A DNA stretch of 64,000 nucleotides from Chloroflexota bacterium. Its GTDB lineage: Bacteria > Chloroflexota > Dehalococcoidia > Bin125. The notes under the pieces were generated by a model. That model worked only from the letters and a program-made list of their open reading frames with translations. It ran no database searches and was not told the origin of the DNA. The number at the start of each line of letters is the position of its first letter. Positions within the stretch are counted from its first letter, which is position 1. The stretch lies in contig JAPPFB010000020.1 in the NCBI GenBank assembly GCA_028875225.1, positions 1-64,000 of the forward strand. The letters run 5' to 3'. Below, piece by piece: positions 1 to 64,000 of the stretch. Both the position numbers and the translations under genes were made by a program.

Positions 1-60
1 CGTTCTTGACGGAATCGATCAATATGCAACTATGTGACAGACAACGGATGCTTGTGGAAC

Positions 61-66
61 TAGGCT
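61..66 (+). promoter_or_regulatory. Putative -10 hexamer (TAGGCT) of the first giant gene
   Basis: TAGGCT matches the TANNNT hexamer seen repeatedly in this window, and the same TAGGCT occurs before the genes starting at 12691 and 23184. It would give a leader of about 40 nt that contains AGGAG at 91-95. No convincing -35 is visible. Confidence 0.4.
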
Positions 67-115
67 GAGTCGGCACGCACCGAACGCAGCAGGAGTTCGA
101 AGTTCGCCATGGCTG

Positions 116-3100
116 TTGCGACTCGCCGGCAGACTGCTGCCCCCCCCCCGCCGAGCCTGGCGAGGCAGGCCGGTGAGGCGGGCCTCCGCGTGGTGGCTGG
201 CGCTCGCGCTGACCGTCATCCTAACGATCCCGGCCGCGCCGCCCTGGCACCCCAGCATCCAGGCGAGCGGCGATCCGCCGCCGGGCCCCTGCGAATCGGG
301 CTACGTCGCACCGACGCCGGTCCTCGTCGCGGTCAGCGAACTGCCGATCGTGGTCAGTTCGACTGCGGCGGACTACTTCGTGCTCTACGTCGAGCGACCC
401 AACCCGAACAATCCGCGCCGCTGGATCCCGGTCTCCGTCACCCGCGGCCAAGCGGGCACGACGACGCTCACGGACAACCTGGACGCGCTCAGCCCGGACA
501 AGTACCGGGTCGAGCAGTACCAGGTCGCCCAGCCGGGCGATCTGGACGGCGACTGCGTGGACGACATCACCGAGCTGGATGATCTCGGCGCTCAGAACCC
601 GATCAACCCGACCAGGACCACCACCGATGTCACCGTCAGAGCGGCGCTCGAATCTCGTCAGGCCTTCCAGGAGCTGTCGAGTCAGCGCGACGTTGACAAC
701 TCAGACTATGAACCGCTGAGCGGGCTCGAGTACGTCATGTTCTTGATCCTTGGTGAGTTCGAGAGCAACCCGTCCATCTACTTCATGGACTCCAACGACC
801 CAAAGTGGCATGCGGCGCTGCTTGAGGAGCTGCGGCAGCTGGGCGAACCCGAGCGTCACCTCCTGGTGGCGATGAGAGGCAATCTGGTGTATCACCCCAA
901 CGTGATCGCCCCGGACGGGTCGCTGGGCATGTACCGCTTCTCCTACAGCCTCGGCACCGGTGGCTTTTCCCGAACCGCGAACCTGTACCAGCTGCTCGCC
1001 TCGGCGATGCCGTTGCTCGAGAACAACCTGGCCTACTACCCGCGGAGCGAACAAGGACTCCTGCATTACCGCCGGGAGCAGGCCCAGTACGACGCGTCGC
1101 GGGTCAACATCCTGCTGCAGGAGGACATCCTGCCCGACGTGGACTACATGCCGCTCAACCAGGCCGAGGGCTACGGCCGCCTGCGCCTGATGGCGGCGGG
1201 TGATGAGCCGCGGCCGGGCGACATTCCGATCTACGAGTCGCTGCCCAATGACCTGCCGCGCGTGGCCGGATCGATCACGACCGTGCCGCAGACGCCGCTC
1301 TCGCACGTCAACCTGCGCGCCATCCAGAACGGCGTGCCCAACGCCTTCCTGCGCGACATCCTGACGACCAAGCAGTACGCGGATCTGATCGGCAAGCACG
1401 TCTACTTCGCCGTGGCCGCCGACGGATTCACCTTGCGCGAGGCGACCAAGGCGGAGGTCGACGCCCACCACGCGAAGTCGCGACCGACGGCGACGCAGAC
1501 GCTGACCCGCGATCTGAGCGTGACCGCGATCACGCCCCTGGCCAACGTGTCGTTCGCCGACTGGGACGCGTTCGGGGTCAAGGCGGCCAACATGGCAGAG
1601 TTGAGCAAGCTCAACCTGCCCGCCGGGGTCGTGCCCACCGGATACGCGGTGCCGTTCTACTTCTACGACGAGTTCATGAAGGCGAACGGCTTCTACGACG
1701 AGATCGAGACGATGCTGGCCGACCCGAGCTTCCAGTCGGACTACGCCGTGCAGGAGTCGATGCTCAAGGCGCTGCGCAAGAAGATCAAGAAGGGGACGAC
1801 GCCGGCCTGGATGATCAAGGCGCTGGAGGACATGCACGCCGCGTATCCGGAGGGCACGTCGCTGCGCTACCGCTCGAGCACGAACAACGAGGACTTGCCC
1901 GCGTTCAACGGGGCCGGGCTGTACAGCTCGAAGACACAGGATCCGGACGAGACGGCCGACGAGGGCATCGACAAGTCGATCAAGGCGGTCTGGGCGAGCC
2001 TGTGGAACTACCGGGCGTTCCTCGAGCGCGACTACTACCGGGTCGATCACAAGTCGGTCGCCATGGGCGTCCTGGTGCATCCCAACTACTCCGACGAGAA
2101 AGCCAACGGGGTCGCCGTCAGCCACGACCCGATCTCGTTCTCGCCCAACGCCTACTACGTGAACACCCAGATCGGGGAGGACCTGGTCACCAACCCCGAG
2201 GCCAGGTCCTATCCGGAGCAGCTGCTGCTGGACGCGAACGGCAAGGCGAGCGTGTTGACCCGCTCCAACCATGCCCCGGCGGGGCAGCTGCTGATGAGCG
2301 ACGCGCAGATGCGGCAGCTGCGCCGTCATCTCGAAGTGATCCACCACCGCTTCCGGCAGCTCTATCAGGTCAAGGACGGCGAGCGGTTCGCGATCGAGAT
2401 TGAGTTCAAGATCACGGCCGCGAACCAGCTGGCGATCAAGCAGGCCCGCCCCTGGGTCTTCGCCGAGACGCTCTCGCTGACACCGACCGTCTCGCTCGCG
2501 TTCGCAGAAGAGACGGTGACGGAGGGAGCGCCGCTGACGCTGGTGCTCAGCCGGCGCGGCGGCGATCGGTCGAAACCGCTGGACATCCAGCTCGAATGGA
2601 CCGACCCCGACGGCAAGATCCAGGGCACAGCCCCAACGTCGGCGCAGTTCCCGGCCGCTCAGGCGGCGCTGAGCCTGTCGCTGCCAACCGTCCTCACCGC
2701 CCAGGTTGAGCCGGAGAGCACGATTACGGCGCGGATCACAGCCAACAGCGCCTACGTCCTCGGCGACCCCTCTGCGGCGTCGGTCACGGTGACGGACCAG
2801 GCTGGAACGTCCGAACTGAGCATCACAGCCGGCCCCGACGTGACGGAGGGCGAGGAGGCGGTGTTTACGCTGACCGCTGATCCGGCGCCGATCACCCCGC
2901 TCGCCGTGCTCCTAACCGTTTCGGGCGACGAGGACTACATCTACGACCGGGACCTCGGTCAACGGACCGCGATCATCCCGTCCGGCGTCACGACCGTGAC
3001 GCTGCGCATCGGCACATCGGTCGACTCCCTCGACGAAGCTGCCGATGGACGCGTCGTCGCCACGCTGGACACACCGCTCGCCGACGCCGGCTACAGCGTC

Positions 3101-4891
3101 TCGGATACTGCGAGTTCGGCCAGCATCACGGTCGCCGACGACGACAACGGGGAAGGCCTCGCGTACACGGCCTCGCCCTCGGTCGTGGCAGCCGTCCGGG
3201 CACTCGCCGCGCAAACGCAGCACGGCTCCGTGCACGTGAACCGCTGGCAGCGCGTGCTGGTCGCCTTCGGCGAGCACGACGGCACCGGCGTCACGGGCGG
3301 CGCGATGACGGCCGCCGAGGCGCAGCAGATGGCGGACCGCCACAGCAGCCCCGTCTGGGACCAGGTGGTGGCGGAACTGGAGCAGATCGAATCGGGGACG
3401 GTCAAGCCTGTCACGATCTATCTCTTGCTCTACGCCGTTCAGCTCACTGAAGGCGGTCCGCTCTCCGGCGGCCCGGGCGCGGCCGGCCGGACCAAGTTGG
3501 CCATCGGCCTGAGTCGCGAGTTGCTCGCCGGAGAAACACTCGTCGTGCCGTTCAAGGTCGACGGCGACGCCGACGCCTGGCGCCTGAGCGATCCGAACGA
3601 CCCGAACGACCCGAACGCGAGCTTCGGCGCGCAATCGTCAATCACCTTCAGCGACAGCGACGGGTTCCTGACCTTGCTGGACCTGACGGCCGAGGACGAC
3701 GCCGACGCCGACGATGAGACGATCACATTCGACTTCGACAGCGCTCGACCGCCCACGCTGAACGGCAACACCGCCGGCGTCACGCTCGGCACGAACAGCG
3801 GCTTCGACGGCGTCGAGACGACCGCCACGCGGCTGATCATCATCGACGATGACCAGCCGCCGCCGCCGACGCCTGAGGTCAACATCACGAGCGCCGCGGA
3901 CGGCAGCGAGGGCGGCAACGTCAGCTTCACCCTGACCGCCACCCCCGCGCCGGCGGCCGACCTGCCGGTCACGGTCACGATCAGCGTCTCGGGCGACTAC
4001 GGCGTCACGGCCGGCTCGCGCACGGTCACGATCCCCGCCTCGGGCAGCGCCACGCTGACCCTGGCCACCACGGACGACCAGACCGACGAGCCGGACGGCT
4101 CGGTCACCGCGACCCTGGCCACGGGCAGCGGCTACACGATCGGCTCGCTCAGCGCCCAGACCGCCGCGGTCGCGGACAACGACGATCCGCCGGTCCCGGA
4201 GCTGGTCGTGACCCCGGTCGTCTCGATCACGGGCGGCAGCGCGATCACGGAAGGCGGCTCGGCTTCCTTCACGATCTCAGCCAACCCATCGCCAACGGCG
4301 GATATCGACGTCACCGTCACGGTCTCCGAGGTCGGCGACTTCGGCGCCTCGACCGGTCAGCGCACGGTCCGAATCACCTCGGGCCAGACGTCCCAGACGT
4401 TCACGGTCAGCACCGCCGACGACTCGACCGACGAATCCGACGGCTCGATCACGGTGAGCCTGGCATCGGGCAGCGGCTACACCGGCAGCGGCTCGGCCAC
4501 GGTCGCGGTCGCCGACAACGACGATCCGCCTCAGCCGATCGAGCAGGCCGACCCGCCGGTCGATGGAGATCTGCCCGACGTCGCGACGCTGACCGCGTGC
4601 GAGGGCGAGCCGGAGCTGCTGATCGGCAGCCCCACGGCCAGCCGCTCGGACGCCTCGGTCGACTTTGAGGTCATGCTCAGCTGCCTGCCCAGCGGCAACC
4701 CGATGATCCTCTTGGTCCCGGTGCGCGACGGCATCATCGGCGAGAACCTGTTCATCTCCCTGACCCGCGACACCCCGTCCGCGACGGTCACGGTGGACAT
4801 CGGCGGCGAGGCAGCACTCGGCCTCGCGATCGGCTGGGAAAGCGGTCTCGCCGGCAGAGATGTGCAAGGCGACGTCGTCTTCAGCGACTAG
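116..4891 (+). CDS. Giant secreted protein: GWD/PEP-synthase-like dikinase part plus Calx-beta repeats
   Basis: This 1591-aa protein has a hydrophobic signal segment at residues ~24-42 and is probably exported. Around residue 375-410 lies a phosphohistidine-like segment (TPLSHVNLRA). Residues ~481-775 match the PPDK/PEP-synthase ATP-binding domain (SLRYRSSTNNEDLP, NGAGLY, IKQARPW). Having the His domain before the ATP domain is the order of glucan water dikinase rather than PEP synthase. Several Calx-beta units follow (VTEG...FTLTA), then an insert module (residues ~1019-1094, MTAAEAQQMAD) and a Cys-containing C-terminal domain (~1486-1591) shared with the subtilase at 5989-12495. The start is uncertain: TTG 116 is in frame and GTG 173 is possible, while ATG 109, which has AGGAG upstream, is out of frame because of a run of ten C at 140-149. 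The substrate is unknown. Confidence 0.85.
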   Translation: MRLAGRLLPPPRRAWRGRPVRRASAWWLALALTVILTIPAAPPWHPSIQASGDPPPGPCESGYVAPTPVLVAVSELPIVVSSTAADYFVLYVERPNPNNPRRWIPVSVTRGQAGTTTLTDNLDALSPDKYRVEQYQVAQPGDLDGDCVDDITELDDLGAQNPINPTRTTTDVTVRAALESRQAFQELSSQRDVDNSDYEPLSGLEYVMFLILGEFESNPSIYFMDSNDPKWHAALLEELRQLGEPERHLLVAMRGNLVYHPNVIAPDGSLGMYRFSYSLGTGGFSRTANLYQLLASAMPLLENNLAYYPRSEQGLLHYRREQAQYDASRVNILLQEDILPDVDYMPLNQAEGYGRLRLMAAGDEPRPGDIPIYESLPNDLPRVAGSITTVPQTPLSHVNLRAIQNGVPNAFLRDILTTKQYADLIGKHVYFAVAADGFTLREATKAEVDAHHAKSRPTATQTLTRDLSVTAITPLANVSFADWDAFGVKAANMAELSKLNLPAGVVPTGYAVPFYFYDEFMKANGFYDEIETMLADPSFQSDYAVQESMLKALRKKIKKGTTPAWMIKALEDMHAAYPEGTSLRYRSSTNNEDLPAFNGAGLYSSKTQDPDETADEGIDKSIKAVWASLWNYRAFLERDYYRVDHKSVAMGVLVHPNYSDEKANGVAVSHDPISFSPNAYYVNTQIGEDLVTNPEARSYPEQLLLDANGKASVLTRSNHAPAGQLLMSDAQMRQLRRHLEVIHHRFRQLYQVKDGERFAIEIEFKITAANQLAIKQARPWVFAETLSLTPTVSLAFAEETVTEGAPLTLVLSRRGGDRSKPLDIQLEWTDPDGKIQGTAPTSAQFPAAQAALSLSLPTVLTAQVEPESTITARITANSAYVLGDPSAASVTVTDQAGTSELSITAGPDVTEGEEAVFTLTADPAPITPLAVLLTVSGDEDYIYDRDLGQRTAIIPSGVTTVTLRIGTSVDSLDEAADGRVVATLDTPLADAGYSVSDTASSASITVADDDNGEGLAYTASPSVVAAVRALAAQTQHGSVHVNRWQRVLVAFGEHDGTGVTGGAMTAAEAQQMADRHSSPVWDQVVAELEQIESGTVKPVTIYLLLYAVQLTEGGPLSGGPGAAGRTKLAIGLSRELLAGETLVVPFKVDGDADAWRLSDPNDPNDPNASFGAQSSITFSDSDGFLTLLDLTAEDDADADDETITFDFDSARPPTLNGNTAGVTLGTNSGFDGVETTATRLIIIDDDQPPPPTPEVNITSAADGSEGGNVSFTLTATPAPAADLPVTVTISVSGDYGVTAGSRTVTIPASGSATLTLATTDDQTDEPDGSVTATLATGSGYTIGSLSAQTAAVADNDDPPVPELVVTPVVSITGGSAITEGGSASFTISANPSPTADIDVTVTVSEVGDFGASTGQRTVRITSGQTSQTFTVSTADDSTDESDGSITVSLASGSGYTGSGSATVAVADNDDPPQPIEQADPPVDGDLPDVATLTACEGEPELLIGSPTASRSDASVDFEVMLSCLPSGNPMILLVPVRDGIIGENLFISLTRDTPSATVTVDIGGEAALGLAIGWESGLAGRDVQGDVVFSD
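3870..4545 (+). repeat. Two Calx-beta coding repeats
   Basis: Two adjacent units of about 100 codons are recognisable by the VTI..SGDYG and TVTIP-type strands, an acidic D(D/E)xTDE turn and closing DNDDPP. They are related at DNA level to the units in the subtilase gene at 5989-12495, so the two genes could recombine with each other. Confidence 0.75.
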
Positions 4892-4919
4892 CGCCGCAGC
4901 GCATCTCGCAGGTCACGAC

Positions 4920-4939
4920 GGGCGGCCCGCGGGCCGCCC
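4920..4939. terminator. Perfect 20-nt GC palindrome after the giant gene
   Basis: GGGCGGCCCG is followed directly by its exact reverse complement, 28 nt after the TAG stop. There is no T-tract, so it is not a classical intrinsic terminator. It may be a 3'-end stabilising hairpin or a protein-binding site. Confidence 0.4.
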
Positions 4940-5179
4940 CTCGCCGTCTGCGCAGCCGCCAGCGATGCGCGGTCAGCGCCCTCGGTCAGCCGCCCGCATC
5001 ACAGCGGTTGAGTCGAGCGGGATCGCCGACCGGTCCCGCGCGGAGCGGCGGTCGCTGCGACCCAGCGCCGTCAGCCTGCGGGTCGCTACCCTGCCCCTGA
5101 GGCTGACCGCGCCCCCGCGTCAGCCGGCCCACTGGAGCAATTGAGCCGCACCAGCCCCTGCGCGGAAGAGAGACAGGCC

Positions 5180-5929
5180 ATGCCCGACAGAAGCGTCCGC
5201 ATCGCGACCCGCAACGGAGAGCTGTCCGCCTTCTTAGCGACAGGGGCAACCACAGCGACGGGGGCGACCGGGGCGGGCGGCGGCGAGCCGCGGCCCGGCG
5301 TGCTCGTGCTGCACGAGCTGTTCGGCCTGACCGACGACATCCGCCGCATTGCGCGCCGCTTCGCCGAGCACGGCTACGTCGCGCTGGCGCCCGACCTCTA
5401 CTCCGTTGACCGCGCCCCGCGGCCGATCTGCATGCGCCGCACGATGCAGGCGCTGGGCGCCGGCGGCGGACGGCCGCTCGACGACATCGAGGCCGCCCGC
5501 GCGTGGCTGGCGGACCGTCCCGAGGTCGATGCCTCGCGCCTGGCCGTGGCCGGGTTCTGCATGGGCGGCGGGTTCGCGATCCTCTACGCCGCCCGTGCGC
5601 CCGTCGGCGCGGTCGCCGACTTCTACGGCGCCGTGCCCGAGCAGGCCGCCGCGCTTGAGGGCATCTGCCCCGTGGTCGGCGCCTACGGCGGCCGCGACGC
5701 CGTCTTCGGCAGCCACGCCGAACGCCTGCGCGGCCACCTGGACGCGCTCGGCGTCGAGCACCAGGTCACGGTCTACGACGACGCCGGCCACTCGTTCATG
5801 AGCGAGTACGGCCGCCTGCAGTCCTTGCTGGTCCGCTTCGGACCGATGCAGGCCGGCGGCCACCAACCCTCGGCCGACGCCGCCTGGACCCGGATGCTCG
5901 AGTTCTTCGAGCGCCAGCTCTCAGGCTGA
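5180..5929 (+). CDS. Dienelactone hydrolase family protein
   Basis: The 249-aa protein is an alpha/beta hydrolase of the DLH family (COG0412), which hydrolyses dienelactone-type or other small esters in the cytoplasm. The nucleophile elbow GFCMGGG carries the typical Cys; the acid is in GGRDAVF and the His in AGHSFM, so the triad is complete. ATG 5180 was chosen over an upstream in-frame TTG at 5141 because GGAAGAG lies just ahead and family proteins start near here. Residues ~20-38 form an odd Thr/Ala/Gly stretch (GATGAGGGEP) coded by an ACG/GGG-rich tract. It stands alone between two giant surface-protein genes and converges on the second. Confidence 0.9.
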   Translation: MPDRSVRIATRNGELSAFLATGATTATGATGAGGGEPRPGVLVLHELFGLTDDIRRIARRFAEHGYVALAPDLYSVDRAPRPICMRRTMQALGAGGGRPLDDIEAARAWLADRPEVDASRLAVAGFCMGGGFAILYAARAPVGAVADFYGAVPEQAAALEGICPVVGAYGGRDAVFGSHAERLRGHLDALGVEHQVTVYDDAGHSFMSEYGRLQSLLVRFGPMQAGGHQPSADAAWTRMLEFFERQLSG

Positions 5930-5953
5930 CGCCCCAGTTCAGCGGCTGACGCC

Positions 5954-5968
5954 GGGGCGCGGCGCCCC
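5954..5968. terminator. GC hairpin between convergent genes
   Basis: GGGGCGCGGCGCCCC can fold into a short GC stem and lies between the convergent stops of the hydrolase and subtilase genes. It is followed by a C-run and not a T-run, so a terminator role is only a guess. Confidence 0.3.
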
Positions 5969-5988
5969 CCCTCGCTAGTCGCGAGTCG

Positions 5989-8900
5989 CTAGTCCGTGAA
6001 CTGCACGTCGCCCTGCGCCGAGCGGTTGGCGAGACCCCGTTCAAAGGTGAGGGCCAGGCCGAGCCTGCGCTCGCCCTCGAGCTGCAGCGTGACCGTGTCC
6101 GAGGTCTGCTCGCCGCTCAAGCTGACGTAGTGATGTTCCGTGAGCACGCCGTCACGCAGCGCGGTCACCAGCATTGTTGCGCGGCCGCTGGGGATGCAGT
6201 CGAGCCTGACCTCAAAGTCGACCGACGCGTCCGCGCGGCTCGCGGTCGGGCTGCTGATCAGCAGCGTCGGCTCGCCCGCGCAGGCGCTCAGCACCGGCGT
6301 CACGGGCTGAACCACGACCGGCGGATCATCGTCGTCCGACACGGTCACCGTCGCCGTCTTCGCTGTGCCCAGGTCGTAGTCGGCGCCGTCGACCAGGGTC
6401 GCCGTGACCGAGCCGTCCGCTTCGTCCGTCTGATCGCCGGTCGTCGCGATCGTCAGCGTCACGCGGCCCGAGGCCGGAATCGTCACTGTCCGGTTGCCCG
6501 CCGCGACGCCGTAGTCGCCGACCGCGGCAATCGTGACCGTCACATCGAGGTCGGCCGCCGGCGCCGGACTCGCCGTCAGCGTGAACGTCACACGGCCGCC
6601 CTCGCTCACGCCGGCGCCGGCGCCGGCCGAGATGCTGACCACCGGCGTCTGCGGCGGCGGATCATCGTCATCCAGGATGATCACCGTGCCCGTGCTGGCC
6701 GTGCCCACGTCGTACTCAGCGCCGTCCTGCAGCGTCGCACTGACGAAGCCGTCGGCCTCGTCCGCCTGGTCGCCCGTCGTGGGGATCGTCAGCGTCAGGC
6801 TGCCCGAGGCCGGGATCGTCACCGTGCGGAAGCCGCTCGCCACGCCGAAATCGCCGCTCTTGCCGATCAGCAGCGAGACGTTCAGGTTCGACGTCGGCGC
6901 GGGACTCGCCGTCACGGTGAACCTGGCCCCGGAGCCCTCGGTCACGCTGCCGCCCGCCGCGATGCTCACGACCGGCGTCGGCGGCGGCGGATCATCGTCG
7001 TCCGATACCGCGACCGTCGCCGTCTTCGACGCGCCCAGGTCATAGGCTGCGCCGTCGACCAGGGTCGCCGTGACCGAACCGTCCGCTTCGTCCGTCTGGT
7101 CGCCCGCGGTCGCGAGCGTCAGCGTCTGGCTGCCCGAGGTCGGGATCGTGACCGTGCGCGAACCGGCCGTAACTCCGTAGTCTCCGACGGTCGCAATCGT
7201 GACCGTCACATCCAGGTCGGCCGCCGGCACGGGACTCGCCGTCAGCGTGAAGCTGACGTCGCCGCCTTCGCTCACGCCGGCGCCGCCCGAGATGCTGACC
7301 ACCGGCGTCGGCGGATCATCGTCGTCCGACACCGCGACCGTCGCCGTCTTCGAGGCGCCCAGGTCATAGGCGGACCCATCGACCAGCGTGGCCGTCACCG
7401 AACCGTCCGCTTCGTCTACCTGATCGCCGGTGGTCGCGATCGTCAGCGTCTGGCTGCCCGAGGCCGGGATCGTCACCGTGCGCGAACCGGCCGCGACACC
7501 GTAGTCTCCGACCGTCGCGATGGTGACCGTCACAGCAAGGTCGGCCGCCGGCGCGGGACTCGCCGTCAGCGTGAACGTCAGGTCGCCGCCCTCGCTGATA
7601 TCGCTGCCCGCGGCGATGCTCACCACCGGCACGGCGTTCAGGGACGCCTCCAGCGCCGTCAACTCGACCACCACCTCATCCCAGACGGGGCTGCTGTGCG
7701 CGTCAGCCATCTGCTGCGCCTCGGCGGCGGTCATCGCGCCGCCCGCGACACCCGTGCCGCCGTGTTCGCCGAACGCGACCAGCACGCGCTGCCAGCGGTT
7801 GACGTGGGCCGCGCCGTGCTGCGTCTGCGCCGCCAGCGTCTTGACCGCCGCGACCACGCTCGGATCGACCGTGTAACCCGGCGGCGGATCATCGTCATCC
7901 AAGATGGCCACCTGGCCGCTGCTGGACGCACCCACGTCGTACTCGGTACCGTCCAGCAGCGTCGCGCTGACGAACCCGTCGGCCTCATCCGCCTCGTCGC
8001 CCGTCGTGGGAATCGTCAGCGTCAGGCTGCCCGAGGCCGGGATCGTGACCGTCCGAAAGCCGCTCGCCACGCCGTAATCGCCGCTCTTGCCGATCAGCAG
8101 CGAGACGTTCAGGTTCTGCGTCGGCGCGGGACTGGCCGTCAACGTGAACCTGGCGCTCGAGCCCTCGGTCACGCTGCCGCCCGCGGCAATGCTCACGACC
8201 GGCGTCTGCGGCGGCGGCGCCAGATCGTCGTCCGACACCGAGACCGTCGCCGTCTTCGACGCGCCCAGGTCATATGCGGACCCATCGACCAGCGTCGCCG
8301 TGACCGAGCCGTCCGTCTCATCCGTCTGGTCGTCCGTGGTTGCGATCGTCAGCGTCTGGCTGCCCGACGTTGGAATCGTCACCGTTTGCGAGCCGGCCGT
8401 GACGCCGTAATCACCGACCGCCGCGATCGTCAGCGCCACATCCAGGTCGGCCGCCGGCGCGGGACTCGCCGTCAGCGTGAACGTCACGTCGCCGCCCTCG
8501 CTCACGCCGCTGCCGCCCGTGATGCTGACCACCGGCGTCGGCGGCTGGTTCTGACTGTTCAGGTAGTCCGACGCCTGCTTAAACGGACTATCCGGCCACT
8601 GCGCGGCCTTGGCGTGAATCTCCGACTCCGGCATCGCCGACTCGCCGCTGTTGTAGCCAATCGCCGCCAATACCCGGTTCCACTTGAGAATGTGAGCAGG
8701 ATTGCCGCGCACCAGATCGTTGGCTGGATTGTCGCGCACGTCGATCAGCAAATCGACGACCGTCTGGTAATCGGCGCTGGACGGCGCGTCGTCGTTGTCT
8801 GCGATGTCGACGCTTGCCGACGAAGGCGTCGCCGGCGTGTTATCGGGACCTGATAACACGGACGCCGTCACCGAACCGCCAGGCTCATCGACCTGATCGT

Positions 8901-11900
8901 CAGTGGTGGGCAGCGTCAGCGTCGCAGTGCCGCTCGTCGGGATCGTGACTGTCCGCGCGCCGGCAGAGACTCCGTAGTCTCCGCTGACCGTGACAAAGAC
9001 ATCCACAACAAAATCGGCCTCCGCCTTCGGCGACGCCGTCAGCGTGAACGTCGCGTCGGCGCCCTCCGTCACGTCCGCGCCGGCCGCAATGCTCACCTCG
9101 GGCTTCGCTTCGTCGTCCTCGATCTCAACCGTGATCGCGGCCGGATCCGCCACGCCTCGACCGCCGCTGGCCGCGGCCGAGATCTTGAACTTCTTCGCCG
9201 TCGCCGTGCTTAACTCATAGAGAGCATTTTCTACCGACGAGAATGCCGCAACACCTGTACTACTCGTCGCGCCTCCTGCGATGGTCAGCGTCGCGTGGGT
9301 GAGAATCGATCCGTCCGCCGCGACCGCCGGGGCGATTGGCGTCGCGCTGAGACTCAGCGTGACTGATTCCTCAGCCGCGTGACTGAGGCTGGCCGTGATC
9401 GTGACGGAATCGCCCTCGGCGACGGTTGACGACGACGTCTTGAGCGTCACCGTGGGGACCGCTTCGTCGTCGGCAATGGTCACGCTCACCGGATTGCCGG
9501 CCCGCATAAATCCCGCCGGCAGTGCGCCCAGGCGCACGACGAACGTCTCCGCACCCTCATACACCGTGTCTTGGGTAATCGCCAGCTTTGCTGTTGCCGA
9601 TGTCGAGCCGGCGGGAATCGTGATCGACGCGAGCGCACCATAGTCCGCGCCGGGCAAACCGACTGGGGTGGTGTTACTGTCTGCGAACTGCAACGGGATG
9701 ACCAGATCCGCCGCTAGGGGGTCGCCATCCACTGCGACGCTCAAGCTGAGCTCGCCGCCCTCGGCCACGCTGAGTGGGGCGGCGCTCAGGCGGACGGGCC
9801 GTCCAGACTCCGCCTTGTGACCGTACACGACCAACTTGAATGCTTCGATTTCCTCGTCGATACCCTGCATCTGCGAGCACAAAATGCTATGCAGCGCAGA
9901 GACCTGGTTGCCGCAGACGGTCACATCCGCATCATGGCGACGCACCTTGACCTTCCAGGCGCCCGACCCGCCTTCCCCCAGATGCCGATTCGAGCCGAAA
10001 TGGAATGTCCCGATCCATGAGCAGACGATGCTGCGGCAGTTCAAGTATTCTGGCGCCAACAATGATTCTGTGCCCGACGGAGAAACCAGCGTCCAGCGAT
10101 ATGCGCGCAGATCAAAGATGTCAGCCGTGATCGAAATGGTGACCTGCTCGACAAAGTCGATCGTCGTGGTGACATCCGCCGTCAGGACAATCTCGTTGCC
10201 ATAGGTTGGCAAGGCCGCCACGGTGCTGGAAGCGACTGCGGCCGACTGCTCAGCCGGCAGCAAGCTCCAGTTGCTCGCGGCTTGCACCGCGGCCGAGGCA
10301 TCGACCGTGCCGAAGCCGTACTCATTGTTGAACGAATACTTCTCGCCGCTCGAGCCATACTTGTCCCCTGCGCTGACCCAACCCGGGTTCGTCGGATCGT
10401 TCTTCTGCGCGGTGTTGGCCAGGATCAGCTTCACGTCGCGCCAGGTCAGGTCGCTGTTCGCGCTGCGCATCAGCGCGATCACGCCGGAGACGATCGGGGC
10501 GGCGGCGCTGGTGCCGCCGAAGCTATCCGCGTAGTACTCAGCGCCGACCGTGGTCAGGATGCCCGGATACCTGCCGCTGGTGTCATTCGAGGGGGCGCAG
10601 ACCCAGAGGCTGGGTCCCTGCTCGGAGTAGTCCGCTGCCACTCCGTACAGGTTGACGGCGCAGGTGGCGATCACGCCGCGATGATTGTTCTGTTCGTCTA
10701 GCGTCGCCCAATCTGCGCCGATAAACCGGCCGCCATTGCCGGCGGCAACCACATACAATGAGCCCTTGCCGCCGAAACCGGAGCTCAGCCCTTCCTCAAC
10801 CGCGCGCCGCCAGCCATCGCTTCTCCGCGCGATCCTGACATCATCCCCGGGGCCAAAGCTCATGTTGTAGGCGGCAACTGTTTCCTTGTTCAGCGTCAAC
10901 GCAGCGATCTTGTTCGCGCTCGATTGCTCATCAAGGAAGTTGTAGTTGACCAGCGTCGCGCGCGGCGCGACCCCGCGGCCGCCGACGGCGTTGTCGCGGG
11001 CGGCGATCACGCCCGCCACCGCCGTCCCGTGGTAGGAGCCGCGCTTCGTCGGATCTTCACCGGTGCGGCCGCCCCAGTGCTTGGTGCGGGTTGCGTCAAC
11101 GTTGTCCTTGAGGTCTGGGTGCCCCCCCTCCCACGTATGATCGATCACGGCGACCGTGACACCCGCACCCATCGTCGCTTCCCAGATGTTGCCTAGATTG
11201 ATATCAATCGTCGGGTCCTTGCCATCGAAACGATAATTGGTATCCGCATTCAGGTGCCAGAGGCAGCCCGACAGCGCGTCGGGGTATTGCTTCCAGTCGC
11301 TGCACCGCACTTGCGCAAGGCGCGTCGCCCAGGAAAAGCTGTTCGCTTGCAACTCCGGCGCCTCCGACAGCGGCGTGTAGAGGTTGGGCACGGCGCTCTC
11401 AACGCCCGGCTCCGCCGCCAGCGCGTCGGCCAGTTGCAGCGTTTCGAGGTCGGAAGCCGTGCGGATCAGGTAGGCGTTGGGCAGCTCGCCCAAGGGTTCG
11501 ACGCGGTCGCTGGGAACGTTGTGCCGAGCCAGGATGGCGCTGATCTCGCTCTCAGTAAGATGCGAAGCGAAGAACACGTTGACGCCGCCGACGAGCAGGA
11601 AGAGCTGGCCGCCCTGGGAGGCGAACCAGTTGCTCGGCGTGGCCAGCGTGCTCGCGGTGCCGTTCAGCCTGTCGACGCCGACCGCGGGCGCGTAGGCCTC
11701 GCCCGCGTTCGCGGCGAGCGCATCCAGGTCGACGCCGCCTGGTGGTCCGTCGCCCTCCACCAGCGCATGGGGCGCGCCGGACGACGGCAGCAGGCGCAGC
11801 TCGATCGCTCCGCCGCCGTCGCGCAGGCGGTAGACGCCGTCGGGACCGAGATAGTCGAGCACGCTGACCGGTCCGGTCGGCTCGCCCAGCGGCGGCGCGT

Positions 11901-12495
11901 CGAGCTCGGTCTCCGCGATCAGCCCCTGCTCCACGCCCAACTCGGGCGCAGGCTCGGCGATCTCAATCGTCCACTCGCCCAAGAGCGCCTCGCCGCTGCA
12001 GTCGGTCTCCGAGCGGCAGAGCTGGATGCCAAAAGTCTCGCCGCCCTCGGCTTCCTGATCGGCGTGCGCTGAGATGCTGAACTCAACCACGCCGCCCGTC
12101 TGCCGAGTCACCCGCGCCGCAGCGCCGGGGCTGACCGCGACACCGTTGTCGCCGCGCAGCTCAATGTCGTCTGCGCTCGCCGTGTACGGATCCTCGAACG
12201 GCTGCAGATGGAGGAAGTGCCCGCCCGCCTCGGGCGCGTGCACAATCCGCAGCACCGCGGTCTCGCCCTCGCTGACGACCGAGGACTCCAGCTGCGCCGC
12301 CGGGGCCTGCGCGGCGGCCTGCGCGCCGAACCCGCCCCACAGCGCCAGCGCGAGCAGCGCGAGCAGGCCGCGCCTCCATGCGGCGCGGCGCGCTCTGCTC
12401 GGCAGGATCCGTCCCGGCCGCCCGAACGGAGACCGATGGTCCGGGCGAGCCGAATTGCCTCGGCAGGTCATATGCACATCATATTGCCTTCGCAA
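5989..12495 (-). CDS. Giant secreted subtilisin-like protease with P domain and Calx-beta repeats
   Basis: This 2168-aa exported protein has a signal segment (GLLALLALALWGGFGAQAAA). An N-terminal Calx-beta-like region and a protease-inhibitor-like prodomain (~residues 310-375) precede the peptidase S8 domain. The catalytic residues are visible: Asp in VAVIDHTWEGGHPDL (~450, DHT where DSG/DTG is usual), His in SYHGTAVAGV (~487) and Ser in GGTSAAAP (~660). A kexin-type P domain follows (~745-900, ending KLVVYGHK), then about nine Calx-beta units. Two copies of an insert module sit between units (one with MTAAEAQQMAD, one divergent). The last ~105 residues match the C-terminus of the giant protein at 116-4891. 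Calx-beta units bind Ca2+ in other proteins; here a surface adhesion or degradation role is inference. Confidence 0.9.
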   Translation of the reverse strand: MRRQYDVHMTCRGNSARPDHRSPFGRPGRILPSRARRAAWRRGLLALLALALWGGFGAQAAAQAPAAQLESSVVSEGETAVLRIVHAPEAGGHFLHLQPFEDPYTASADDIELRGDNGVAVSPGAAARVTRQTGGVVEFSISAHADQEAEGGETFGIQLCRSETDCSGEALLGEWTIEIAEPAPELGVEQGLIAETELDAPPLGEPTGPVSVLDYLGPDGVYRLRDGGGAIELRLLPSSGAPHALVEGDGPPGGVDLDALAANAGEAYAPAVGVDRLNGTASTLATPSNWFASQGGQLFLLVGGVNVFFASHLTESEISAILARHNVPSDRVEPLGELPNAYLIRTASDLETLQLADALAAEPGVESAVPNLYTPLSEAPELQANSFSWATRLAQVRCSDWKQYPDALSGCLWHLNADTNYRFDGKDPTIDINLGNIWEATMGAGVTVAVIDHTWEGGHPDLKDNVDATRTKHWGGRTGEDPTKRGSYHGTAVAGVIAARDNAVGGRGVAPRATLVNYNFLDEQSSANKIAALTLNKETVAAYNMSFGPGDDVRIARRSDGWRRAVEEGLSSGFGGKGSLYVVAAGNGGRFIGADWATLDEQNNHRGVIATCAVNLYGVAADYSEQGPSLWVCAPSNDTSGRYPGILTTVGAEYYADSFGGTSAAAPIVSGVIALMRSANSDLTWRDVKLILANTAQKNDPTNPGWVSAGDKYGSSGEKYSFNNEYGFGTVDASAAVQAASNWSLLPAEQSAAVASSTVAALPTYGNEIVLTADVTTTIDFVEQVTISITADIFDLRAYRWTLVSPSGTESLLAPEYLNCRSIVCSWIGTFHFGSNRHLGEGGSGAWKVKVRRHDADVTVCGNQVSALHSILCSQMQGIDEEIEAFKLVVYGHKAESGRPVRLSAAPLSVAEGGELSLSVAVDGDPLAADLVIPLQFADSNTTPVGLPGADYGALASITIPAGSTSATAKLAITQDTVYEGAETFVVRLGALPAGFMRAGNPVSVTIADDEAVPTVTLKTSSSTVAEGDSVTITASLSHAAEESVTLSLSATPIAPAVAADGSILTHATLTIAGGATSSTGVAAFSSVENALYELSTATAKKFKISAAASGGRGVADPAAITVEIEDDEAKPEVSIAAGADVTEGADATFTLTASPKAEADFVVDVFVTVSGDYGVSAGARTVTIPTSGTATLTLPTTDDQVDEPGGSVTASVLSGPDNTPATPSSASVDIADNDDAPSSADYQTVVDLLIDVRDNPANDLVRGNPAHILKWNRVLAAIGYNSGESAMPESEIHAKAAQWPDSPFKQASDYLNSQNQPPTPVVSITGGSGVSEGGDVTFTLTASPAPAADLDVALTIAAVGDYGVTAGSQTVTIPTSGSQTLTIATTDDQTDETDGSVTATLVDGSAYDLGASKTATVSVSDDDLAPPPQTPVVSIAAGGSVTEGSSARFTLTASPAPTQNLNVSLLIGKSGDYGVASGFRTVTIPASGSLTLTIPTTGDEADEADGFVSATLLDGTEYDVGASSSGQVAILDDDDPPPGYTVDPSVVAAVKTLAAQTQHGAAHVNRWQRVLVAFGEHGGTGVAGGAMTAAEAQQMADAHSSPVWDEVVVELTALEASLNAVPVVSIAAGSDISEGGDLTFTLTASPAPAADLAVTVTIATVGDYGVAAGSRTVTIPASGSQTLTIATTGDQVDEADGSVTATLVDGSAYDLGASKTATVAVSDDDDPPTPVVSISGGAGVSEGGDVSFTLTASPVPAADLDVTVTIATVGDYGVTAGSRTVTIPTSGSQTLTLATAGDQTDEADGSVTATLVDGAAYDLGASKTATVAVSDDDDPPPPTPVVSIAAGGSVTEGSGARFTVTASPAPTSNLNVSLLIGKSGDFGVASGFRTVTIPASGSLTLTIPTTGDQADEADGFVSATLQDGAEYDVGTASTGTVIILDDDDPPPQTPVVSISAGAGAGVSEGGRVTFTLTASPAPAADLDVTVTIAAVGDYGVAAGNRTVTIPASGRVTLTIATTGDQTDEADGSVTATLVDGADYDLGTAKTATVTVSDDDDPPVVVQPVTPVLSACAGEPTLLISSPTASRADASVDFEVRLDCIPSGRATMLVTALRDGVLTEHHYVSLSGEQTSDTVTLQLEGERRLGLALTFERGLANRSAQGDVQFTD
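6300..8560 (-). repeat. Array of ~330-bp Calx-beta coding repeats
   Basis: Six near-identical units are bounded by the recurring codons for SDDD(D)PP/LDDDDPP (seen on the plus strand near 6320, 6655, 6985, 7312, 7870 and 8215). Two alternating subtypes can be told apart: one with VGDYGV and one with GKSGD(Y/F)GV. The alternation suggests duplication of a two-unit block. The array is a likely site of copy-number change and of short-read assembly error. Confidence 0.8.
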
Positions 12496-12657
12496 CCGAG
12501 TCTGGCCGTCACCGGCAAGCCGTGCCCGCCACGCCCGCAGTCGGCTTCCGCGGAGCAGGGCGCTCGGCGGACGCCGCCCGCTCCGCTCGCCGCCTGCGCC
12601 GTTCTGTCAGGTGCCCGGATCGGCGGCCTCTCGGTTTCGCCGAACGCAGCCGAGCGG

Positions 12658-12663
12658 TAGGCT
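12658..12663 (+). promoter_or_regulatory. Putative -10 hexamer (TAGGCT)
   Basis: TAGGCT lies 27 nt before the GTG at 12691, with a GAGG ribosome site at about 12682-12685. It is the same hexamer as at 61-66 and 23172-23177. Confidence 0.35.
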
Positions 12664-12690
12664 GGACTGGCAACGAATGCCGAGGATGAC

Positions 12691-13893
12691 GTGTCCCTGC
12701 CGCTGAGACCGCTGGCGCACCGACGGCGTGCGGCTTTGGCGACCCTCGCGCTGCTGGTGCTGGCGCTCGCGGCCGCGGTCTTCGCTCAGGGCGGGAATCA
12801 GCGCGTCCTGGCCGCGACCCCCGGCGCCGATCAGCCCGTCCTCCAGCTCACCTGCCGGAGCGTGGGTGAGTTGATCGGCTGCAAGTTGATCAGCTCGCGC
12901 GCACTTGCCGAGGATGAAGGCGTGCAGTTCGTCCTCGCGCGCGGCGCCGAGACCGAGACCATCGTTGCGACCCGCGAAACGAACATCGTCTTCCGCTCCA
13001 GTTCGTCCTGCGGCCAGCGCGCGGGCCAATGCTACGTCTTCTCGTTCACCCCGGAAGAGGATGGCGGCGAAGACTTCTCGATCACCGAGGTGACGCCGGT
13101 CGTCTCGGGCGTTGAACCACCGACGACGGCGGATACGTCGCCGACGGACGCCGGCACAGCAGAGCCTCAGTCACCGCTCAGGACGCAAGCGCAGGTCGAG
13201 CCGCCACAGTCCACTCCGACCACGGCAGAACAGACCCCGACGCTTGAGGAGACGAGTCGGGCCACCGAGGCGGACCAGCCCGACGCCGTCACCGCCCAAC
13301 CAGTGCAAGCACAGGTCGAGCCGCACCAGTCCGCTCCAGCCACGGAGGATCAGCCTCACACCGTCGTGGCCCGAACGACGCCGGAACCGGTCGCCGCCAC
13401 CGACGACGAGATCAACGAGACGCCGCAACTGTCGCCCGAGGAGATCGCCCGCCGGCAGCGGGAACACGAACAGCGCATGGCGGACGCCCAACAGGAGCTG
13501 GACGACGTCAACGCCGAGATTCGCAGGCGGCAGGAGGAAGGCGACTGGCCGGAGCGCGATCCCGACACTCCCGAAGATGTGCTCTCGGACGCCGAACTCG
13601 AGGCGGAGCTGGCCGTGCATGAAGAGCTGCATCGGCAGCGGCAGGCGGAGCAAGAAGCGGAACGGCAGCGGCAGCGGGAGAACCGCTTCCCCTCGCATCC
13701 CGGCGAGGACAGCGAGATCGTCGTCCTCGACTTCCCCACCGAGAACGAGGACGGCGACCTCCCGGAGGGCGCCTTCCAGGAGTGGACCGTCGAACTGCAC
13801 GCCCTGATCGAGGCCGGCCAGCCCTTCCTCGTCTGCGACCACAACGAAGTCGCAGACGACGGCGGCCCGCTCTGCACCTGGGAGAACCAGTAA
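12691..13893 (+). CDS. Secreted protein with Pro/Thr/Gln-rich linker and charged coiled coil
   Basis: I do not recognise this 400-aa protein. Residues 1-32 look like a signal peptide (RRAALATLALLVLALAAAVFA). A small domain with several Cys follows (LTCRSVGELIGCK ... CGQRAGQCYVFSF). Then comes a Thr/Pro/Gln-rich linker containing two copies of a ~45-residue segment (each with QAQVEP.QS.P). A long Arg/Glu/Gln-rich helix (~residues 245-325) is probably a coiled coil, and the C-terminal part ends in CDHNEVADDGGPLCTWE. GTG 12691 is the only start with a ribosome site nearby. It is divergent from the giant subtilase and probably belongs to the same surface-protein group. Confidence 0.7.
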   Translation: MSLPLRPLAHRRRAALATLALLVLALAAAVFAQGGNQRVLAATPGADQPVLQLTCRSVGELIGCKLISSRALAEDEGVQFVLARGAETETIVATRETNIVFRSSSSCGQRAGQCYVFSFTPEEDGGEDFSITEVTPVVSGVEPPTTADTSPTDAGTAEPQSPLRTQAQVEPPQSTPTTAEQTPTLEETSRATEADQPDAVTAQPVQAQVEPHQSAPATEDQPHTVVARTTPEPVAATDDEINETPQLSPEEIARRQREHEQRMADAQQELDDVNAEIRRRQEEGDWPERDPDTPEDVLSDAELEAELAVHEELHRQRQAEQEAERQRQRENRFPSHPGEDSEIVVLDFPTENEDGDLPEGAFQEWTVELHALIEAGQPFLVCDHNEVADDGGPLCTWENQ

Positions 13894-14341
13894 CCCCGGG
13901 GCCCATCCGACCGGTCAGACGGTCGCCCCTGCCCGGCAGGTCAAGGCGCCATACACCCCGGCGCCGCGCCGAGTCGGGCGGCGGCAGCGGTGCTCCTCGT
14001 CCAGCCAACATCCCCCGCGATCGGACTCCACCATCGATGCAGACGCCGCAGCCGGCGTCGGCGTTGCCTCGAGCCATCCGCTCGGGACGATCTCGAGATC
14101 CAGCTGCTCGGCCCGCGGCTCAAAGCAGGAGCCCCGAACACAACGTCAGGCCTGCGCAGCCGGTGCTCCCGCGCGTCGCGCTCCGCCTCCCCACGACGGC
14201 CTGCGCGGACTGACGGCCGAGCCTGGTGCGCTTGACATTCCACCGACCGCCCCGGCCCAGCCCCATCCATCTGATCAACACCCCACCCTTCGGTTCAACG
14301 CATCAGCGACGCATGACGCCAGCTCTCTTGCGAACCGCCGC
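13894..14341. other. Gene-free stretch, no recognisable content
   Basis: About 450 nt with open frames in several readings that look like no known protein and are rich in Arg/Ser/Pro, as is usual for out-of-frame GC-rich DNA. No RNA gene or clear repeat was seen. Confidence 0.5.
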
Positions 14342-14359
14342 TACACTCGGGCGCAACCG

Positions 14360-14692
14360 ATGATCGGCAGCCTCCTCGTCACCATCGGACTTGCGCTCGA
14401 CATCGTCGGGGTCGCACTGCTCCTGGCCGGGCCTCGGGTGCACCACCGCCCCTCATTCCTGGCCCTGGAACAGCCTGAGGATCCCGACCAACTGCCAACG
14501 CTGCGCCGGTGGTGGTCGACGCTCGGGCCGCTCGGCCTGCCCACCGTCTGCTCCGGCTTCGCCCTGCAGATGCTCGGCGCATGGAGTCAATACCTGGCGC
14601 CGCATGAGCTGGGCCTGGCCATCGGGGTCACGGTTCCCGTCGTCTTCCTCACCGCGTGGCTGCTGATCCGGCAACTGCCGCACAGGGACTAG
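14360..14692 (+). CDS. Small integral membrane protein, three helices
   Basis: The 110-aa product has three hydrophobic segments: residues ~1-24 (MIGSLLVTIGLALDIVGVAL), ~50-75 and ~84-104. A polar loop between helices 1 and 2 contains EDPDQLPTLRRWW. I cannot assign a family. TACACT at 14342-14347 resembles the local -10 hexamer, 12 nt before the ATG. The gene stands just outside the insertion-sequence remnant region. Its real-gene status rests on the membrane pattern and in-frame codon bias. Confidence 0.55.
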   Translation: MIGSLLVTIGLALDIVGVALLLAGPRVHHRPSFLALEQPEDPDQLPTLRRWWSTLGPLGLPTVCSGFALQMLGAWSQYLAPHELGLAIGVTVPVVFLTAWLLIRQLPHRD

Positions 14693-14831
14693 CTTGCGCA
14701 TCGCCGCAGCACCTGCGGCGCACCGCAGCCACATCATGCGCCGGGCACTCCGCTCGCTCGCGACGAGCGGTCCAGAGGCTGCCGCCGCCCAGCCGCACGT
14801 CCACTGAGCGGCCGCCACAGGCGGCGAGCGC

Positions 14832-15450
14832 CTAGTAGCTCGAGCCGCGCACCGAGATCCGCACCTTACGGTCGACTTTGGCGCGCCGTGGGATGGTGGG
14901 GTCGAACGGTTCGGCGGGCAGATGGCGCAGCGCCGGACGCTCCGCCATCTGGCCGACCGTGGGCAGGCGGCTGCCGATATGATGCTCGTCGTCCAGACAG
15001 TCGGCGGCTTCCCGCAAGGCGTTCTGCTCTGCCAGGCTTCCCACCCGCGGCACTGGAACCAGGTGCCGGCGGCGAAAGCGCCTCACCTCGCCCTCAACCC
15101 CGCCCTTCTCGTAGGCGCCCTCGATTGCGGGTCTGCAGAAGAAGGCGTCGAAGCCGAAGTGCGAGCGCGGGGCGGTGAAGCGGTCGCTCTCGACCCGATC
15201 GCGCCCGGCCAGCCCGCGCACCGCGGCTGCCTTGAGGTTGTCGTAGCGCACCCGGCCGGGCGCCCTGCCGAAGCGCTCGAAGGCGATCGCATGGCCTTCC
15301 AGGAACGCCTCCTGGCCCTCGCTCGGGAAGCAGACGTGCACCGCCCGGCCGGAGTGCGAGCGCCGCATGACGAACATCAAGAGCTCGGTCGACTCGCCCA
15401 TCGAACTCGGCGCTGAACTGGCCGAAGTCGACCTCTGCTTCCGTGCCCGG
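14832..15450 (-). pseudogene. IS21-family transposase IstA, truncated fragment
   Basis: The minus strand encodes the second half of an IstA integrase-type transposase. Reading starts abruptly at 15450 with the catalytic-core motif PGTEAEVDFGQF, shifts frame near 15380, and continues through VMRRSHSGRAVHVC, EAFLEGH, RVRYDNLKAA, SHFGFDAFFC, EKGGVEGEVRRFRR and HLVPVP, ending in an incomplete C-terminal domain (KVRISVRGSSY). The N-terminal DNA-binding half is missing. It abuts an istB fragment of opposite orientation at 15450/15451. In an intact IS21 element istA and istB are codirectional, so this is a rearranged relic. Confidence 0.8.
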
Positions 15451-15864
15451 CGGATCGGACTCGGCATCGCCGCCTGCCAGCGCCGCCTGCGCATGCGCTA
15501 CACGGCCGCCCGCCGCGATGGTCTACGAACTCGCCGAAGCCGCCGACGAACGCCAGCTCTCGCGCCTCGTCGCCCGTTACGGCGGGCTCGGCCTGCTCGG
15601 CCTGGATGAGCTCAACGACATCCACCTCGACCCGCGCGGCGCCGAACTGCTCTTCCAGATCCTGACCGAGCGAGCGGAGCGTGCCTCCGTCGCCGTCGCC
15701 TCGATTGCGCCGTTCTCCGAGTGGGGCCAGCCTTCGATGACCCCCGGCTCGCCGTCGTCGTCGTTGACCGGCTCACCTTCCGCGCCCACATCATCGAGAC
15801 CGGCTCCGACTCCTACCGGCTCCGACTCTCCGAGTCGGCCAAAGGAGGTGCTCCCCAGACCTGA
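15451..15864 (+). pseudogene. IS21-family helper ATPase IstB, truncated and frameshifted
   Basis: The plus strand carries pieces of IstB in changing frames: LGIAACQRRLRMRYTAA, then VYELAEAADERQL, LGLLGLDELNDIHLD (Walker B region), GAELLFQILTERAERASV, and, after another shift near 15725, FDDPRLAVVVVDRLTFRAHI and SYRLRLSESAK, ending at TGA 15862-15864. The Walker A half is missing. It is head-to-head with the istA fragment and clearly non-functional. Confidence 0.75.
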
Positions 15865-16036
15865 ATCCATCCGCAAGGTGGGCCCAGTTACGATGATCAA
15901 ACCGGGGCCAAATCAGATCATCATTCCCAACATGGACATCAACGACTTCAAGCCCCGCATCCTTGAACACAGGGAGCGGCAGCAGCACCTTGAGGCGACG
16001 GAGTCCGAGGCGAGAGCGCCGCTCGGCCAGCGCCGA
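15865..16036. other. Unassigned stretch inside the insertion-sequence remnants
   Basis: Nothing recognisable was found in either strand; it is probably decayed mobile-element or junction DNA between the istB and IS5-like fragments. Confidence 0.4.
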
Positions 16037-16236
16037 TGCCGTCGCGCAATCGACGGTCGCACGACCCGGCATCAGGGCAACCGCCAGAGCCAGGGCCAGC
16101 TGGGCGAGGAGGCCTTTGGCTGTGTAACGACGGTCGACGCCTCGGGGAAGCCGCGCCACCTCGGCCGGGCCCGCAACAGGCTCTGGCTCGAACTCACCTC
16201 AGCCGCCTGGCCAACCTCAAGGCGGCCGCCACATAG
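16037..16236 (+). pseudogene. IS5/IS1182-type DDE transposase, C-terminal fragment
   Basis: The reading RRAIDGRTTRHQGN, GEEAFGCVTT, GKPRHLGRAR matches the conserved C-terminal part of IS5-group transposases (family pattern: AIDGRTTRH..GY, R..IEE.FGW.K, K.R.RG). The last helix appears in a shifted frame (ARTHLSRLANLKAAA). It is a small relic with at least one frameshift. TCAGCAGCCTGCTAGG at about 16378-16393 resembles the terminal sequence of such elements. Confidence 0.6.
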
Positions 16237-16564
16237 CCGAACCACCGGCGAGTGGCCTCCAACATTCCAACCAACACCGACGAACAGCCCCGCTCACCTA
16301 ACGGATTCAGTCGCGGGCCCGTCGAACCCGTACCCAATCGCAAAACACAGCTCAGACCGACTCTCGCAACCTATTGGTCAGCAGCCTGCTAGGACCCTGT
16401 CGGAGAGCGGGACCTCAATGCCCTCCGCTGAGACGTGTGAGCTCGCGGCATCTACCTCTTCTTCAGCTGAACAGGCCAATAGATGTCGCTCTGCGTCCCA
16501 AGAATGTCCCGGGCTAGACATCCAACCTGAACCGCAACTCGAAGGTTCTCGATTTTGTCCAGTT
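16237..16564. other. Gene-free stretch between IS5-like relic and tRNA
   Basis: No gene or RNA was found. It has lower GC than its surroundings, and a possible transposon end lies near 16378-16393. Confidence 0.4.
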
Positions 16565-16640
16565 TGGTGGGCCGGGCTGGATTCGAACCAGCGACCGAGC
16601 GGTTATGAGCCGCCTGCTCTGACCCCTGAGCTACCGGCCC
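16565..16640 (-). tRNA. tRNA-Ile(CAU), lysidine type
   Basis: The minus strand folds into a complete cloverleaf: acceptor GGGCCGG/CCGGCCC, D arm GCTC..GAGC, anticodon stem GGCGG/CCGCT with loop CTCATAA (anticodon CAU), T arm GCTGG-TTCGAAT-CCAGC, discriminator A and an encoded CCA. A CAU anticodon could mean Met, but the AGGCGGCTCATAACCGCT arm plus the TGGTCGCTGGTTC region closely follows bacterial tRNA-Ile2, whose C34 is converted to lysidine by TilS. Elongator Met tRNAs differ there. Insertion-sequence relics lie on its 3' side. Confidence 0.9.
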
Positions 16641-16685
16641 GTGGTGCCTCGGGGCGCCGATTCCCAGTCTATCCAGCCGCTCAAC

Positions 16686-16691
16686 TACGAT
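16686..16691 (+). promoter_or_regulatory. TACGAT, -10 of a leaderless gene
   Basis: TACGAT ends exactly 6 nt before ATG 16698, so transcription would begin at or next to the start codon. No ribosome-binding site lies upstream of this ATG. Confidence 0.6.
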
Positions 16692-16697
16692 TCGCTC

Positions 16698-17267
16698 ATG
16701 AATTGGCGTCTCAGCTTCGGCGCGCTGATCGGGCTGGCCGCGTTGGTCGTGCTGGCCTGCGGCCCCTCGGGCGACCCGGCGACCCGCGGCGGCGTGATCG
16801 CCCCCGCAATCGAGCGGCCGGCGGAGTTGTCGGGGCTGTTGAATCTTCCGTCGCTGGTCGGCGAAGTGGTGTTTCCCTGGTCCCAGGTGATCGTCAAGCG
16901 GCAAACGGGGGACGTCGCCGTCGGCGTGCTGGTTGCCAATACTGCGGACCGACGCAGCCGAGGGATGATGTACTGGAGCGGGCTGCCGAGCAACAGCGGA
17001 ATGATCTTCATCTGGGAACAGACCCGGGCGCGCACCGGCGGGTTCTGGAATCGGAACGTACCGATCGACCTGAGCGTCGCCTGGCTGGACCGTGACGGAA
17101 CCATCCTCGAGTTCTCGACGCTGCTGGCGGAGGACGACACGACCAAACGGCCAGGGCAGCCATATTTCTTCGTCCTGGAGATGCCCGAGGGCAGGTTCGA
17201 GCGCATGGGCATCGAACTCGGGGACCAAGTGTTAATCCCGGAAACACTGTTGCCGAATTCACCCTGA
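16698..17267 (+). CDS. DUF192 lipoprotein
   Basis: The 189-aa product starts with a lipoprotein signal (ALVVLAC lipobox, Cys ~21) and is expected to be anchored on the outer face of the membrane. Residues ~70-180 match DUF192/COG1430: RRSRGMMYWSGLP, GMIFIWEQ, FWNRNVPIDLSVAWLDRDG and a terminal G(I/V)..GD segment. The function of the family is unknown. ATG 16698 was chosen over an upstream GTG at 16641 because the lipobox then sits at the normal distance and a TACGAT hexamer lies 6 nt ahead. It is divergent from the tRNA. Confidence 0.85.
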   Translation: MNWRLSFGALIGLAALVVLACGPSGDPATRGGVIAPAIERPAELSGLLNLPSLVGEVVFPWSQVIVKRQTGDVAVGVLVANTADRRSRGMMYWSGLPSNSGMIFIWEQTRARTGGFWNRNVPIDLSVAWLDRDGTILEFSTLLAEDDTTKRPGQPYFFVLEMPEGRFERMGIELGDQVLIPETLLPNSP

Positions 17268-17368
17268 TCACGCGTGGATTCACAGACGCCGGCACGAAAT
17301 GATCGTGGTATTGTGCCGACAAACACGGGCCGCCTGATGGCGCGGTCGCACATGGAACGGAATCCGCA

Positions 17369-17467
17369 ATGAAACGAATTATTGGTGTCGGCGCGATTCT
17401 GGCGGTTCTGGCCGCCGTTGCGCGCGTGGTGATGGGCCGCCGGCGCGACGAGGAGGACGAGGCGTAA
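17369..17467 (+). CDS. 32-aa single-helix membrane miniprotein upstream of glpK
   Basis: ATG 17369 opens a 32-codon frame: MKRIIGVGAILAVLAAVARV forms one membrane helix with two positive residues ahead, followed by a short charged tail (GRRRDEEDEA). The stop is 8 nt before the likely start region of glpK, which fits a leader or coupled position. The positive N-terminus, helix and acidic end look like a real small membrane protein, but there is no family match I can name. Confidence 0.5.
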   Translation: MKRIIGVGAILAVLAAVARVVMGRRRDEEDEA

Positions 17468-17475
17468 CACCCCGC

Positions 17476-18915
17476 CTGATCCTCGCACTCGACCAGGGAA
17501 CATCCTCAAGCCGGGCGCTGGTCTTCGACGAACGTGGACGCATTCGCGCCAGCGCTCAGCGCGATGTCGATGCACTCTTCCCGCAGCCGGGATGGGTCGA
17601 GCAATCTCCGTTCAGCATCTGGGACAGCCAACTCAGTGCGGCTCAGGAAGCCGTCGACCAGGTCGGCGTCGGCAACGTCCGCGCGATCGCGATCGCAAAT
17701 CAGCGCGAGACCTCACTCATCTGGAATCGCGAGACGCTCGAGCCATTGGGCCCGGCGATCGTCTGGCAATGCCGACGCACCGCCGAAGTCTGCGAGCAGC
17801 TGGATCGAGCTCACGGTCAAGAGATACGTGCTCGGAGCGGTCTCAAGCCGGACGCCTACTTCTCCGGTCCCAAGATTGCCTGGCTGCTTGATCGGGTGAG
17901 AGGCGCCCGCGACCTGGCATCCTCGGGCATGCTGGCTTGCGGCACCGTCGACTCGTGGTTACTGGCCAATCTCACCGGTGGCGCCGTTCACGCCACCGAT
18001 GTCACCAACGCCTCGCGAACCATGCTCTGGAACCTCAGCGAACAACGCTGGGACGGGAAGCTATGCGACTGGCAACAGGTACCGCATTCGCTCTTGCCCG
18101 AGGTTCGTCCCAGCGCCGACGACTTCGGTGTGGCCGATGCGTCGCTGTTCGGCCGGGAGTTGCCGATTCTGGCCATGGCCGGAGACCAGCAGGCGGCGCT
18201 GTACGGTAACGGCATTGTGAGACCCGGTGCGGCCAAGTGCACCTACGGCACGGGCGCATTCCTGCTCTCCCACGCCGGCGATGCCGCCTCGCCGGCTTCA
18301 ACGCCGGATGGGGTGATCCTCACCGCGACCGCCGATTCCGGTTTCGCCTTCGAGGGCGGGATCTTCACGGCCGGGTCCCTGATTCAGTGGCTGAGAGATG
18401 AGCTACAGCTCGCGCCGACCGCACCCGAGATCTCGGAGCTCGCCGCCTCCACGGACAGTTCCGACGGCGTGATGATGATTCCGGCGCTGGCCGGACTCGG
18501 ATCGCCCCATTGGCAGCCCGATGCCCGCGGAGCGATCCTCGGCATCACACGCGGAACAACTCCCGCGCATATCGCGCGTGCGGCCTTCGAGTCGTTGGCG
18601 TTTCGGGTCCGGGAGATCGTAGAAGCGATGGAGTCGGGCGCCGGCTCGATCGATGAACTGCGAGTCGATGGAGGAATGTCGTCAAGCGACCTGCTCATGC
18701 AGATTCAGGCCAACGTCCTGCAACGTCCGATCGTGCGGCCGGCGATGCAGGAAACCACAGCCCTCGGTGTTGCCCGCTTGGCCATGGAGCAGGCCGGCCT
18801 GGAACCGCCGATCGAGAGCGACGTGCAGCGATTCGAGCCGAGCGCCAGTCTGCAGCCCGAGTTCGAGCGCTGGAGCGCCGCCCGGCGGGCGGTACAGTCG
18901 ATTCCTCTCAGCTGA
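17476..18915 (+). CDS. glpK: Glycerol kinase
   Basis: The FGGY-family kinase phosphorylates glycerol to sn-glycerol 3-phosphate using ATP. Motifs: ILALDQGTSSSRA at the N-terminus, WQCRRTAEVC, GTVDSWLL, AGDQQAALYG, TYGTGAFLL, and the C-terminal VDGGMSSSDLLMQ signature. About 479 aa matches the usual length only if translation starts near 17476. No ATG/GTG/TTG exists in frame there; CTG 17476 gives MILALDQGT, while the first conventional start, TTG 17746, would remove the first 90 residues including the nucleotide-binding loop. Either a CTG start or a sequencing error must be assumed. glpD follows after 15 nt, giving a glycerol-use operon. Confidence 0.9.
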   Translation: MILALDQGTSSSRALVFDERGRIRASAQRDVDALFPQPGWVEQSPFSIWDSQLSAAQEAVDQVGVGNVRAIAIANQRETSLIWNRETLEPLGPAIVWQCRRTAEVCEQLDRAHGQEIRARSGLKPDAYFSGPKIAWLLDRVRGARDLASSGMLACGTVDSWLLANLTGGAVHATDVTNASRTMLWNLSEQRWDGKLCDWQQVPHSLLPEVRPSADDFGVADASLFGRELPILAMAGDQQAALYGNGIVRPGAAKCTYGTGAFLLSHAGDAASPASTPDGVILTATADSGFAFEGGIFTAGSLIQWLRDELQLAPTAPEISELAASTDSSDGVMMIPALAGLGSPHWQPDARGAILGITRGTTPAHIARAAFESLAFRVREIVEAMESGAGSIDELRVDGGMSSSDLLMQIQANVLQRPIVRPAMQETTALGVARLAMEQAGLEPPIESDVQRFEPSASLQPEFERWSAARRAVQSIPLS

Positions 18916-18916
18916 A

Positions 18917-18922
18917 TAGACT
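18917..18922 (+). promoter_or_regulatory. TAGACT hexamer 8 nt before glpD
   Basis: TAGACT ends 8 nt before ATG 18931 and no ribosome-binding site is visible, so glpD may also be transcribed separately with almost no leader. Confidence 0.35.
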
Positions 18923-18930
18923 CAACTGGC

Positions 18931-20568
18931 ATGGCGACAGCACAATACGACGTGATCATCATCGGCGGCGGCATCAACGGCGCCGCCACCGCCGCTGCGG
19001 TCGCCGCGCGCGGATACCGCACGCTGGTGCTTGAGCAGGACGACTTCGCCTCCGGCACGACCTCGGCCTCGACCAAGCTGATCCACGGCGGATTGAGATA
19101 CCTCGAAACCGGCGACGCGCGGCTCGTCCACGAGTCGTTGCAGTCTCGCGAACGACTGCTGCGTGAGCGTCCGCACCTCGTGCGGCCGATGGGCTTCATC
19201 CTGCCGGTCTACGACGGCGACCCGCGTCCGTCCTGGTACATCCGCGCCGGCCTGGCGTTGTACGACCTGTTGTCGCCGCGCAAGGTGTCGCCCTGGCATT
19301 CGTCATTCTCAGAACGCGAGCTGCAGCGGTTTGAACCGTCGATCTCGACCGACCACCTGAAAGCCGCCTACCTCTACCACGACGCCCAGGTCTGGTCGCC
19401 GGAACGACTGACGCTGGAGTACCTGGCCGAAGCGCGAGCCTCGGGCGCCGACCTGCGCAACCACTCGGCGGTCGATTTCATCATCGTCGACGGCGGCCGC
19501 GCTCGCGGCGTCGATTTCCACGACGTACTCACCGGACGGCGATCGACGGCATCGGGTCGGTTGGTGATCAACGCTGCCGGTCCGTGGGTCGACGCGGTCC
19601 TGGATGCGACGGGGCGCACGCTACAGCGGCGAATCGGAGGGACACGCGGTTCCCACCTGGTCGTCGATCTGAATGGCCGTGGACCGAAGCACGCCGTGTT
19701 GGCCAGCGCCCGATCGGACGGGCGGCCGATGTTCGTCACCCCGTGGCTCGACCATCACATCATTGGTACCACCGATGTCCGTGACGACGAGGATCCGTCC
19801 GAGGTCCGAGCGGCCGGCTGGGAGATCGACTACCTCATTGCCGAGGCAGCCCGGGTGCTACCCGGCCTGGGCATTGAACATCGCAATGTGCTCTACGCCT
19901 ATTCGGGCGTCCGTCCGCTTGCGAGAGCCGGGGACGGGGTGTTTGAAGGCGCGATCTCGCGTCGGTCGATCATCGCCGACCATGCCTCGGAAGGGGTGCA
20001 GCAGTTGGTCTCGGTCGTGGGAGGTAAGTTGACGACGGCGGCGGAACTGGGTCGCAACGTGGCCGAATCGGTAGCGCAACAGATTGGTCGCCCGCGAGCC
20101 CGCGGCATCGCCGCCTTGCCGGAAACGCCGACCAGCCGGGCCGTCTTCCTTCAGCCCGAAACGCAAGAGCATTTGCGAACCGTGTACGGACCCCGGGTAC
20201 CGGAAGTGGCCGCATACGCGGCCTCCGACCCGTCCCTGGCGGAGCCAATCTCCAGTCAACATCGAGATATCGGCGCGCAGGTCGCCTTCGCCGTCGACCA
20301 CGAAGGGGCGCGCACGGTAGCCGATGTACTGCTCAGGCGCACGTCGGTTGGCCTCACGAAAGATCTGGGACGCAGCGCCGCCAGGCCGACGGCGGCGATC
20401 ATGGCCCGGAGGCTTGGCTGGTCGGACGATGTCCGCGAACAGGCGGTGCGGGACTACTTCCGCGAACTGCACCGGCGATTCGTGATCGTCAATCCCCCAG
20501 TCGCGATTCCGCCGGCGGAAACATTGCCCGATGAAGCCGAAGCTGGACTCGGTCAGGCGGGCAGCTAG
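18931..20568 (+). CDS. glpD: Glycerol-3-phosphate dehydrogenase, FAD-dependent
   Basis: The 545-aa flavoprotein oxidises sn-glycerol 3-phosphate to dihydroxyacetone phosphate and passes electrons to quinone at the membrane. The FAD dinucleotide fold is at the N-terminus (VIIIGGGINGAATAAAVAARG), followed by the family signature ASGTTSASTKLIHGGLRYLE. YSGVRPLA and GGKLTT sit near the C-terminal third, and a GlpD C-terminal domain follows. It pairs with glpK directly upstream. Its 3' end overlaps the convergent copper ATPase gene by 4 nt, so neither can carry a private terminator there. Confidence 0.93.
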   Translation: MATAQYDVIIIGGGINGAATAAAVAARGYRTLVLEQDDFASGTTSASTKLIHGGLRYLETGDARLVHESLQSRERLLRERPHLVRPMGFILPVYDGDPRPSWYIRAGLALYDLLSPRKVSPWHSSFSERELQRFEPSISTDHLKAAYLYHDAQVWSPERLTLEYLAEARASGADLRNHSAVDFIIVDGGRARGVDFHDVLTGRRSTASGRLVINAAGPWVDAVLDATGRTLQRRIGGTRGSHLVVDLNGRGPKHAVLASARSDGRPMFVTPWLDHHIIGTTDVRDDEDPSEVRAAGWEIDYLIAEAARVLPGLGIEHRNVLYAYSGVRPLARAGDGVFEGAISRRSIIADHASEGVQQLVSVVGGKLTTAAELGRNVAESVAQQIGRPRARGIAALPETPTSRAVFLQPETQEHLRTVYGPRVPEVAAYAASDPSLAEPISSQHRDIGAQVAFAVDHEGARTVADVLLRRTSVGLTKDLGRSAARPTAAIMARRLGWSDDVREQAVRDYFRELHRRFVIVNPPVAIPPAETLPDEAEAGLGQAGS

Positions 20569-22820
20569 GTTGCCCCGGCCTGCCACCGGTTGAGCCGCAG
20601 GGCGTTGGTCAGCACCGAGATCGAGCTGGCGACCATCGCCAGGGCGGCGGCGATCGGTTCGAACTGGCCGCGCTCTCCGAACAGCCAGGTCAGGCCCCCG
20701 GGGACGCCGCCGGCGGCGTCGAAAATCGGTACGGCCAGTCCGGCGGCGAGCGGAATCAGCAGGATGTTGTACGCGAATGCAAACCCGAGATTCTGGCGAA
20801 TGACTCGACGCGTAGCCCGGGCCAGCAGCACCGCCTGGGACGCGCGCAGCGGATTCGACTGCATCAGCTCCACCTGGGCGGTTTCCAGCGCGATGTCCGA
20901 TCCCGTGCGCATGGCCAGCCCTAGATCAGCCTGGCCCAGCGCTGGAGCGTCATTGACGCCGTCGCCCACCATCGCCACGCGGCGGCCCTGGGCCTGGATG
21001 CCCTCGACCACACCCGCCTTCTCAATCGGAAGCGTCTGGGCATGAACGTCGCGAATCCCGACCTGCCGCGATACGGCGTCGGCGGTGGCCTGGCTGTCGC
21101 CGCTCACGAGCATCGACTCAATGCCGTGCTGGGTCAGCAGGCTGACCGCGCCGGCGGCTCCCGGCTTGACCTCGTCGCTCAGTCGGATCACGCCGATCAG
21201 GTCATCGTCTCGGGCGACGTAGACCGGAGTCTCCGCTCCACCGTCGGAGGTGACCTGGATTCCGAGACTGGACATCAGGACGGCATTGCCGACGGTGATG
21301 CGCTGGCCATCCAGCGTTGCGCCTGCGCCGCGACCTGGCTCGTTGCGAAAGTCACTGACCTCCGACGTAGCGATAGCCATGTCCTCAGCGTGGGCGACAA
21401 TGGCGGCGCCCAGGGGATGCTCGGAATGCTGTTCGACCGCCACGGCGGCGCGGAGCAACTCCAGTTCGGTGACTCCCAACGCCTCGACCGCGCTGACCTG
21501 GGGCCGACCGGTCGTCAGCGTTCCGGTCTTGTCCCAGATCACGGTGTCGATCTTGCCGGCAGCCTCGAGCGCTTCGGCGTCGCGGAAGAGGATGCCCAGT
21601 CTCGCGGCGCGCCCTGACCCCGCGGCGATGGCCGCCGGCGTAGCGAGTCCGAGCGCGCAGGGGCAGGCGACGACGAGCACAGCAACCGCGCTGAGCAGGG
21701 CCAGCGTCCAGCTCTCGGCGTTCCCGAACACGGCCCACACGACGAATGTCATCAGCGCAATGAACACCACTGCCGGGACGAACACGCTTGCGATTCGGTC
21801 GGCAAGTCGTTGCACCGGCGCCTTCGATGACTGGGCGCGCTCGACGGCGGATGTGATCCTGGCGAGGGCGGTTGTCGCCCCAACCTGAGTCGCCTGGTAG
21901 CTGAACGCGCCATCGAGATTCATCGTGCCGGCGAAGACCAGCTCACCGCTGCCCCTGGACACCGGCACGCTCTCTCCCGTCAGCATCGATTCGTCAATCG
22001 AACTGGAACCGTTCAGGATGACGCCGTCCACCGGAATCTGTTCTCCGGGCCGGACTCGCAACGTGTCGCCGACCGCAACCTCTGAAGCGGGGATATCGCG
22101 TTCCAGGCCGTTCTCTACGACTCGTGCGGTCTGCGGGGCAAGCTCCAGCAGACCCGTCAGTGCGGCTGCCGCGCGAATTCGCACCCGCGCCTCCAGCGCT
22201 CTGCCGAGGCTGACGAACCCGACGATGATCAATGCTGTGTCGAAGAACACGTCTCGCGACGCGTCCGCGCCCTCCAGCGCGCCGCCAAACAATGCGCTCA
22301 CGGTGCTGTAGCCCCAGGCCGCCGTCACGCCGAGCACGATCAGCGTGTCCATGTCGCTGGTCCGACGCGACGCGGCGAGTGCGGCGCGGCGGAGCATCGG
22401 CCAGAGGCTCCAGGCGATCGTCGGCGTGGCAACGCCAAACAGGATCGGGAAGAACACGTCTGGGTTCCAGCCAAACTCGCCCCAGCGGTTGGCCTGCATC
22501 GCGACAAAGATGCCCCAACCGAGGAACAGCGCTGGACCCGCCCGCAGCAATAGCGGCGCGATGCCGCCAACGCCTTCAGCTTCCTCTGCCTCGCCAGATT
22601 CAATCAGTTCATATCCCGCACCGCTGATCGCTGCGCTCAAAGACGGTTGCTCAATCGGCCGCTCGACCTCGATCACGGCGCGGCCGGCAATGAAGTCTGC
22701 CGACGCTTCCGAGATCCCGTCAATCTTGATCAGCGCCCGCTCGACCCGCCGCACGCAGGCGGCGCAGTGCATGCCCTCAATCCGCAGCGTCTGGGTCTGA
22801 TGCTCGGTCGCCGTCGTCAT
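20565..22820 (-). CDS. copA: Copper-translocating P-type ATPase
   Basis: This 751-aa P1B-ATPase pumps monovalent copper out of the cytoplasm. An N-terminal HMA domain has the metal pair GMHCAAC. Membrane helices, the TGES actuator loop (MLTGESVPVSRG), the intramembrane VACPCALGLATP motif, the phosphorylation site DKTGTLT, the HP motif (SEHPLGAA) and MVGDGVNDAPAL follow in order. The start is placed at ATG 22820 (MTTATEHQ) and not at the ATG four codons upstream, because TATGCT lies 7 nt ahead of it. No copper chaperone or CsoR-type regulator is adjacent. CATGTC-TT-GACATG at 22905-22918 is a possible upstream operator. Confidence 0.92.
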   Translation of the reverse strand: MTTATEHQTQTLRIEGMHCAACVRRVERALIKIDGISEASADFIAGRAVIEVERPIEQPSLSAAISGAGYELIESGEAEEAEGVGGIAPLLLRAGPALFLGWGIFVAMQANRWGEFGWNPDVFFPILFGVATPTIAWSLWPMLRRAALAASRRTSDMDTLIVLGVTAAWGYSTVSALFGGALEGADASRDVFFDTALIIVGFVSLGRALEARVRIRAAAALTGLLELAPQTARVVENGLERDIPASEVAVGDTLRVRPGEQIPVDGVILNGSSSIDESMLTGESVPVSRGSGELVFAGTMNLDGAFSYQATQVGATTALARITSAVERAQSSKAPVQRLADRIASVFVPAVVFIALMTFVVWAVFGNAESWTLALLSAVAVLVVACPCALGLATPAAIAAGSGRAARLGILFRDAEALEAAGKIDTVIWDKTGTLTTGRPQVSAVEALGVTELELLRAAVAVEQHSEHPLGAAIVAHAEDMAIATSEVSDFRNEPGRGAGATLDGQRITVGNAVLMSSLGIQVTSDGGAETPVYVARDDDLIGVIRLSDEVKPGAAGAVSLLTQHGIESMLVSGDSQATADAVSRQVGIRDVHAQTLPIEKAGVVEGIQAQGRRVAMVGDGVNDAPALGQADLGLAMRTGSDIALETAQVELMQSNPLRASQAVLLARATRRVIRQNLGFAFAYNILLIPLAAGLAVPIFDAAGGVPGGLTWLFGERGQFEPIAAALAMVASSISVLTNALRLNRWQAGAT

Positions 22821-22827
22821 TGATCGC

Positions 22828-22833
22828 AGCATA
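22828..22833 (-). promoter_or_regulatory. TATGCT, -10 of the copper ATPase gene
   Basis: On the minus strand TATGCT is followed by 7 nt and then ATG 22820, which fits a leaderless transcript and supports the shorter N-terminus. Confidence 0.5.
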
Positions 22834-22904
22834 TGTCGGCGCCCAGGTCCGAGGCCGGCTTCCGGCTTCCCTACGCCAGAGGAATGTCAGATAGAATCAG
22901 AACG

Positions 22905-22918
22905 CATGTCTTGACATG
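22905..22918. promoter_or_regulatory. Inverted repeat CATGTC-TT-GACATG
   Basis: A perfect 6-bp inverted repeat with a 2-nt centre lies in the divergent region between the copper ATPase and the ATP-grasp gene. It looks like a dimeric repressor site; the regulator is unknown. Confidence 0.35.
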
Positions 22919-23000
22919 TCCGGGATACGTCCGTGGTGCTCAGTCAACAAATCGCGCCAGAATGCACAATTCTGGGTTTCCTTGGAATTCCACAGACAGG

Positions 23001-23070
23001 ATCTGACAAAACTGAGCCATTTCTGGACTAATCCAGAAGAATCTGGACAAATCTGGACTCATCTGGACAA
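23001..23070 (+). repeat. 10-bp-phased repeat block, copy 1
   Basis: Decamers ATCTGGACAA, ATCTGGACTC and ATCTGGACAA occupy 23041-23070. TTCTGGACTA and its inverted partner fill 23021-23040, with TTCTGGA/TCCAGAA forming a 7-bp inverted repeat at 23021-23038. A related ATCTGACAAA stands in the same phase at 23001-23010. The block ends 114 nt before the ATP-grasp gene. The same repeat occurs at 39044-39091. Confidence 0.7.
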
Positions 23071-23171
23071 CAACTCGCACGATCCTCAATCCTGGCAAGG
23101 AGATCGCCCCATCACCCCGGGATACTCACGCTTCCGGCCCCCGAAACCCTCAGCGGATTCTGAACAGGACC

Positions 23172-23177
23172 TAGGCT
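23172..23177 (+). promoter_or_regulatory. TAGGCT, -10 of the leaderless ATP-grasp gene
   Basis: TAGGCT is followed by exactly 6 nt and ATG 23184. Confidence 0.6.
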
Positions 23178-23183
23178 GACTCC

Positions 23184-24407
23184 ATGCCGCGCGTCATGCT
23201 GCTGATTCCGACCGCCTCCTATCGAGCGCCCGACTTCATGTCGGCCGCCGACAAGCTGGGCCTCGACGTCGTCGTTGCTTCAGACGTCGATCAACCGTTG
23301 GCCGACATGTACCCCGGTCGCTGGCTCACGCTGCCATATCACGACGTCGAACGCGGCGCCCAGGCAGTGGCAAGATACGCGGATCGCTTCCCGCTCGACG
23401 CGGTCGTCGCGGTGGACGATCCCGGCACCATCCTGGCAGCGCATGCCACAGCCGAGCTGCAGTTGACCGGCAACTCCCCCGAGTCGGTGATCGGCACGCG
23501 GGACAAATCGGAGTTGCGAAGAGCCCTCGATGCGCACGGTGTGCGGTCGCCGTGGTGGCAGGTCTACCGATTCGAGGATGACTCCCCTGCGAATTCTCTG
23601 ACCTATCCCGTCGTCGTCAAGCCGCTTGGTCTCAATGGGTCGCGCGGCGTCATGCGGGCGAACGATTCGGCGTCGTTCGAGCGGGCAGTTGACCGGTTGC
23701 GGAGACTGTTGGGCACCAGGTCGGCGGCGGAAGAGTGCGGCGACCTGGCCGACCGCTACCTCGTCGAGAGCTACATCCCCGGCACGGAAGTCGCCCTGGA
23801 AGGTCTGCTCCGAGACGGCGAACTGCACACCCTGGCTGTATTCGACAAGCCCGATCCGCTCGACGGACCCTTCTTCGAGGAAACCATCTATGTCACGCCT
23901 TCGCGACTGCCCGAAAAGCAGATCGGGGAGGTCGTCGAGACCGCGCGTCGAGCGGCGGAGGCGCTGGGGCTGCGCGACGGTCCGCTGCACGCCGAGCTGC
24001 GCCTGAACGACGAGGGCGCCTGGCCCGTCGATGTGGCCGCGAGAACCATTGGCGGACTCTGCGCGCGGACCTTGCGCTTCGGGGCCGGCATGTCGTTGGA
24101 AGAGATCGTCCTGCGTCACGCGATCAACGCCCCGCTGGACACGTTGAATCGCGAAGCTACGGCAGCCGGGGTGATGATGATGCCGATCGTCGGCCGTGGC
24201 CGCATCAAGGCCATCCTCGGTCTCGACGAGGCGGCCGCGGTCCCACTGATCGAGGACATCGAGATGGAGGCGCGCGTCGGCGACACGCTCGTCCCGCTCC
24301 CCGAGGGCGCCGACTACCCAGGCTTCATCTTCGCCAGGGGCGACGACCCAGCAGAAGTTGAGTCCGCATTGCGAGTGGCCTGGTCAAAGATCGAATTCGT
24401 ACTGTGA
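23184..24407 (+). CDS. ATP-grasp superfamily ligase
   Basis: The 407-aa protein has the layout of carboxylate-amine ligases such as L-amino-acid ligases and carnosine synthase. An N-terminal Rossmann-like domain (residues ~1-100) precedes the ATP-grasp fold: PVVVKPLGLNGSRGV (ATP Lys and Gly loop), LVESYIPGTEVALEGL, GPLHAELRLND and DVAARTIGG with the Mg-binding acids. A C-terminal domain (~300-407) follows. The substrate cannot be told from sequence. Its stop overlaps the start of a membrane protein (GTGA at 24404-24407), so the two are translationally coupled and probably act together. A leaderless-type TAGGCT and a phased repeat block lie upstream. Confidence 0.85.
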   Translation: MPRVMLLIPTASYRAPDFMSAADKLGLDVVVASDVDQPLADMYPGRWLTLPYHDVERGAQAVARYADRFPLDAVVAVDDPGTILAAHATAELQLTGNSPESVIGTRDKSELRRALDAHGVRSPWWQVYRFEDDSPANSLTYPVVVKPLGLNGSRGVMRANDSASFERAVDRLRRLLGTRSAAEECGDLADRYLVESYIPGTEVALEGLLRDGELHTLAVFDKPDPLDGPFFEETIYVTPSRLPEKQIGEVVETARRAAEALGLRDGPLHAELRLNDEGAWPVDVAARTIGGLCARTLRFGAGMSLEEIVLRHAINAPLDTLNREATAAGVMMMPIVGRGRIKAILGLDEAAAVPLIEDIEMEARVGDTLVPLPEGADYPGFIFARGDDPAEVESALRVAWSKIEFVL

Positions 24408-24910
24408 ATGATGACGAGCTACTCCAGTGGTCCTTGGATCTTGAATCGGATGAACGGGAGTACCTGCTGAAGGTCTCTTCAAGCGAGAACGCCACCACTG
24501 TTGAACTGACCTCTGCTCAAGACTCGAAGATAATCGCTCTCTTCGGCTGGTCAGTATTGGGCATCGGCACCGTGGCCGTTGCAGACATCCTCGTCCTGAC
24601 CTGGGACTTGCAAGGTATCTCTTCAATGCTTGCGATTGCCGCGTCGACTGTCGTGTTGCTGGCCGGGACATTCGCCCTGTGGCCGAGGTCGCTGTCTCTT
24701 GGAGTCAACACGAGCTGGTTCCTCGACTGGCAACGTCCAACCAAGGACGAGTTGCAGTCATTTGCCTTGGCAGCATTGATCAAGTCGAATCAGGTGAATG
24801 ATCGACTTCTTGAGCGGCGTTCGGATGCCCAGAAGGTGATGGGCCTGGCCTTGACTGTGCAGGTAGTTCTGATCGTCCTCGCACTGGTCGCGGACGCAGT
24901 CGGAGGCTAA
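24404..24910 (+). CDS. Three-helix membrane protein coupled to the ATP-grasp gene
   Basis: The 168-aa protein starts at GTG 24404, which overlaps the stop of the ATP-grasp gene. Three helices are visible at residues ~42-66, ~72-94 and ~145-165. Before helix 1 stands TSAQDSKIIALF, and before helix 3 a polar helix with NQVNDRLLERRSDAQKV. This pattern (a D-x-K ahead of a helical hairpin, then a conserved Asn/Lys helix) recalls SLATT and PycTM-type predicted membrane effectors, but no nucleotide cyclase is nearby, so this is only a suggestion. Its GC is visibly lower than that of the neighbours, which may mean transfer. Confidence 0.65.
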   Translation: MNDDELLQWSLDLESDEREYLLKVSSSENATTVELTSAQDSKIIALFGWSVLGIGTVAVADILVLTWDLQGISSMLAIAASTVVLLAGTFALWPRSLSLGVNTSWFLDWQRPTKDELQSFALAALIKSNQVNDRLLERRSDAQKVMGLALTVQVVLIVLALVADAVGG

Positions 24911-25070
24911 AAGCTATGTTTTATGATCTTTGTGGGCAAGCCTTTGGGCGCGCTCGGCGGTCGCTGCTTGGGTTGCCTGTCCGGCCTACTGTCCGTCTCC
25001 GGATTTGATCCTGCCGATGCACCACTCGGTCGGGCCTCTTGATCGGACATGATAGAAATCCTGCTCTTGG

Positions 25071-26504
25071 CTACCTCTCCATAGTACTGCCGCAGGTCGT
25101 GGCTCGCTGCGGAGCCGGTCGAGTGAGGAGCGGGCTAATCGCCCTTCCGAGCACGACCTTCGGCGGTTTGGCGAAGTAGATCGGGATCAGGGCGGCGTAA
25201 GTCAGGATGGCGACGACGGTGAGTGGGACTTCGTAGGAGCCCGTCAGGTCCTCCAGCCAGCCGATCATCCAGGGACCGAAGCCGCTCGAAATCTGCGTGG
25301 CCATCGCGATCAGGCCGTAGACCGCTCCGAAGCTGACGTAACCAAAGACGTCAGAGGTCAGCAGTGACTGCAACATGTACACGTTGCCGATCGTGAAGCC
25401 AAAGATCAGGATGGCCACGTAGGTGACGGCAATATGATCGACCTGTATCACCACGAGCGCAGCCGTTCCCTGGACCAGGAACATGATCACCGTCAGGATG
25501 CGCAGATCGACCCGATCGGCGAAGAAGCGGCCCACGATCAACCGGGCGACAATGCTGCCGAAGGCGATGATTGAGAGGCTCGAAGTCGCCGCCGTGAGCG
25601 AGCCGACTCGCTCTTGCAGGAACGCCGTCTGATGCAGGATGAAGCCGGTCTGGGCGAGCAGGACGATGACAAAACTGATCATGATCGCCCAGAACGGAGC
25701 GGTCCGCATCGCACCGGTGACGGACCACTGCCGCGTTTGATTCGCGGCAGAACGGGCGAGGCTCGTCCGCTGAGGCGCGGCCGGTTCGAGACCGTCCTGC
25801 GGCAACCCCATTTGGCGCGGATCCCAGACCAGGACGAACACCACCATGGGAAGCCCGATCAGGAGGATCAGGCCGGCCATCGCCGGCGTCGCAACTTCCA
25901 GTCCAAACAGCTCAATCAGCACGCCATTGACCGGCGACAGCACGACGCCGCCCAGCGAGACGCCGGTCGATGAGATGGCCATCGCCCAGGCGCGTCGATG
26001 GACGAACCAGCGCGCCAACGTCGCATTGACCGCGACGCCGGCGCTCATCCCGGAGCCCAGCGCCATCACGATGTAGGCGAGATACAGCTGCCAGAGCTCG
26101 CGCACGTATCCGATGCCAGCCGCCGCCACAATCAACAGGATCAGGCCGGGCGTCATCCATCGTCTGGCGCCATGTCGGTCAATCAGCGGCCCGACCAGCG
26201 CCGAAGTCACGCCCGAAAAGACGAAGTACATGCCGGTCGCCAGCGAGACGTCGCTGTTCGACCAGCCGTGCAGTTCTCTCAGCGGTCCCAGATAGACGGC
26301 GATGCCGTAGTAGCCGACTCCGACTGAGACGAACAGCAGCGCGGCGCAGGCGAAGACAATTGCCCATCCGTAGTAGACATTGCGAGGCAGCAGACGCGCC
26401 GCCAGCGGCCGATGCGGCTGCAACGCGAATTGATCTTGAGAACCTGTCTGGGCGGACAAAGCCGATTCAGCATACGACCGACGCTCGTCGTGAAGACATC
26501 GCAC
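25071..26504 (-). CDS. MFS transporter, monocarboxylate/oxalate-carrier type
   Basis: The 477-aa protein has 12 predicted membrane helices in two halves. The first helix begins NVYYGWAIVFACAALLF, typical of the MCT/OFA branch of the major facilitator superfamily. LVGPLIDRHGARRWM in the loop after helix 2 is the MFS signature, and GRFFADRVDLR is its repeat in the second half. It probably imports or exports small organic acids; the substrate is not evident. The start used is a GTG, leaving a long polar N-terminus (~45 aa), so the true start may be further in. It is divergent from the deacetylase gene with 46 nt between. Confidence 0.85.
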   Translation of the reverse strand: MRCLHDERRSYAESALSAQTGSQDQFALQPHRPLAARLLPRNVYYGWAIVFACAALLFVSVGVGYYGIAVYLGPLRELHGWSNSDVSLATGMYFVFSGVTSALVGPLIDRHGARRWMTPGLILLIVAAAGIGYVRELWQLYLAYIVMALGSGMSAGVAVNATLARWFVHRRAWAMAISSTGVSLGGVVLSPVNGVLIELFGLEVATPAMAGLILLIGLPMVVFVLVWDPRQMGLPQDGLEPAAPQRTSLARSAANQTRQWSVTGAMRTAPFWAIMISFVIVLLAQTGFILHQTAFLQERVGSLTAATSSLSIIAFGSIVARLIVGRFFADRVDLRILTVIMFLVQGTAALVVIQVDHIAVTYVAILIFGFTIGNVYMLQSLLTSDVFGYVSFGAVYGLIAMATQISSGFGPWMIGWLEDLTGSYEVPLTVVAILTYAALIPIYFAKPPKVVLGRAISPLLTRPAPQRATTCGSTMER

Positions 26505-26510
26505 ACCTGA

Positions 26511-26516
26511 CTAGAC
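26511..26516 (+). promoter_or_regulatory. TAGACT, putative -10 of the deacetylase gene
   Basis: TAGACT lies 34 nt before ATG 26551, and the short leader contains GAAGAGG at 26537-26543. Confidence 0.35.
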
Positions 26517-26550
26517 TGCCTGCGAATTGAAACAGAGAAGAGGCATGACC

Positions 26551-27678
26551 ATGGCCGAGCGACGAACGGGTTGGGTGTACCACGAGTCCTACATGTGGCA
26601 CGACACGGGCCGCACGCGGGCATTCGATCCCGAGCTACGGCGCTGGATGCAGGCCTGGGAACACTGGGAGAATCCCGACACCAAGCGCCGCTTCAACAAT
26701 CTGCTCGAGGTCTCCGAGTTTTCCGAGGAACTGATCCCGCTCAAGCCGCGCTCGGCGAACCTCGAGCAGGTGCTGCGCTTCCACACCCCTGATTATGTCG
26801 ATCGCGTACGGGAACTGTCTGCCGCAGACGGCGGAGACGCGGGCGAGGGCGCGCCGTTCTCGCACGGCGGCTATGAGATCGCGCTGCTGGCGGCAGGCGG
26901 CACGATCACCGCGGTCGACGCCGTGCTCGACGGCGACGTCGACAACGCCTACGCCCTGGTGCGTCCTCCCGGCCACCACGCGGAACGCGATCGCGGGCGC
27001 GGATTCTGCATCTTCGGCAATGTCGCCATCGCGGCGATGCATGCGTTGGCCGAGCGTGGCATCGAAAAGGTCGCGACCCTCGATTGGGATGTCCACCACG
27101 GCAACGGCACACAGCAGGCGTTCTACGACCGCAACGACGTGCTGACCATGTCGATCCATCAGGATCAGTGGTACCCGCGCAACAGCGGAGCCATGGACGA
27201 ACAGGGCGACGGCGCCGGCGATGGCTACAACATCAACATCCCGCTGCCTCCTGGGAGCGGTCACGGGGCCTACATCGAGACCATTCGACAGGTGGTCGTG
27301 CCGGCCTTGCAAGTGTTCCAACCGGACCTGATCCTGGTCCCCTCGGGATTCGATGGCGGCATGTACGACCCGTTGGGCCGGATGATGGCGTACTCGGAGA
27401 CATTCCGCGAAATGACTCGATTGCTCATGGAAGCCGCCAATGAGTTGTGCTCAGGCCGGCTGGTGCTCAGCCACGAAGGCGGCTACAGCCCCACGTATGT
27501 CCCATTCTGCGGACTCGCCGTGATGGAGGAACTGAGCGGCAAACGATCGATTGCGGGCGACCCGTTCGAAGACAACTCGGCCACCGCGGGAGGACAGGAT
27601 TTGCAGCCGCATCAGCAGGCCGTTCTGGACGACGCGACGTTGCTTGTGGATCGCCTGCGTCAGCTAGAAGGAATGTGA
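26551..27678 (+). CDS. Histone-deacetylase-like amidohydrolase (class II / acetylpolyamine type)
   Basis: This 375-aa arginase/HDAC-fold enzyme removes acyl groups from amines using zinc. The active site is complete: RPPGHHAE (charge-relay His pair), LDWDVHHGNGTQ (zinc Asp/His), SGFDGG (second zinc Asp) and HEGGYSP (catalytic Tyr region). Bacterial members act on acetylpolyamines, acetoin-related or other small acyl-amines, and the substrate here is unknown. ATG 26551 was chosen because GAAGAGG is spaced 7 nt before it; in-frame ATG 26545 and TTG 26527 are alternatives. It is convergent with the selenoprotein gene across a paired-hairpin repeat. Confidence 0.9.
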   Translation: MAERRTGWVYHESYMWHDTGRTRAFDPELRRWMQAWEHWENPDTKRRFNNLLEVSEFSEELIPLKPRSANLEQVLRFHTPDYVDRVRELSAADGGDAGEGAPFSHGGYEIALLAAGGTITAVDAVLDGDVDNAYALVRPPGHHAERDRGRGFCIFGNVAIAAMHALAERGIEKVATLDWDVHHGNGTQQAFYDRNDVLTMSIHQDQWYPRNSGAMDEQGDGAGDGYNINIPLPPGSGHGAYIETIRQVVVPALQVFQPDLILVPSGFDGGMYDPLGRMMAYSETFREMTRLLMEAANELCSGRLVLSHEGGYSPTYVPFCGLAVMEELSGKRSIAGDPFEDNSATAGGQDLQPHQQAVLDDATLLVDRLRQLEGM

Positions 27679-27725
27679 GAGCAGAGGTCTTCATCACCGA
27701 GGACCTGCGCGCAAGTCTTCGCTCA

Positions 27726-27877
27726 AGTCGCCCCCGCGCAGGGAGACCTTGCACAATCCAATCAAGGTCGGCCCCGCGTAGGCGGGGCCTGTTGGCCCGT
27801 ATCTGGTCGCGCTGCCCCCGCCTGCGCGGGGGCGACTTCTTCAGGGGACTACGCAATGGTCTCCCTGCGCGGGTGCG
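27726..27877. repeat. Nested palindromic repeat, family B copy 1
   Basis: Two perfect hairpins, GGCCCCGC-gtag-GCGGGGCC (27770-27789) and GCCCCCGC-ctgc-GCGGGGGC (27814-27833), are enclosed by long arms CCCCCGCGCAGGGAGACC (~27730-27748) and GGTCTCCCTGCGCGGG (27858-27873). The whole is a nested palindrome of about 150 nt between convergent genes. A relative lies at 40007-40126. Confidence 0.75.
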
Positions 27878-27960
27878 GCCAGCCGTATCTGGATCACGGG
27901 TCTCCGGCTTTGCGCGGCCGACCTCGGTTGTCTTACGCGCAACTCACCGGAGGGCGAGTT

Positions 27961-29322
27961 CTATCTCTCAATCACAGTGATTGTGTCGAGAGGGGCCAAC
28001 TGGTCCCCGGTCGGTTCCGCTCAACAGAACCAGTCTTCGGTCAGGCCGGGACGATGGACGTGGGGAGTCGTCACGTCCGGCCATGGCTCTGCTTCGAGCA
28101 CGCGGCAGGCCGCCTGTTTGATCTGCGCAAACGGAGTCTGGCGTTCGGCCAGTGCGGCGACCTCCGCTTGCAAATCGTCCATGCGCGGATCCTTGTGGCG
28201 CCAGTTCCAGGTGAGTCCGTCGGTGTCGTAGGCGACCAGGCAATCCATCTCCCGCATCGGTTCGACCAGGGGGGAATCGGAGGGGACCAGCAGACGTAGT
28301 CCGAGCTGGACCGGAGGCGTCAGCTCGACCAGTCGCCGCGTTTCGACGAACTGCAACAGTCCGAGATAGCGCTCGGCCGACGTCCATGGCGTAAACGGCA
28401 ACCAGGTCGGCCGCAAGGCAATCTCTGCCTGTGCGGTCAACTCAAGCGCAAGATCGAGGTCTGCCGCCGTATGCCCTTTGTCGAGGATCTCCAGAAGCCG
28501 GTCATCGACCGACTCAAACGCCGAAGTGATGAACGTGACGCCGAGCGTTGTCATTTCCGGCAAGACGTCCTGGTGCTCGATCAGGTGCTCGACCTTGATC
28601 GTGGCGTCGAACGTGATGCCAGGGTGTGCCTTCGAAGCGCTGCGCAGCAGGTGCATCGCCAGATCCGGCGCATTGAGAAAGTCGGGGTCGCCGAACGTGA
28701 TGTGTTCGGCGCCGGCCGCGACCTGCTGCTCGATATCGGCGAGCACGGTCTCGGCGCCGTTGAGGCGTAATCGACCTTCGTAGATCGGCGTGAGCGGGCA
28801 GTGCGTGCAGCGATGGGCGCAACCGCGAGTCGACTCAACGTAGCCGGCGAGATGCGACCCGCCGCCGGCGTCGCGATAGCTGGCGTACCGCTCGAGCCCC
28901 GGAAGGACTGAACGATCGGGCACTGGACGAGTGTCCCGGTCGAAGACCGGAACGGCTGATGCTATCTCACCTTTTGCCAGCGCGACGAGCTGCAGATCGG
29001 TGTCGCCGCTGATCGCACGGCCGAGACCGAGATCACGGAGAGAGCCGGCCGCCAGTCCGTAGAAGACGATCTTCCCCGACATCTGCTCCAGTTGCCGAGC
29101 GATCCGAACACCGAGCCGCGCGGCGGTATGCATTGGCGTGGAGATGCCGATCAAATCCGCTTCGGCCGCGGCGGACTGCAGTTGATCTGAACCGACTGAC
29201 TCGACTGCCAGGTCGAACGCTGAAACCGCATGTCCCGCAGAGCGCAACGCGGCGGCAGGCGCGGCGACACCGAGCGGTTGGTGACCCTGTTCGTACGTGG
29301 AGATCAGCAGGACGCGCGCCAT
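27961..29322 (-). CDS. B12-binding radical SAM selenoprotein with CUAEP tail (in-frame TGA)
   Basis: A cobalamin-binding Rossmann-like domain (residues ~1-130, VLLISTYEQGHQPLGV, DLIGISTPMHTA) precedes a radical SAM core with the 4Fe-4S triad in TRGCAHRCTHCPL. The conventional reading stops at TGA 28023-28021 after EDWFC. Read through, the next codons are A-E-P and then 16 more residues to TAG 27961, giving C-U-A-E-P, the exact tail of the CUAEP/CCAEP-tail radical SAM family, in which U is selenocysteine. A hairpin right after the TGA fits a bacterial SECIS. The full product is 453 aa with Sec at 434. The reaction of the family is unknown. It is normally mis-annotated as ending at 28021. Confidence 0.9.
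27992..28008 (-). promoter_or_regulatory. SECIS-like hairpin 3' of the in-frame TGA
   Basis: Starting 13 nt after the TGA, GGGG pairs with CCCC, a bulged A follows, then CC/GG closes an AGTT loop located 20-23 nt after the TGA. The position and the small loop containing G and T agree with known bacterial SECIS geometry. Selenocysteine insertion also needs selA/selB/selC/selD, which are not in this window. Confidence 0.65.
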
Positions 29323-29350
29323 CGGACGCCTGTCCAGTGTGCCGCTTGAA

Positions 29351-29959
29351 CTACTTCTTCGACGGCTGGTAGTAGGGGTTCTCGCCCGACTGGTGGTCGG
29401 TGACGTCGATCAGCTCGTCGATCTCGGGCAGTTGCTCCTTGACCGCGACTTCAACGCCCTGCTTGAGCGTGACGTTGGCCATACCGCAGCCCTGGCAGCC
29501 GCCGCCCATTTCGATGTAGGCCTTGCTGCCCTTCACCTCGAGCAACTGCACGTAGCCACCGTGCGCGGCGATCTGCGGGTTGACCTGTTCGTCGAAGATT
29601 TGCTGGATGGCCTGGGCCAGTGGGTCGCGCCAGACCGGGTTGGGATTATTGAATTCGAGTCCGGACACGTTGGGGCCCTTGAACTCGTAGTGGATCGCGG
29701 TGCCGCGCAGGTCGTCAACCCGCTCGCCCTCGACGTAGAGCGTGAAGTCCGGGTAGTCGGCCGTGACATCGCCTTCCGGCTCGTATCCCTGCTCGACGAT
29801 CGTCAGCACGTGCTCGAATCCCTCAGAGGTCCGTCCGGCAATCTTCAGGCGAAGTCCGGCGACTTCCTCCGGATAACCGGTCAAGACTTCGAGCAGCTTC
29901 GACCGGGCAACCTCCGAAAAAGTGATGCCCAGTTCGTTGGCGTCCACGTTGGTGGTCAT
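29351..29959 (-). CDS. NfuA-like iron-sulfur cluster carrier
   Basis: The 202-aa protein has the two-domain layout of NfuA. A degenerate A-type (HesB-like) N-terminal domain (residues ~8-100, GLRLKIAGRTSEGFEHVL) lacks the usual Cys ligands. A NifU C-terminal domain follows, with QQIFDEQVNPQIAAHGGYVQLL and the cluster pair GGCQGCGMA. It hands Fe-S clusters to target proteins in the cytoplasm. A neighbouring radical SAM gene needs such clusters, but that link is only positional. An in-frame TTG four codons upstream is an alternative start; ATG 29959 was preferred. Confidence 0.88.
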   Translation of the reverse strand: MTTNVDANELGITFSEVARSKLLEVLTGYPEEVAGLRLKIAGRTSEGFEHVLTIVEQGYEPEGDVTADYPDFTLYVEGERVDDLRGTAIHYEFKGPNVSGLEFNNPNPVWRDPLAQAIQQIFDEQVNPQIAAHGGYVQLLEVKGSKAYIEMGGGCQGCGMANVTLKQGVEVAVKEQLPEIDELIDVTDHQSGENPYYQPSKK

Positions 29960-30031
29960 CTCTCGCCCCAATCCGAGTCTCGTTTTCTAGCATAGCGTTC
30001 GGTTGAAGCTGATTTGTGATTGGAATGCAGC

Positions 30032-31765
30032 ATGGCTGTCGAACGTGTCGTCGTGGAAAAGAACATCGAGATCCCCATGCGCGACGGGATCATCCTGCGC
30101 GCCGATCTGTATCGGCCCGAGGACGCCGACCAGCCTGGTCAGGCCGTGCCCGGGATCGTCACCCGGACGCCGTACGACAAGGAACAGTCGGGCGCCGGAC
30201 TGGTCGCGGTGATGCCCAGCGCGCTCAAGCTGGCCGAACGCGGCTACGCGGTGGTCGTGTGCGATTGCCGCGGGCGCTACGCCTCGGAGGGCGACTTCAA
30301 GCCCTTCCACCAGGAAGGTCCCGACGGATACGACACGCTGGAGTGGGTCGCGGCGCAGGACTGGTGCGACGGCAACACGGCGATCTACGGCCCGTCCTAT
30401 GTCGGCGCGACGACGATGCTGGCCACGCGTGAACAGCCGCCCTCGCTGCGCTGCGCCATTCCGATCATCACGGCCGACGACTACTACGACGGCTGGACTT
30501 ACCAGGGCGGCGCCTTCCAGCTCGGTTTCGTCGGGCTGTGGGGGAGCGGGCTGGCGGCCACGGGCTACCTCCAGCAGAATCACGCCCGACCGGCCGAGGC
30601 GCAGCCCGAGATGACAGAAGCGGTCATGGGCAATGGATTCCGATTGTTGGGCAGCCGGCCGTTGAACACCATGCCGGGAATCTCACAGGAAGGCGTGGCC
30701 GCGTACTGGCACGAGTGGCTGGAGCACGAGACGCGGGACGAGTACTGGGAGTCGGTTCGTCACTCCGCCGACTACTCGCGGTTCCAGGTGCCGATGCTGC
30801 ACATCGGCGGCTGGTTCGACATCTTCGGCATCGGCACGGTGCGCAACTTCCGCGGGATTCGCGAACAGGGCAATCCAAGTCAGAACTTGATCATGGGTCC
30901 CTGGGCGCACACCAACTACGACCGCTGGCTGGGCGAAATGGAGTTCGGACCAACTGGTGCGGCCGCTGCCGCCAACGTGATCGCCGACATCAACGTCTTC
31001 CTCGACCGACACCTGAAAGGCAAGGATCGCGAGCTGCCCGGCGTCCGCTGGTTCCTGATGGGGGCGAACGAGTGGCGGACCGACGAGTCGTGGCCGCCGC
31101 CCAATGCGGTGGAGCGGTCGCTGTACCTCGCCTCCGACGGCGGAGCGACGATGTTCTATGGGGACGGCCGGCTGGTGGACGAGTGCCCCGACGACGATCA
31201 ACGCTGGGACGAGTTCATGTACATCGGCTACAAGCCGGTGATCACCGAGGGCGGCTCGACCCTGCAGCAGGCGATTGGCTTGCCCGGTCCTCGCGATCAG
31301 ACCCGGACAGAGAGTCGCGACGACGTGCTCTGTTACACGACCGAGCCGCTGACTGAGCCGGTCGATGTCGCCGGTCCGGTCGAGGTCGACATCTGGTTTT
31401 CCAGCAATCAGCCGGACACCGACATCACGGCCAAGCTGGTTGACGTCCATCCCGACGGCAAGCCGGTCTCGCTGGTCGACGGCATCATGCGGGCGCGGTT
31501 CCGCGAGGGGTTCGATCGGGAAGAGATGCTGACGCCGGGCCAAGTCGTCAAGCTGACCGTGGACCTGGCCTCGCTGGGCCACCGATTCGATGTCGGCCAC
31601 CGGATCCGCCTGGAGATTTCAAGCAGCAACTACCCTCGCTTCATGGCCAACTCGAACGACGGCGGATCGGTCAACTCGGCGACCGAGATGCAGGCCGCGA
31701 TCAATAGCATCCGGCGCGGCGGAGAATATCCGTCGGCCCTGCGTTTCTGCCAACTGAAGGACTGA
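30032..31765 (+). CDS. CocE/NonD-family hydrolase (peptidase S15 type)
   Basis: The 577-aa alpha/beta hydrolase has the serine elbow IYGPSYVGATTM, an acid in GGWFDIF and His in GPWAHTNYD, so the triad is complete. The C-terminal ~200 residues form the PepX-C jelly-roll domain (VEVDIWFSSNQPDTDITAKL...HRIRLEISSSNYPRF). Family members include cocaine esterase and X-Pro dipeptidyl-peptidase; the natural substrate cannot be fixed. ATG 30032 gives MAVERVVVEKN. A NIPSNAP gene follows 12 nt downstream, so the two are probably cotranscribed. No export signal is seen. Confidence 0.88.
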   Translation: MAVERVVVEKNIEIPMRDGIILRADLYRPEDADQPGQAVPGIVTRTPYDKEQSGAGLVAVMPSALKLAERGYAVVVCDCRGRYASEGDFKPFHQEGPDGYDTLEWVAAQDWCDGNTAIYGPSYVGATTMLATREQPPSLRCAIPIITADDYYDGWTYQGGAFQLGFVGLWGSGLAATGYLQQNHARPAEAQPEMTEAVMGNGFRLLGSRPLNTMPGISQEGVAAYWHEWLEHETRDEYWESVRHSADYSRFQVPMLHIGGWFDIFGIGTVRNFRGIREQGNPSQNLIMGPWAHTNYDRWLGEMEFGPTGAAAAANVIADINVFLDRHLKGKDRELPGVRWFLMGANEWRTDESWPPPNAVERSLYLASDGGATMFYGDGRLVDECPDDDQRWDEFMYIGYKPVITEGGSTLQQAIGLPGPRDQTRTESRDDVLCYTTEPLTEPVDVAGPVEVDIWFSSNQPDTDITAKLVDVHPDGKPVSLVDGIMRARFREGFDREEMLTPGQVVKLTVDLASLGHRFDVGHRIRLEISSSNYPRFMANSNDGGSVNSATEMQAAINSIRRGGEYPSALRFCQLKD

Positions 31766-31777
31766 GAGGAACCGACG

Positions 31778-32104
31778 ATGATCTACGAACTTCGCATCTA
31801 CACGGCGCATCCGGGCAAAATGGGCGCGCTGATGAAGCGCTTCCGCGACCACACGATGGAGCTGTTCGAGCGCCACGGGATCCACAACGTGGGCTACTGG
31901 ACCAACTCCGTCGGCGGCCGCTCGGACGAGCTCTGGTACATCATCAGCTTCGAAAGCGCCGGCCAGCGGGACGAGGCCTGGAAGAACTTCGCCTCCGACC
32001 CCGAGTGGCAGGCCGCCCGCGCCGCCTCAGAGGAAGACGGCCCACTCGTCCACCACATCGAGAACCGAATCCTCCAGCCGACCGAGTGGTCGCCGATGCC
32101 CTAA
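31778..32104 (+). CDS. NIPSNAP family protein
   Basis: The 108-aa protein is a ferredoxin-like dimeric alpha/beta-barrel domain of the NIPSNAP family, recognisable by IYELRIYTAHPGKMGALMKRF at the start, HGIHNVGYW, ELWYIISFES and DPEWQAAR. The family has no settled enzymatic role. GAGAGGA about 8 nt ahead of ATG 31778 is a good ribosome site. It lies 12 nt after the S15-type hydrolase and overlaps the convergent methyltransferase gene by 4 nt. Confidence 0.88.
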   Translation: MIYELRIYTAHPGKMGALMKRFRDHTMELFERHGIHNVGYWTNSVGGRSDELWYIISFESAGQRDEAWKNFASDPEWQAARAASEEDGPLVHHIENRILQPTEWSPMP

Positions 32105-32919
32105 CCGCGATGGCGCATTCTGACCACCATGACCGGTGGGATGTCGGGGAGGTGATCCCAGCTCAACCGACCTTCCGCGTCGCCGTCGCCGCCGTCGATG
32201 ATTGAGGGTTCTCGGATGCCGTCCAGGACCCATCCCCGATCGAAGGCGGTAGTGAAGAGTTCGGTCAGGGTGCGGTCGAAGTAGGGCTGGATCGACGGTT
32301 GGCCCTTGACCGCGATGCCGTGATGCACGCCGGCGTTGAGGTAACTGGTGATCTTGACGCCCGACTCTTCGAGAAACCGGCCGTCGGGCGTCTCCGTGCG
32401 CTCTCGAAACAGTTTTACTTCGGGCCCTGGACGGAAGACCGGATGGAGGACGGAGATGACGAACGGCGCCTGATCGGCCAGGGCGAGCGGAAGCATGTCG
32501 AAGAGCGGTGTGATCTCGGCGATGTCCATCAGCGCCATGTTGCAGACCACCCCGCCGAAGGGCGCGCCGGACGCTCCCGACAACGCGGCGAGCGCGGTCC
32601 GATCCGTGGCGTCAATCCGCATCCATTTGATGTTCAATCGGCCAGTTCGCTGCCTGGCTCGTTCGAGCTGCGCCTCGGATCCATCGGTGGCGGTGACCGA
32701 GACTCCCTGCCTCGCCAGTTGCCGGGCGAAACTGCCGTTGCCGCAGGCGATCTCAAGCAGCGAGGTGGGCAGCGGCTCCAGCAGCTCGAGGGTGTTCGGA
32801 AACACGAGCACCCGTTGCCAATAGTTGCCGTCGTCGCCCTGGACCTCATCCCAGAACTCGGCGTTGTTCTGCCAGGCTTCGAGCGATTCGGCGTTGTGGT
32901 CGGGATAGTCGACCATGTG
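32101..32919 (-). CDS. Class I SAM-dependent methyltransferase
   Basis: About 272 aa if started at ATG 32919 (MVDYPDHN); a GTG 48 nt upstream is an in-frame alternative. The SAM-binding glycine loop is LLEIACGNGSFARQLARQG, followed by the acidic residue after strand 2 (VTATDGSEAQLERAR), RIDATDRTAL and VCNMALMDIAEI. WDEVQGDDGNYWQRVLVFPN near the N-terminus is typical of a family of uncharacterised methyltransferases. The substrate is unknown. It stands convergent to the NIPSNAP gene and divergent from the reductase gene. Confidence 0.83.
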   Translation of the reverse strand, partial: HMVDYPDHNAESLEAWQNNAEFWDEVQGDDGNYWQRVLVFPNTLELLEPLPTSLLEIACGNGSFARQLARQGVSVTATDGSEAQLERARQRTGRLNIKWMRIDATDRTALAALSGASGAPFGGVVCNMALMDIAEITPLFDMLPLALADQAPFVISVLHPVFRPGPEVKLFRERTETPDGRFLEESGVKITSYLNAGVHHGIAVKGQPSIQPYFDRTLTELFTTAFDRGWVLDGIREPSIIDGGDGDAEGRLSWDHLPDIPPVMVVRMRHRG

Positions 32920-32997
32920 TGGCTCGGATTCGTTGGTACCGTAGGCGCAGACCGTTGACGATATCACCGTATATCGAAGAGGGGTTGGAGGATTGTC

Positions 32998-33957
32998 ATG
33001 AGCGCGCCACTTCCCGTCATCGTCCAGGGGCTGGGACCGATCGGTCTGCGAATCGTCGAGGCGGCGCTCAACGACACGTTCCTTGAGGTTGTCGGCGCGG
33101 TCGAGATCAATCCCGAGATGGTCGGCAAACCGCTCTCGGACTTCGTAGACGGCGCGCCCGAGATCACGATCCGTCAGTCGATCGCGGCCGCCCGGGTTGA
33201 CTCACGCTCAGACGGTGGCATCCTGATTCATTGCACCGGCTCCTACCTTGAGCAGGTCTCGCCGCAAATCGAAGAAGCGCTGCGACAGGATCTGCACGTC
33301 GTCTCGACCTGCGAGGAATTGGCCTTCGCCCAGGCGCGCCATCCGGAGATTGCCGCGGGCATCGACGTGCTGGCCCGCCGCGCGGAGCGAACCGTGGTCG
33401 GAACCGGCGTCAATCCCGGATTCCTAATGGATGCGCTGCCCGCGTCGTTGTCTTCGATCTCGCACAGCATCAAGTCGGTCTCCGTCAAGCGAGTGCAGGA
33501 TCCGTCGCGGCGTCGAGTTCCGTTCCAGGAAAAGGTCGGGATGGGCATCTCGAAGGCGCAGTGGGAGGCGAAGCGCGACGCGGGAGGATTCGGCCACGTG
33601 GGACTACTGGAGTCGGCCCGACTGCTCGCCTACCCGCTGGGCTGGAAGATCGTCGATTGGCGCCACGACATGGTTCCCTGCGAGGTTCCGGGACAGGAAC
33701 TGGTCGCAGGGACGCTGGAGACGCTGGAGGGTTCGACCTACGACGGCCACACGGTGCGGCTGCACTTCGAGGCGAACGCATCAGTCGAGGAGGAATATGA
33801 CGAAATCGTGGTCGACGGTACGCCCCCGCTCAAACTGCGATTCGAGGGCGGCGTCTTCGGCGATGACGCAACGGCGGCTTCGGTCTTGAGAGCAGCCAGG
33901 GTGATCCCTCATACGCGCCGAGGCCTGATGACCGTGCTCGATCTACCGCTGCGTTAA
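32998..33957 (+). CDS. NAD(P)-dependent dehydrogenase related to 2,4-diaminopentanoate dehydrogenase / DapB
   Basis: The 319-aa protein has a Rossmann start (VIVQGLGPIGLRIVEAALND) and the fold of dihydrodipicolinate-reductase-like enzymes. HCTGSYLEQVSPQIEEAL, STCEELAFAQ, GTGVNPGFLMDALP and the Arg-rich turn VQDPSRRRVPFQEK match the branch including 2,4-diaminopentanoate dehydrogenase. The substrate may be an amino-ketone, but this is not certain. GGAGG about 8 nt before ATG 32998 fixes the start. A flavin-reductase gene follows 39 nt after the stop. Confidence 0.8.
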   Translation: MSAPLPVIVQGLGPIGLRIVEAALNDTFLEVVGAVEINPEMVGKPLSDFVDGAPEITIRQSIAAARVDSRSDGGILIHCTGSYLEQVSPQIEEALRQDLHVVSTCEELAFAQARHPEIAAGIDVLARRAERTVVGTGVNPGFLMDALPASLSSISHSIKSVSVKRVQDPSRRRVPFQEKVGMGISKAQWEAKRDAGGFGHVGLLESARLLAYPLGWKIVDWRHDMVPCEVPGQELVAGTLETLEGSTYDGHTVRLHFEANASVEEEYDEIVVDGTPPLKLRFEGGVFGDDATAASVLRAARVIPHTRRGLMTVLDLPLR

Positions 33958-33960
33958 ACT
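33955..33960 (+). promoter_or_regulatory. TAAACT, putative -10 of the flavin reductase gene
   Basis: TAAACT overlaps the stop codon of the upstream reductase and leaves a 36-nt leader with GAGAGGGG before ATG 33997. Confidence 0.3.
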
Positions 33961-33996
33961 GGCAGTCCGCCGGGCAGACGCCGAGAGGGGACCAGC

Positions 33997-34506
33997 ATGA
34001 CGTTCGACGACCGAGAGTTCCGCAATGCCCTGGGTATGTTCCCGAGCGGCGTAACCGTGATCACGACCGGCACAGAGCCGAACTTTGTCGGCATGACAGC
34101 CCAGTCCTTCTCCTCGCTGTCGCTCGATCCGCCGCTGGTGCTCGTCTGCGTCGACAAGGGCGCGAGCGTGCTGCCGTTGCTCAAAGAGACGGCCGCGTTT
34201 AGCGTCAACATCTTGCCCGACACCGCCATGGACACATCGAACTACTTCGCCAGCAGCAAGCGTCCGCCGCCGCCGCACCAGTTCGACGAACATGAGCACG
34301 TGTTGGGCGAGACCGGTCAGCCGCGACTGGCCAACGCGACGATGGTCTTCGACTGCTCAATCCACTCGGTGCTCGAGGGCGGCGATCACGAGATCATCGT
34401 GGGTGAAGTGAAGGCGTTTGAGCAGCAGTCGGACGACGAGCCGATTCTGTTCTACGGCGGCAACTATCGCAAGATGGGTCCGCCCGACCCGTCGATGAGC
34501 TGGTAG
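33997..34506 (+). CDS. Flavin reductase family protein
   Basis: The 169-aa protein is a flavin reductase-like FMN-binding split barrel. Motifs: FRNALGMFPSGVTVITT, GMTAQSFSSLSLDPPLVLVCV, FSVNIL and the C-terminal FDCSIHSVLEGGDHEIIVGEV, in which the GDH is the cofactor-contact region. Such enzymes reduce FMN or FAD with NAD(P)H, often for a partner monooxygenase, but no flavin monooxygenase gene is adjacent. GAGAGGGG ahead of ATG 33997 is a strong ribosome site. Confidence 0.9.
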   Translation: MTFDDREFRNALGMFPSGVTVITTGTEPNFVGMTAQSFSSLSLDPPLVLVCVDKGASVLPLLKETAAFSVNILPDTAMDTSNYFASSKRPPPPHQFDEHEHVLGETGQPRLANATMVFDCSIHSVLEGGDHEIIVGEVKAFEQQSDDEPILFYGGNYRKMGPPDPSMSW

Positions 34507-34527
34507 ATCCCTGAAACAACATCTGCG

Positions 34528-35085
34528 ATGTGCGTGCAGGGCATGGACGATCGGCCGCTGTTGGCGACCGATCCACCGTTGCCTGCCGACGATTTCGTTC
34601 CCGCGCTCTGGGTGCCGCTGACTCGGGCGTTACGAGCCCGTCGGCGGCTGATTCAAATGGTCGAGGTCCTGCCGGGCGAGCGCTGGTTGCAGGAATCGGC
34701 GGCGGCGGCATGGTCGCGTCGCGATGTGCTGGCCCACCTGGCGGCGTCGGATCGGCGCTATCACGACGTGCTCAACGCCGTGCTCAACGGATCGCCGCTG
34801 GAAGAGTGGAAGCCGGATCCGTCGGCGCCCAGCGAGGAACTGGATCTGGCCAACGCTATGGGCGCAGAGCGCTATCTGGGCCAACCGGTCGCAGCGCTGG
34901 CCGAGCAACTACAGGCGGGCGCCGAGAAGTCGACGATGCTCTTCTCTGCCCTGACGGAGGACCAGGTGCTGATGCGGATGGGGTTCGCGGGCAATGCATT
35001 GTCACTGCTGGAGGCATGGGCGTCGCATGACAACGACCATGCCGACGACATCATCAATGGTCCCAAGATGATGCGGACGTTGTAA
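34528..35085 (+). CDS. DinB / mycothiol-maleylpyruvate-isomerase superfamily protein
   Basis: The 185-aa protein fits the DinB-like four-helix bundle: VPLTRALRARRRLIQMVEVL, then WSRRDVLAHLAASDRRYHD with the first metal His, and a last helix with SHDNDHADDI carrying two more His. The three-His metal site is thus present. Members are thiol-dependent enzymes or proteins of unknown role. The start may be ATG 34528 or ATG 34543; neither has a good ribosome site. A family A palindromic repeat follows the stop. Confidence 0.75.
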   Translation: MCVQGMDDRPLLATDPPLPADDFVPALWVPLTRALRARRRLIQMVEVLPGERWLQESAAAAWSRRDVLAHLAASDRRYHDVLNAVLNGSPLEEWKPDPSAPSEELDLANAMGAERYLGQPVAALAEQLQAGAEKSTMLFSALTEDQVLMRMGFAGNALSLLEAWASHDNDHADDIINGPKMMRTL

Positions 35086-35093
35086 CCACACTC

Positions 35094-35182
35094 CGTCATA
35101 CCCGCGCTTGCCGCGGGTATCTCGACTTGCTTGTCGCCGTTCTCCGATCATCGAGATTGCCGCGACAAGCGCGGCAATGACG
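35094..35182. repeat. Palindromic repeat, family A copy 1
   Basis: Two perfect 9-bp hairpins, ATACCCGCG-cttgc-CGCGGGTAT (35098-35120) and ATTGCCGCG-acaag-CGCGGCAAT (35156-35178), are enclosed by CGTCAT/ATGACG and joined by ATCTCGA/TCGAGAT. The whole is one ~90-nt imperfect palindrome between the convergent DinB-like and SppA genes. A close relative is at 44734-44858. Confidence 0.8.
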
Positions 35183-35198
35183 GCGGTGTGCGCTCTCG

Positions 35199-36026
35199 CT
35201 ACTTTGCGATGCGCAATCGCGCTTCCAGGGCCTGCTCGATCTTTGATACTTCCAGTCGGTCGACGAAGGCGTCAACGAGGGCGTTCGCCAACGAGTCGGC
35301 GCCCTGCGTCATCAACATCTGCAGCAGGCCTCGCTTGGGCCGGACCAGCGTGGTTCGCTTCTCGATGCCGGCGGCATTTGCGGCCCATTCGACGGCGTCG
35401 TTGAGATCTCCGAGCTGGTCGACCAGGCCCAGTTCATGCGCCTCGGCTCCGGTGTGAATCTCACCCGAGGCAAGTTCGGCGACCTGGTCCCGGTTCAGTT
35501 CCGGCCGGCCTTCGGCGACGATGTCGACGAAGCGCTCGTACATCGATTGCATCAGCGCGTCGAGTTTCTCGTCTTCCTCCGGCGTCGTCTCGCGGAACAG
35601 GGAGCCCATGTCCTTGTACTCACCGACCGTCCGCGTGCGCATCTTGATTCCTACGCGGTCCAGTGCCTCGGAGATCATCGGAGCGGTCAGAATCACGCCG
35701 ATCGAGCCGACCACCGACGTTGGCAGGGCAAAGATTGGGTTGGCCGCGCAGGCGACCATGTATCCGCCGGAGGCTCCGACTCCGCGAATCGCCGCGGCGA
35801 CCGGTTTCTTGTCGGAGAGTCGTTTGGCCGCCAGGTACAGGGCCTCAGACGCGGCCGCGCCGCCGCCGGGCGAGTCGATGTCGAGCACCACTGCCGGATA
35901 GCGCGGGTTCTGGGCGATGCTGTTGAACGTGCGCGCCATCTCGCGTGGATTGAGCCGCGCGCCGATCTGCCCGGCCACCTCGACAACGGCGACACGCTGC
36001 GGGAAGAAGTACTGTTCGAAGTCCAT
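35199..36026 (-). CDS. SppA-like signal peptide peptidase (S49)
   Basis: The 275-aa protein is a short S49 peptidase: VVLDIDSPGGGAAASEALYLA, the serine motif GVGASGGYMVACAA, SVVGSIGVI and the general-base Lys in TVGEYKDMGSLFRE. This gives the Ser-Lys dyad. Unlike many SppA proteins it shows no N-terminal membrane helix, so it may be cytoplasmic or bound through partners. The usual role is degradation of signal peptides and membrane peptides. It is divergent from the Rieske gene with 136 nt between. Confidence 0.88.
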   Translation of the reverse strand: MDFEQYFFPQRVAVVEVAGQIGARLNPREMARTFNSIAQNPRYPAVVLDIDSPGGGAAASEALYLAAKRLSDKKPVAAAIRGVGASGGYMVACAANPIFALPTSVVGSIGVILTAPMISEALDRVGIKMRTRTVGEYKDMGSLFRETTPEEDEKLDALMQSMYERFVDIVAEGRPELNRDQVAELASGEIHTGAEAHELGLVDQLGDLNDAVEWAANAAGIEKRTTLVRPKRGLLQMLMTQGADSLANALVDAFVDRLEVSKIEQALEARLRIAK

Positions 36027-36162
36027 GTGGGTTCATCCAATCTTCGTCGGCACTCGCTCAGTGTATGAGCGGACGGCCCAACGACGTGTTGCGCGTTGAC
36101 TGTGTAACGGCGTCAAGCGATGATCTGTCACACTGGCCGCAAATGCCTAGAGGGAGGCCGCC

Positions 36163-36540
36163 GTGACCGAGACCGCCGTCTGTCCGCTGTCGGAGCTGCC
36201 GCCGGGCGAGGTCACCGCCGCTGATCTTGACGGTACCCGGGTGTGCGTCGCCAATGTGCACGGGGAGATCTTCGCGGTGCAGGACAAGTGCCCGCACCTC
36301 TTCGCGCCGCTCTCGGTCGGCGAGCTGAAGAACGCGCACATCGTCTGTCCCTGGCACGACTCCGAGTTCGACATGCGCACCGGTCAGACCAAGTCCTGGC
36401 TGCCCAACGGCATCTGGAACATGATCCACAAACTGATGCCGCCGCCGCCACCCTTCATCAAGAACAAGATCGAGCCCGAGTTCATCCAGACGTTCAGGAC
36501 CCGCGTCGACGACGGGACAATCTACGTCTCGGACGAGTGA
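36163..36540 (+). CDS. Rieske [2Fe-2S] ferredoxin-like protein
   Basis: This 125-aa soluble Rieske protein carries CPHLFAPL and CPWHDSEFD, the two Cys/His pairs that hold the 2Fe-2S cluster. It resembles the small ferredoxins that feed electrons to ring-hydroxylating oxygenases or NirD-type subunits. No oxygenase gene is next to it. A C-terminal Pro-rich turn (MPPPPPFIKNKIE) is unusual for the family. GTG 36163 follows AGAGGGAGG and is well supported. Confidence 0.88.
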   Translation: MTETAVCPLSELPPGEVTAADLDGTRVCVANVHGEIFAVQDKCPHLFAPLSVGELKNAHIVCPWHDSEFDMRTGQTKSWLPNGIWNMIHKLMPPPPPFIKNKIEPEFIQTFRTRVDDGTIYVSDE

Positions 36541-36549
36541 GCGAGCGAA

Positions 36550-37263
36550 TCACTCGCCGCCTCGGCGACGTCGTTCAAGCTCTGCTTCCAGTTCTCTAGT
36601 GCGCGCCTCGGCGCGTCGAGCCTGCTGTTCGGCCTCGATTCGCGCTTCGCGTTCCGACTCAAGACTGGGAATTGGCACTTGCGTTGCCGGATCGATCCAG
36701 AGCATCTGGCCGTGATCCCAGCGCAAGACCAGGTTGAGGGCGTCGCTTCGGCCTTCAAGAACACCGGGCGCGGCCTCAGCGACTGGAATTGGAACATAGG
36801 AGTCGTCGACCAAGCGATCCCCTGCCAGCCTGTCTCCGTGGTCTTCGCCCGTGTGGTCGAACCGCCAGTACTCTCGAATGCCCATCCGGGCGTACTCGAC
36901 TCGCTTGTAGCCAGTATCTCGCTCGGCCGTGCTGGGCGAGGCGACTTCAAGCACAAAATCGGGCGGCTTGCCCTGATCTGAGATCACGTATCCATTTTGG
37001 TCGTAGTACTGGTTGACGTCGATGTCGAAGGCGATCACCAGATCCGGTTGCAGCAGCGGTCGTGAGCCGGGGGATGCGGTCATCCACATGTCCGCTCCGA
37101 CCAACGTCGACTCGGGATTGCCGAAGTGGGTGAGCAGATTGATCGGCGCTCCGGGACCGTAGACGTAGCGGTAGGACGTCACTTCGTCGAGATCGCGTTC
37201 CCGCGGTTCAGGCAGGCGGAAGAGTGTCCGAGTCGTGTTTGATCGAGCATCTGTGGTCGTCAT
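36550..37263 (-). CDS. Uma2 family PD-(D/E)XK nuclease-like protein
   Basis: The 237-aa protein belongs to Uma2/DUF820: LLQPDLVIAFD and PDFVLEVASPSTAERD hold the PD-(D/E)xK acids, and YKRVEYARMGIREYWRFD is the family C-terminal hallmark. A coiled-coil tail of Glu/Arg repeats (residues ~200-237) follows. The biological role is not established; many copies occur in Chloroflexota and Cyanobacteria. TAGAAT 21 nt before ATG 37263, with a purine-rich GGAGAGAG leader, may be the promoter. Confidence 0.87.
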   Translation of the reverse strand: MTTTDARSNTTRTLFRLPEPRERDLDEVTSYRYVYGPGAPINLLTHFGNPESTLVGADMWMTASPGSRPLLQPDLVIAFDIDVNQYYDQNGYVISDQGKPPDFVLEVASPSTAERDTGYKRVEYARMGIREYWRFDHTGEDHGDRLAGDRLVDDSYVPIPVAEAAPGVLEGRSDALNLVLRWDHGQMLWIDPATQVPIPSLESEREARIEAEQQARRAEARTRELEAELERRRRGGE

Positions 37264-37302
37264 GGCAGCGATTCTCTCTCCGCCATTCTAGGGACTGGCC
37301 GC

Positions 37303-38124
37303 TCAGTCGCGACCCAGACTCCCGACCCAGCCGTTGGTGGCGAGCATGCCTCCGTCGGCGGCGATGCATTGGCCGGTGATGAAGGATGAGTCGTCACTGA
37401 CGAGAAACAGGGCGAGGCTGGCGATTTCCTCGGGTTCTCCGCCGCGGCCCATCGGCGCAAGCGGCGCCAGGCTGGCACGGCGGGCAGCCAGCTCTTCCTC
37501 GGTCTCGAGCGGAGCGTCGCTGGCCAGGCCGAACCGCGTGGCGACCGCGCCGGCGATGATGCAGTTGACTCGGATGTTGTGCTGCGATAACTCGGCCGCG
37601 CCTGTCCTCGTCATCGACTCGAGCCCCGCTTTGCAGGCTGAGTACGGCTGCGTGCCGGCAATCCCGCCGTGCGCGCCGATCGAAGACGTGGAAATGATTG
37701 CGCCGCCGCCCGCCTGTTTCAACAGGGGAATGCCGTACTTCATTCCCAGCCAGACGCCCTTCAGGTGTACTGCGACGCAGTAGTCGAAGTACTCCTCGCT
37801 CAGATCGTCCATGTTCGTCGGCGGCGCGTTGCCGTCGCCCGCGTTATTGAACACGATGTCAAGCCCGCCGTAGCGCTCGGTGGCGGCAGTGAAGGCTGCG
37901 CCCATCTCGTCCGACGAACTCACGTCGGCGACGACGGGCAGCGCCTGGTCGCCGATCGCATCGGCGGCGGCTTGCAGCCGGGCCTGCGATCGTCCGACCA
38001 TGACGACGTTGGCGCCGTGCTCGGCGAAGAGTTGGGCGGCGGCAAGCCCCATGCCGGCGCTGGCGCCGGTGATCAGCGCGGTCTTACCGTCCAGCTTCGG
38101 TTCTCCTGCATGAGTGATAGGCAT
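37303..38124 (-). CDS. Short-chain dehydrogenase/reductase
   Basis: This 273-aa classical SDR carries the NAD(P) loop TGASAGMGLAAAQLF, NNAG in VFNNAGDGNAPP, catalytic Ser in STSSIGAHGG and the YxxxK pair in YSACKAGLES. GRGGEPEEIASLALFL and SFITGQCIAADGGM close the fold. The substrate is unknown. It lies 30 nt downstream of an enoyl-CoA hydratase gene on the same strand, so the two are probably cotranscribed and may serve an acyl-CoA oxidation route. Confidence 0.9.
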   Translation of the reverse strand: MPITHAGEPKLDGKTALITGASAGMGLAAAQLFAEHGANVVMVGRSQARLQAAADAIGDQALPVVADVSSSDEMGAAFTAATERYGGLDIVFNNAGDGNAPPTNMDDLSEEYFDYCVAVHLKGVWLGMKYGIPLLKQAGGGAIISTSSIGAHGGIAGTQPYSACKAGLESMTRTGAAELSQHNIRVNCIIAGAVATRFGLASDAPLETEEELAARRASLAPLAPMGRGGEPEEIASLALFLVSDDSSFITGQCIAADGGMLATNGWVGSLGRD

Positions 38125-38154
38125 TCGTTGTGAAGTCCCTCGCGGACCGTGCGA

Positions 38155-38961
38155 TCAGAAGCCCTGGAAGTTCGGTTCGCGCTTCTCGGCGAAGGCTCGG
38201 GGGCCTTCCTTGGCATCCTCGGTCGAGCGCGCGATCACCATCGCGTGGTCGGCCATTTCCAACGATTCATGCAGACCGGTCTCGGCGGAGCGGTAAGCGA
38301 GCCGCTTGATCATCTGGACCGAGACGGCGGGCATTTTCGCGATCTGCTCGGCGAGCGCAAGCGTGGCCGGCATCAGCTCGTCGTGCTCGACCACCTGGCT
38401 GACGTAGCCCATCTCCAGCGCTTCCTGCGCCGTGAACAGCTTGCCGGTCCACATCAGTTCGAGCGCCTTGGACATGCCGACGATGCGGGGCAGGTAATAG
38501 CAGCCGCCGTCACCAGGGATCAGGGCCATGCGCACGTAGGCCATGCCGAACTTGGCGCGGTCGGAGGCGATCCGCAGGTCGGCCATCGAGGCCATGTCCA
38601 TACCCGCGCCCACGGCCGCGCCGTTGACGGCGGCGATGTACGGCTTCTCGCAGTTGAACAGCGCGCGGGGGACGCGCTGGACCGAGTTGCGCAGCGAGTT
38701 GCGGTTGGCGGCCGGCGCATTGGGGTCGCCGCCGAGCACGTCGGCGCCGGCTCGCTCGCGGCCCACGTCCGCGCCTGAGCAGAATCCCCGGCCCTCGCCG
38801 GTGACGATGATCACGCGCACGTTCTGATCGACCGAGGCGCGGGTGATCGACTCCTGCCAGGCGTCGAGCATTTCGTTGGAGAACGCGTTCAACTTCTCCG
38901 GACGATTGAGCGTGATCACGGCGATGTGATCCTGGACGTCGTAGAGCAGTTCTTCGGTCAT
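38155..38961 (-). CDS. Enoyl-CoA hydratase/isomerase family protein
   Basis: The 268-aa crotonase-fold protein shows VITLNRPEKLNAFSNEML, GEGRGFCSGADV (oxyanion loop), YIAAVNGAAVGAGMDMASM, and a Glu/Asp region in ALIPGDGGCYYLPRIVG. It hydrates or isomerises acyl-CoA; the exact substrate is unknown. A ribosome site AGGA precedes ATG 38961. The upstream region carries the second copy of the 10-bp-phased repeat, in the same orientation relative to the gene as the copy before the ATP-grasp gene. SDR 37303-38124 follows downstream. Confidence 0.9.
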   Translation of the reverse strand: MTEELLYDVQDHIAVITLNRPEKLNAFSNEMLDAWQESITRASVDQNVRVIIVTGEGRGFCSGADVGRERAGADVLGGDPNAPAANRNSLRNSVQRVPRALFNCEKPYIAAVNGAAVGAGMDMASMADLRIASDRAKFGMAYVRMALIPGDGGCYYLPRIVGMSKALELMWTGKLFTAQEALEMGYVSQVVEHDELMPATLALAEQIAKMPAVSVQMIKRLAYRSAETGLHESLEMADHAMVIARSTEDAKEGPRAFAEKREPNFQGF

Positions 38962-39043
38962 GGCGGGGAATCCTGCGCTTTCTGTTCGCTCGTGTTCGGG
39001 CCTGTTCGGTTCCGTTTGGCTGGAAACGGCTCGGCGGCGCTCC

Positions 39044-39091
39044 GATCTGTTCAGATTTGTCCAGATCTGTCCAGATTCGTCCGGATTTCGG
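39044..39091 (-). repeat. 10-bp-phased repeat block, copy 2
   Basis: Plus-strand decamers GATCTGTTCA, GATTTGTCCA, GATCTGTCCA, GATTCGTCCG and the partial GATTTCGG follow without gaps. Read on the minus strand they are (A/G)AATCTGGAC-type units like those at 23041-23070. The block lies upstream of the enoyl-CoA hydratase gene, in the same relative orientation as copy 1 to its gene, and touches the stop region of the preceding SDR gene. Confidence 0.7.
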
Positions 39092-39092
39092 C

Positions 39093-39884
39093 CTAATTCA
39101 TCCGCATGCCGCCATCAACGTTCAGTGATTGTCCAGTGATGTTCATGGCGTCATCGGAGGCGAAGAAGACCGCCGCCTTGCCGATGTCGCTGGGCGTCTG
39201 CTCCCGCGCGAGCGGCATATTGGCCGCGATCACGGCTTCGAAGCGTTCGCGCCGGTCGACGACCTCCTCGGTGTGGTCGCCGGCGAACATGCCCTCGATC
39301 TGTCGCCAGAGATCGGTCCAGAGCAGGCCCGGACAGATCGCGTTGACGTTGATGTTGAAGCGTCCCAGTTCGGCGGCCTGCGATTGGGTGATGCTGATTG
39401 CCCCGGCCTTGGACGCGGAGTACGAGGCCATGCCGCCGCCGAGTCGTCCGGCGATCGAGGCGATATTGACGATCTTGCCGCCGCCCTGCTCCTTGAAATG
39501 CGGCGCGACGGCTGAGGTGACCTTCCAGATGCCCTTGAGGTTGACCTCGTAGCAGCGGTCCCAATCTTCCTCAGTTTCGTCGGCGCCGAAGTTGTCGGGC
39601 GGCACGCCGGCGTTGTTGACAAGGATGTCGATCTTGCCCATCTGGCTGATCGCCTCTGCGACCCGCGAGGCGATGGAGTCTTCGCTGGTGACATCCATCT
39701 CCAACGCGAGCACGGTTACCTCGTGTTCATCCTGCAACTCGCCCGCGGTGCGAGCAGCCTCGTCGATCAGGAGGTCGCAGATCACGATGTTGGCGCCCTC
39801 CCTGGCCAGTTCCGTGGCGATGCCTTTGCCGATACCGCGCGCCGCTCCGGTGACCAGCGCGACTTTCCCACTCAATCGTCCCAT
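39093..39884 (-). CDS. SDR family oxidoreductase, tandem paralogue 1
   Basis: The 263-aa FabG-like SDR has TGAARGIGKGIATELAREGA, NNAGVPPDNFG, catalytic SIAG and YSASKAGAISITQS, and ends in ITGQSLNVDGGMRMN. It is clearly homologous over its whole length to the SDR at 40154-40945 (same size, same last 12 residues), so the pair arose by tandem duplication. GGAG 8 nt before ATG 39884 is the ribosome site. The substrate is unknown. A family B hairpin repeat separates the two copies. Confidence 0.9.
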   Translation of the reverse strand: MGRLSGKVALVTGAARGIGKGIATELAREGANIVICDLLIDEAARTAGELQDEHEVTVLALEMDVTSEDSIASRVAEAISQMGKIDILVNNAGVPPDNFGADETEEDWDRCYEVNLKGIWKVTSAVAPHFKEQGGGKIVNIASIAGRLGGGMASYSASKAGAISITQSQAAELGRFNINVNAICPGLLWTDLWRQIEGMFAGDHTEEVVDRRERFEAVIAANMPLAREQTPSDIGKAAVFFASDDAMNITGQSLNVDGGMRMN

Positions 39885-40006
39885 GATTGGGCTCCAGTTC
39901 TAGTAATGATCAGCCTAACGGCCACATGCACATACGGACCCAAGCGTCATCCCAGCTTGTTCGAACCGGCCATTCCCGCCGTTGGAGAGTTGCGCCTGGT
40001 CCCTTG

Positions 40007-40126
40007 TAGAAGTCGCCTCCGCGAAGGCGGGGGCACACGGACCAGACGGGCACCTCAGGGCCCCGCGTGCGCGGGGCCGACTTTGGTTGCGTGACGCGCA
40101 GGTCTCCCGTTGGCGGGTAGGAGACC
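40007..40126. repeat. Nested palindromic repeat, family B copy 2
   Basis: GCCTCCGC-gaag-GCGGGGGC (40015-40034), a perfect GGCCCCGC-gtgc-GCGGGGCC (40059-40078) and GGTCTCC/GGAGACC arms (40101-40126) make up a nested hairpin element similar to 27726-27877. It lies between the two tandem SDR copies. Confidence 0.7.
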
Positions 40127-40153
40127 CTCAGTGATTCTCGTTGCCAACAACGC

Positions 40154-40945
40154 CTAGTTCATCCGCATGCCGCCGTCGACGTTCAACGACTGTCCGGTGA
40201 TGTTCTTCGCGTCATCGGAAGCGAAGAAGACGACAGCCTTGCCGATGTCTTCGGGCGTCTGCTCGCGGCCCAGCGGCATATTGTTAGCGACGGCGGTCTC
40301 GAACGCGGCGCGGCGGTCGACGACTTCATCGGCATCGTCGCCGATCAGCATGCCCTCGAGCTTGCGCCACATGTCCGTCCAAAGCAGACCGGGGCAGACG
40401 GCGTTGACGTTGACGTTGTGCGGTCCGAGTTCAATGGACTGCGATTGAGTGAGGCTGACCGCGCCGGCCTTGGAGGCAGAGTAGGCCGCAATCGTGCCGC
40501 CCTGGCGAGCGGCGATCGAGGCGATGTTGACAATCTTGCCGCCGCCGTTCTCGATGAAGTGGGGTTTCAGCGCGCTGGTGACTTTCCAGATCGCCTTGAG
40601 GTTGACCTCGAAACAGCGATCCCAGTCCGACTCGACCTCGTTCTGGCTGAGGTTGTCCGGGGCGACGCCGGCGTTGTTGACGAGGATGTCGATCTGGCCC
40701 ATCTCCGCAATCGCCTGCTCGACGTTGGCCGCAATCGAGTCGTCGCTGGTGACGTCCATCTCCAGCGCCAGCGTGGTGACGCCATGACGGTTCTGCAGCT
40801 CGCCGGCCGTCTGGTAGGCCAGATCAATCAGCAGGTCGGCGACGATCACGTCTGCCCCTTCCCTGGCCAGTTCCGTCGCGATCCCCTTGCCGATGCCTCG
40901 CGCCGAGCCTGTCACCAGCGCGACTTTGCCGTCCAGTCGTCCCAT
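40154..40945 (-). CDS. SDR family oxidoreductase, tandem paralogue 2
   Basis: The 263-aa SDR has TGSARGIGKGIATELAREGA, NNAGVAPDNLS, SIAARQGG and YSASKAGAVSLTQS. It is a near full-length paralogue of 39093-39884. ATG 40945 (MGRLDGK) was chosen over an in-frame ATG three codons upstream because AGGA is spaced 8 nt before it and the paralogue begins identically. It is preceded on the same strand by an MFS carrier gene, which may deliver its substrate; this is inference. Confidence 0.9.
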   Translation of the reverse strand: MGRLDGKVALVTGSARGIGKGIATELAREGADVIVADLLIDLAYQTAGELQNRHGVTTLALEMDVTSDDSIAANVEQAIAEMGQIDILVNNAGVAPDNLSQNEVESDWDRCFEVNLKAIWKVTSALKPHFIENGGGKIVNIASIAARQGGTIAAYSASKAGAVSLTQSQSIELGPHNVNVNAVCPGLLWTDMWRKLEGMLIGDDADEVVDRRAAFETAVANNMPLGREQTPEDIGKAVVFFASDDAKNITGQSLNVDGGMRMN

Positions 40946-40978
40946 GTTCTGCATCCTGTTCCGATCACCCCGACATGC

Positions 40979-42289
40979 TTAGCCAGGGTCATACTCACGT
41001 TTCTGAGGAGCTCTTCGGCCGGCAATCAGGCTAGCGGCCAGTTGCGCGAGCGGCTTGCGATGAATCCGCGCCATCAGGATCAACAGCGCCAGGGTCAACG
41101 CATTGACGCCGGCGATGGCCACGAGCACTGGCCGATAGTTATCGTCGACCAGTCCGAGCAGCACGCCGGCTGCGAACGGACCGATTGCCAGGGCCACGTT
41201 ACCCATCGCGGTTTGCAGCGCCATCAGCGTGCCGAGCCGTCGCAGACCGAACACATCCGAGGCGATCAGACCCTGCAGCGGCATGGTCTGACCCCAGACC
41301 AGGCCCGCGATGATCGCCGACAGATAGATCCAGAAGATCGGACCCGCCGCCAGCAGGGCCAGCGTGCCGAGCAGCATGACCCCGTATCCGACGCCCAGAG
41401 CGGGCCGGAGTCCAAGCAGCGAGGACATGGGGCCGATCAACGCCCGACCGGGAATCGAGAGGAAGCCGCGCAGACCGGTCAGCGCGCCGGCAGCGGTGAT
41501 CGACATGCCGGCGGCGGTCGAGGCGGGGACGAAGTGGTTGAGCAACGCGCCGAGTCCGAATGAACTGGCGATGACCATGGCCAGCATCACCTGCACCTCG
41601 CGCGATCGCAGGGCATCTCCCACCCCACTGAATCCATGTTGATCCCTACGCGGGCCGACGCCGGGTGATTCGGACGGTTCCGGCGGCGGGATCGGCGGCA
41701 GCCGCCGCACTGATAGCACGGCAGGCAGTGAGATCGCAGCGGCCACCACGAGCAGGATTCGCACTGCCCAGCGCCAGCCGAACTCGTCGGTGAACAGGCC
41801 GGTCAGGGGCATGAAGATGACCGACGAGAAGCCGCCGGTCGTCACCAACACAGTCATTGCCGCGGTTTGTCGTCTGGGGAAGAGCCGGGCCGCGATCGGC
41901 ATGGTCACGTTGTAGAACAGACCGGCGATCGTGACCGCGCCGCCGATCGTCCAGAACACGATGAACAGCCAGATGTTCTCGCTGTAGGAAGCGGCCATCA
42001 GGAAGATCGTTCCGACGATCAGCCCCGTCCAGAGGACCGGACGCGGACCCAACGCGTCGAGCACGCGTCCGGAAACCAGCGAGGCGGCTGCTCCCAGCAG
42101 ATACGAGCCCATGAACGCGGCGTTGACGGCCGCCGATGACCAGCCTTCATCCTGCTGGATCGGACCGGCGATGATGCCGAATCCGTAGAGCACGAGCCCG
42201 TAGGCGCCGCAGGTGAGGATGCCGAGCAGGATGATCTGCCGCCAGGTCCAGAGCCAGCGGGCGACATCGCGCGGCGGAGGCAGAGTCAT
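40979..42289 (-). CDS. MFS transporter
   Basis: The 436-aa protein has 12 predicted membrane helices. Helix 1 (IILLGILTCGAYGLVLYGFGII) and the loop LVSGRVLDALGPRPVL after helix 2 are MFS-typical; LGLRPALGVGYGVML and FGLRRLGTLMALQTAMGN occur in the second half. It is of the monocarboxylate-carrier-like branch; the substrate is unknown. TAGCCT stands exactly 6 nt before ATG 42289, so it is probably leaderless. A perfect inverted repeat lies between this -10 and that of the divergent PTPS gene. Confidence 0.87.
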   Translation of the reverse strand: MTLPPPRDVARWLWTWRQIILLGILTCGAYGLVLYGFGIIAGPIQQDEGWSSAAVNAAFMGSYLLGAAASLVSGRVLDALGPRPVLWTGLIVGTIFLMAASYSENIWLFIVFWTIGGAVTIAGLFYNVTMPIAARLFPRRQTAAMTVLVTTGGFSSVIFMPLTGLFTDEFGWRWAVRILLVVAAAISLPAVLSVRRLPPIPPPEPSESPGVGPRRDQHGFSGVGDALRSREVQVMLAMVIASSFGLGALLNHFVPASTAAGMSITAAGALTGLRGFLSIPGRALIGPMSSLLGLRPALGVGYGVMLLGTLALLAAGPIFWIYLSAIIAGLVWGQTMPLQGLIASDVFGLRRLGTLMALQTAMGNVALAIGPFAAGVLLGLVDDNYRPVLVAIAGVNALTLALLILMARIHRKPLAQLAASLIAGRRAPQKREYDPG

Positions 42290-42295
42290 GGGCGC

Positions 42296-42301
42296 AGGCT
42301 A
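42296..42301 (-). promoter_or_regulatory. TAGCCT, -10 of the leaderless MFS gene
   Basis: On the minus strand TAGCCT is followed by 6 nt and ATG 42289. Confidence 0.6.
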
Positions 42302-42305
42302 GGAG

Positions 42306-42323
42306 GTGCGTCCTTGGACGCAC
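42306..42323. promoter_or_regulatory. Perfect inverted repeat between two divergent promoters (operator candidate)
   Basis: GTGCGTCC-TT-GGACGCAC is a perfect 8-bp inverted repeat centred between the -10 hexamers at 42296-42301 and 42326-42331 (4 and 2 bp away). A dimeric regulator bound there would cover both promoters. AGGAGG at 42301-42306 next to it could mimic a ribosome site for TTG 42314. Confidence 0.6.
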
Positions 42324-42325
42324 GG

Positions 42326-42331
42326 TACGCT
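42326..42331 (+). promoter_or_regulatory. TACGCT, -10 of the leaderless PTPS gene
   Basis: TACGCT is followed by exactly 6 nt and ATG 42338. Confidence 0.6.
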
Positions 42332-42337
42332 GCGCCT

Positions 42338-42847
42338 ATGCCCAATCAGCCTTCGAGTCGGTCCTCCTGCCACGCCGTGACGGTCGAGCGCCAGCGGCTG
42401 CGCTTCGCCGCTGGACACTTCGCCACCTTCGCCGACGAACTGGAGCCGATTCACGGCCACAACTACGACGTCTTCGTCGAGGTGATCGGCCCGCTGACCG
42501 ACGAATCGTGGGTGATCGACTTCTCCCTGCTCAAGCGCCTGACGCGCGAGGTCTGCGAGACGCTCGATCACAAGTTCCTGCTGCAGATGGACTCGCGGAC
42601 GCTGTCAATCACGGACGACGACACGCACTTCCTGATTCAGTACCGAGACGAGCTGTCTTACCGCTTGCCCAAGCACGACGTGGCGGCCCTGCCGATCGAC
42701 AACAGCACGGCGGAACGGCTGTCGCAGTACATCGCGGGTCAGCTGATTGAATCGCTGCAGGACTCCGCGCCAACAGGTCTCGCTCGCTTGCGGGTCGGGG
42801 TCGAAGAAATGCCGGGTCAGGCCGCGTGGTTCGAGACGGACATCTGA
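42338..42847 (+). CDS. 6-pyruvoyl-tetrahydropterin synthase family protein, PTPS-III-like
   Basis: The 169-aa T-fold enzyme has zinc ligands in FAAGHF and IHGHNY and the catalytic LDHKFLLQ segment. Normal PTPS and QueD carry a Cys shortly before the HGH; here the position reads ADELEPIHGHNY, an ExxHGH motif. In PTPS-III this Glu variant makes 6-hydroxymethyl-dihydropterin and can replace FolB in folate synthesis. That assignment rests on the motif alone. ATG 42338 is preferred (TACGCT 6 nt upstream) over TTG 42314 with AGGAGG. Its stop overlaps the next gene (TGATG). Confidence 0.85.
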   Translation: MPNQPSSRSSCHAVTVERQRLRFAAGHFATFADELEPIHGHNYDVFVEVIGPLTDESWVIDFSLLKRLTREVCETLDHKFLLQMDSRTLSITDDDTHFLIQYRDELSYRLPKHDVAALPIDNSTAERLSQYIAGQLIESLQDSAPTGLARLRVGVEEMPGQAAWFETDI

Positions 42848-43374
42848 TGCCGGACGAAGCGGGGAACGTCGTGGTGCTGGTGTTGTACGACTCGCAGGGA
42901 CTGGTGGCGGAACTGGCGAAATCGATTGTCGCAGGGGCCGCCTCGGTAGACGGCGTCGAGGTCTGGGATCGACCGCTGGACATCGCCGACAAGGACGAGC
43001 TGGTCAAGTGCGACGCGCTGATCCTGGGCAGTCCCAACTGGACCGGGATTACGGGACGGCTCAAGCACTGGTGGGACTACACAGGCGATCTGTGGGAGAC
43101 GGGCGAACTAGCCGACAAGCCGGCTGCGGCATTCAGCGCCGGCTGGAGCCCGTCGGGCGGGCTTGAGGCGACCCTGCTGCAGCTTGTCCATCTGCTGATC
43201 GGACACGGGATGCTGATCGTCGGACTGCCCTGGACCTCAACCATGAATCACTCGGGCAGCTACTACGGCGCGACGGCGGTGCGGAAGGTGACGGACCTGG
43301 ATCGGAAGCAGGCGAGGAAGTTGGGAGCTCGCGTGTCGCGGTACGCGGTTCGTCTGAAAGAGGCGGCGGTCTGA
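42847..43374 (+). CDS. Flavodoxin / WrbA-like FMN protein
   Basis: This 175-aa flavodoxin-fold protein has an FMN phosphate loop-like start VLVLYDSQGLVAELAKSI, LILGSPNWTGITGRLKHWWD and FSAGWSPSGGLEATLLQLVHLL, the latter typical of WrbA-type NAD(P)H:quinone oxidoreductases. It presumably works as an electron carrier or quinone reductase in the cytoplasm. ATG 42847 overlaps the upstream stop and its own stop overlaps the next start, so PTPS, flavodoxin and J-protein form a tightly coupled unit. Confidence 0.83.
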   Translation: MPDEAGNVVVLVLYDSQGLVAELAKSIVAGAASVDGVEVWDRPLDIADKDELVKCDALILGSPNWTGITGRLKHWWDYTGDLWETGELADKPAAAFSAGWSPSGGLEATLLQLVHLLIGHGMLIVGLPWTSTMNHSGSYYGATAVRKVTDLDRKQARKLGARVSRYAVRLKEAAV

Positions 43375-43814
43375 TGCTGGACGCCTACGACCCGAACGAA
43401 CTGCTGGGCATCACTCCGGGCGCGTCGGAGGACGAGATCCGCAAGGCGTTTCGCCGCAAGGCGAAGTCGGTGCATCCCGACGTCTCGGACGCGCCAGATG
43501 CGGCGGAGCAGTTCGTTCGTCTCCAGGCCTCGCACGACCTGTTGATCGAGCGGTTGAGCAATCCGCTGGCGCCGACGCCGGAGGACCTGTACCGGCCGGC
43601 CCGCGAGGTCAGTGAGGAGGAGCAGGAGCTGATCCTGCAGGCGCACCGGCGCAAACGAGAGGCGGAGCAGCGGCGGCGCAATCGTCGCCGTGCGGCGGTC
43701 AAGGGCAACGCCCGCCGAGTCCAGCGAGAGAACGAGCGATTTCGCGCTGAAATGGCCCGCCGGCGTGCCGCCTACGAGGCGCAGCAACGCGAGCAGCAAT
43801 CGGGCAGCGACTAA
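43374..43814 (+). CDS. J-domain protein with basic coiled-coil tail
   Basis: The 146-aa protein opens with a J domain (DPNELLGITPGASEDEIRKAF, then VHPDVSD with the HPD that stimulates DnaK). The rest is a highly charged Arg/Glu/Gln helix (residues ~80-146), with no zinc-finger or DnaJ C-terminal domain. It is therefore a type III J-protein that may bring DnaK to a specific client. It overlaps the flavodoxin stop (TGATG). Confidence 0.85.
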   Translation: MLDAYDPNELLGITPGASEDEIRKAFRRKAKSVHPDVSDAPDAAEQFVRLQASHDLLIERLSNPLAPTPEDLYRPAREVSEEEQELILQAHRRKREAEQRRRNRRRAAVKGNARRVQRENERFRAEMARRRAAYEAQQREQQSGSD

Positions 43815-43830
43815 CAGCGAGAAGCAACGA

Positions 43831-44709
43831 ATGCCCGACTATCAGAACATCCTCGTCGACATCGACGGGCCGGTAGCGACGATCACGCCCAATCGGCCGG
43901 AGAAGTTGAATGCGCTGTCGGAGCGGCTGCGCGATGACCTGGCGGCGGCGCTGCGCGAGCTGAACCCCGGCGATTCGGTCCGGGTGATCCGGATCAAGGC
44001 GGCCGGGCGGGCGTTCTGCGCCGGATACGACATCACGCCCGAGGACAACGATTTCCAGTTCGTCCCCAACCGGCGCACCGGCGACCAGGCGTGGGAACTG
44101 GGCGAGTCCATGGCCTCGCTCAACCGGGACCACCTGCGCGATTCGATGGATCGCTGGCTCTGGATCTGGTCATATCGCAAACCGATCGTAGCCCAGGTCC
44201 ACGGCTGGTGCCTGGCCGGCGGCAACGACCTGGTCGGTTCGTGCGACATCATTTTCGCCGCCGAGACCGCCCGCTTCGGTCACCCGGCGGGACGCGCGCT
44301 CGGCCAACCGCCGACCCTGGGCATGTGGCCTGCCAAGATCGGAATGCTGAAGACGAAGGAACTGCTGTTCAGCGGCGACGCGATCGACGGCGTCGAGGCG
44401 GAACGGATCGGGATGATCAACCGGTCGTATCCGGAGGAACAGCTGGACGTGGAAACAATGGCGTACTGTCAGCGAATCGCCAACGTGCCCCTCGACGGCC
44501 TGACCGTGCACAAGCACTCGACCAATCGTTGGGCCGAGCTGATGGGCCTCACGATGTCGGTCTACGAGGGCGCGGAGTTCAATGCGATCTTCGCCGAGAC
44601 CGCGGCAATCGAGGAGTTCGGCAAGATTTCCATGACCAAAGGTTTGAAAGCGGCCCTGGAGTGGCGCGACGATCCGTTCGGCGACGGTCGTGGCGCTGTG
44701 CGGAGATAA
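43831..44709 (+). CDS. Enoyl-CoA hydratase family protein, tandem paralogue 1
   Basis: The 292-aa crotonase-fold protein shows RPEKLNALSERLRDDLAAAL, AAGRAFCAGYDITPED and VHGWCLAGGNDLVGSCDIIF. A longer central insert (RRTGDQAWELGESMASL) marks the branch. It is homologous along its length to the gene at 44930-45814. Residue 10-14 context TITPNRPEK has Pro where the paralogue has Leu. ATG 43831, 17 nt after the J-protein stop, gives the same N-terminus as the paralogue. The acyl-CoA substrate is unknown. Confidence 0.88.
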   Translation: MPDYQNILVDIDGPVATITPNRPEKLNALSERLRDDLAAALRELNPGDSVRVIRIKAAGRAFCAGYDITPEDNDFQFVPNRRTGDQAWELGESMASLNRDHLRDSMDRWLWIWSYRKPIVAQVHGWCLAGGNDLVGSCDIIFAAETARFGHPAGRALGQPPTLGMWPAKIGMLKTKELLFSGDAIDGVEAERIGMINRSYPEEQLDVETMAYCQRIANVPLDGLTVHKHSTNRWAELMGLTMSVYEGAEFNAIFAETAAIEEFGKISMTKGLKAALEWRDDPFGDGRGAVRR

Positions 44710-44733
44710 GTCATCGGAGTGCCATTTGCAGTT

Positions 44734-44858
44734 CGTCATTCCCGCGCTTGCCGCGGGAATCTCGCAGCGGTCCGCACGGTCAGATCAGTCGTCGGTCAGC
44801 GACTATGAGCCGCGACACTGTTTGCTGCGAGATACCCGCGGCAAGCGCGGGTATGACG
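44734..44858. repeat. Palindromic repeat, family A copy 2
   Basis: ATTCCCGCG-cttgc-CGCGGGAAT (44738-44760) and ATACCCGCG-gcaag-CGCGGGTAT (44832-44854) are perfect hairpins, joined by the perfectly complementary ATCTCGCAGC (44759-44768) and GCTGCGAGAT (44824-44833), with CGTCAT/ATGACG ends. It is a ~125-nt palindrome between two paralogous hydratase genes. Confidence 0.8.
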
Positions 44859-44895
44859 GTGCGTCGTTGCTTATGCCGCAACATCAGAGCCAAGT

Positions 44896-44901
44896 AACAT
44901 T
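44896..44901 (+). promoter_or_regulatory. TAACAT, putative -10 of the second hydratase paralogue
   Basis: TAACAT lies 28 nt before ATG 44930, and the short leader contains GAGGAG. Confidence 0.3.
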
Positions 44902-44929
44902 CCATTGATTCCCGGTTGAGGAGACTGCA

Positions 44930-45814
44930 ATGACCGAATACGAAAACGTTCTCGTCGAAACCGATGGCCCGGTGGCGACGATCACGCTGAATCGTCCGGA
45001 GAAGCTGAATGCGATCTCGGGCGGGCTGCGCGACGACCTGGAGGCGGCGCTGCGCGAGCTGAATCCCGGCGACGACATCCGCGTGATCCGGCTCAAGGGC
45101 GCGGGCCGCGCGTTTTGCGCCGGCTACGACCTGACGCCGGGCGGCGGCGCGATGAACTGGCGTCCCAACCAGCGCACCGGCGACCAAGCCTGGGAGCTGG
45201 GCGAATCGCGGATTGCGCTCGACCGTGAGAATCTGCGCGTGTCCGTCGACCGCTGGCTCTGGATGTGGGGTTATCGCAAACCAATCGTGGCCCAGGTTCA
45301 CGGCTGGTGCCTGGCCGGCGGCGGCGAGATGATCGGCGCATGCGACATCGTCTTCGCCTCGGAGACGGCGCGCTTCGGCCACCCGGCCGGTCGCGCCATC
45401 GGCATCCCGCCGACGCTCGGGATGTGGCCGGCCAAGATCGGCATGCTGAAGACCAAGGAGCTGCTGTTCAGCGGCGACACGGTCGACGGGATCGAGGCCG
45501 AGCGAATCGGGATGATCAACCGCGCCTACCCCGAAGAACTGCTGGACGAAGAGACGATGGCCTACTGCCAGCGGATCGCCAACGTGCCGCTCGACGGTCT
45601 GACCGTGCACAAGCACTCGACCAACCGCTGGTTCGAGCTGATGGGGCTCCGTGTGGCCGCGTCCGAGGGCGCCGACTTCGACGCGATCTGGCACGAAGCG
45701 CCGAGCATCAACGAGTTCGTCAACATCGGCCGCGAGAAGGGCCTCAAGGTCGCGCTCGAGTGGCGCGACGATCCCTTCGGCGACGGCCGCGGCGCGCTCA
45801 AGCGCCGGACCTGA
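44930..45814 (+). CDS. Enoyl-CoA hydratase family protein, tandem paralogue 2
   Basis: The 294-aa protein has RPEKLNAISGGLRDDLEAAL, GAGRAFCAGYDLTPGG, VHGWCLAGGGEMIGACDIVF and the same QRTGDQAWELGES insert as its neighbour. GAGGAG before ATG 44930 is a good ribosome site. The conserved paralogy suggests two related acyl-CoA substrates or a recent dosage duplication. An alpha/beta hydrolase gene follows after 6 nt. Confidence 0.9.
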   Translation: MTEYENVLVETDGPVATITLNRPEKLNAISGGLRDDLEAALRELNPGDDIRVIRLKGAGRAFCAGYDLTPGGGAMNWRPNQRTGDQAWELGESRIALDRENLRVSVDRWLWMWGYRKPIVAQVHGWCLAGGGEMIGACDIVFASETARFGHPAGRAIGIPPTLGMWPAKIGMLKTKELLFSGDTVDGIEAERIGMINRAYPEELLDEETMAYCQRIANVPLDGLTVHKHSTNRWFELMGLRVAASEGADFDAIWHEAPSINEFVNIGREKGLKVALEWRDDPFGDGRGALKRRT

Positions 45815-45820
45815 TCGTCG

Positions 45821-46711
45821 ATGTCGTCGATGCGACCACTTCCGACGGCGTCCACGGCGCAGGTCCGCGGCTATTCGCTGCGCGTTTGGGAATGGCCTGC
45901 GAGCGGCGATCCGGTTCGGACGGCGGTGCTGATCCATGCGACCGGTTTCCACTCGCGCACCTGGGACCCGGTCGTACAGCTCCTGCCGGACGATTGGCGC
46001 GTGTTCGCGCTCGACATGCGCGGACACGGCGCCTCACAGGCGCCGCCGGATAAGGCTGGGGCGGACTGGCGCGAGATGGCGGCCGATCTCAACGAATGGC
46101 TGGCGCAGCGCGATCTCACTGATGTCGTCGCCGCCGGACACTCGATGGGCGGCTGCATCTGTGTGATTGCGGCGGCGACCGGTGAGCGGTTCGAATCGCT
46201 GGCGCTGATCGATCCGGTGCTGGTCAATCCGCGTGGTCCGATGCCGCCGACGCCTCCCGACAGCCTCTCGGTCGCCGCCCGCAAGCGGCGACGGATCTGG
46301 TCGAGTCCTCAGGAAATGGCGGACTCCCTCACCGGTCGCGGCGCCTTTACGCATTGGCCCAGGGAAGCCCTCGACAGTTATGTCCGCTACGGGCTGAATC
46401 CGACCGGCACGCTCGGCGAGTGGGAGCTGGCCTGCGATCCCGAAGTCGAGGCCTGGTGCTTTGAGTACGCGCCAACGGTCGACCCCTGGCCGGAGATGGC
46501 GCAGGCCGGGCAGCCGACCCTGATCCTGCGTGCGGGCGAGTCGTTCGGTCATGGTTCGCCGACCGGTCAGAACGCCGTGGATGTGTTCCCCAATGCCTTC
46601 GAGTCTGTCGTCGAGGACTCCGACCACTTCATCCCCATGCGCCGCCCCGACGCCGTCGCCGACACGATGATCACCGTGGCGCGGGACTGCTCAGCAGATA
46701 GCTCGGACTGA
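45821..46711 (+). CDS. Alpha/beta hydrolase
   Basis: The 296-aa enzyme has the oxyanion segment VLIHATGFHSRTWDPVVQLL, the nucleophile elbow AGHSMGGCICV, an acid region in LILRAGESFG and His in EDSDHFIPMRRPD. It is a cytoplasmic serine hydrolase of unknown substrate, possibly a thioesterase or lactonase for the adjacent hydratase pathway. It starts 6 nt after the hydratase stop (ATG 45821 or 45830). Its 3' end overlaps the convergent SplB-like gene by 41 nt, an unusually long convergent overlap. Confidence 0.87.
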   Translation: MSSMRPLPTASTAQVRGYSLRVWEWPASGDPVRTAVLIHATGFHSRTWDPVVQLLPDDWRVFALDMRGHGASQAPPDKAGADWREMAADLNEWLAQRDLTDVVAAGHSMGGCICVIAAATGERFESLALIDPVLVNPRGPMPPTPPDSLSVAARKRRRIWSSPQEMADSLTGRGAFTHWPREALDSYVRYGLNPTGTLGEWELACDPEVEAWCFEYAPTVDPWPEMAQAGQPTLILRAGESFGHGSPTGQNAVDVFPNAFESVVEDSDHFIPMRRPDAVADTMITVARDCSADSSD

Positions 46712-47492
46712 ATCCGGCCTCGCCTGCTCGAATGTTGGGGGCCAGTGCGGTCGTCAGTAGCTCGACGGCCTCCCGAAAACGATCGCCGCTCCATCCGAAC
46801 TGCTCCGCCAGGCATTGCGCAGTCTCACCCGTTCCAGCCCGGAAGTGACCGGACGTTTCAGCAAATCGATCGATAACGAATCGTCGAGCGCCAGCCTCAG
46901 AAACCCGCTCGGCGAACGCAACCACATCGACAACCGGCAGCAGCGGCGTCATCGTGATCGCTACGGGTATCCCGGCCTCCGCGATCTCCCTGGCCGCCTG
47001 CAGCCGATCCTGGATCGGCGGATTGCGCGGCTCGAAGGCCCGGCGGACAGCTTCGGAGTCCGTCGTGATGCTGAAGTTGACGCAGGCCCGGTCGAATCGT
47101 TGCAGTAGGTCGATGTCCCGGGTCACGAGCGGGCTGCGGGTCTGAACGACCAGATGGGCGCCCTTCTCAGCCAGGATCGGCAGGAGGGAGCGGGTGAGTT
47201 GGAGCCGCCGCTCAATCGGCTGGTACGGGTCGGTGGCGCTGCTCAGGTAGATCGTCTTGCCGGCAAGCGAGCGTCGAATCCGCGAGAGTTTAAGCGCAGC
47301 GTTCTGCTTGACCCGGACCCAGTCGCCCCATGACGCTTGCTGTTCGGGTGGCGCGAAGAACGCGGCGTAGCAGTATGAGCAACCGAAGCTGCAGCCGACG
47401 TATGGGTTGAGCGAGTAGTCGTACTCGCCGAGGTATCCGGCACCGGGCGTGAGAATCTGGGAAGCGTTGTAGAAGTCGACTTGGATGGGCAT
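46671..47492 (-). CDS. SplB-like radical SAM protein (Rv2578c/PA0069 type)
   Basis: This 273-aa radical SAM protein carries the 4Fe-4S motif in NPYVGCSFGCSYCYA and YLSSATDPYQPIE, typical of the SplB-related family of unknown function. ILTPGAGYLGEYDYSLNPY precedes the motif. ATG 47492 (MPIQVDFYN) is preferred over an in-frame start at 47546, because the longer form would read through a paired-hairpin repeat at 47504-47596. The C-terminus overlaps the convergent hydrolase gene. Confidence 0.87.
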   Translation of the reverse strand: MPIQVDFYNASQILTPGAGYLGEYDYSLNPYVGCSFGCSYCYAAFFAPPEQQASWGDWVRVKQNAALKLSRIRRSLAGKTIYLSSATDPYQPIERRLQLTRSLLPILAEKGAHLVVQTRSPLVTRDIDLLQRFDRACVNFSITTDSEAVRRAFEPRNPPIQDRLQAAREIAEAGIPVAITMTPLLPVVDVVAFAERVSEAGARRFVIDRFAETSGHFRAGTGETAQCLAEQFGWSGDRFREAVELLTTALAPNIRAGEAGFSPSYLLSSPAPR

Positions 47493-47503
47493 GATGCGAT
47501 CCA

Positions 47504-47596
47504 GTCCCCGCTTCATGCGGGGACCTGCTCCCGTTCTGCCGGTCACTTGATTCGATCGCCCTGCCGACCGAGCTGGTCCCCGCGTGAAGCGGGGAC
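47504..47596. repeat. Paired perfect hairpins, family C
   Basis: GTCCCCGC-ttcat-GCGGGGAC (47504-47524) and GTCCCCGC-gtgaa-GCGGGGAC (47576-47596) are perfect 8-bp hairpins with near-complementary loops, 51 nt apart, in the gap between the two minus-strand genes. Confidence 0.75.
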
Positions 47597-47623
47597 TCGA
47601 GCCCTAATGGCATGTGCCGGTCG

Positions 47624-48832
47624 TCAATCAAACGCGCCTGACACGAGGTGCTCGACGTACTCTTCGTCCGACATGCCGACGATCTCCTTGTAGACGTACT
47701 CGTTGTCCTCGCCCAGGAGCGGGGCCGCCTTGGTCAAGTCTGCTGGCGTTTCGGAGAGCCGGAATGAGGGGCCGTCGTAGGCGCGGTGGCCCATGGTCGG
47801 GTGATCGAGCATCCAGAAGTGTCCTCGGTGATCCAGTTGCGGATCGCTGCGCAGATCCTCCGGCGTCTGCACGACGCCGGCCGGGACACCTGCGCTTTGC
47901 AGCTGTTCCATTAGCTCCTCGGCCTGTTGGGTCCGAGTCCAGGAGGCGATCTCGGAATCGAGCGCGTCCGCCTCCAGCGAGGTCCAGGACGGCTGACCGG
48001 CCACATCGGCCAGCGATGCCAGTTCGGCTTCGTTGGTGACAGTGATCGCAATCCAGCGGTCGTCGTCGTCCCCGCGCGCTGCGCACTGGTAAGTGCCGTA
48101 GGGACGATAGTCCGGGTGGCCCGCGCCCAGCGGCTGCTGCTCGCGGCCGTTGACCGTGTAGTCGAGCACCATCGTCTCGGTGGCGTGGATCGCGGCCTCC
48201 ATCTGGCCGAAATCGATGTTCTGTCCTTCGCCGGTGCGCTGGCGATGATCGAGCGCCGCCAGCAGGGCCGACGCAGCGAAGTGCGGCACGAGGAAGTCGG
48301 TGTAGGCCACGCCGGTGCCGATTGGCTCCTCACCCGGGTAGGCGGTCAGGTGCGAGATGCCGGCCGCCGCCTGGAGCACGTGCCCATAACCCTGCCACAT
48401 CGACCAGGGACCGGTCAGGCCGTACATCGGCATCGAGATCATGATCAGGTCGGGTCGGATCTCGCAGAGATCCTCGTAGGTCATGCCCCAGGCGCGCATC
48501 GCCTTGGGCGTGAATGACTCGGTCACGATGTCGCAGTGCTCGACAATCCGCTTGGCGATGCTGACGCCGTCGGGATGCTGCAGGTTGAGGGAGACGCACT
48601 GCTTGGACGAGTTGAAGTCGGCGTAGTAGCCGCTGTTGTCGAGCCCAGGCTCGTCATTGACAAAGGGAGGCGCGCGGCGCAGCGGCTCGGGTCGGACCGA
48701 GGACTCGATCCGGATCACCTCGGCGCCGTGGTCGGCGAGGTACTTGGAGACCAGCGGTCCGACGCCGACCCAGGCGAAATCGGCGACGCGTATGCCGTCA
48801 AACACCTTGTCGGATAATGCAGAGTCAGTCAT
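47624..48832 (-). CDS. CaiB/BaiF family CoA-transferase, copy 1
   Basis: The 402-aa class III CoA-transferase moves CoA between organic acids. N-terminal IRVADFAWVGVGPLVSKYLADHGAEVIRIES is diagnostic, followed by LNLQHPDG, the conserved catalytic-Asp region near YTDFLVPH / GEGQNIDFGQMEA, and C-terminal DHRGHFWMLDHPTMGHRAYDGP. The acyl donor and acceptor are unknown. A second, distant family member lies at 49321-50583, with an aspartic-protease gene between. Confidence 0.9.
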   Translation of the reverse strand: MTDSALSDKVFDGIRVADFAWVGVGPLVSKYLADHGAEVIRIESSVRPEPLRRAPPFVNDEPGLDNSGYYADFNSSKQCVSLNLQHPDGVSIAKRIVEHCDIVTESFTPKAMRAWGMTYEDLCEIRPDLIMISMPMYGLTGPWSMWQGYGHVLQAAAGISHLTAYPGEEPIGTGVAYTDFLVPHFAASALLAALDHRQRTGEGQNIDFGQMEAAIHATETMVLDYTVNGREQQPLGAGHPDYRPYGTYQCAARGDDDDRWIAITVTNEAELASLADVAGQPSWTSLEADALDSEIASWTRTQQAEELMEQLQSAGVPAGVVQTPEDLRSDPQLDHRGHFWMLDHPTMGHRAYDGPSFRLSETPADLTKAAPLLGEDNEYVYKEIVGMSDEEYVEHLVSGAFD

Positions 48833-48877
48833 CGCTTGCCTATGTTCCTACAGCAGGGCATGCAGCCATCGGCATCC

Positions 48878-49279
48878 TCAGAGTTGAACCGCCGGCAACC
48901 GCCTCAGCGTCTCGTCCCGCATGTCAATCTCGATGCCGAGCGACTCCATCGCTGTCGCGCCTAGCAAGGGCCGGACATTATCGTCGGCAAAGACGACCGT
49001 GACCCAGGCGAATCCTCCTAACAACTCCACTCGAGCGCCGCCAACATCCAGCTCCGTGACGCTGCCGTCGGCTAAGACGTAGCGTCGCGTTTCCTCAGGC
49101 TGAATGCCGATCTCGCGCAGCCTTGCGGCAGGCACCACGGTGTCGATTGCGCCCGTGTCAATCAAGAACTCACCCTGCCAACGCCTGGATCGATTAGCCG
49201 GGTTGCTGATCGTGACTTCCGCAAGAATGGCTCCCATTGGCATTCCGTTCGGTTGTGTTGCCGTTGCCATTGCTTGCAC
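48878..49279 (-). CDS. Clan AA (retropepsin-like) aspartic protease
   Basis: The 133-aa single-domain protein contains the catalytic FLIDTGAIDTVVPA and the second-half PLLGATAMESLGIEID, typical of bacterial retropepsin-like proteins that dimerise to form one active site. The role is unknown, and no membrane segment is present. GTG 49279 fits AGGA about 5 nt upstream better than ATG 49270. It stands between two CoA-transferase genes on the same strand. Confidence 0.85.
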   Translation of the reverse strand: MQAMATATQPNGMPMGAILAEVTISNPANRSRRWQGEFLIDTGAIDTVVPAARLREIGIQPEETRRYVLADGSVTELDVGGARVELLGGFAWVTVVFADDNVRPLLGATAMESLGIEIDMRDETLRRLPAVQL

Positions 49280-49320
49280 TCACTTCCTGCGCCTAAGCGT
49301 GGAGTGTGATCCTTCCCAAG

Positions 49321-50583
49321 TCATATCACGTTCGCAGACGCGAGGCTTCGTATCTCGTCTACGGAGAATCCGAGCAGATCCCCGTAGACGTAGAAGGTGT
49401 GCTCGCCGATTCGAGGCGCTCGGTGGCGGATCGAGATCGGCGTCTTGCTCAGCTTGGCCCACGGCCCGGGGTAGGTGACGTGCCCTTCCTCATGCTCTAC
49501 CTCAGTCCAGTACTCGCGTGCGGCGAGGTGTTCATTCTCGAGCAGGTCCTTCGGTGTGTGGACGATTCCCCAGCCGTTCCGGATCTGTTGGGCTTCGGCG
49601 ACAAGCTGGGCGCGCGTGAATTGCTTGCAGAATCTGACCAGCACATCGTTGAGGTGATCGCCGTCCTCACCGGTCGGTGGAATCAGGATGCCCTGGGTCG
49701 CGTCGAGCTTGGCCAGCCATTCCTCCGAGGTCAGATCCTCGGCCATGCCGTGATGATCGAGCCACTCGATTGTCTGCCGAGCCGTCAGGCCGAACAGGCC
49801 GCCGTAGGAGAGCGCCGCCACGTAGCCGTCGGCCGCCTCGTAGACGTACTGGCCCGACTTGTAGCCACCGATCTCACGGCCGTTGCCGGGCCGGCCGTTG
49901 TTGATCCCGCGAATGTCCCAGGTCGGCGAGGCGTTGTCGTGGGTGAAGGTGACGGCTTCCTGCATGGACTGATCCACGTGCTGGCCACGGCCGGACTTCG
50001 TCCGCTGGTAGTGCGCAATCAGGGTGCCCACGACCGCCTGCGCCGAGGCCTGGGTGAAGCCCTGCGACGCGGTCGGACGGATTGGCGGACGTCCCGGCGC
50101 GCCGCACAGGGACGACAGGCCGCCCATCGCTGTTCCGACCAGGTCGGTCGCCTTCCAGTTGGCGTAGGGACCCTCGCGTCCGAACGGCGTAATCGACGTA
50201 TGCACAAGGCCGGGATGTGAGGAATGCACGGCCTCGACTCCCAGACCGAGCGCCGCCGCCGCGTCTGGTGGACAGGTCTCGATCAGGAAGTCGGCAGTGT
50301 TCAGCAACCTGGTGAAGAGATCCTGGCCGCGGCTGGTCGTCAGGTCGAGCGTCGCGCCCAGCTTGTTGGCGTTGAAGGTCCACCAGTGCAGCGAATACTC
50401 CGGATCGACGACGTCACCGCGGAACGGTCCGATGAATCGCGACACATCGCCGCCCGGCTGTTCGACCTTGATCACTTCGGCGCCCAAGTCGCCCAGCATC
50501 CGGCCGGCAAGCTGGCCCAGTTCGTTGGTCAAGTCGATCACGCGAAAGGGAGCGAGCGGACCGGCAGCGGTTGGTGTGGTCAT
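49321..50583 (-). CDS. CaiB/BaiF family CoA-transferase, copy 2
   Basis: The 420-aa class III CoA-transferase shows FRVIDLTNELGQLAGRMLGDLGAEVIKVEQP, the Asn/Lys-rich NANKLGATLDL, ITPFGREGPYANWKATDLVG and GRGQHVDQSMQEAV. Its catalytic arrangement is like that of copy 1 but the sequences are clearly distant, so the substrates probably differ. ATG 50583 is supported by TATCAT 7 nt upstream; an in-frame extension to 50628 would run into the hairpin repeat at 50618-50638. Confidence 0.9.
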   Translation of the reverse strand: MTTPTAAGPLAPFRVIDLTNELGQLAGRMLGDLGAEVIKVEQPGGDVSRFIGPFRGDVVDPEYSLHWWTFNANKLGATLDLTTSRGQDLFTRLLNTADFLIETCPPDAAAALGLGVEAVHSSHPGLVHTSITPFGREGPYANWKATDLVGTAMGGLSSLCGAPGRPPIRPTASQGFTQASAQAVVGTLIAHYQRTKSGRGQHVDQSMQEAVTFTHDNASPTWDIRGINNGRPGNGREIGGYKSGQYVYEAADGYVAALSYGGLFGLTARQTIEWLDHHGMAEDLTSEEWLAKLDATQGILIPPTGEDGDHLNDVLVRFCKQFTRAQLVAEAQQIRNGWGIVHTPKDLLENEHLAAREYWTEVEHEEGHVTYPGPWAKLSKTPISIRHRAPRIGEHTFYVYGDLLGFSVDEIRSLASANVI

Positions 50584-50590
50584 GGCGTGA

Positions 50591-50596
50591 ATGATA
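50591..50596 (-). promoter_or_regulatory. TATCAT, -10 of the second CoA-transferase gene
   Basis: On the minus strand TATCAT is followed by 7 nt and ATG 50583, as in other leaderless-type starts of this window. Confidence 0.5.
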
Positions 50597-50617
50597 GTTG
50601 GCAATGTCGACGAGAAG

Positions 50618-50731
50618 AGCTCCCCCATTGGGGGAGCTGTCGCGAAGCGACTGAGGGGGCTCCCCAGCCCTAATCCTCACGATTGGCTCAGAGGCCCCTC
50701 CGCCACGTTGAGTCACCTCCCCCAGAGGGGG
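50618..50731. repeat. Hairpin repeat, family D copy 1
   Basis: AGCTCCCCC-att-GGGGGAGCT (50618-50638) is followed by GTCGC-gaa-GCGAC and GAGGGGGCTCC, and a second hairpin CCTCCCCC-aga-GGGGG ends near 50731. The element fills the gap between the CoA-transferase start and the hflX stop. Confidence 0.75.
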
Positions 50732-50732
50732 T

Positions 50733-52016
50733 CTAGCTCGCGGCGGCCGCGTGATCTGGGCGGCGATGGATGATGTGTACTCCCTGGAGGCTCGGAATCA
50801 GATGTGCGATGGCGGCTCGCAGGTCGTCGAGGTTGATCTGTTCCTGCGCCGACGCTGCAATCGGCCGAGCACCGATCACTTCGGCAATCGCCTCCAGCAC
50901 CTCGTCCAACGGCTCCTCAAGCGCATCGATCTTGTTGACCACCGTCAGCGTGGGGCGCTGATCGACACCCAGTTCGCGCAGGGTTCGCTCGACGCTCGCG
51001 ACCTGCTCCAGGACATCGGGTGAGGTGCCATCGACGACATGCAGCAGCAGGTCGGCCTCTTCCAGCTCCTCAAGCGTCGCCCGGAACGCCGCCACGAGCT
51101 GGGTCGGGAGCTTTTGAATGAACCCGACCGTGTCGGACAGCAGCACGGTGTGTTCATCGGTGAGCCGGCAGCGCCGCGTCGTGGGATCGAGCGTTTCGAA
51201 GAGTCGGTCGCGGGCGCGGACCTTGGCGTCGGTCATGGCGTTCATCAAGGTCGATTTGCCGGCGTTGGTGTATCCGACCAGCGCCACGAGCGGAATCCCG
51301 GCCCGATCGCGCCTATTGCGGTGCTGCTGCCGGTGCGTGCGGACGCGATCGAGATCTTTCTTCAGCCGCTTGATCTGATTGCGAATCAGGCGGCGGTCGG
51401 TCTCGAGCTGAGTCTCACCCGGACCGCGTGAGCCGATCGCGCCTTCCATCCGCTCGAGGTGTTCCCACTGTCCGGTCAGGCGTGGCAGCAGGTACTCGTG
51501 CTGGGCCAGCGCGACCTGGACCACGCCCTCGCGCGTGTGGGCGCGCTGGCTGAAGATGTCCAGGATCAGCGCCGTCCGATCGATGATCTTGATCTCCAGC
51601 CGCTTCTCCAGATTGCGCTGCTGGGCAGGAGTGAGTTCGTCGTCGAAGATGGCCAGCGAGGCCTTGAGTTCGTCGCGTAGCCCGGCGATCTCTTCCAGCT
51701 TCCCCTTGCCCACGTACGAGCGGGGATCGGGGTGGCGGAGGCGCTGCTTGACCCTCGCCAGCGGCATCGCACCGGCGGTGAACGCTAGTTGGGCGAGCTC
51801 TTCCAGGGAAGAATCGATATCCCAGTGGCCGGCATGACGGTAGTCGACACCGACCAGGATCGCGCGCTCGAAGGGTGGATGTGTCGGATGGTGTTTTCGG
51901 CGTCCGCCCTTGGGTCGCCGATTGCGTTGACGTGGAATAACGAACTCCGTCGCTACGTCGGACGGCTGCCGCCGCCGGACGAGGTGCAGTCTAGTCAGTG
52001 CAACAGACGGAGTCAG
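50733..52016 (-). CDS. hflX: GTPase HflX (start region frameshifted or non-canonical)
   Basis: This ribosome-associated GTPase splits stalled ribosomes under stress. The HflX N-domain (RAILVGVDYRHAGHWDIDSS, SYVGKGKLEEI, RGPGETQLETDRR) precedes the G domain: GYTNAGKSTLMNAM, SDTVGFI, NKIDAL. The first in-frame ATG is at 51767, but clear HflX sequence continues upstream to about 51870 and the frame stays open to a stop near 52026 without any ATG/GTG/TTG. ATG 52024, perfectly placed 10 nt after AAGAGGAGGT (52044-52035), is one frame off. CTG 52016 (427 aa) is used here as a provisional start. A missing base near 52017 would join ATG 52024 to the gene. Confidence 0.85.
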   Translation of the reverse strand: MTPSVALTRLHLVRRRQPSDVATEFVIPRQRNRRPKGGRRKHHPTHPPFERAILVGVDYRHAGHWDIDSSLEELAQLAFTAGAMPLARVKQRLRHPDPRSYVGKGKLEEIAGLRDELKASLAIFDDELTPAQQRNLEKRLEIKIIDRTALILDIFSQRAHTREGVVQVALAQHEYLLPRLTGQWEHLERMEGAIGSRGPGETQLETDRRLIRNQIKRLKKDLDRVRTHRQQHRNRRDRAGIPLVALVGYTNAGKSTLMNAMTDAKVRARDRLFETLDPTTRRCRLTDEHTVLLSDTVGFIQKLPTQLVAAFRATLEELEEADLLLHVVDGTSPDVLEQVASVERTLRELGVDQRPTLTVVNKIDALEEPLDEVLEAIAEVIGARPIAASAQEQINLDDLRAAIAHLIPSLQGVHIIHRRPDHAAAAS

Positions 52017-52062
52017 TCGATCATGTCAGCGCGGACCTCCTCTTGAGGTGATTGATTCAAGC

Positions 52063-53226
52063 CTATTGCGAAGTGAACGCCGCGATCCGGTCGACGCCTT
52101 CGTCGACCTCGTTGTCGGGCAGCGTCAGGCTGAGGCGGATGTAGCCCTCGCCGGCGGGACCGTAGCCGTTGCCGGGCGTGACCACGACGCCTTGCTCTTC
52201 GATCAGGCGCGCGGCGAAGTCGGCGGAGGTCTCGCCCTCCGGGATTCGGGCCCAGATGTAGAGGCTGGCTTTGGGGTTCGTAACTTCGAGGCCGATTGAG
52301 CGGAGCGCGTTGACGACCTTATCGCGGCGCTTCTGAATGATCGCGTTGTTGGCCTCGATCACCGACTGGTCGCCGTCGAGCGCGGCGATCGCCATCTGCT
52401 GGATCGCCTGGGGGATGCCCGAGTCGATGTTCGACTTGACGCGCAGCAGCGGATCGACGAGCTCGGCGTTTCCGCAGGCCCAACCCAAGCGCCAGCCGGT
52501 CATGTTGAACGTCTTGGAGAGGGAGAAGTACTCCATCCCGGCGGCCTTGCCCGAGGGCGCCTGCAGGTAGGCGGGCGCTTCGTAGCCGTCGAACGTGACA
52601 TCGCAATAGGCGTTGTCGTGCAGCACGGCGATCTCGTGGTCGAGGCCGAACCGTGCAGCTCGCTCGAAGAAGTCGATGTCGGCCAGCGCGCCGGTGGGGT
52701 TGTTCGGGTAGTTGATCCAGAGCACACGTGCCTGATCGCGCACGTCGGCTGGGATGGCGTCGAGTTCGGGCAGGAATCCGTTCTCCTCGGTCAACGGCAT
52801 CGCGTACGACGTGCCGCCGGCGAACATCGTGCCGATCGCGTAGACCGGATACGCCGGATCGGGAACGAGCGCGACATCGCCGGGGTCGATGAAACACAGC
52901 GCCGAGTTGGCGATACCCTCCTTCGCCCCGATCAGCGGAACGATCTCGGTGGCCGGATCGAGCGCGACCTCGAACCGCTGGGCCATCCAGCGGGCGATGC
53001 ACTCGCGCAGCTCGGGCAGTCCTTCCGTTTCCGGGTAGCGGTGATTGGCGGGGACGTCGGTGTGCTCGTGCAGCGCTTCGAGAATGTGCGGATGCGTCGG
53101 CAGGTCGGGATCGCCGATGCCGAATGAGATCACGCGCACGCCTTTCTCGCGCTGTTCGGCGATCTTGCGCGAGATCTCGACAAACAGGTACGGAGGAAGG
53201 TTTCGGACACGTTCAGCTGTGCGCAT
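52063..53226 (-). CDS. dapL: LL-diaminopimelate aminotransferase-type PLP enzyme
   Basis: The 387-aa fold-type I aminotransferase has FGIGDPDLPTHPHILEAL, NYPNNPTGALAD, DNAYCDVTFDGY and the PLP lysine in SLSKTFNMTGWRLGW. This is the DapL/LL-DAP-aminotransferase style, and dapF two genes upstream supports a role in lysine and cell-wall precursor synthesis (tetrahydrodipicolinate to LL-DAP in one step). ATG 53226 with AAGGAAA is preferred; a longer frame to 53271 would cross the hairpin repeat at 53243-53290. Confidence 0.85.
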   Translation of the reverse strand: MRTAERVRNLPPYLFVEISRKIAEQREKGVRVISFGIGDPDLPTHPHILEALHEHTDVPANHRYPETEGLPELRECIARWMAQRFEVALDPATEIVPLIGAKEGIANSALCFIDPGDVALVPDPAYPVYAIGTMFAGGTSYAMPLTEENGFLPELDAIPADVRDQARVLWINYPNNPTGALADIDFFERAARFGLDHEIAVLHDNAYCDVTFDGYEAPAYLQAPSGKAAGMEYFSLSKTFNMTGWRLGWACGNAELVDPLLRVKSNIDSGIPQAIQQMAIAALDGDQSVIEANNAIIQKRRDKVVNALRSIGLEVTNPKASLYIWARIPEGETSADFAARLIEEQGVVVTPGNGYGPAGEGYIRLSLTLPDNEVDEGVDRIAAFTSQ

Positions 53227-53242
53227 GGAGTTTCCTTCTGCT

Positions 53243-53290
53243 GGGGAGGGGACCCCCTCTGCCTGCGGCATCTCCCCCTGCAGGGGGAGA
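53243..53290. repeat. Hairpin repeat, family D copy 2
   Basis: TCTCCCCC-tgca-GGGGGAGA (53271-53290) is a perfect hairpin; GAGGGG-a-CCCCCTC at about 53246-53259 adds a second. It lies between the GNAT stop and the aminotransferase start and resembles 50618-50731. Confidence 0.7.
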
Positions 53291-53300
53291 GGGAATCGCG

Positions 53301-54233
53301 CTAGAAGCGGCCCCAGATTTTGCCGACCTTGACGTAGGTCGTTACCCGATCGTCGTAGCGGCGCTGGACCTCGGCCGGATCGGCTGGCCGCTGATAGCTC
53401 AGCTCGTTGGTCACGTGGCGGAAGTTGAACTCCCGCAACAGCGGATCGCCGACGCTCTCGCCCGAGACGCGAAGCGTCATTGCCCGGCGATTCGCCTCGG
53501 CCCCACGCTGCATCGCCGTGGCCAGCAAGGCGCGAGAGACCTCAGTGAAATCCTGCTCGGGGTGGACGATCAACTCTTCAGCCGCGATCCCTCGCTTGTC
53601 GGCAGGAACGGTGCGGATGTATCCGGCCGCAGCGCCGTCGTGCTCGGCGATGCCGACCCACTCGGAGTCTCCGAAGAACTGAGTCGCCAGCGGCGGGGCA
53701 TGCGCGCCTTCTCCGGCAGCTTCCTGCTCAATCCCGACCACGGCCTCGGCGTCGTCTTCCGAAGCATCGCGGACCACGATTCCGGGCGCGATTTCCGGAA
53801 GTGACTGATCGCGCACGTCGCGACAGCGCATCACCGAGACCTCGGACGGCGAGGTGAAGCCGGCGCCAATCAGCATCGGCTCAACGTAGTGGCGATGGGG
53901 AAAGTCCGTATAGTCGATCACCATCAACTCCGACTCCGAGTGCTCGGTGGCCAGCTCGCCCATCTCGTTGAGCAGGTTGGTCAGGTGCAGGCGGATGTGA
54001 TTGATCGTGTCGAACTCGTAGAAGATGCGCAGGTGCCGACCGTACGGGATGCCGATCACGTAGCCGTCGTCGCACTGGGTCGAGAGCATCCGCGGCAGGC
54101 GGACGAGTTCGTCGAAATTGATGTCGGGCTGGTTGCGATAGGCGAGGTTCTTCGACGCCAGTGTTTCGTGCAGTTCGCGCACAAAACCGGGCGCGACATC
54201 CTGCTCGTGCCGCGTGTAGTCAGGTATGACCAT
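53301..54233 (-). CDS. GNAT-family N-acetyltransferase-like protein
   Basis: The 310-aa protein carries a GNAT domain in its C-terminal half (residues ~155-290): IVVRDASEDDAEAVVGIEQEA, VGIAEHDGAAAGYIRTVPAD, and the acetyl-CoA-binding region after IAAEELIVHPE. The N-terminal half (residues 1-150) looks like a second, degenerate GNAT-like domain (RIFYEFDTINHIRLHL, DYTDFPHRHYVEPMLIGAGF). The substrate is unknown. It lies between dapF and the dapL-type gene on the same strand, so a link to diaminopimelate metabolism is conceivable but unproven. Confidence 0.75.
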   Translation of the reverse strand: MVIPDYTRHEQDVAPGFVRELHETLASKNLAYRNQPDINFDELVRLPRMLSTQCDDGYVIGIPYGRHLRIFYEFDTINHIRLHLTNLLNEMGELATEHSESELMVIDYTDFPHRHYVEPMLIGAGFTSPSEVSVMRCRDVRDQSLPEIAPGIVVRDASEDDAEAVVGIEQEAAGEGAHAPPLATQFFGDSEWVGIAEHDGAAAGYIRTVPADKRGIAAEELIVHPEQDFTEVSRALLATAMQRGAEANRRAMTLRVSGESVGDPLLREFNFRHVTNELSYQRPADPAEVQRRYDDRVTTYVKVGKIWGRF

Positions 54234-54279
54234 CAGTCGTCCATTCGCTCGTGAGTCGGGGTCGAAACGATGTGCATGG

Positions 54280-55173
54280 CTAACGGACGCTCAACAGGTT
54301 CGCGTCCAGTTGTCCTTCAAATGAGAACGATGCCGGGCCGGTCATGTAGACCGACGCCGACGGATCATCGAGCCCGTCCCAGGCGATCTCCAGATCTCCT
54401 CCGGGCAGGGAAACCGTCGCAGCCGCGTCAACGAGGCCGCGCAGGCGGGCCGCGACCAGCACCGCGCAGGCGCCCGAGCCGCAAGCCATCGTGATTCCCA
54501 CGCCTCGTTCCCAGACCCGCATCTTGAGATGATCGGGCGCGAGCAGGTTGACGATTTCGAAGTTGGTTCTCCGTGGGAAGTCAGGATGGGTCTCAATCAG
54601 CGGACCGATCTCGGTCAGCGGGAACTCGTCCACGTCCACATCGGTGAACCAGACCGCATGGGGATTCCCCATCGATACGCAGGTCAGATCGAGCGTGCGT
54701 CCGTCAACGCCGACTTGATGATCCAGAATCGGGGCCGGCCCCTCGTGCACGACGGGGATCTCGTCGGCCTGCAACCAGGCCCGTCCCATGTCGACTCGCA
54801 CGCGATCAACGCTTGCCGAAGTCATTGAGGACAAATCGGCCTGCAGGACGCCGGCGCCAGTCTCGATCGACAGCGCGCCGTCAGTGGGAGTCATTCCGAC
54901 GCGCTCAACCAGGTACTTGGTGAAACAACGGAAGCCGTTGCCGCACATCTCGCCGTCGGAGCCGTCGGAGTTGACGATCACCATCCGCGCAGCGGCGACA
55001 TCGGTGTCCTGCGCGATCAGGATGCCGTCCGCGCCGACGCCAAAGTGTCGATCGCAGATGCGCGGCGCGAGCGCCGGCCAGTCGACCTCGCTCAAGTGCG
55101 CGTTCTCACCCAGCGCGTCGATCAGCAGGAAATCGTTGCCTGCGCCCTGCACCTTGAGAAATGGAATGGACAT
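54280..55173 (-). CDS. dapF: Diaminopimelate epimerase
   Basis: The 297-aa cofactor-free racemase converts LL- to meso-diaminopimelate. KVQGAGNDFLLID opens the first domain. The two catalytic Cys are in SDGSDGEMCGNGFRC and ITMACGSGACAV, and RHFGVGADGIL and GNPHAVWF are further signatures. With the DapL-type aminotransferase downstream, it completes the last two steps to meso-DAP. GGAG 8-9 nt before ATG 55173 is the ribosome site. miaA ends 27 nt upstream. Confidence 0.93.
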   Translation of the reverse strand: MSIPFLKVQGAGNDFLLIDALGENAHLSEVDWPALAPRICDRHFGVGADGILIAQDTDVAAARMVIVNSDGSDGEMCGNGFRCFTKYLVERVGMTPTDGALSIETGAGVLQADLSSMTSASVDRVRVDMGRAWLQADEIPVVHEGPAPILDHQVGVDGRTLDLTCVSMGNPHAVWFTDVDVDEFPLTEIGPLIETHPDFPRRTNFEIVNLLAPDHLKMRVWERGVGITMACGSGACAVLVAARLRGLVDAAATVSLPGGDLEIAWDGLDDPSASVYMTGPASFSFEGQLDANLLSVR

Positions 55174-55200
55174 GCTGACACTCCGGCAGTTGAATGCATC

Positions 55201-56139
55201 TTACTCAAGCATCGCCAGCGGAACATCAGCCGCCCAACAAATCGAGGGATCGTCGCGCCGAAACCAGGCGCGCTGACGGCGGGCGAACCGCCGAGTCGCC
55301 TGGGAGACGCCTTCCAGTGCCTCGTCCAGCGAACACTCGCCGCCCAAATGTGCCAGCACTTCGCGATATCCGATGGAGTCGAAGCCCGGAGCACGTTCTG
55401 CCAAGCCCTCCGCGAGCAACTGACGCACCTCGTCAACCAATCCTGCCTCAAACATCGCCGCCGTTCGCTGCTGGATTCGCTGATCGAGATCCTCCAGCGG
55501 AATGTCCGGCGCGCATGCCCGATAGTCGACCGGTTCACGCATCTGCTGCCACTCTGAAATCGGCCGACCGGTGAGGTGATGGACCTCGAGTGCTCTGATT
55601 AGCCGCCTGGTGTTCGTTGGGCCAATCTGCTCCGCGGCTCGGGAGTCGACATTGCGCAGACGGTCGAACAGAGCCGCAGCGCTCTCCTGCAACAGGGCAG
55701 CTCTGAACTCCGGATCTTCGGCCGCCGGCGGAATCTGCCAGCCTTCCAGCAGCGCCCGCATGTGCTGCCCGCTGCCGCCCACGACGATCGGTCGCTTGCC
55801 TCTGGCGCGGATGTCTTCGATCGCCGCTCGCGCAGCCTTGAGATACTCGCCCAGCGAGTAGCGCTCGGTTGGCTCAATCACGTCGATGCACCAATGCCGG
55901 ATCTCCGACCGCATCTCGGACGTGGGCTTGGCCGTACCGATGTCTAGCCGGCGGTAGATCTGGCGCGAGTCGATTGAGACGATCTCGCCGTCGATTCGAC
56001 GAGCGATCTGCATGGCCCAGTCAGATTTGCCCGAAGCGGTGAGCCCGACGACCGCGATCAGCGGCCGTGTCCCCGGCCCGGTTTCAGGAGCAGTCTCAGG
56101 CGCTGTCGGCAATGGCCTGGGTGATCGCGAGGAAGGCAT
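55201..56139 (-). CDS. miaA: tRNA dimethylallyltransferase
   Basis: The 312-aa enzyme puts a dimethylallyl group on A37 of tRNAs that read UNN codons. P-loop GLTASGKSDWAMQIA, SIDSRQIYRRLDIGTAKPT, HWCIDVIEP, YSLGEYLKAAR, GGSGQHMRALLEG and the C-terminal FDSIGYREVLAHL and ARRQRAWFRR are all present. ATG 56139 gives a short Pro/Thr-rich lead before the P-loop (PTAPETAPETGPGTRP) and overlaps tpiA by 44 nt, an unusually long codirectional overlap; a later internal start is not seen. Confidence 0.92.
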   Translation of the reverse strand: MPSSRSPRPLPTAPETAPETGPGTRPLIAVVGLTASGKSDWAMQIARRIDGEIVSIDSRQIYRRLDIGTAKPTSEMRSEIRHWCIDVIEPTERYSLGEYLKAARAAIEDIRARGKRPIVVGGSGQHMRALLEGWQIPPAAEDPEFRAALLQESAAALFDRLRNVDSRAAEQIGPTNTRRLIRALEVHHLTGRPISEWQQMREPVDYRACAPDIPLEDLDQRIQQRTAAMFEAGLVDEVRQLLAEGLAERAPGFDSIGYREVLAHLGGECSLDEALEGVSQATRRFARRQRAWFRRDDPSICWAADVPLAMLE

Positions 56140-56851
56140 CGGCCTGCAAGGACGCGCCGCCGACGAGCGCGCCGTCGACGTCTGGTTGGGCCATGAAGTC
56201 GGCGACATTCGACGGATTCACCGAGCCGCCGTAGAGGATCCGGACGCCGTCGGCGACCTCGGAACCGACTGTGTCGGCGACGACCGAGCGAATATGTGCA
56301 CAGGCGGATTCGGCTTCGTCCGGCGTGGCGGCTTTGCCGGTGCCGATCGCCCAGACCGGCTCGTAGGCAATCACGAGACCCGCCGGCGCGGGATCGTCGC
56401 CGAGCGCAATCGACACCTGGCGACTGAGCACCGCCCTGGTTCGGTTGTTCTCCTGCTCTGCCTCGGATTCGCCGACGCAGAGAATCGGCGTCAGTCCGTG
56501 CGTCTCGGCCGCTCGCAGCTTGAGCGCCAGCGCCTGGTCGTCCTCACAGAAGAACTGCCGGCGCTCGGAATGTCCCAGGATGACCCAGTCTGCAACCTCG
56601 GCCAGCTGCGCCGGTGAAACCTCTCCGGTGTACGCGCCCGAGGGCTGGGTGTGGATGTTCTGGCCGGCGATATGAACCTCGGTGCCGCACCAGAAGTCCC
56701 AGACCAATGGCAACTGGATGAAGCTGGGCGAGAGCACCACGTCGACTCCAGCGATGTCATCGATCCCGGCCATTCCGCGGCAGAGTGCCCGCGCCTCCGC
56801 GTTGGTGCCGTTCATCTTCCAGTTGCCGGCGGCGATCGGCGTTCGAGCCAT
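56096..56851 (-). CDS. tpiA: Triosephosphate isomerase
   Basis: This 251-aa TIM barrel interconverts dihydroxyacetone phosphate and glyceraldehyde 3-phosphate. AAGNWKMNG (Asn/Lys), ILGHSERRQFF (catalytic His), VIAYEPVWAIGTG (catalytic Glu) and ILYGGSVNPSN are complete. ATG 56851 overlaps the pgk stop by one base (TGATG), so the two are coupled. It also receives the product of glpD elsewhere in the window. Confidence 0.95.
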   Translation of the reverse strand: MARTPIAAGNWKMNGTNAEARALCRGMAGIDDIAGVDVVLSPSFIQLPLVWDFWCGTEVHIAGQNIHTQPSGAYTGEVSPAQLAEVADWVILGHSERRQFFCEDDQALALKLRAAETHGLTPILCVGESEAEQENNRTRAVLSRQVSIALGDDPAPAGLVIAYEPVWAIGTGKAATPDEAESACAHIRSVVADTVGSEVADGVRILYGGSVNPSNVADFMAQPDVDGALVGGASLQADAFLAITQAIADSA

Positions 56852-58065
56852 CAGTCGTCCTCCTCATCCTGTGGTTCCGCTTCGGGCAAGACGGCGATCC
56901 CCGGCAAATCGATTCCCTGCAGGTACTCGAGCGCGGCGCCGCCGCCGGTCGAGACGTGGGACATCTTGCTCGTCAGGCGGAACTGCGCAACGGCGGCGGC
57001 CGTTTCCCCACCGCAGATCACGGTGGTCGCGTCCTCCAGCTTGGCTAGCGCCTCGGCCATGGCGCGGGTGCCGCCGGAAAATGCCTCGCGCTCGAACAGA
57101 CCCAGCGGACCGTTCCAGACCACGGTGTCGCAGTCTTTGACCGCTTCGGAGAAGGTCTCCACCGTGGTCGGGCCGACATCGAGAATCTGCCAGTCCTCCG
57201 GAATCTCCTCTTCCGCGAAGACGAGCGGCTTGGCGCGCGGCGGTTCGTCGGCCCCGCGGGCGATCACGCAGTCAGTCGGTATCAGCAGTTCGCAGTGTTC
57301 ATCGTGCGCGGTGGCGGTAATCTCGTTCGCCGCCTCGACCATGTCCTGCTCGAGGAGCGAGGCGCCGGTCGGCAGGCCTCGAGCGAGCAGGAAGGTATTC
57401 GCCATCGCGCCGCCAATCGCGATCACCTCAGAGATCTCAGCGATCCGTTCGAGCAGTCCCAGTTTGTCCGACACTTTCGCGCCGCCCGAGATGAAGCCCA
57501 GTTTGCCTGCTTCGCCTCGCCGGATCGGTTCCAGCGCCTCAATCTCGCGGTCCAGCAGGAGCCCGCCGGCGGACGGCATCATCGTCGCGACCGCATGCGT
57601 CGACGCATGCGCGCGGTGCGCCGCACCAAAGGCGTCATTGACGTAGATATCGGCCAGGTCGGCCAGTTGCGCGGCGAAGTCGCCGTCGTCTTCCTCTTCC
57701 TCCTCGTGAAAGCGCAGATTCTGCAGCACCATCACTTCACCCGACTTCAGCTCCGACGACATCTGAGTCGCGACGTCGCCGATACAGTCGGGGGCCATGC
57801 GGACGTTCATTCTCAGCGTGCGCGCGAGGCGAACCGCGACCGGAGTCAGATCGAATGCGGGATTGCGCTCACCGTTGGGCCGCCCGAGATGCGAACAGAC
57901 AACCACCGAAGCGCCCTGTTCGAGTGCATATTTGACTGTCGGTACGGCAGCCCGGATGCGGGTGTCGTCCAGCACGCGGGCGCCGTCCATGGGCACGTTC
58001 AGATCGAGACGCAGGAGGACTCGCTTCCCGGCCAGATCCAGGTCGCGAATCGAAACATTACTCAT
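56851..58065 (-). CDS. pgk: Phosphoglycerate kinase
   Basis: The 404-aa enzyme transfers phosphate between 1,3-bisphosphoglycerate and ADP. KRVLLRLDLNVPMDGARVLDDTRI, VVCSHLGRPNG, LQNLRFHEEEEEDDG (an extended acidic run), YVNDAFGAAHRAHAS, GGAKVSDKLGLLE, WNGPLGLFE and VICGGETAAAV are in the expected order. It overlaps tpiA by one base. gap and eno are not in this window. rpiB lies 54 nt upstream on the same strand. Confidence 0.95.
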   Translation of the reverse strand: MSNVSIRDLDLAGKRVLLRLDLNVPMDGARVLDDTRIRAAVPTVKYALEQGASVVVCSHLGRPNGERNPAFDLTPVAVRLARTLRMNVRMAPDCIGDVATQMSSELKSGEVMVLQNLRFHEEEEEDDGDFAAQLADLADIYVNDAFGAAHRAHASTHAVATMMPSAGGLLLDREIEALEPIRRGEAGKLGFISGGAKVSDKLGLLERIAEISEVIAIGGAMANTFLLARGLPTGASLLEQDMVEAANEITATAHDEHCELLIPTDCVIARGADEPPRAKPLVFAEEEIPEDWQILDVGPTTVETFSEAVKDCDTVVWNGPLGLFEREAFSGGTRAMAEALAKLEDATTVICGGETAAAVAQFRLTSKMSHVSTGGGAALEYLQGIDLPGIAVLPEAEPQDEEDD

Positions 58066-58119
58066 CGTGCGTCAATCCAGGATCATCGCGAGCCGGATCC
58101 GCCGGCGCGACAGATGCGG

Positions 58120-58647
58120 TCAGGCCATCGGCGAGAGTTCCGCCTCGGCCTCCCGCTCGTTGCCTTCGTCCAGTGCGTGGTCCGGCAGCTCGCTGTGCCC
58201 CTTGCTGTGTCGGGCTTCGACCGCGGCGAGTTTGGCCAGGCGGCGTACGTGGCGGCCGCCCTCGAACTCGGACTCGACAAAGGCGTCCACGATCTCACTG
58301 GCCAGTGGATGGTCGGTGACATAGGAACCGAGCGCCAGAATGTTGCAGTCGGTGTGCTCGCGAGCCCGGCGGGCAGACCAGGCATCGGTACACAGCGCCG
58401 CGCGCGCGCCGCGGACCTTGTTCGCGGCAATGCTGACGCCAACGCCGTTCGAGCAGATCACAATGCCCAACTGGTGCTGTCCGTCCACGACCGCCTCCGC
58501 CAGTGGCGCGGCGATGTCCGCGTAGTCGGTCGGCTCCTGGGAGTTGGGACCAAAGTCTCGGATCTGGTGCCCCTGTGCCGTCAGCCTGGCGAGCAACCGT
58601 TCCTTCAGCTCAAATCCGGCATGGTCGCTGCCTATCGCGATTCGCAC
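58120..58647 (-). CDS. rpiB: Ribose-5-phosphate isomerase B
   Basis: The 175-aa RpiB/LacAB isomerase has RIAIGSDHAGFELKE, DFG and ADIAAPLAEAV at the N-terminus, the catalytic Cys in IVICSNGVGVSIAANK, and CTDAWSARRAREH with the ring-opening His region. The loop after the Cys reads SNGVG where GTGIG/GSGIG is usual, a small deviation. GTG 58647 was chosen because an upstream extension to 58764 is unrelated to the family and overlaps tsaC. The ~30-aa acidic C-terminal tail is longer than usual. Confidence 0.9.
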   Translation of the reverse strand: MRIAIGSDHAGFELKERLLARLTAQGHQIRDFGPNSQEPTDYADIAAPLAEAVVDGQHQLGIVICSNGVGVSIAANKVRGARAALCTDAWSARRAREHTDCNILALGSYVTDHPLASEIVDAFVESEFEGGRHVRRLAKLAAVEARHSKGHSELPDHALDEGNEREAEAELSPMA

Positions 58648-58684
58648 GTGCCGTTGCCCCCATCCAGACCTATAGGCCGTGAAC

Positions 58685-59353
58685 TCAGGAAACCGACTCC
58701 AACTCGGAGAGTCCCCAGTGCCGCATGAGCAACTCTCCGACGGATGCCCTGAGCTGTGGTCCACGACGCAGTACGCGCGGAATCCGGCCCGTGCAATCCA
58801 AGATAGTCGAGGCCGTACCCGCAGGCATTACCTCGCCCTCGGAGAGTATGTGAAGTGATTCACTAAAACCATCGCTGGACCCATTCGGTCCAAACTGAGC
58901 GCGCACATCCGCTGCCGACAGCGACGCCGGCGCTCCGTGTACGTTCGCCGATGTTCCCGTGAGCGGCGCATCGACAAGGTCCAACACCGCCGTCGCGATC
59001 GGATGATCCGGAATGCGCAGCGCGATCGTATTGCCGTCGACCGCGTTGGTGCGCCAGTCTGTCCGCTTCCTCACGATCAGTGTCACCGCGCCCGGCCAGG
59101 CCTCCGTTGCCAGCGCCAGGACACGCTCTTCCAGGGGCTCGGCCATCTCCGCCAGGTGCTCCCGCCAGCGTGCCGGCGGCAGAAAGACCGGCAGGTTCTC
59201 GCCGCCCGGCCGCTGCTTGAGCTGGAAGACCGACGCCACCGCCCGATCGTCGCTGGCCACAGCGCTCAGCGCGTATTGCGTATCGGTCGGCAGGGCGACC
59301 ACCCCGCCGCGACGCAAATGATCAACTGCCTGATCAAGTTCTCCGTTAGACAC
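58685..59353 (-). CDS. tsaC: L-threonylcarbamoyladenylate synthase (Sua5/YwlC/YrdC family)
   Basis: The 222-aa enzyme makes threonylcarbamoyl-AMP for t6A37 modification of ANN-decoding tRNAs. RRGGVVALPTDTQYALS, the KxR element in LKQRPGGENLPVFLP, PGAVTLIV and TGTSANVHGAP are present. GTG 59353 (VSNGELDQAV) is preferred over ATG 59380 or GTG 59422, because TATGAT lies exactly 6 nt upstream and the family normally begins about here. It heads the minus-strand housekeeping run and is divergent from guaA, with their promoters almost touching. Confidence 0.9.
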   Translation of the reverse strand: MSNGELDQAVDHLRRGGVVALPTDTQYALSAVASDDRAVASVFQLKQRPGGENLPVFLPPARWREHLAEMAEPLEERVLALATEAWPGAVTLIVRKRTDWRTNAVDGNTIALRIPDHPIATAVLDLVDAPLTGTSANVHGAPASLSAADVRAQFGPNGSSDGFSESLHILSEGEVMPAGTASTILDCTGRIPRVLRRGPQLRASVGELLMRHWGLSELESVS

Positions 59354-59359
59354 GGATCC

Positions 59360-59365
59360 ATCATA
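59360..59365 (-). promoter_or_regulatory. TATGAT, -10 of leaderless tsaC
   Basis: On the minus strand TATGAT is followed by GGATCC (6 nt) and GTG 59353. Only 9 bp separate it from the guaA hexamer. Confidence 0.6.
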
Positions 59366-59374
59366 CTCCGCGCG

Positions 59375-59380
59375 TATCAT
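59375..59380 (+). promoter_or_regulatory. TATCAT, -10 of leaderless guaA
   Basis: TATCAT is followed by TATGAC (6 nt) and GTG 59387. Confidence 0.6.
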
Positions 59381-59386
59381 TATGAC

Positions 59387-60967
59387 GTGAACAGCCAGGC
59401 TTCTCACCTTTCTAGCGAGCACGAATCAATCGTCATCGTCGACCTCGGTTCGCAAACCGCCATGCTGATCGCGCGACGCGTGCGGGAACTCAACGTCTAT
59501 TGCGAGCTTGTGCCCCCGACCGCGTCCTGGGAACGCGTTCGCCAGCTGAACCCGAAGGGCGTCATCCTCAGCGGCGGACCCGCGAGCGTCCACGACGACG
59601 ACGCGCCAAACGCTCCCGATTGGGCGCTCGATGGGCGCATGCCGGTGCTCGGCATCTGTTACGGCATGCAGACAATGGCCAATCAGCTCGGAGGGCAGGT
59701 GGAGAGCGGCCGCGAGCGTGAGTTCGGCGCAGCCCACATCTATCCGCGCGACGATTCCCCGCTGCTGGAGGATCTGCCGCGTCCTATGCCGGTCTGGATG
59801 TCCCACGGCGACCGGGTCGACGAGATGCCCCAGGGATTTCGCGCGCTCGCCGGTACGGACAGCATCCCGATCGCCGCGATGGGCGATGACGACCACCGCT
59901 ACGGCATCCAGTTCCACCCCGAGGTCGTACACACGCCACACGGCCTCCACCTGCTGAGCAATTTCGTCTACGAGATCTGCCGCTGCTCGGGTGACTGGGA
60001 CGCTGCACACTTCATCACCGAGACGATCGAAGAGATCCGCGAGCAAGTCGGCGACAACCACGTCATCTGCGGCCTCTCCGGCGGCGTCGACTCCTCCGTC
60101 GCCGCCGCCCTCGTTCATCGCGCCGTCGGCGACCAGCTCACCTGCATCTATGTCGACAACGGCCTCATGCGCCTGGGCGAGACCGAACAGGTCGTCGACA
60201 CGTTCCAGCGCAACATGCACATGAACCTGCGCGTCGCCCAATCCGGCGATCGCTTCCTCGAGGAACTGGCCGGCGTTGACGATCCGGAAACCAAGCGCAA
60301 GCGAATCGGCGAGACATTCATCTCCGTCTTCGAAGAGACCGCCATCGAGATCGCCCGCGACGACCACGGCGTCGACTTCCTCGTCCAGGGCACCACCTAT
60401 CCCGACGTCGTCGAGAGCGCCGGCTCCGGGCACGGCTCCGCGACGGCGATGATCAAGTCGCACCACAACGTCGGCGGCCTGCCCGACGACCTGCGCTTCG
60501 AGCTGATCGAACCACTGCGCCACCTGTTCAAGGACGAAGTCCGAGAAGTCGGACGCGAACTGGGACTGCCCGAGGAGATCGTCGGCCGTCAGCCGTATCC
60601 CGGACCCGGACTCGCCATCCGCATCATCGGTCCGGTCACGCACGAGAAGGTCCGCGTCCTCCAGCTTGCCGACGCGGTCGTCATGGACGAGATCCATGAA
60701 GCCGGCCTCTACGACGACCTCTGGCAATCCTTCGCCATCCTCACCGACACGCGCACTGTCGGCGTCCAGGGCGACGCCCGCACCTACGGCTGGGTCTGCG
60801 CCATCCGCGCCGTCACCGCCGACGACGCCATGACCGCCGACTGGGCCCGCCTGCCCTACGACGTCCTCGGCACGATCGCCAACCGGATCGTCAACGAGAT
60901 CCCCGAGATCAACCGAGTCGTCTACGACATCACCTCCAAGCCCCCTGGCACGATTGAGTGGGAGTGA
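59387..60967 (+). CDS. guaA: GMP synthase (glutamine-hydrolysing)
   Basis: The 526-aa enzyme converts XMP to GMP. The amidotransferase domain has LGICYGMQTMA (nucleophile Cys) and GIQFHPEVVHT (His, Glu). The synthetase domain has the PP-loop VICGLSGGVDSSVAAAL, QGTTYPDVVES and SHHNVGGLP, and the dimerisation domain ends KPPGTIEWE, the universal GuaA C-terminus. GTG 59387 is the only fitting start; there is no ribosome site and TATCAT is 6 nt ahead, so it is probably leaderless. It opens the purine run. Confidence 0.96.
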   Translation: MNSQASHLSSEHESIVIVDLGSQTAMLIARRVRELNVYCELVPPTASWERVRQLNPKGVILSGGPASVHDDDAPNAPDWALDGRMPVLGICYGMQTMANQLGGQVESGREREFGAAHIYPRDDSPLLEDLPRPMPVWMSHGDRVDEMPQGFRALAGTDSIPIAAMGDDDHRYGIQFHPEVVHTPHGLHLLSNFVYEICRCSGDWDAAHFITETIEEIREQVGDNHVICGLSGGVDSSVAAALVHRAVGDQLTCIYVDNGLMRLGETEQVVDTFQRNMHMNLRVAQSGDRFLEELAGVDDPETKRKRIGETFISVFEETAIEIARDDHGVDFLVQGTTYPDVVESAGSGHGSATAMIKSHHNVGGLPDDLRFELIEPLRHLFKDEVREVGRELGLPEEIVGRQPYPGPGLAIRIIGPVTHEKVRVLQLADAVVMDEIHEAGLYDDLWQSFAILTDTRTVGVQGDARTYGWVCAIRAVTADDAMTADWARLPYDVLGTIANRIVNEIPEINRVVYDITSKPPGTIEWE

Positions 60968-60973
60968 CGCACA

Positions 60974-61402
60974 TTGGTGATCACCATCTGTATGAGCATG
61001 TCGCTGCGGCATCGGCTGCCCGAAATCTGCAGGATCCTCGAGCAGGCCGGTCACGAAGTCCTGACCCCGGTCGACACCCGCGAGTTCGACTACGAAGGCG
61101 CCAACGACCACCAGCGCGCCGACCTCAAGCGTGACAAGGACTTGATCCGCACTCACTACGAGAAGATCAAGCTCTCCGACGCCATCCTCGTCCTCAACGA
61201 AGACCTGCCCGGCAAGCCCCGATACATCGGAGGCAACAGCTTCCTCGAAATGGGCTTCGCCCACATCCTCGACATCCCCATCTACCTCATGCAAGACCTT
61301 CCCGAATCCCCCTACCGCTCCGAAATGCTGGCCATGGACCCCATCGTGATCGACGGCGAGCTCTCGCGGATTCCGGCTACGATTCAGACAGCCGTGGGAT
61401 AG
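60974..61402 (+). CDS. Nucleoside 2-deoxyribosyltransferase-like protein
   Basis: The 142-aa protein has the Rossmann-like pattern of the NDT/DNPH1-like superfamily: ITICMSMSLRHRLPEICRIL, SDAILVLNEDLPG, then YIGGNSFLEMGFAHILDIPIYLM, where the conserved Glu may be the nucleophile. The substrate is unknown. Between guaA and purD it could recycle or clear damaged purine nucleotides, but that is inference. TTG 60974 lies 9 nt after TGGGAG; GTG 60977 is the next codon. Confidence 0.7.
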   Translation: MVITICMSMSLRHRLPEICRILEQAGHEVLTPVDTREFDYEGANDHQRADLKRDKDLIRTHYEKIKLSDAILVLNEDLPGKPRYIGGNSFLEMGFAHILDIPIYLMQDLPESPYRSEMLAMDPIVIDGELSRIPATIQTAVG

Positions 61403-61405
61403 CCT
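61400..61405 (+). promoter_or_regulatory. TAGCCT, -10 of purD, overlapping the upstream stop
   Basis: The stop codon TAG of the preceding gene is the start of TAGCCT, which is followed by exactly 6 nt and ATG 61412. A second, leaderless purD transcript is likely. Confidence 0.5.
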
Positions 61406-61411
61406 CGCCTC

Positions 61412-62677
61412 ATGCGCATCCTGATCGTCGGCGGCGGTGGACGCGAGCACGCCCTGGCCTGGAAGTTGGCTCAGTCGCCATCCTGCGAGGCCATGTATGC
61501 GGCGCCCGGCAATGCCGGCACCACCGAACTCGGCGAGAATCTCGCGGTCCACGACTCCGACATCGACGGCATCTGCGACGTCGCCCAGGACCACCGCATC
61601 GACCTCGTCGTCGTCGGACCCGAAGCGCCGCTCGCGGCCGGACTCGTCGACGCGCTGACTGAGCGCGGCATCCTCGCCTTCGGTCCCACCCGCGACGCGG
61701 CACAGATCGAGTCCTCGAAGTGGTTCGCGAAACAGGTCATGCAGTCGGCCGGCGTGCCCCACGCCGGCGGCGAACTCTTCGAGACCGCCCAGGCCGCGCA
61801 CAAGTGGCTCGAGATTCTCGGCCCCGACGATCTGCCCGTGCTCAAGGCTGATGGACTTGCCGCCGGCAAGGGCGTGATCGTCCCAGACCACATCGACGAC
61901 GCGCACGACGCCATCGACCAGATGTTCGCCGGCGCCTTCGGCTCGGCCGGCGAGCGGGTGGTGATCGAAGACCGTCTCTCGGGCATGGAAGCCTCGGCGA
62001 TGGCGATCGTCTCCGGCACCGACATCCTCCCGCTCCCGCTCAGTTGTGACTACAAGCGGATCATGGACAACGACCAGGGATCCAACACGGGAGGCATGGG
62101 CGTCTACGCGCCGCCAGGATTTGTCGGCGACCCTGAGGACGTGTTCGCATCCATCCACCAACCGGTCGTAGAGCAGATGGCCGCCGACGGGATCGAGTTC
62201 CGGGGCCTGGTCTACGCCGGGCTGATGATCGACGACGGCGCCATGAACGTCCTGGAGTTCAATGCCCGCTTCGGCGACCCCGAGACGCAAGCCGTCCTCC
62301 CCTTGATCGACGGCGACCTGCTGCCCGTGCTCGCCGCTTCGGCACGAGGAGCGGCCATTCCTCGCGACGCCATCTCCCACTCCGGCCGGGCTGCGGTCAG
62401 CGTCGCCATCGTCAGCGGCGGGTATCCCGGGCCGTACGACACCGGCATGCCAATCTACGGACTCGACGCCGTCGACGACGCAGTCGACATCTTCCACGCC
62501 GGTACCGCGATCGACGATGATGGTCGCACCATCACCGCCGGCGGACGCGTGCTCGCGGTCACCGCTGTCGCCGATACGCTGGCGGAGGCGCGAGGCATCG
62601 CCTACGACAACGTCCGGCGGATCACGTTCGACGGCTCCTTCCACCGGACCGATATCGCGCTCCGAGAACTGACCTGA
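61412..62677 (+). CDS. purD: Phosphoribosylamine-glycine ligase
   Basis: This 421-aa ATP-grasp enzyme performs the second step of purine synthesis, joining glycine to phosphoribosylamine. MRILIVGGGGREHALAWKL, VVVGPEAPLAAGLVDAL, LKADGLAAGKGVIV, DYKRIMDNDQGSNTGGMG, VLEFNARFGDPETQ and the C-terminal AGGRVLAVTAV are in the normal order and length. It follows the NDT-like gene after 9 nt and precedes a cupin gene by 13 nt. Confidence 0.96.
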   Translation: MRILIVGGGGREHALAWKLAQSPSCEAMYAAPGNAGTTELGENLAVHDSDIDGICDVAQDHRIDLVVVGPEAPLAAGLVDALTERGILAFGPTRDAAQIESSKWFAKQVMQSAGVPHAGGELFETAQAAHKWLEILGPDDLPVLKADGLAAGKGVIVPDHIDDAHDAIDQMFAGAFGSAGERVVIEDRLSGMEASAMAIVSGTDILPLPLSCDYKRIMDNDQGSNTGGMGVYAPPGFVGDPEDVFASIHQPVVEQMAADGIEFRGLVYAGLMIDDGAMNVLEFNARFGDPETQAVLPLIDGDLLPVLAASARGAAIPRDAISHSGRAAVSVAIVSGGYPGPYDTGMPIYGLDAVDDAVDIFHAGTAIDDDGRTITAGGRVLAVTAVADTLAEARGIAYDNVRRITFDGSFHRTDIALRELT

Positions 62678-62690
62678 GAGAGGCGCAGAC

Positions 62691-63038
62691 ATGACGACTC
62701 GCACGATCAAGCCGAACCTGCAGACGCATGACGACATCCCGCCGATCGAGATGTTCGAGGGCGTCGCCCGGCGAACCCTCAATGCCGGCGAGCGCACCTC
62801 GATCCACGAGATCCAGATCGCCGAGGGCTGCACGGTGCCGATGCACACGCATCCGCACGAGCAAATCGGGTACCTGGTCTCCGGCCGCGTCCGCTTCGAA
62901 CTTGGCGACGAAGTCAAGGAGCTGTCCGCCGGCGACTCCTGGATCATTCCCTCGGAGGTGCCGCACGAGGTCACCGCGCTCGAAGACGCAGTCGCGCTCG
63001 ACATCTTTTCTCCCGCCCGCGAGGAGTACATCCCGTAA
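62691..63038 (+). CDS. Small cupin-domain protein
   Basis: The 115-aa single-domain cupin has metal-binding residues in PMHTHPHEQIGYLVSG (motif 1, with two or three His and a Glu-like position) and PSEVPHEVTALED (motif 2). Small cupins of this type are metal-dependent and of unknown substrate. AGAGAGG precedes ATG 62691. Its stop overlaps the purB start (TAATG), so it is translated together with purine genes. Confidence 0.87.
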   Translation: MTTRTIKPNLQTHDDIPPIEMFEGVARRTLNAGERTSIHEIQIAEGCTVPMHTHPHEQIGYLVSGRVRFELGDEVKELSAGDSWIIPSEVPHEVTALEDAVALDIFSPAREEYIP

Positions 63039-64000
63039 TGATCCCCCGCTACCAACGCGCGGCCATGGCCGCGCTCTGGACCGATGACGCCAAGTGGCGG
63101 CGATGGCTCGATGTCGAGATCGCCGTCGTCAACGCCTGGGCCGACGAGGGCGTCGTGCCGCGCGAGGACGCCGAACTGATCGCCGCCAACGCCGGCTACA
63201 ACGTCGCCGACATCGACCGCTACCAGGTCAAGATTCACCACGACACCCTGGCGTTCCTGCAATCCGTCGCGGACACGTTGGGGCCGGAGTCTCGATGGGT
63301 CCATCATGGACTGACCACGTCCGACGTCTGGGACACCGCCTCGGCACTGCAGATTCGCGACGCAGCGCGGATCATCGAGGACGATCTGGAGCGGCTCGAA
63401 GCATCGATCACGAAGCGCGCCGTCGAGCACAAGCGCACGCTCTGCATCGGCCGGACGCACGGGATTCACGGCGAGCCGACGACGTTCGGTCTCAAGCTCG
63501 CCGGCTGGGTCGACGAGACGCGGCGCAACCGCCGACGCCTCGCCGACGCCATCGAGTCGGTCGCGGTCGGCAAGATCTCCGGCGCCGTCGGCACCCACGC
63601 CACCGTGCCGCCGCACATCGAGGAGCGCGTCTGCCGCGAGCTCGGGCTGGGCGTCGAGGCGATCTCCACCCAGGTCGTCCAGCGCGACCGCCACGCGCAC
63701 TTCCTCTCGACCCTCGCCGTGATCGCCGCCTCGCTGGAGCGCTTCGCCACGGAGATCCGACATCTCCAGCGCACCGAGGTCCGCGAAGTCCGCGAGCCGT
63801 TCGCCGAGGGCCAGGCCGGCTCCTCCGCCATGCCGCACAAGCGGAACCCGGAGAAGGCGGAGCGCGTCTGCGGCCTCGCCCGCACGATTCGCGCGAACGC
63901 TCTGACCGCCCTTGAGAACGTCGCCCTCTGGCACGAGCGCGACATCTCCCACACCTCGGCCGAGCGCATCGCCATCCCCGACGCCTGCTTCGCCCTCGAC
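63038..64000 (+). CDS. purB: Adenylosuccinate lyase, partial (runs off the window)
   Basis: The first 321 codons of a fumarase/aspartase-superfamily lyase that acts twice in purine synthesis (SAICAR and adenylosuccinate cleavage). HHGLTTSDVWDTASALQ, IGRTHGIHGEPTTFGLK, GKISGAVGTHA and the signature GSSAMPHKRNPEKAE are present, and HERDISHTSAERI continues to the edge. The C-terminal part lies beyond 64000. ATG 63038 overlaps the cupin stop. Confidence 0.95.
   Translation, partial: MIPRYQRAAMAALWTDDAKWRRWLDVEIAVVNAWADEGVVPREDAELIAANAGYNVADIDRYQVKIHHDTLAFLQSVADTLGPESRWVHHGLTTSDVWDTASALQIRDAARIIEDDLERLEASITKRAVEHKRTLCIGRTHGIHGEPTTFGLKLAGWVDETRRNRRRLADAIESVAVGKISGAVGTHATVPPHIEERVCRELGLGVEAISTQVVQRDRHAHFLSTLAVIAASLERFATEIRHLQRTEVREVREPFAEGQAGSSAMPHKRNPEKAERVCGLARTIRANALTALENVALWHERDISHTSAERIAIPDACFALD

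Follow-up and report, generated by a model that had tools for sequence, protein, structure and literature searches.

Organization of the locus

The analysed stretch of DNA (the window, 64,000 nucleotides) forms the start of a 278 kb contig (C23) of the source genome G000, a Chloroflexota assembly of 3.22 Mb that is 96% complete. Two giant genes, encoding the proteins referred to here as A and B, are arranged convergently, and a gene of the dienelactone hydrolase (DLH) family sits between their 3' ends (Table 1). The reading frame of A starts at 116 and closes at 4888, with the TAG stop codon at 4889–4891; position 1486, from which an earlier note on this DNA had counted the feature, is no gene boundary. 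The PPDK_N domain of A (ATP-grasp type) belongs to an exported protein and would thus be placed in an extracellular setting, in which ATP is scarce. Its homologues were found in G009, G013 and G004. Upstream of B, positions 12691–13893 of the forward strand encode an exported-looking protein of 400 aa without a convincing family match.

Table 1 Features of the locus, with window coordinates or residue numbers (aa); CTD, C-terminal domain.
Feature	Position	Strand	Basis and content
Protein A, 1591 aa	116..4891	+	ORF; signal peptide, PPDK_N, Calx-beta/LapA-like repeats with one helical insert, CTD
PPDK_N of protein A	aa 486-780	+	Pfam, E 7.7e-23
Calx-beta/LapA-like repeats of A, before CTD	2813..4531	+	Alignment and blastp of A vs B; homologous to the repeats of B
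CTD of protein A	4580..4888	+	Alignments; HMM hit at E 2.7e-53 in the source genome
DLH-family gene between A and B	5141..5929	+	Pfam DLH, E 8.1e-47
Protein B, 2168 aa	5989..12495	-	ORF; signal peptide, subtilase, P domain, Calx-beta/LapA-like repeats with two helical inserts, CTD
Subtilase of protein B	aa 443-729	-	Pfam Peptidase_S8, E 5.9e-39; also P_proprotein and Calx-beta matches
CTD of protein B	5992..6306	-	Sequence alignments, HMM; AlphaFold2 prediction of an Ig-like sandwich (pLDDT 74)
Calx-beta/LapA-like repeat array of B, before CTD	6319..9102	-	Alignment

The homology of the last ~105 residues of A and B, which the earlier note had proposed, was confirmed, as an alignment of 100 aa from the two ends showed 56% identity (E 1e-40) and scored 116 bits, against 20 bits for the best of 200 shuffled controls. 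The strings and DNA positions it had quoted were correct, 5992–6306 being the last 105 codons of the minus-strand gene of B, while the motif that it gave as C-x2-PSG is in fact C-x-P-S-G (CLPSG/CIPSG). The homology is, however, not limited to these ends: residues 721–1591 of A align with residues 1257–2168 of B (blastp, segments of 360 and 257 bits), and the two proteins therefore share their whole C-terminal half, composed of a Calx-beta/LapA-like repeat array, a helical insert and the CTD. A helical-looking module (VDPxVVAxVxxLAxQTQHGxxHVNRWNRVLVAFGEHDGTG...SSPVWDxVVxELTALE) recurs between the beta-repeats, namely at residues ~1000–1100 of A, at ~1250–1310 and ~1550–1620 of B, and in many CTD proteins of the genomes G393, G394 and G429 introduced below; it showed similarity to Pterin_4a only, below the cut-off.

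Anatomy and predicted fold of the C-terminal domain

Alignment of 25 intact copies (residue numbers follow B) revealed that C9, P13, R24, D26, V29, F31, C37, P39, R51, L63, T71, L82, L84, G91 and V101 are invariant, and that the stop codon directly follows the domain in all 25. Most copies are preceded by an acidic, proline-rich linker, and this in turn by Calx-like repeats or polyproline. An AlphaFold2 model of medium confidence (pLDDT 74) predicts a seven-strand Ig-like sandwich for the CTD, for which we infer a C9–C37 disulfide. A fold search with the CTD returned nothing below E 1e-3, the best VIA Z values of 8–9 were spread across unrelated Ig/Fn3 domains, and a sequence search of the PDB gave a sole match at E 0.11. 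As the earlier note had anticipated, no named family emerged from searches of Pfam, NCBIfam and PHROGs. The Pfam Calx-beta model (PF03160) did not match any of five CTDs scanned alone at E up to 10, and a literature search found no paper describing the domain. The CTD is a terminal module that has no name as yet.

Distribution in two phyla and probable exchange at protein ends

The source genome contains four CTDs, two in the window and two on contig C11, where the copies again converge on a DLH gene, which is 87% identical to that of the window. This C11 block (L011, 1–4314), which could represent a duplication or a contig of a divergent strain, shares ~84% DNA identity with the A-DLH-B end block, and since a transposase-like ORF is joined to its subtilase-like end, the copy is probably broken. 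The CTD was detected in 3 of 15 genomes of the window's genus (G000, G002 and G005) and, among 393 genomes of its class, in one further clear case (G336); short partial matches in G111, G119, G044, G223 and G245 (E ~1e-4 to 1e-2) and in G549 and G657, which belong to another order, were not counted. Outside the class, where 397 genomes from the order of G393 were sampled, intact copies plus fragments were found in G393 (RHO3_bin_18, titled Acidimicrobiaceae; five intact), G394 (RHO3_bin_35; seven) and G429 (five). WhiB is an actinobacterial marker and matched only Corynebacterium among 14 control genomes; as it was missing from all 10 genomes that represented the clade of the window, while G393, G394 and G429 each have four to six copies, we conclude that two phyla, Chloroflexota and Actinomycetota, carry the CTD. 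Across the two phyla, the domain was found on several N-terminal partners that are unrelated to each other, and it is not confined to the two paralogous ends. Mis-binning is unlikely for the CTD loci of the window and of G002, which lie on contigs of 278 kb and 221 kb, but the genes lie near contig ends, and it could conceivably account for some of the copies. A viral or plasmid origin was rejected, as viral contigs and plasmids gave no match.

Homologues of A and B from the same genus have different ends. In G013, the PPDK homologue of A ends in a canonical Calx-beta domain, whose last strand closes the protein, and the subtilase homologue of B ends in He_PIG domains, while in G009 the PPDK homologue stops shortly after PPDK_N; as all three are devoid of a CTD, the domain is an optional module. 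B shares 70% identity over 2177 aligned positions with a subtilase of G393, whereas in the subtilase/P-domain region (aa 406–910) its identity to the homologue from G013, of the same genus, drops to 40%, which implies a transfer between phyla. Within the last 40 residues, identity to the G393 subtilase falls to 52%, and the G393 CTD resembles the C11 copy (68%) more closely than the CTD of B, which points to an exchange of modules at the protein ends. A subtilase of ~2160 residues that is 70% identical in two phyla suggests that such surface proteins are traded across phyla, an aspect relevant to the sharing of surface functions among co-occurring bacteria.

Partner domains and export signals

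CTDs are joined to a subtilase with P domain (B, and twice in G393), to PPDK_N (A), to Fn3 (G394 L081) and to a GLUG-like region (G394 L084; Pfam E 0.026, below the cut-off), while L021 and L075 are CTD repeat proteins truncated at the N-terminus. In two further proteins, G394 L087 (E 3e-21, 76 bits) and G429 L119 (E 7e-49, 165.7 bits), the N-terminus is a choice-of-anchor R domain (NF041539, cut-off 30 bits), which an NCBIfam scan did not find in A or B. In NCBIfam usage, the choice-of-anchor class takes its name from exchangeable C-terminal anchors, and the CTD fills the anchor position in these two proteins. A hydrophobic segment resembling a signal peptide was present at each of the seven N-termini that were inspected, which sets these carriers apart from cytoplasmic proteins; in A this segment (aa 23) is the sole hydrophobic one, and B likewise shows none beyond its N-terminal segment.

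Polyproline runs of 24–67 residues, not always adjoining the CTD, were measured in five CTD proteins of G394 and G393. Very long polyproline was seen in L084, L086, L087, L081, L021, L119 and L123, often just before the CTD, and several contigs break near such runs. Calx-beta domains are enriched in sponge microbiomes (PMC9531527). The source genome also encodes a giant exported fn3 protein on contig C15 (L045, a 2581-aa ORF), in which the motif EGGLMS(G/D) recurs, once at the C-terminus, and is possibly a different end motif.

Sorting signal, end cap or retention domain

The earlier note had compared the shared end with sorting or anchoring domains of the PEP-CTERM or Por type. The general pattern held, as the CTD is always terminal, follows unrelated N-terminal architectures and accompanies export signals, but the assignment to PEP-CTERM- or Por-type sorting was not supported. 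No C-terminal transmembrane helix or basic tail was found in the 25 copies (maximum KD19 of 1.55 within the last 120 aa; 0–2 K/R in the last 15), nor was an LPxTG-like motif in their last 60 aa, and a signal of the LPXTG/PEP-CTERM type was rejected on these grounds. A link to co-occurring transpeptidase or secretion genes, also suggested earlier, was checked for sortase only, whose presence does not follow the CTD: two PF04203 sortases occur in each of 11 of 11 same-genus genomes searched, CTD-positive or not, whereas G429 encodes five CTDs and no sortase was found in it. The CTD was therefore rejected as a sortase substrate. Two tandem sortases of the source genome (G000:C5:23909-25297) are kept in all same-genus genomes searched.

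The explanation we favor, though tentatively and at slightly short of even confidence, is that the CTD acts as an autonomous surface-retention domain and not as a processed sorting signal. According to this proposal, a modular, disulfide-stabilised Ig-like domain would terminate diverse Sec-exported giant proteins and bind a surface polymer by itself, without cleavage, thereby holding the N-terminal parts (protease, PPDK-like, choice-of-anchor and others) at the cell surface or in the extracellular matrix, with the beta-repeats or polyproline ahead of it as spacer. This is consistent with the strictly terminal position in 25 of 25 intact copies, with several unrelated partner types, with multiple CTDs in each of the three Actinomycetota MAGs, and with spacers swapped between Calx-like repeats and long polyproline tracts. 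The signal-peptide-like segments, the choice-of-anchor R partners, the invariance of C9/C37, R24, D26 and R51 and the Ig-like model likewise speak for it. The preservation of the B gene at 70% across phyla, together with a single type of CTD locus in the window genome, also fits a self-sufficient domain. On the other hand, an Ig-like fold says nothing on function, the invariant residues could be purely structural, and the same-genus homologues of A and B without a CTD indicate that it is dispensable for those families.

Alternatively, the CTD might be a structural end cap, in which a Calx-beta-like domain has diverged and simply finishes off the repeat array, shielding the C-terminus. We consider this unlikely. 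In its favor, visual comparison aligns the final CTD strand (G-D-V-x-F-S-D) with the A-T-V-x-V-S-D of the repeats, a weak profile similarity exists between both (hhalign P 0.0014, probability 17%), and the G013 PPDK homologue finishes in a canonical Calx-beta domain. However, some CTDs of G394 and G429 directly follow polyproline without an adjacent repeat, the Pfam Calx-beta model does not recognise the CTD, and its C, R, D and R residues are strongly conserved. A true sorting signal would require a dedicated machinery for export or attachment that recognises the folded CTD and might also cleave it, in the manner of the T9SS CTDs of Bacteroidota; this appears about as unlikely or slightly more so. 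Terminal position, several copies per genome and diverse exported partners, choice-of-anchor proteins among them, would all suit such a signal, and the C-terminal region of PorU is found among the structural matches (Z 8.8). This match is, however, tied with many unrelated Ig/Fn3 folds, the window genome has one type of CTD locus only, and T9SS is described for Bacteroidota in the part of the literature considered here. Moreover, sortase does not co-vary, and a comparison of neighbouring genes revealed no conserved enzyme and none common to more than a few loci, the most widespread neighbour family resembling ABC-transporter ATPases. More doubtful still is a targeting tag of an undescribed, T9SS-CTD-like surface-attachment or secretion route of Actinomycetota and Chloroflexota that would be exchanged together with its cargo. 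Finally, a substrate- or host-matrix-binding module that acts away from the producer cell, like the accessory domains of secreted enzymes, is improbable, as many partners are not recognisable enzymes and the match to a GbpA domain (residues 315–412, Z 8.5) is generic and one of many ties, even though protease partners would suit such a role.

Comparison with known systems

The CTD sits where known proteins carry exchangeable anchors and represents a recurrent unnamed module of giant exported proteins of uncultured bacteria, which the CTD alignment and the partner list now make testable. Like the tripartite signals (PEP-CTERM, LPXTG and GlyGly-CTERM), it is C-terminal, multicopy and found on unrelated exported proteins with signal peptides. 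These signals are, however, short and combine a motif with a transmembrane helix and a basic tail, within ~24 aa for PEP-CTERM (PMC1569441), whereas the CTD comprises ~100 aa, is predicted to be folded, has none of these elements and is not linked to sortase. T9SS CTDs (Por secretion) are likewise folded and C-terminal, and they too mark Sec-exported proteases including subtilases and occur beside choice-of-anchor domains (PMC11982257); in contrast, the CTD phyla are Actinomycetota and Chloroflexota, and no T9SS model of NCBIfam matched A, B or 20 CTD members. With the choice-of-anchor R class, the connection is the N-terminal domain common to two CTD proteins and absent from A and B. The Calx-beta/LapA repeats adjoin the CTD in many partners and resemble it in weak profile similarity and in the terminal strand, but the CTD, which fits neither Pfam model, has an invariant cysteine pair, is always the last domain and sometimes follows polyproline alone.

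Follow-up and report, generated by a model that had tools for sequence, protein, structure and literature searches.

Two groups of characterised radical SAM enzymes come close to the protein described here. ArsL, whose C-terminal tail reads RCCLKC (model NF040542), belongs to arsinothricin biosynthesis; it is reported as required for hydroxyarsinothricin, and a non-canonical transfer of the 3-amino-3-carboxypropyl group of SAM to arsenite has been proposed for it (PMC8552651). The second group, AprD4, OxsB, TsrM and MgmA, has a B12-binding domain and consists of classical or cobalamin-dependent radical SAM enzymes. No member of this group is known to have a Cys-Sec tail. Such a tail names the CUAEP/CCAEP-tail radical SAM (seleno)protein family, which already has a model (NF040546); no papers on it were found in the open literature searched. 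What is new here is the comparative proof of selenocysteine and the partner genes.

The family and its relatives

The window, a stretch of 64,000 nucleotides from a Chloroflexota genome, contains the following gene, with its domains and cluster motif.

27961..29322, minus strand: coding sequence of the CUAEP-tail radical SAM selenoprotein, 453 residues with Sec434, ATG to TAG (AlphaFold2 mean pLDDT 93)
29068..29310, minus strand: N-terminal B12-binding-like domain, residues 5-85 (marginal PF02310 match, 32.2 versus 32.1 bits; fold matches to AprD4, OxsB, MgmA and TsrM)
28432..28836, minus strand: radical SAM core domain, residues 163-297 (PF04055, E 2.5e-11, 44.5 bits)
28798..28821, minus strand: CX3CX2C radical SAM cluster motif, C168, C172 and C175 (within PF04055; invariant in 81 homologues)

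The window protein matches NF040546 from residue 4 to 443, tail included (E 8.7e-146, 486.3 bits). Because this score is 14 bits below the curated cut-off of 500, automatic naming could miss the protein. Members of its genus score 457-480 bits. A tree of 81 sequences, from whose alignment the tail was left out, groups the window clade with two members over the cut-off (L084, 526.8 bits; L083, 580.7 bits) at an SH-aLRT of 98. In the ranking of families NF040546 is followed by ArsL (242.8 bits, cut-off 450), and the third family reaches 52 bits. By sequence the window protein is a divergent NF040546 member that branches among sequences scoring above the cut-off. It has the full-length match, the domain order and the C-U/C-AEP tail of the family, and differs in its length (most others have ~460-490 residues), in its divergent genus-level branch and in a partner that is NfuA-like rather than YggX. 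The first-pass annotation had placed it in this family by its tail, an assignment borne out by tail and tree although the score falls short.

That annotation had also spoken of a B12/radical SAM protein. The radical SAM part holds, whereas the B12 label is a prediction from the marginal Pfam match and from fold similarity. The predicted fold resembles AprD4, OxsB, TsrM and MgmA (Foldseek E 1e-14 to 1e-16, TM ~0.55-0.69), but these enzymes are only 14-18% identical to the window protein.

Judged by sequence, ArsL is the nearest characterised relative. The two share 28-32% identity over ~87% of the length (29% over residues 3-384 of the window protein), the CX3CX2C motif and a vicinal pair in the C-terminal tail, which is Cys-Cys in ArsL and Cys-Sec here. 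The tails themselves differ, FCUAEP as opposed to RCCLKC, and no arsenic operon of the arsQML type surrounds the window family. Among the neighbours of 121 loci, ArsM and ArsR occur at one locus, ArsC, ArsQ and ArsN1 at none, and ArsB-like permeases near six, two of which duplicate others. An arsinothricin-type enzyme, converting arsenite into an arsenic-containing amino acid, would agree with the ArsL homology and with a vicinal Cys/Sec pair that would bind As(III) well. The score far below the ArsL cut-off, the absent RCCLKC tail and the near absence of arsenic genes make such an enzyme improbable, and because of the last point arsenic is unlikely as the usual acceptor.

Decoding of the in-frame TGA

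Before readthrough, the open reading frame (29322-28021, minus strand) ends in ...WFC-TGA. Its continuation comprises three elements.

28024..28026, minus strand: Cys433 codon TGT, forming a vicinal Cys-Sec pair with U434 (invariant in 81 aligned homologues)
28021..28023, minus strand: selenocysteine codon, in-frame TGA (U434), identified by TGA or Cys codons in homologues and the host Sec machinery
27964..28020, minus strand: post-Sec extension of 19 codons, AEPTGDQLAPLDTITVIER, lost if the TGA is taken as a stop (E436 and P437 invariant; A435 and Q441 nearly so)

On the minus strand TGT (28026-28024) is followed by TGA (28023-28021), GCG GAA CCG for A-E-P, 16 codons and TAG (27963-27961), exactly as first annotated in coordinates and codon count, so that CUAEP occupies residues 433-437. 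Besides the three cluster cysteines, the residues invariant in the 81 aligned homologues are P63-A67 (PMHTA), E429, W431, C433, C/U434, E436 and P437. In the AlphaFold2 model the tail looks anchored but mobile, because pLDDT drops to 86 at residues 421-430 and ~68 at 431-440, and a short strand (residues 426-427) directly precedes the Cys-Sec pair.

Conservation of the tail was followed at increasing distance. TGA and AEP are kept in all 21 tail-covering family sequences from 61 near-relative genomes. In Chloroflexota, 98 of 400 genomes have a family member, with a single internal TGA in roughly half of them and no TGA in roughly half; where TGA is missing, the tail is CCAEP. At least 555 relatives were detected in a scan of 84,980 species, and the best 80 of these were taken as loci. 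These 80 come from Chloroflexota, Poribacteria, Latescibacterota, Nitrospirota, Nitrospinota, Rokubacteria, Gemmatimonadetes, Planctomycetota, Acidobacteria, Bacteroidetes/Ignavibacteria, SAR324, Tectomicrobia, Elusimicrobia and deltaproteobacterial or myxococcal MAGs. At the Sec position the same best 80 have TGA in 57 cases, a Cys codon in 23 and any other codon in none. The 81-sequence tree implies 11 exchanges between Sec and Cys, and well-supported branches force no fewer than seven of these. All intact homologues examined have the C-[U/C]-AEP tail, with A, S or T at its third position; homologues that end at the TGA with no AEP tail, which had been named beforehand as counter-evidence, did not occur among them. 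One homologue (L086, G040:C112:85030-86438) is split over two frames that overlap, through either a frameshift or an error of assembly, and its TGA tail is intact. No relatives of the window protein were detected in the viral contigs searched.

The host genome (3.22 Mb, 96% complete) contains SelA, a full-length SelB (632-residue frame), tRNA-Sec with the anticodon TCA, and SelD, all located outside the window. The first-pass annotation had held that the host must possess such machinery, and had staked its reading on selB and selC; both were found. The host SelD has an in-frame TGA of its own (...ARCGG-U-GSKF; L020, G000:C23:272746-273687) and is likely itself a selenoprotein. In one Cys-form carrier (G289; single contig, 99% complete) SelA was not detected, consistent with Cys replacing Sec upon loss of the machinery. 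A selenium dependence of the pathway beyond the Sec residue was considered and set aside: SelA is present in 77 of 80 carriers, a weak association because the phylum baseline is already 321 of 400.

Directly after the TGA, a further element was identified by comparative pairing and covariation.

27992..28008, minus strand: bacterial SECIS-type hairpin with a bulged A and the loop AGTT (28001-27998)

The AGTT loop is found 20-23 nt downstream of the TGA. Bacterial SECIS elements form a stem-loop immediately behind the TGA, with a G in the small loop at its apex (PMC1088965), and the window hairpin has both features. The hairpin had been offered earlier as fitting this geometry. Alone it folds no better than shuffles (40-nt fold, z = -0.86) and was rejected as proof, so that only the comparative test counts. 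This test asked for at least four of five stem pairs in one of three registers, with a loop of 3-5 nt at +23 to +27. Such pairing was present in 96% of 100 distinct TGA loci; for the 40 Cys loci the figure was 32.5%, and for shuffles 25.5%. The loop G at +24 is found in 100 of 100 Sec loci versus 25 of 40 Cys loci, and stem pair 21-29 occurs as GC, CG and TA among the Sec loci.

The TGA is almost certainly decoded as selenocysteine through the SECIS hairpin and the host SelA, SelB, SelC and SelD. Were it a genuine stop, the conserved tail would be a coincidence or a decayed pseudo-extension. RefSeq does end the Thermomicrobium roseum CDS at its Sec TGA (WP_012643191.1, plasmid NC_011961.1, L203:7935-9371), and the window hairpin by itself is not significant. 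That one annotation, the only one checked, stops there even though its product bears the CUAEP family name, in line with the earlier expectation that standard annotation would miss the residue. Preservation of tail, SECIS and Sec/Cys exchange across more than 12 phyla, together with the full Sec machinery in the genome, makes a genuine stop very improbable. A genome-wide reassignment of TGA to a standard amino acid, for which no supporting point was found, is rejected as next to impossible: the ATP-grasp neighbour terminates at a TGA (window 24405-24407), SelB, tRNA-Sec and a SelD with a TGA of its own are encoded by the host, and in the best 80 of the at least 555 relatives only Cys codons stand in for the TGA.

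Neighbouring genes and the ATP-grasp ligase

Two further genes of the window are candidate partners of the selenoprotein.

29351..29971, minus strand: NfuA-like Fe-S carrier with an A-type-like N-terminus and a NifU domain (PF01106; TIGR03341, 107.7 bits), 28 bp upstream of the enzyme gene
23184..24407, plus strand: ATP-grasp enzyme of the L-amino-acid-ligase type (PF13535, PF18603), predicted pathway partner

The NfuA-like gene has the same position at the other loci of the genus and is a probable operon partner of the selenoprotein gene. Over the 121 loci (117 after removal of duplicates), six gene families concentrate at distances of up to 1.5 kb from the enzyme gene and hardly ever occur more than 6 kb away: YggX/Iron_traffic, NfuA-like, IscA/ErpA-type, ATP-grasp with LAL_C2, formyltransferase and DUF169. 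At 76 of the 117 loci an iron or Fe-S helper gene is found no more than 4 kb away; 75 of these have exactly one of the three helper families and one has two. The profiles of NfuA and IscA overlap owing to the A-type-like N-terminus of NfuA. No helper gene is that close at the other 41 loci, some of which are truncated by contig ends. The helper type switches only twice on the 81-sequence tree and is thus lineage-specific. Strong YggX matches are found genome-wide in 66 of 98 Chloroflexota carriers versus 8 of 302 non-carriers.

Several loci show local peculiarities. At L125:9423-10004 and in Ktedonobacteria loci, the gene immediately upstream of the selenoprotein gene encodes a YggX-type protein duplicated in tandem and in frame. 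Two Nitrospirota loci without the usual helper encode homologous small secreted-looking proteins, with no Pfam match, directly upstream (L165:9551-9952 and L185:9594-10004). In one Chloroflexota family (f68; L109-L111, L114) the Cys-form gene stands beside pyruvate dehydrogenase subunit genes, and at L111 a LipB gene follows directly; a lipoate link based on these LipB and pyruvate dehydrogenase neighbours was rejected as lineage-specific. In the window, a GC-rich palindromic element, CCCCCGCGCAGGCGGGGGC, lies between the selenoprotein gene and the next gene (27740-27860). It has 35 genome copies with at most one mismatch, whereas its reversed control has none, and is a REP-like dispersed repeat.

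The ATP-grasp orthologue is present in 95 of 98 Chloroflexota carriers versus 32 of 302 non-carriers (odds ratio 267; the p-values of such co-occurrence are inflated by shared ancestry). It occurs in all 19 carrier families, often with megabases between the ligase and enzyme genes, so the partnership is not merely synteny. The ligase also has other uses, since it is present in 32 genomes that lack the enzyme. Its best solved relative is BL00235 (3vot), an L-amino-acid ligase that forms Met-Gly, from a gamma-substituted 2-aminobutyrate substrate (PMC6920838). An ATP-grasp gene of Priestia near its RCCLKC enzyme is 20% identical to the window ligase and was not counted as the same partner.

The enzyme probably shares a pathway with the ATP-grasp ligase, and the adjacent iron or Fe-S helper, NfuA-like here, would supply or repair its [4Fe-4S] cluster. 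Conversely, the enzyme might itself belong to Fe-S cluster assembly or repair instead of being a client of NfuA-, YggX- or IscA-type proteins. Different iron and Fe-S proteins do fill the same neighbouring slot across lineages, and YggX is enriched in carriers. We consider this unlikely, as NfuA, IscA or YggX is present in many bacteria without the enzyme, and the near-obligate ligase and frequent formyltransferase and DUF169 genes indicate small-molecule synthesis.

Proposed reaction and significance

With its cluster maintained by the helper protein, the enzyme would cleave SAM in the manner of ArsL, and the group transferred would probably be 3-amino-3-carboxypropyl. The mobile Cys-Sec tail would bind or reduce a soft acceptor, or an intermediate, that receives this group, and the ATP-grasp enzyme would build the amino acid so formed into a peptide-like product. 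A vicinal Cys-Sec pair on a mobile segment is also present in the C-terminal arm of mammalian thioredoxin reductase, an unrelated protein that serves as a mechanistic analogy only.

Transfer of a SAM-derived group followed by ligation is favoured because of the ArsL kinship, the vicinal chalcogen pair in both proteins, the BL00235-like ligase and the Fe-S helper genes. The ArsL reaction may nevertheless not carry over, because the tail sequence is not shared and hardly any arsenic genes lie close by. An ArsL-like transfer aided by the Cys-Sec tail and completed by ligation is put forward tentatively, by analogy. The more specific version, in which aminocarboxypropyl from SAM is put on a soft heteroatom held by the Cys-Sec pair and a dedicated ligase then yields an undescribed small molecule or cofactor, is more doubtful still.

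A strong contender, if somewhat short of probable, is a selenoprotein with ordinary radical SAM chemistry, through a 5'-deoxyadenosyl radical or cobalamin-dependent methylation, in which the Cys-Sec tail is an electron relay only. The nature of the fold neighbours, the B12-binding-like domain at the N-terminus and the location of the tail on the low-confidence end of the model, as for a mobile arm, agree with this. On the other hand, ArsL, with its reported non-canonical aminocarboxypropyl transfer (PMC8552651), is nearest in sequence by a wide margin, and the B12 domain match is marginal. Taken together, the account that joins selenocysteine decoding, a pathway shared with the ligase, an iron or Fe-S helper and the chemistry inferred above is the best explanation overall, and we hold it with reasonable confidence.

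With the ligase partner, the Fe-S helper and the kinship with ArsL, what was an orphan selenoprotein becomes a two-enzyme pathway open to assay. The family is spread over more than 12 bacterial phyla, mostly outside the classical model bacteria. Should the Cys-Sec tail prove catalytic, selenocysteine would here take part in radical SAM chemistry, which is uncommon.
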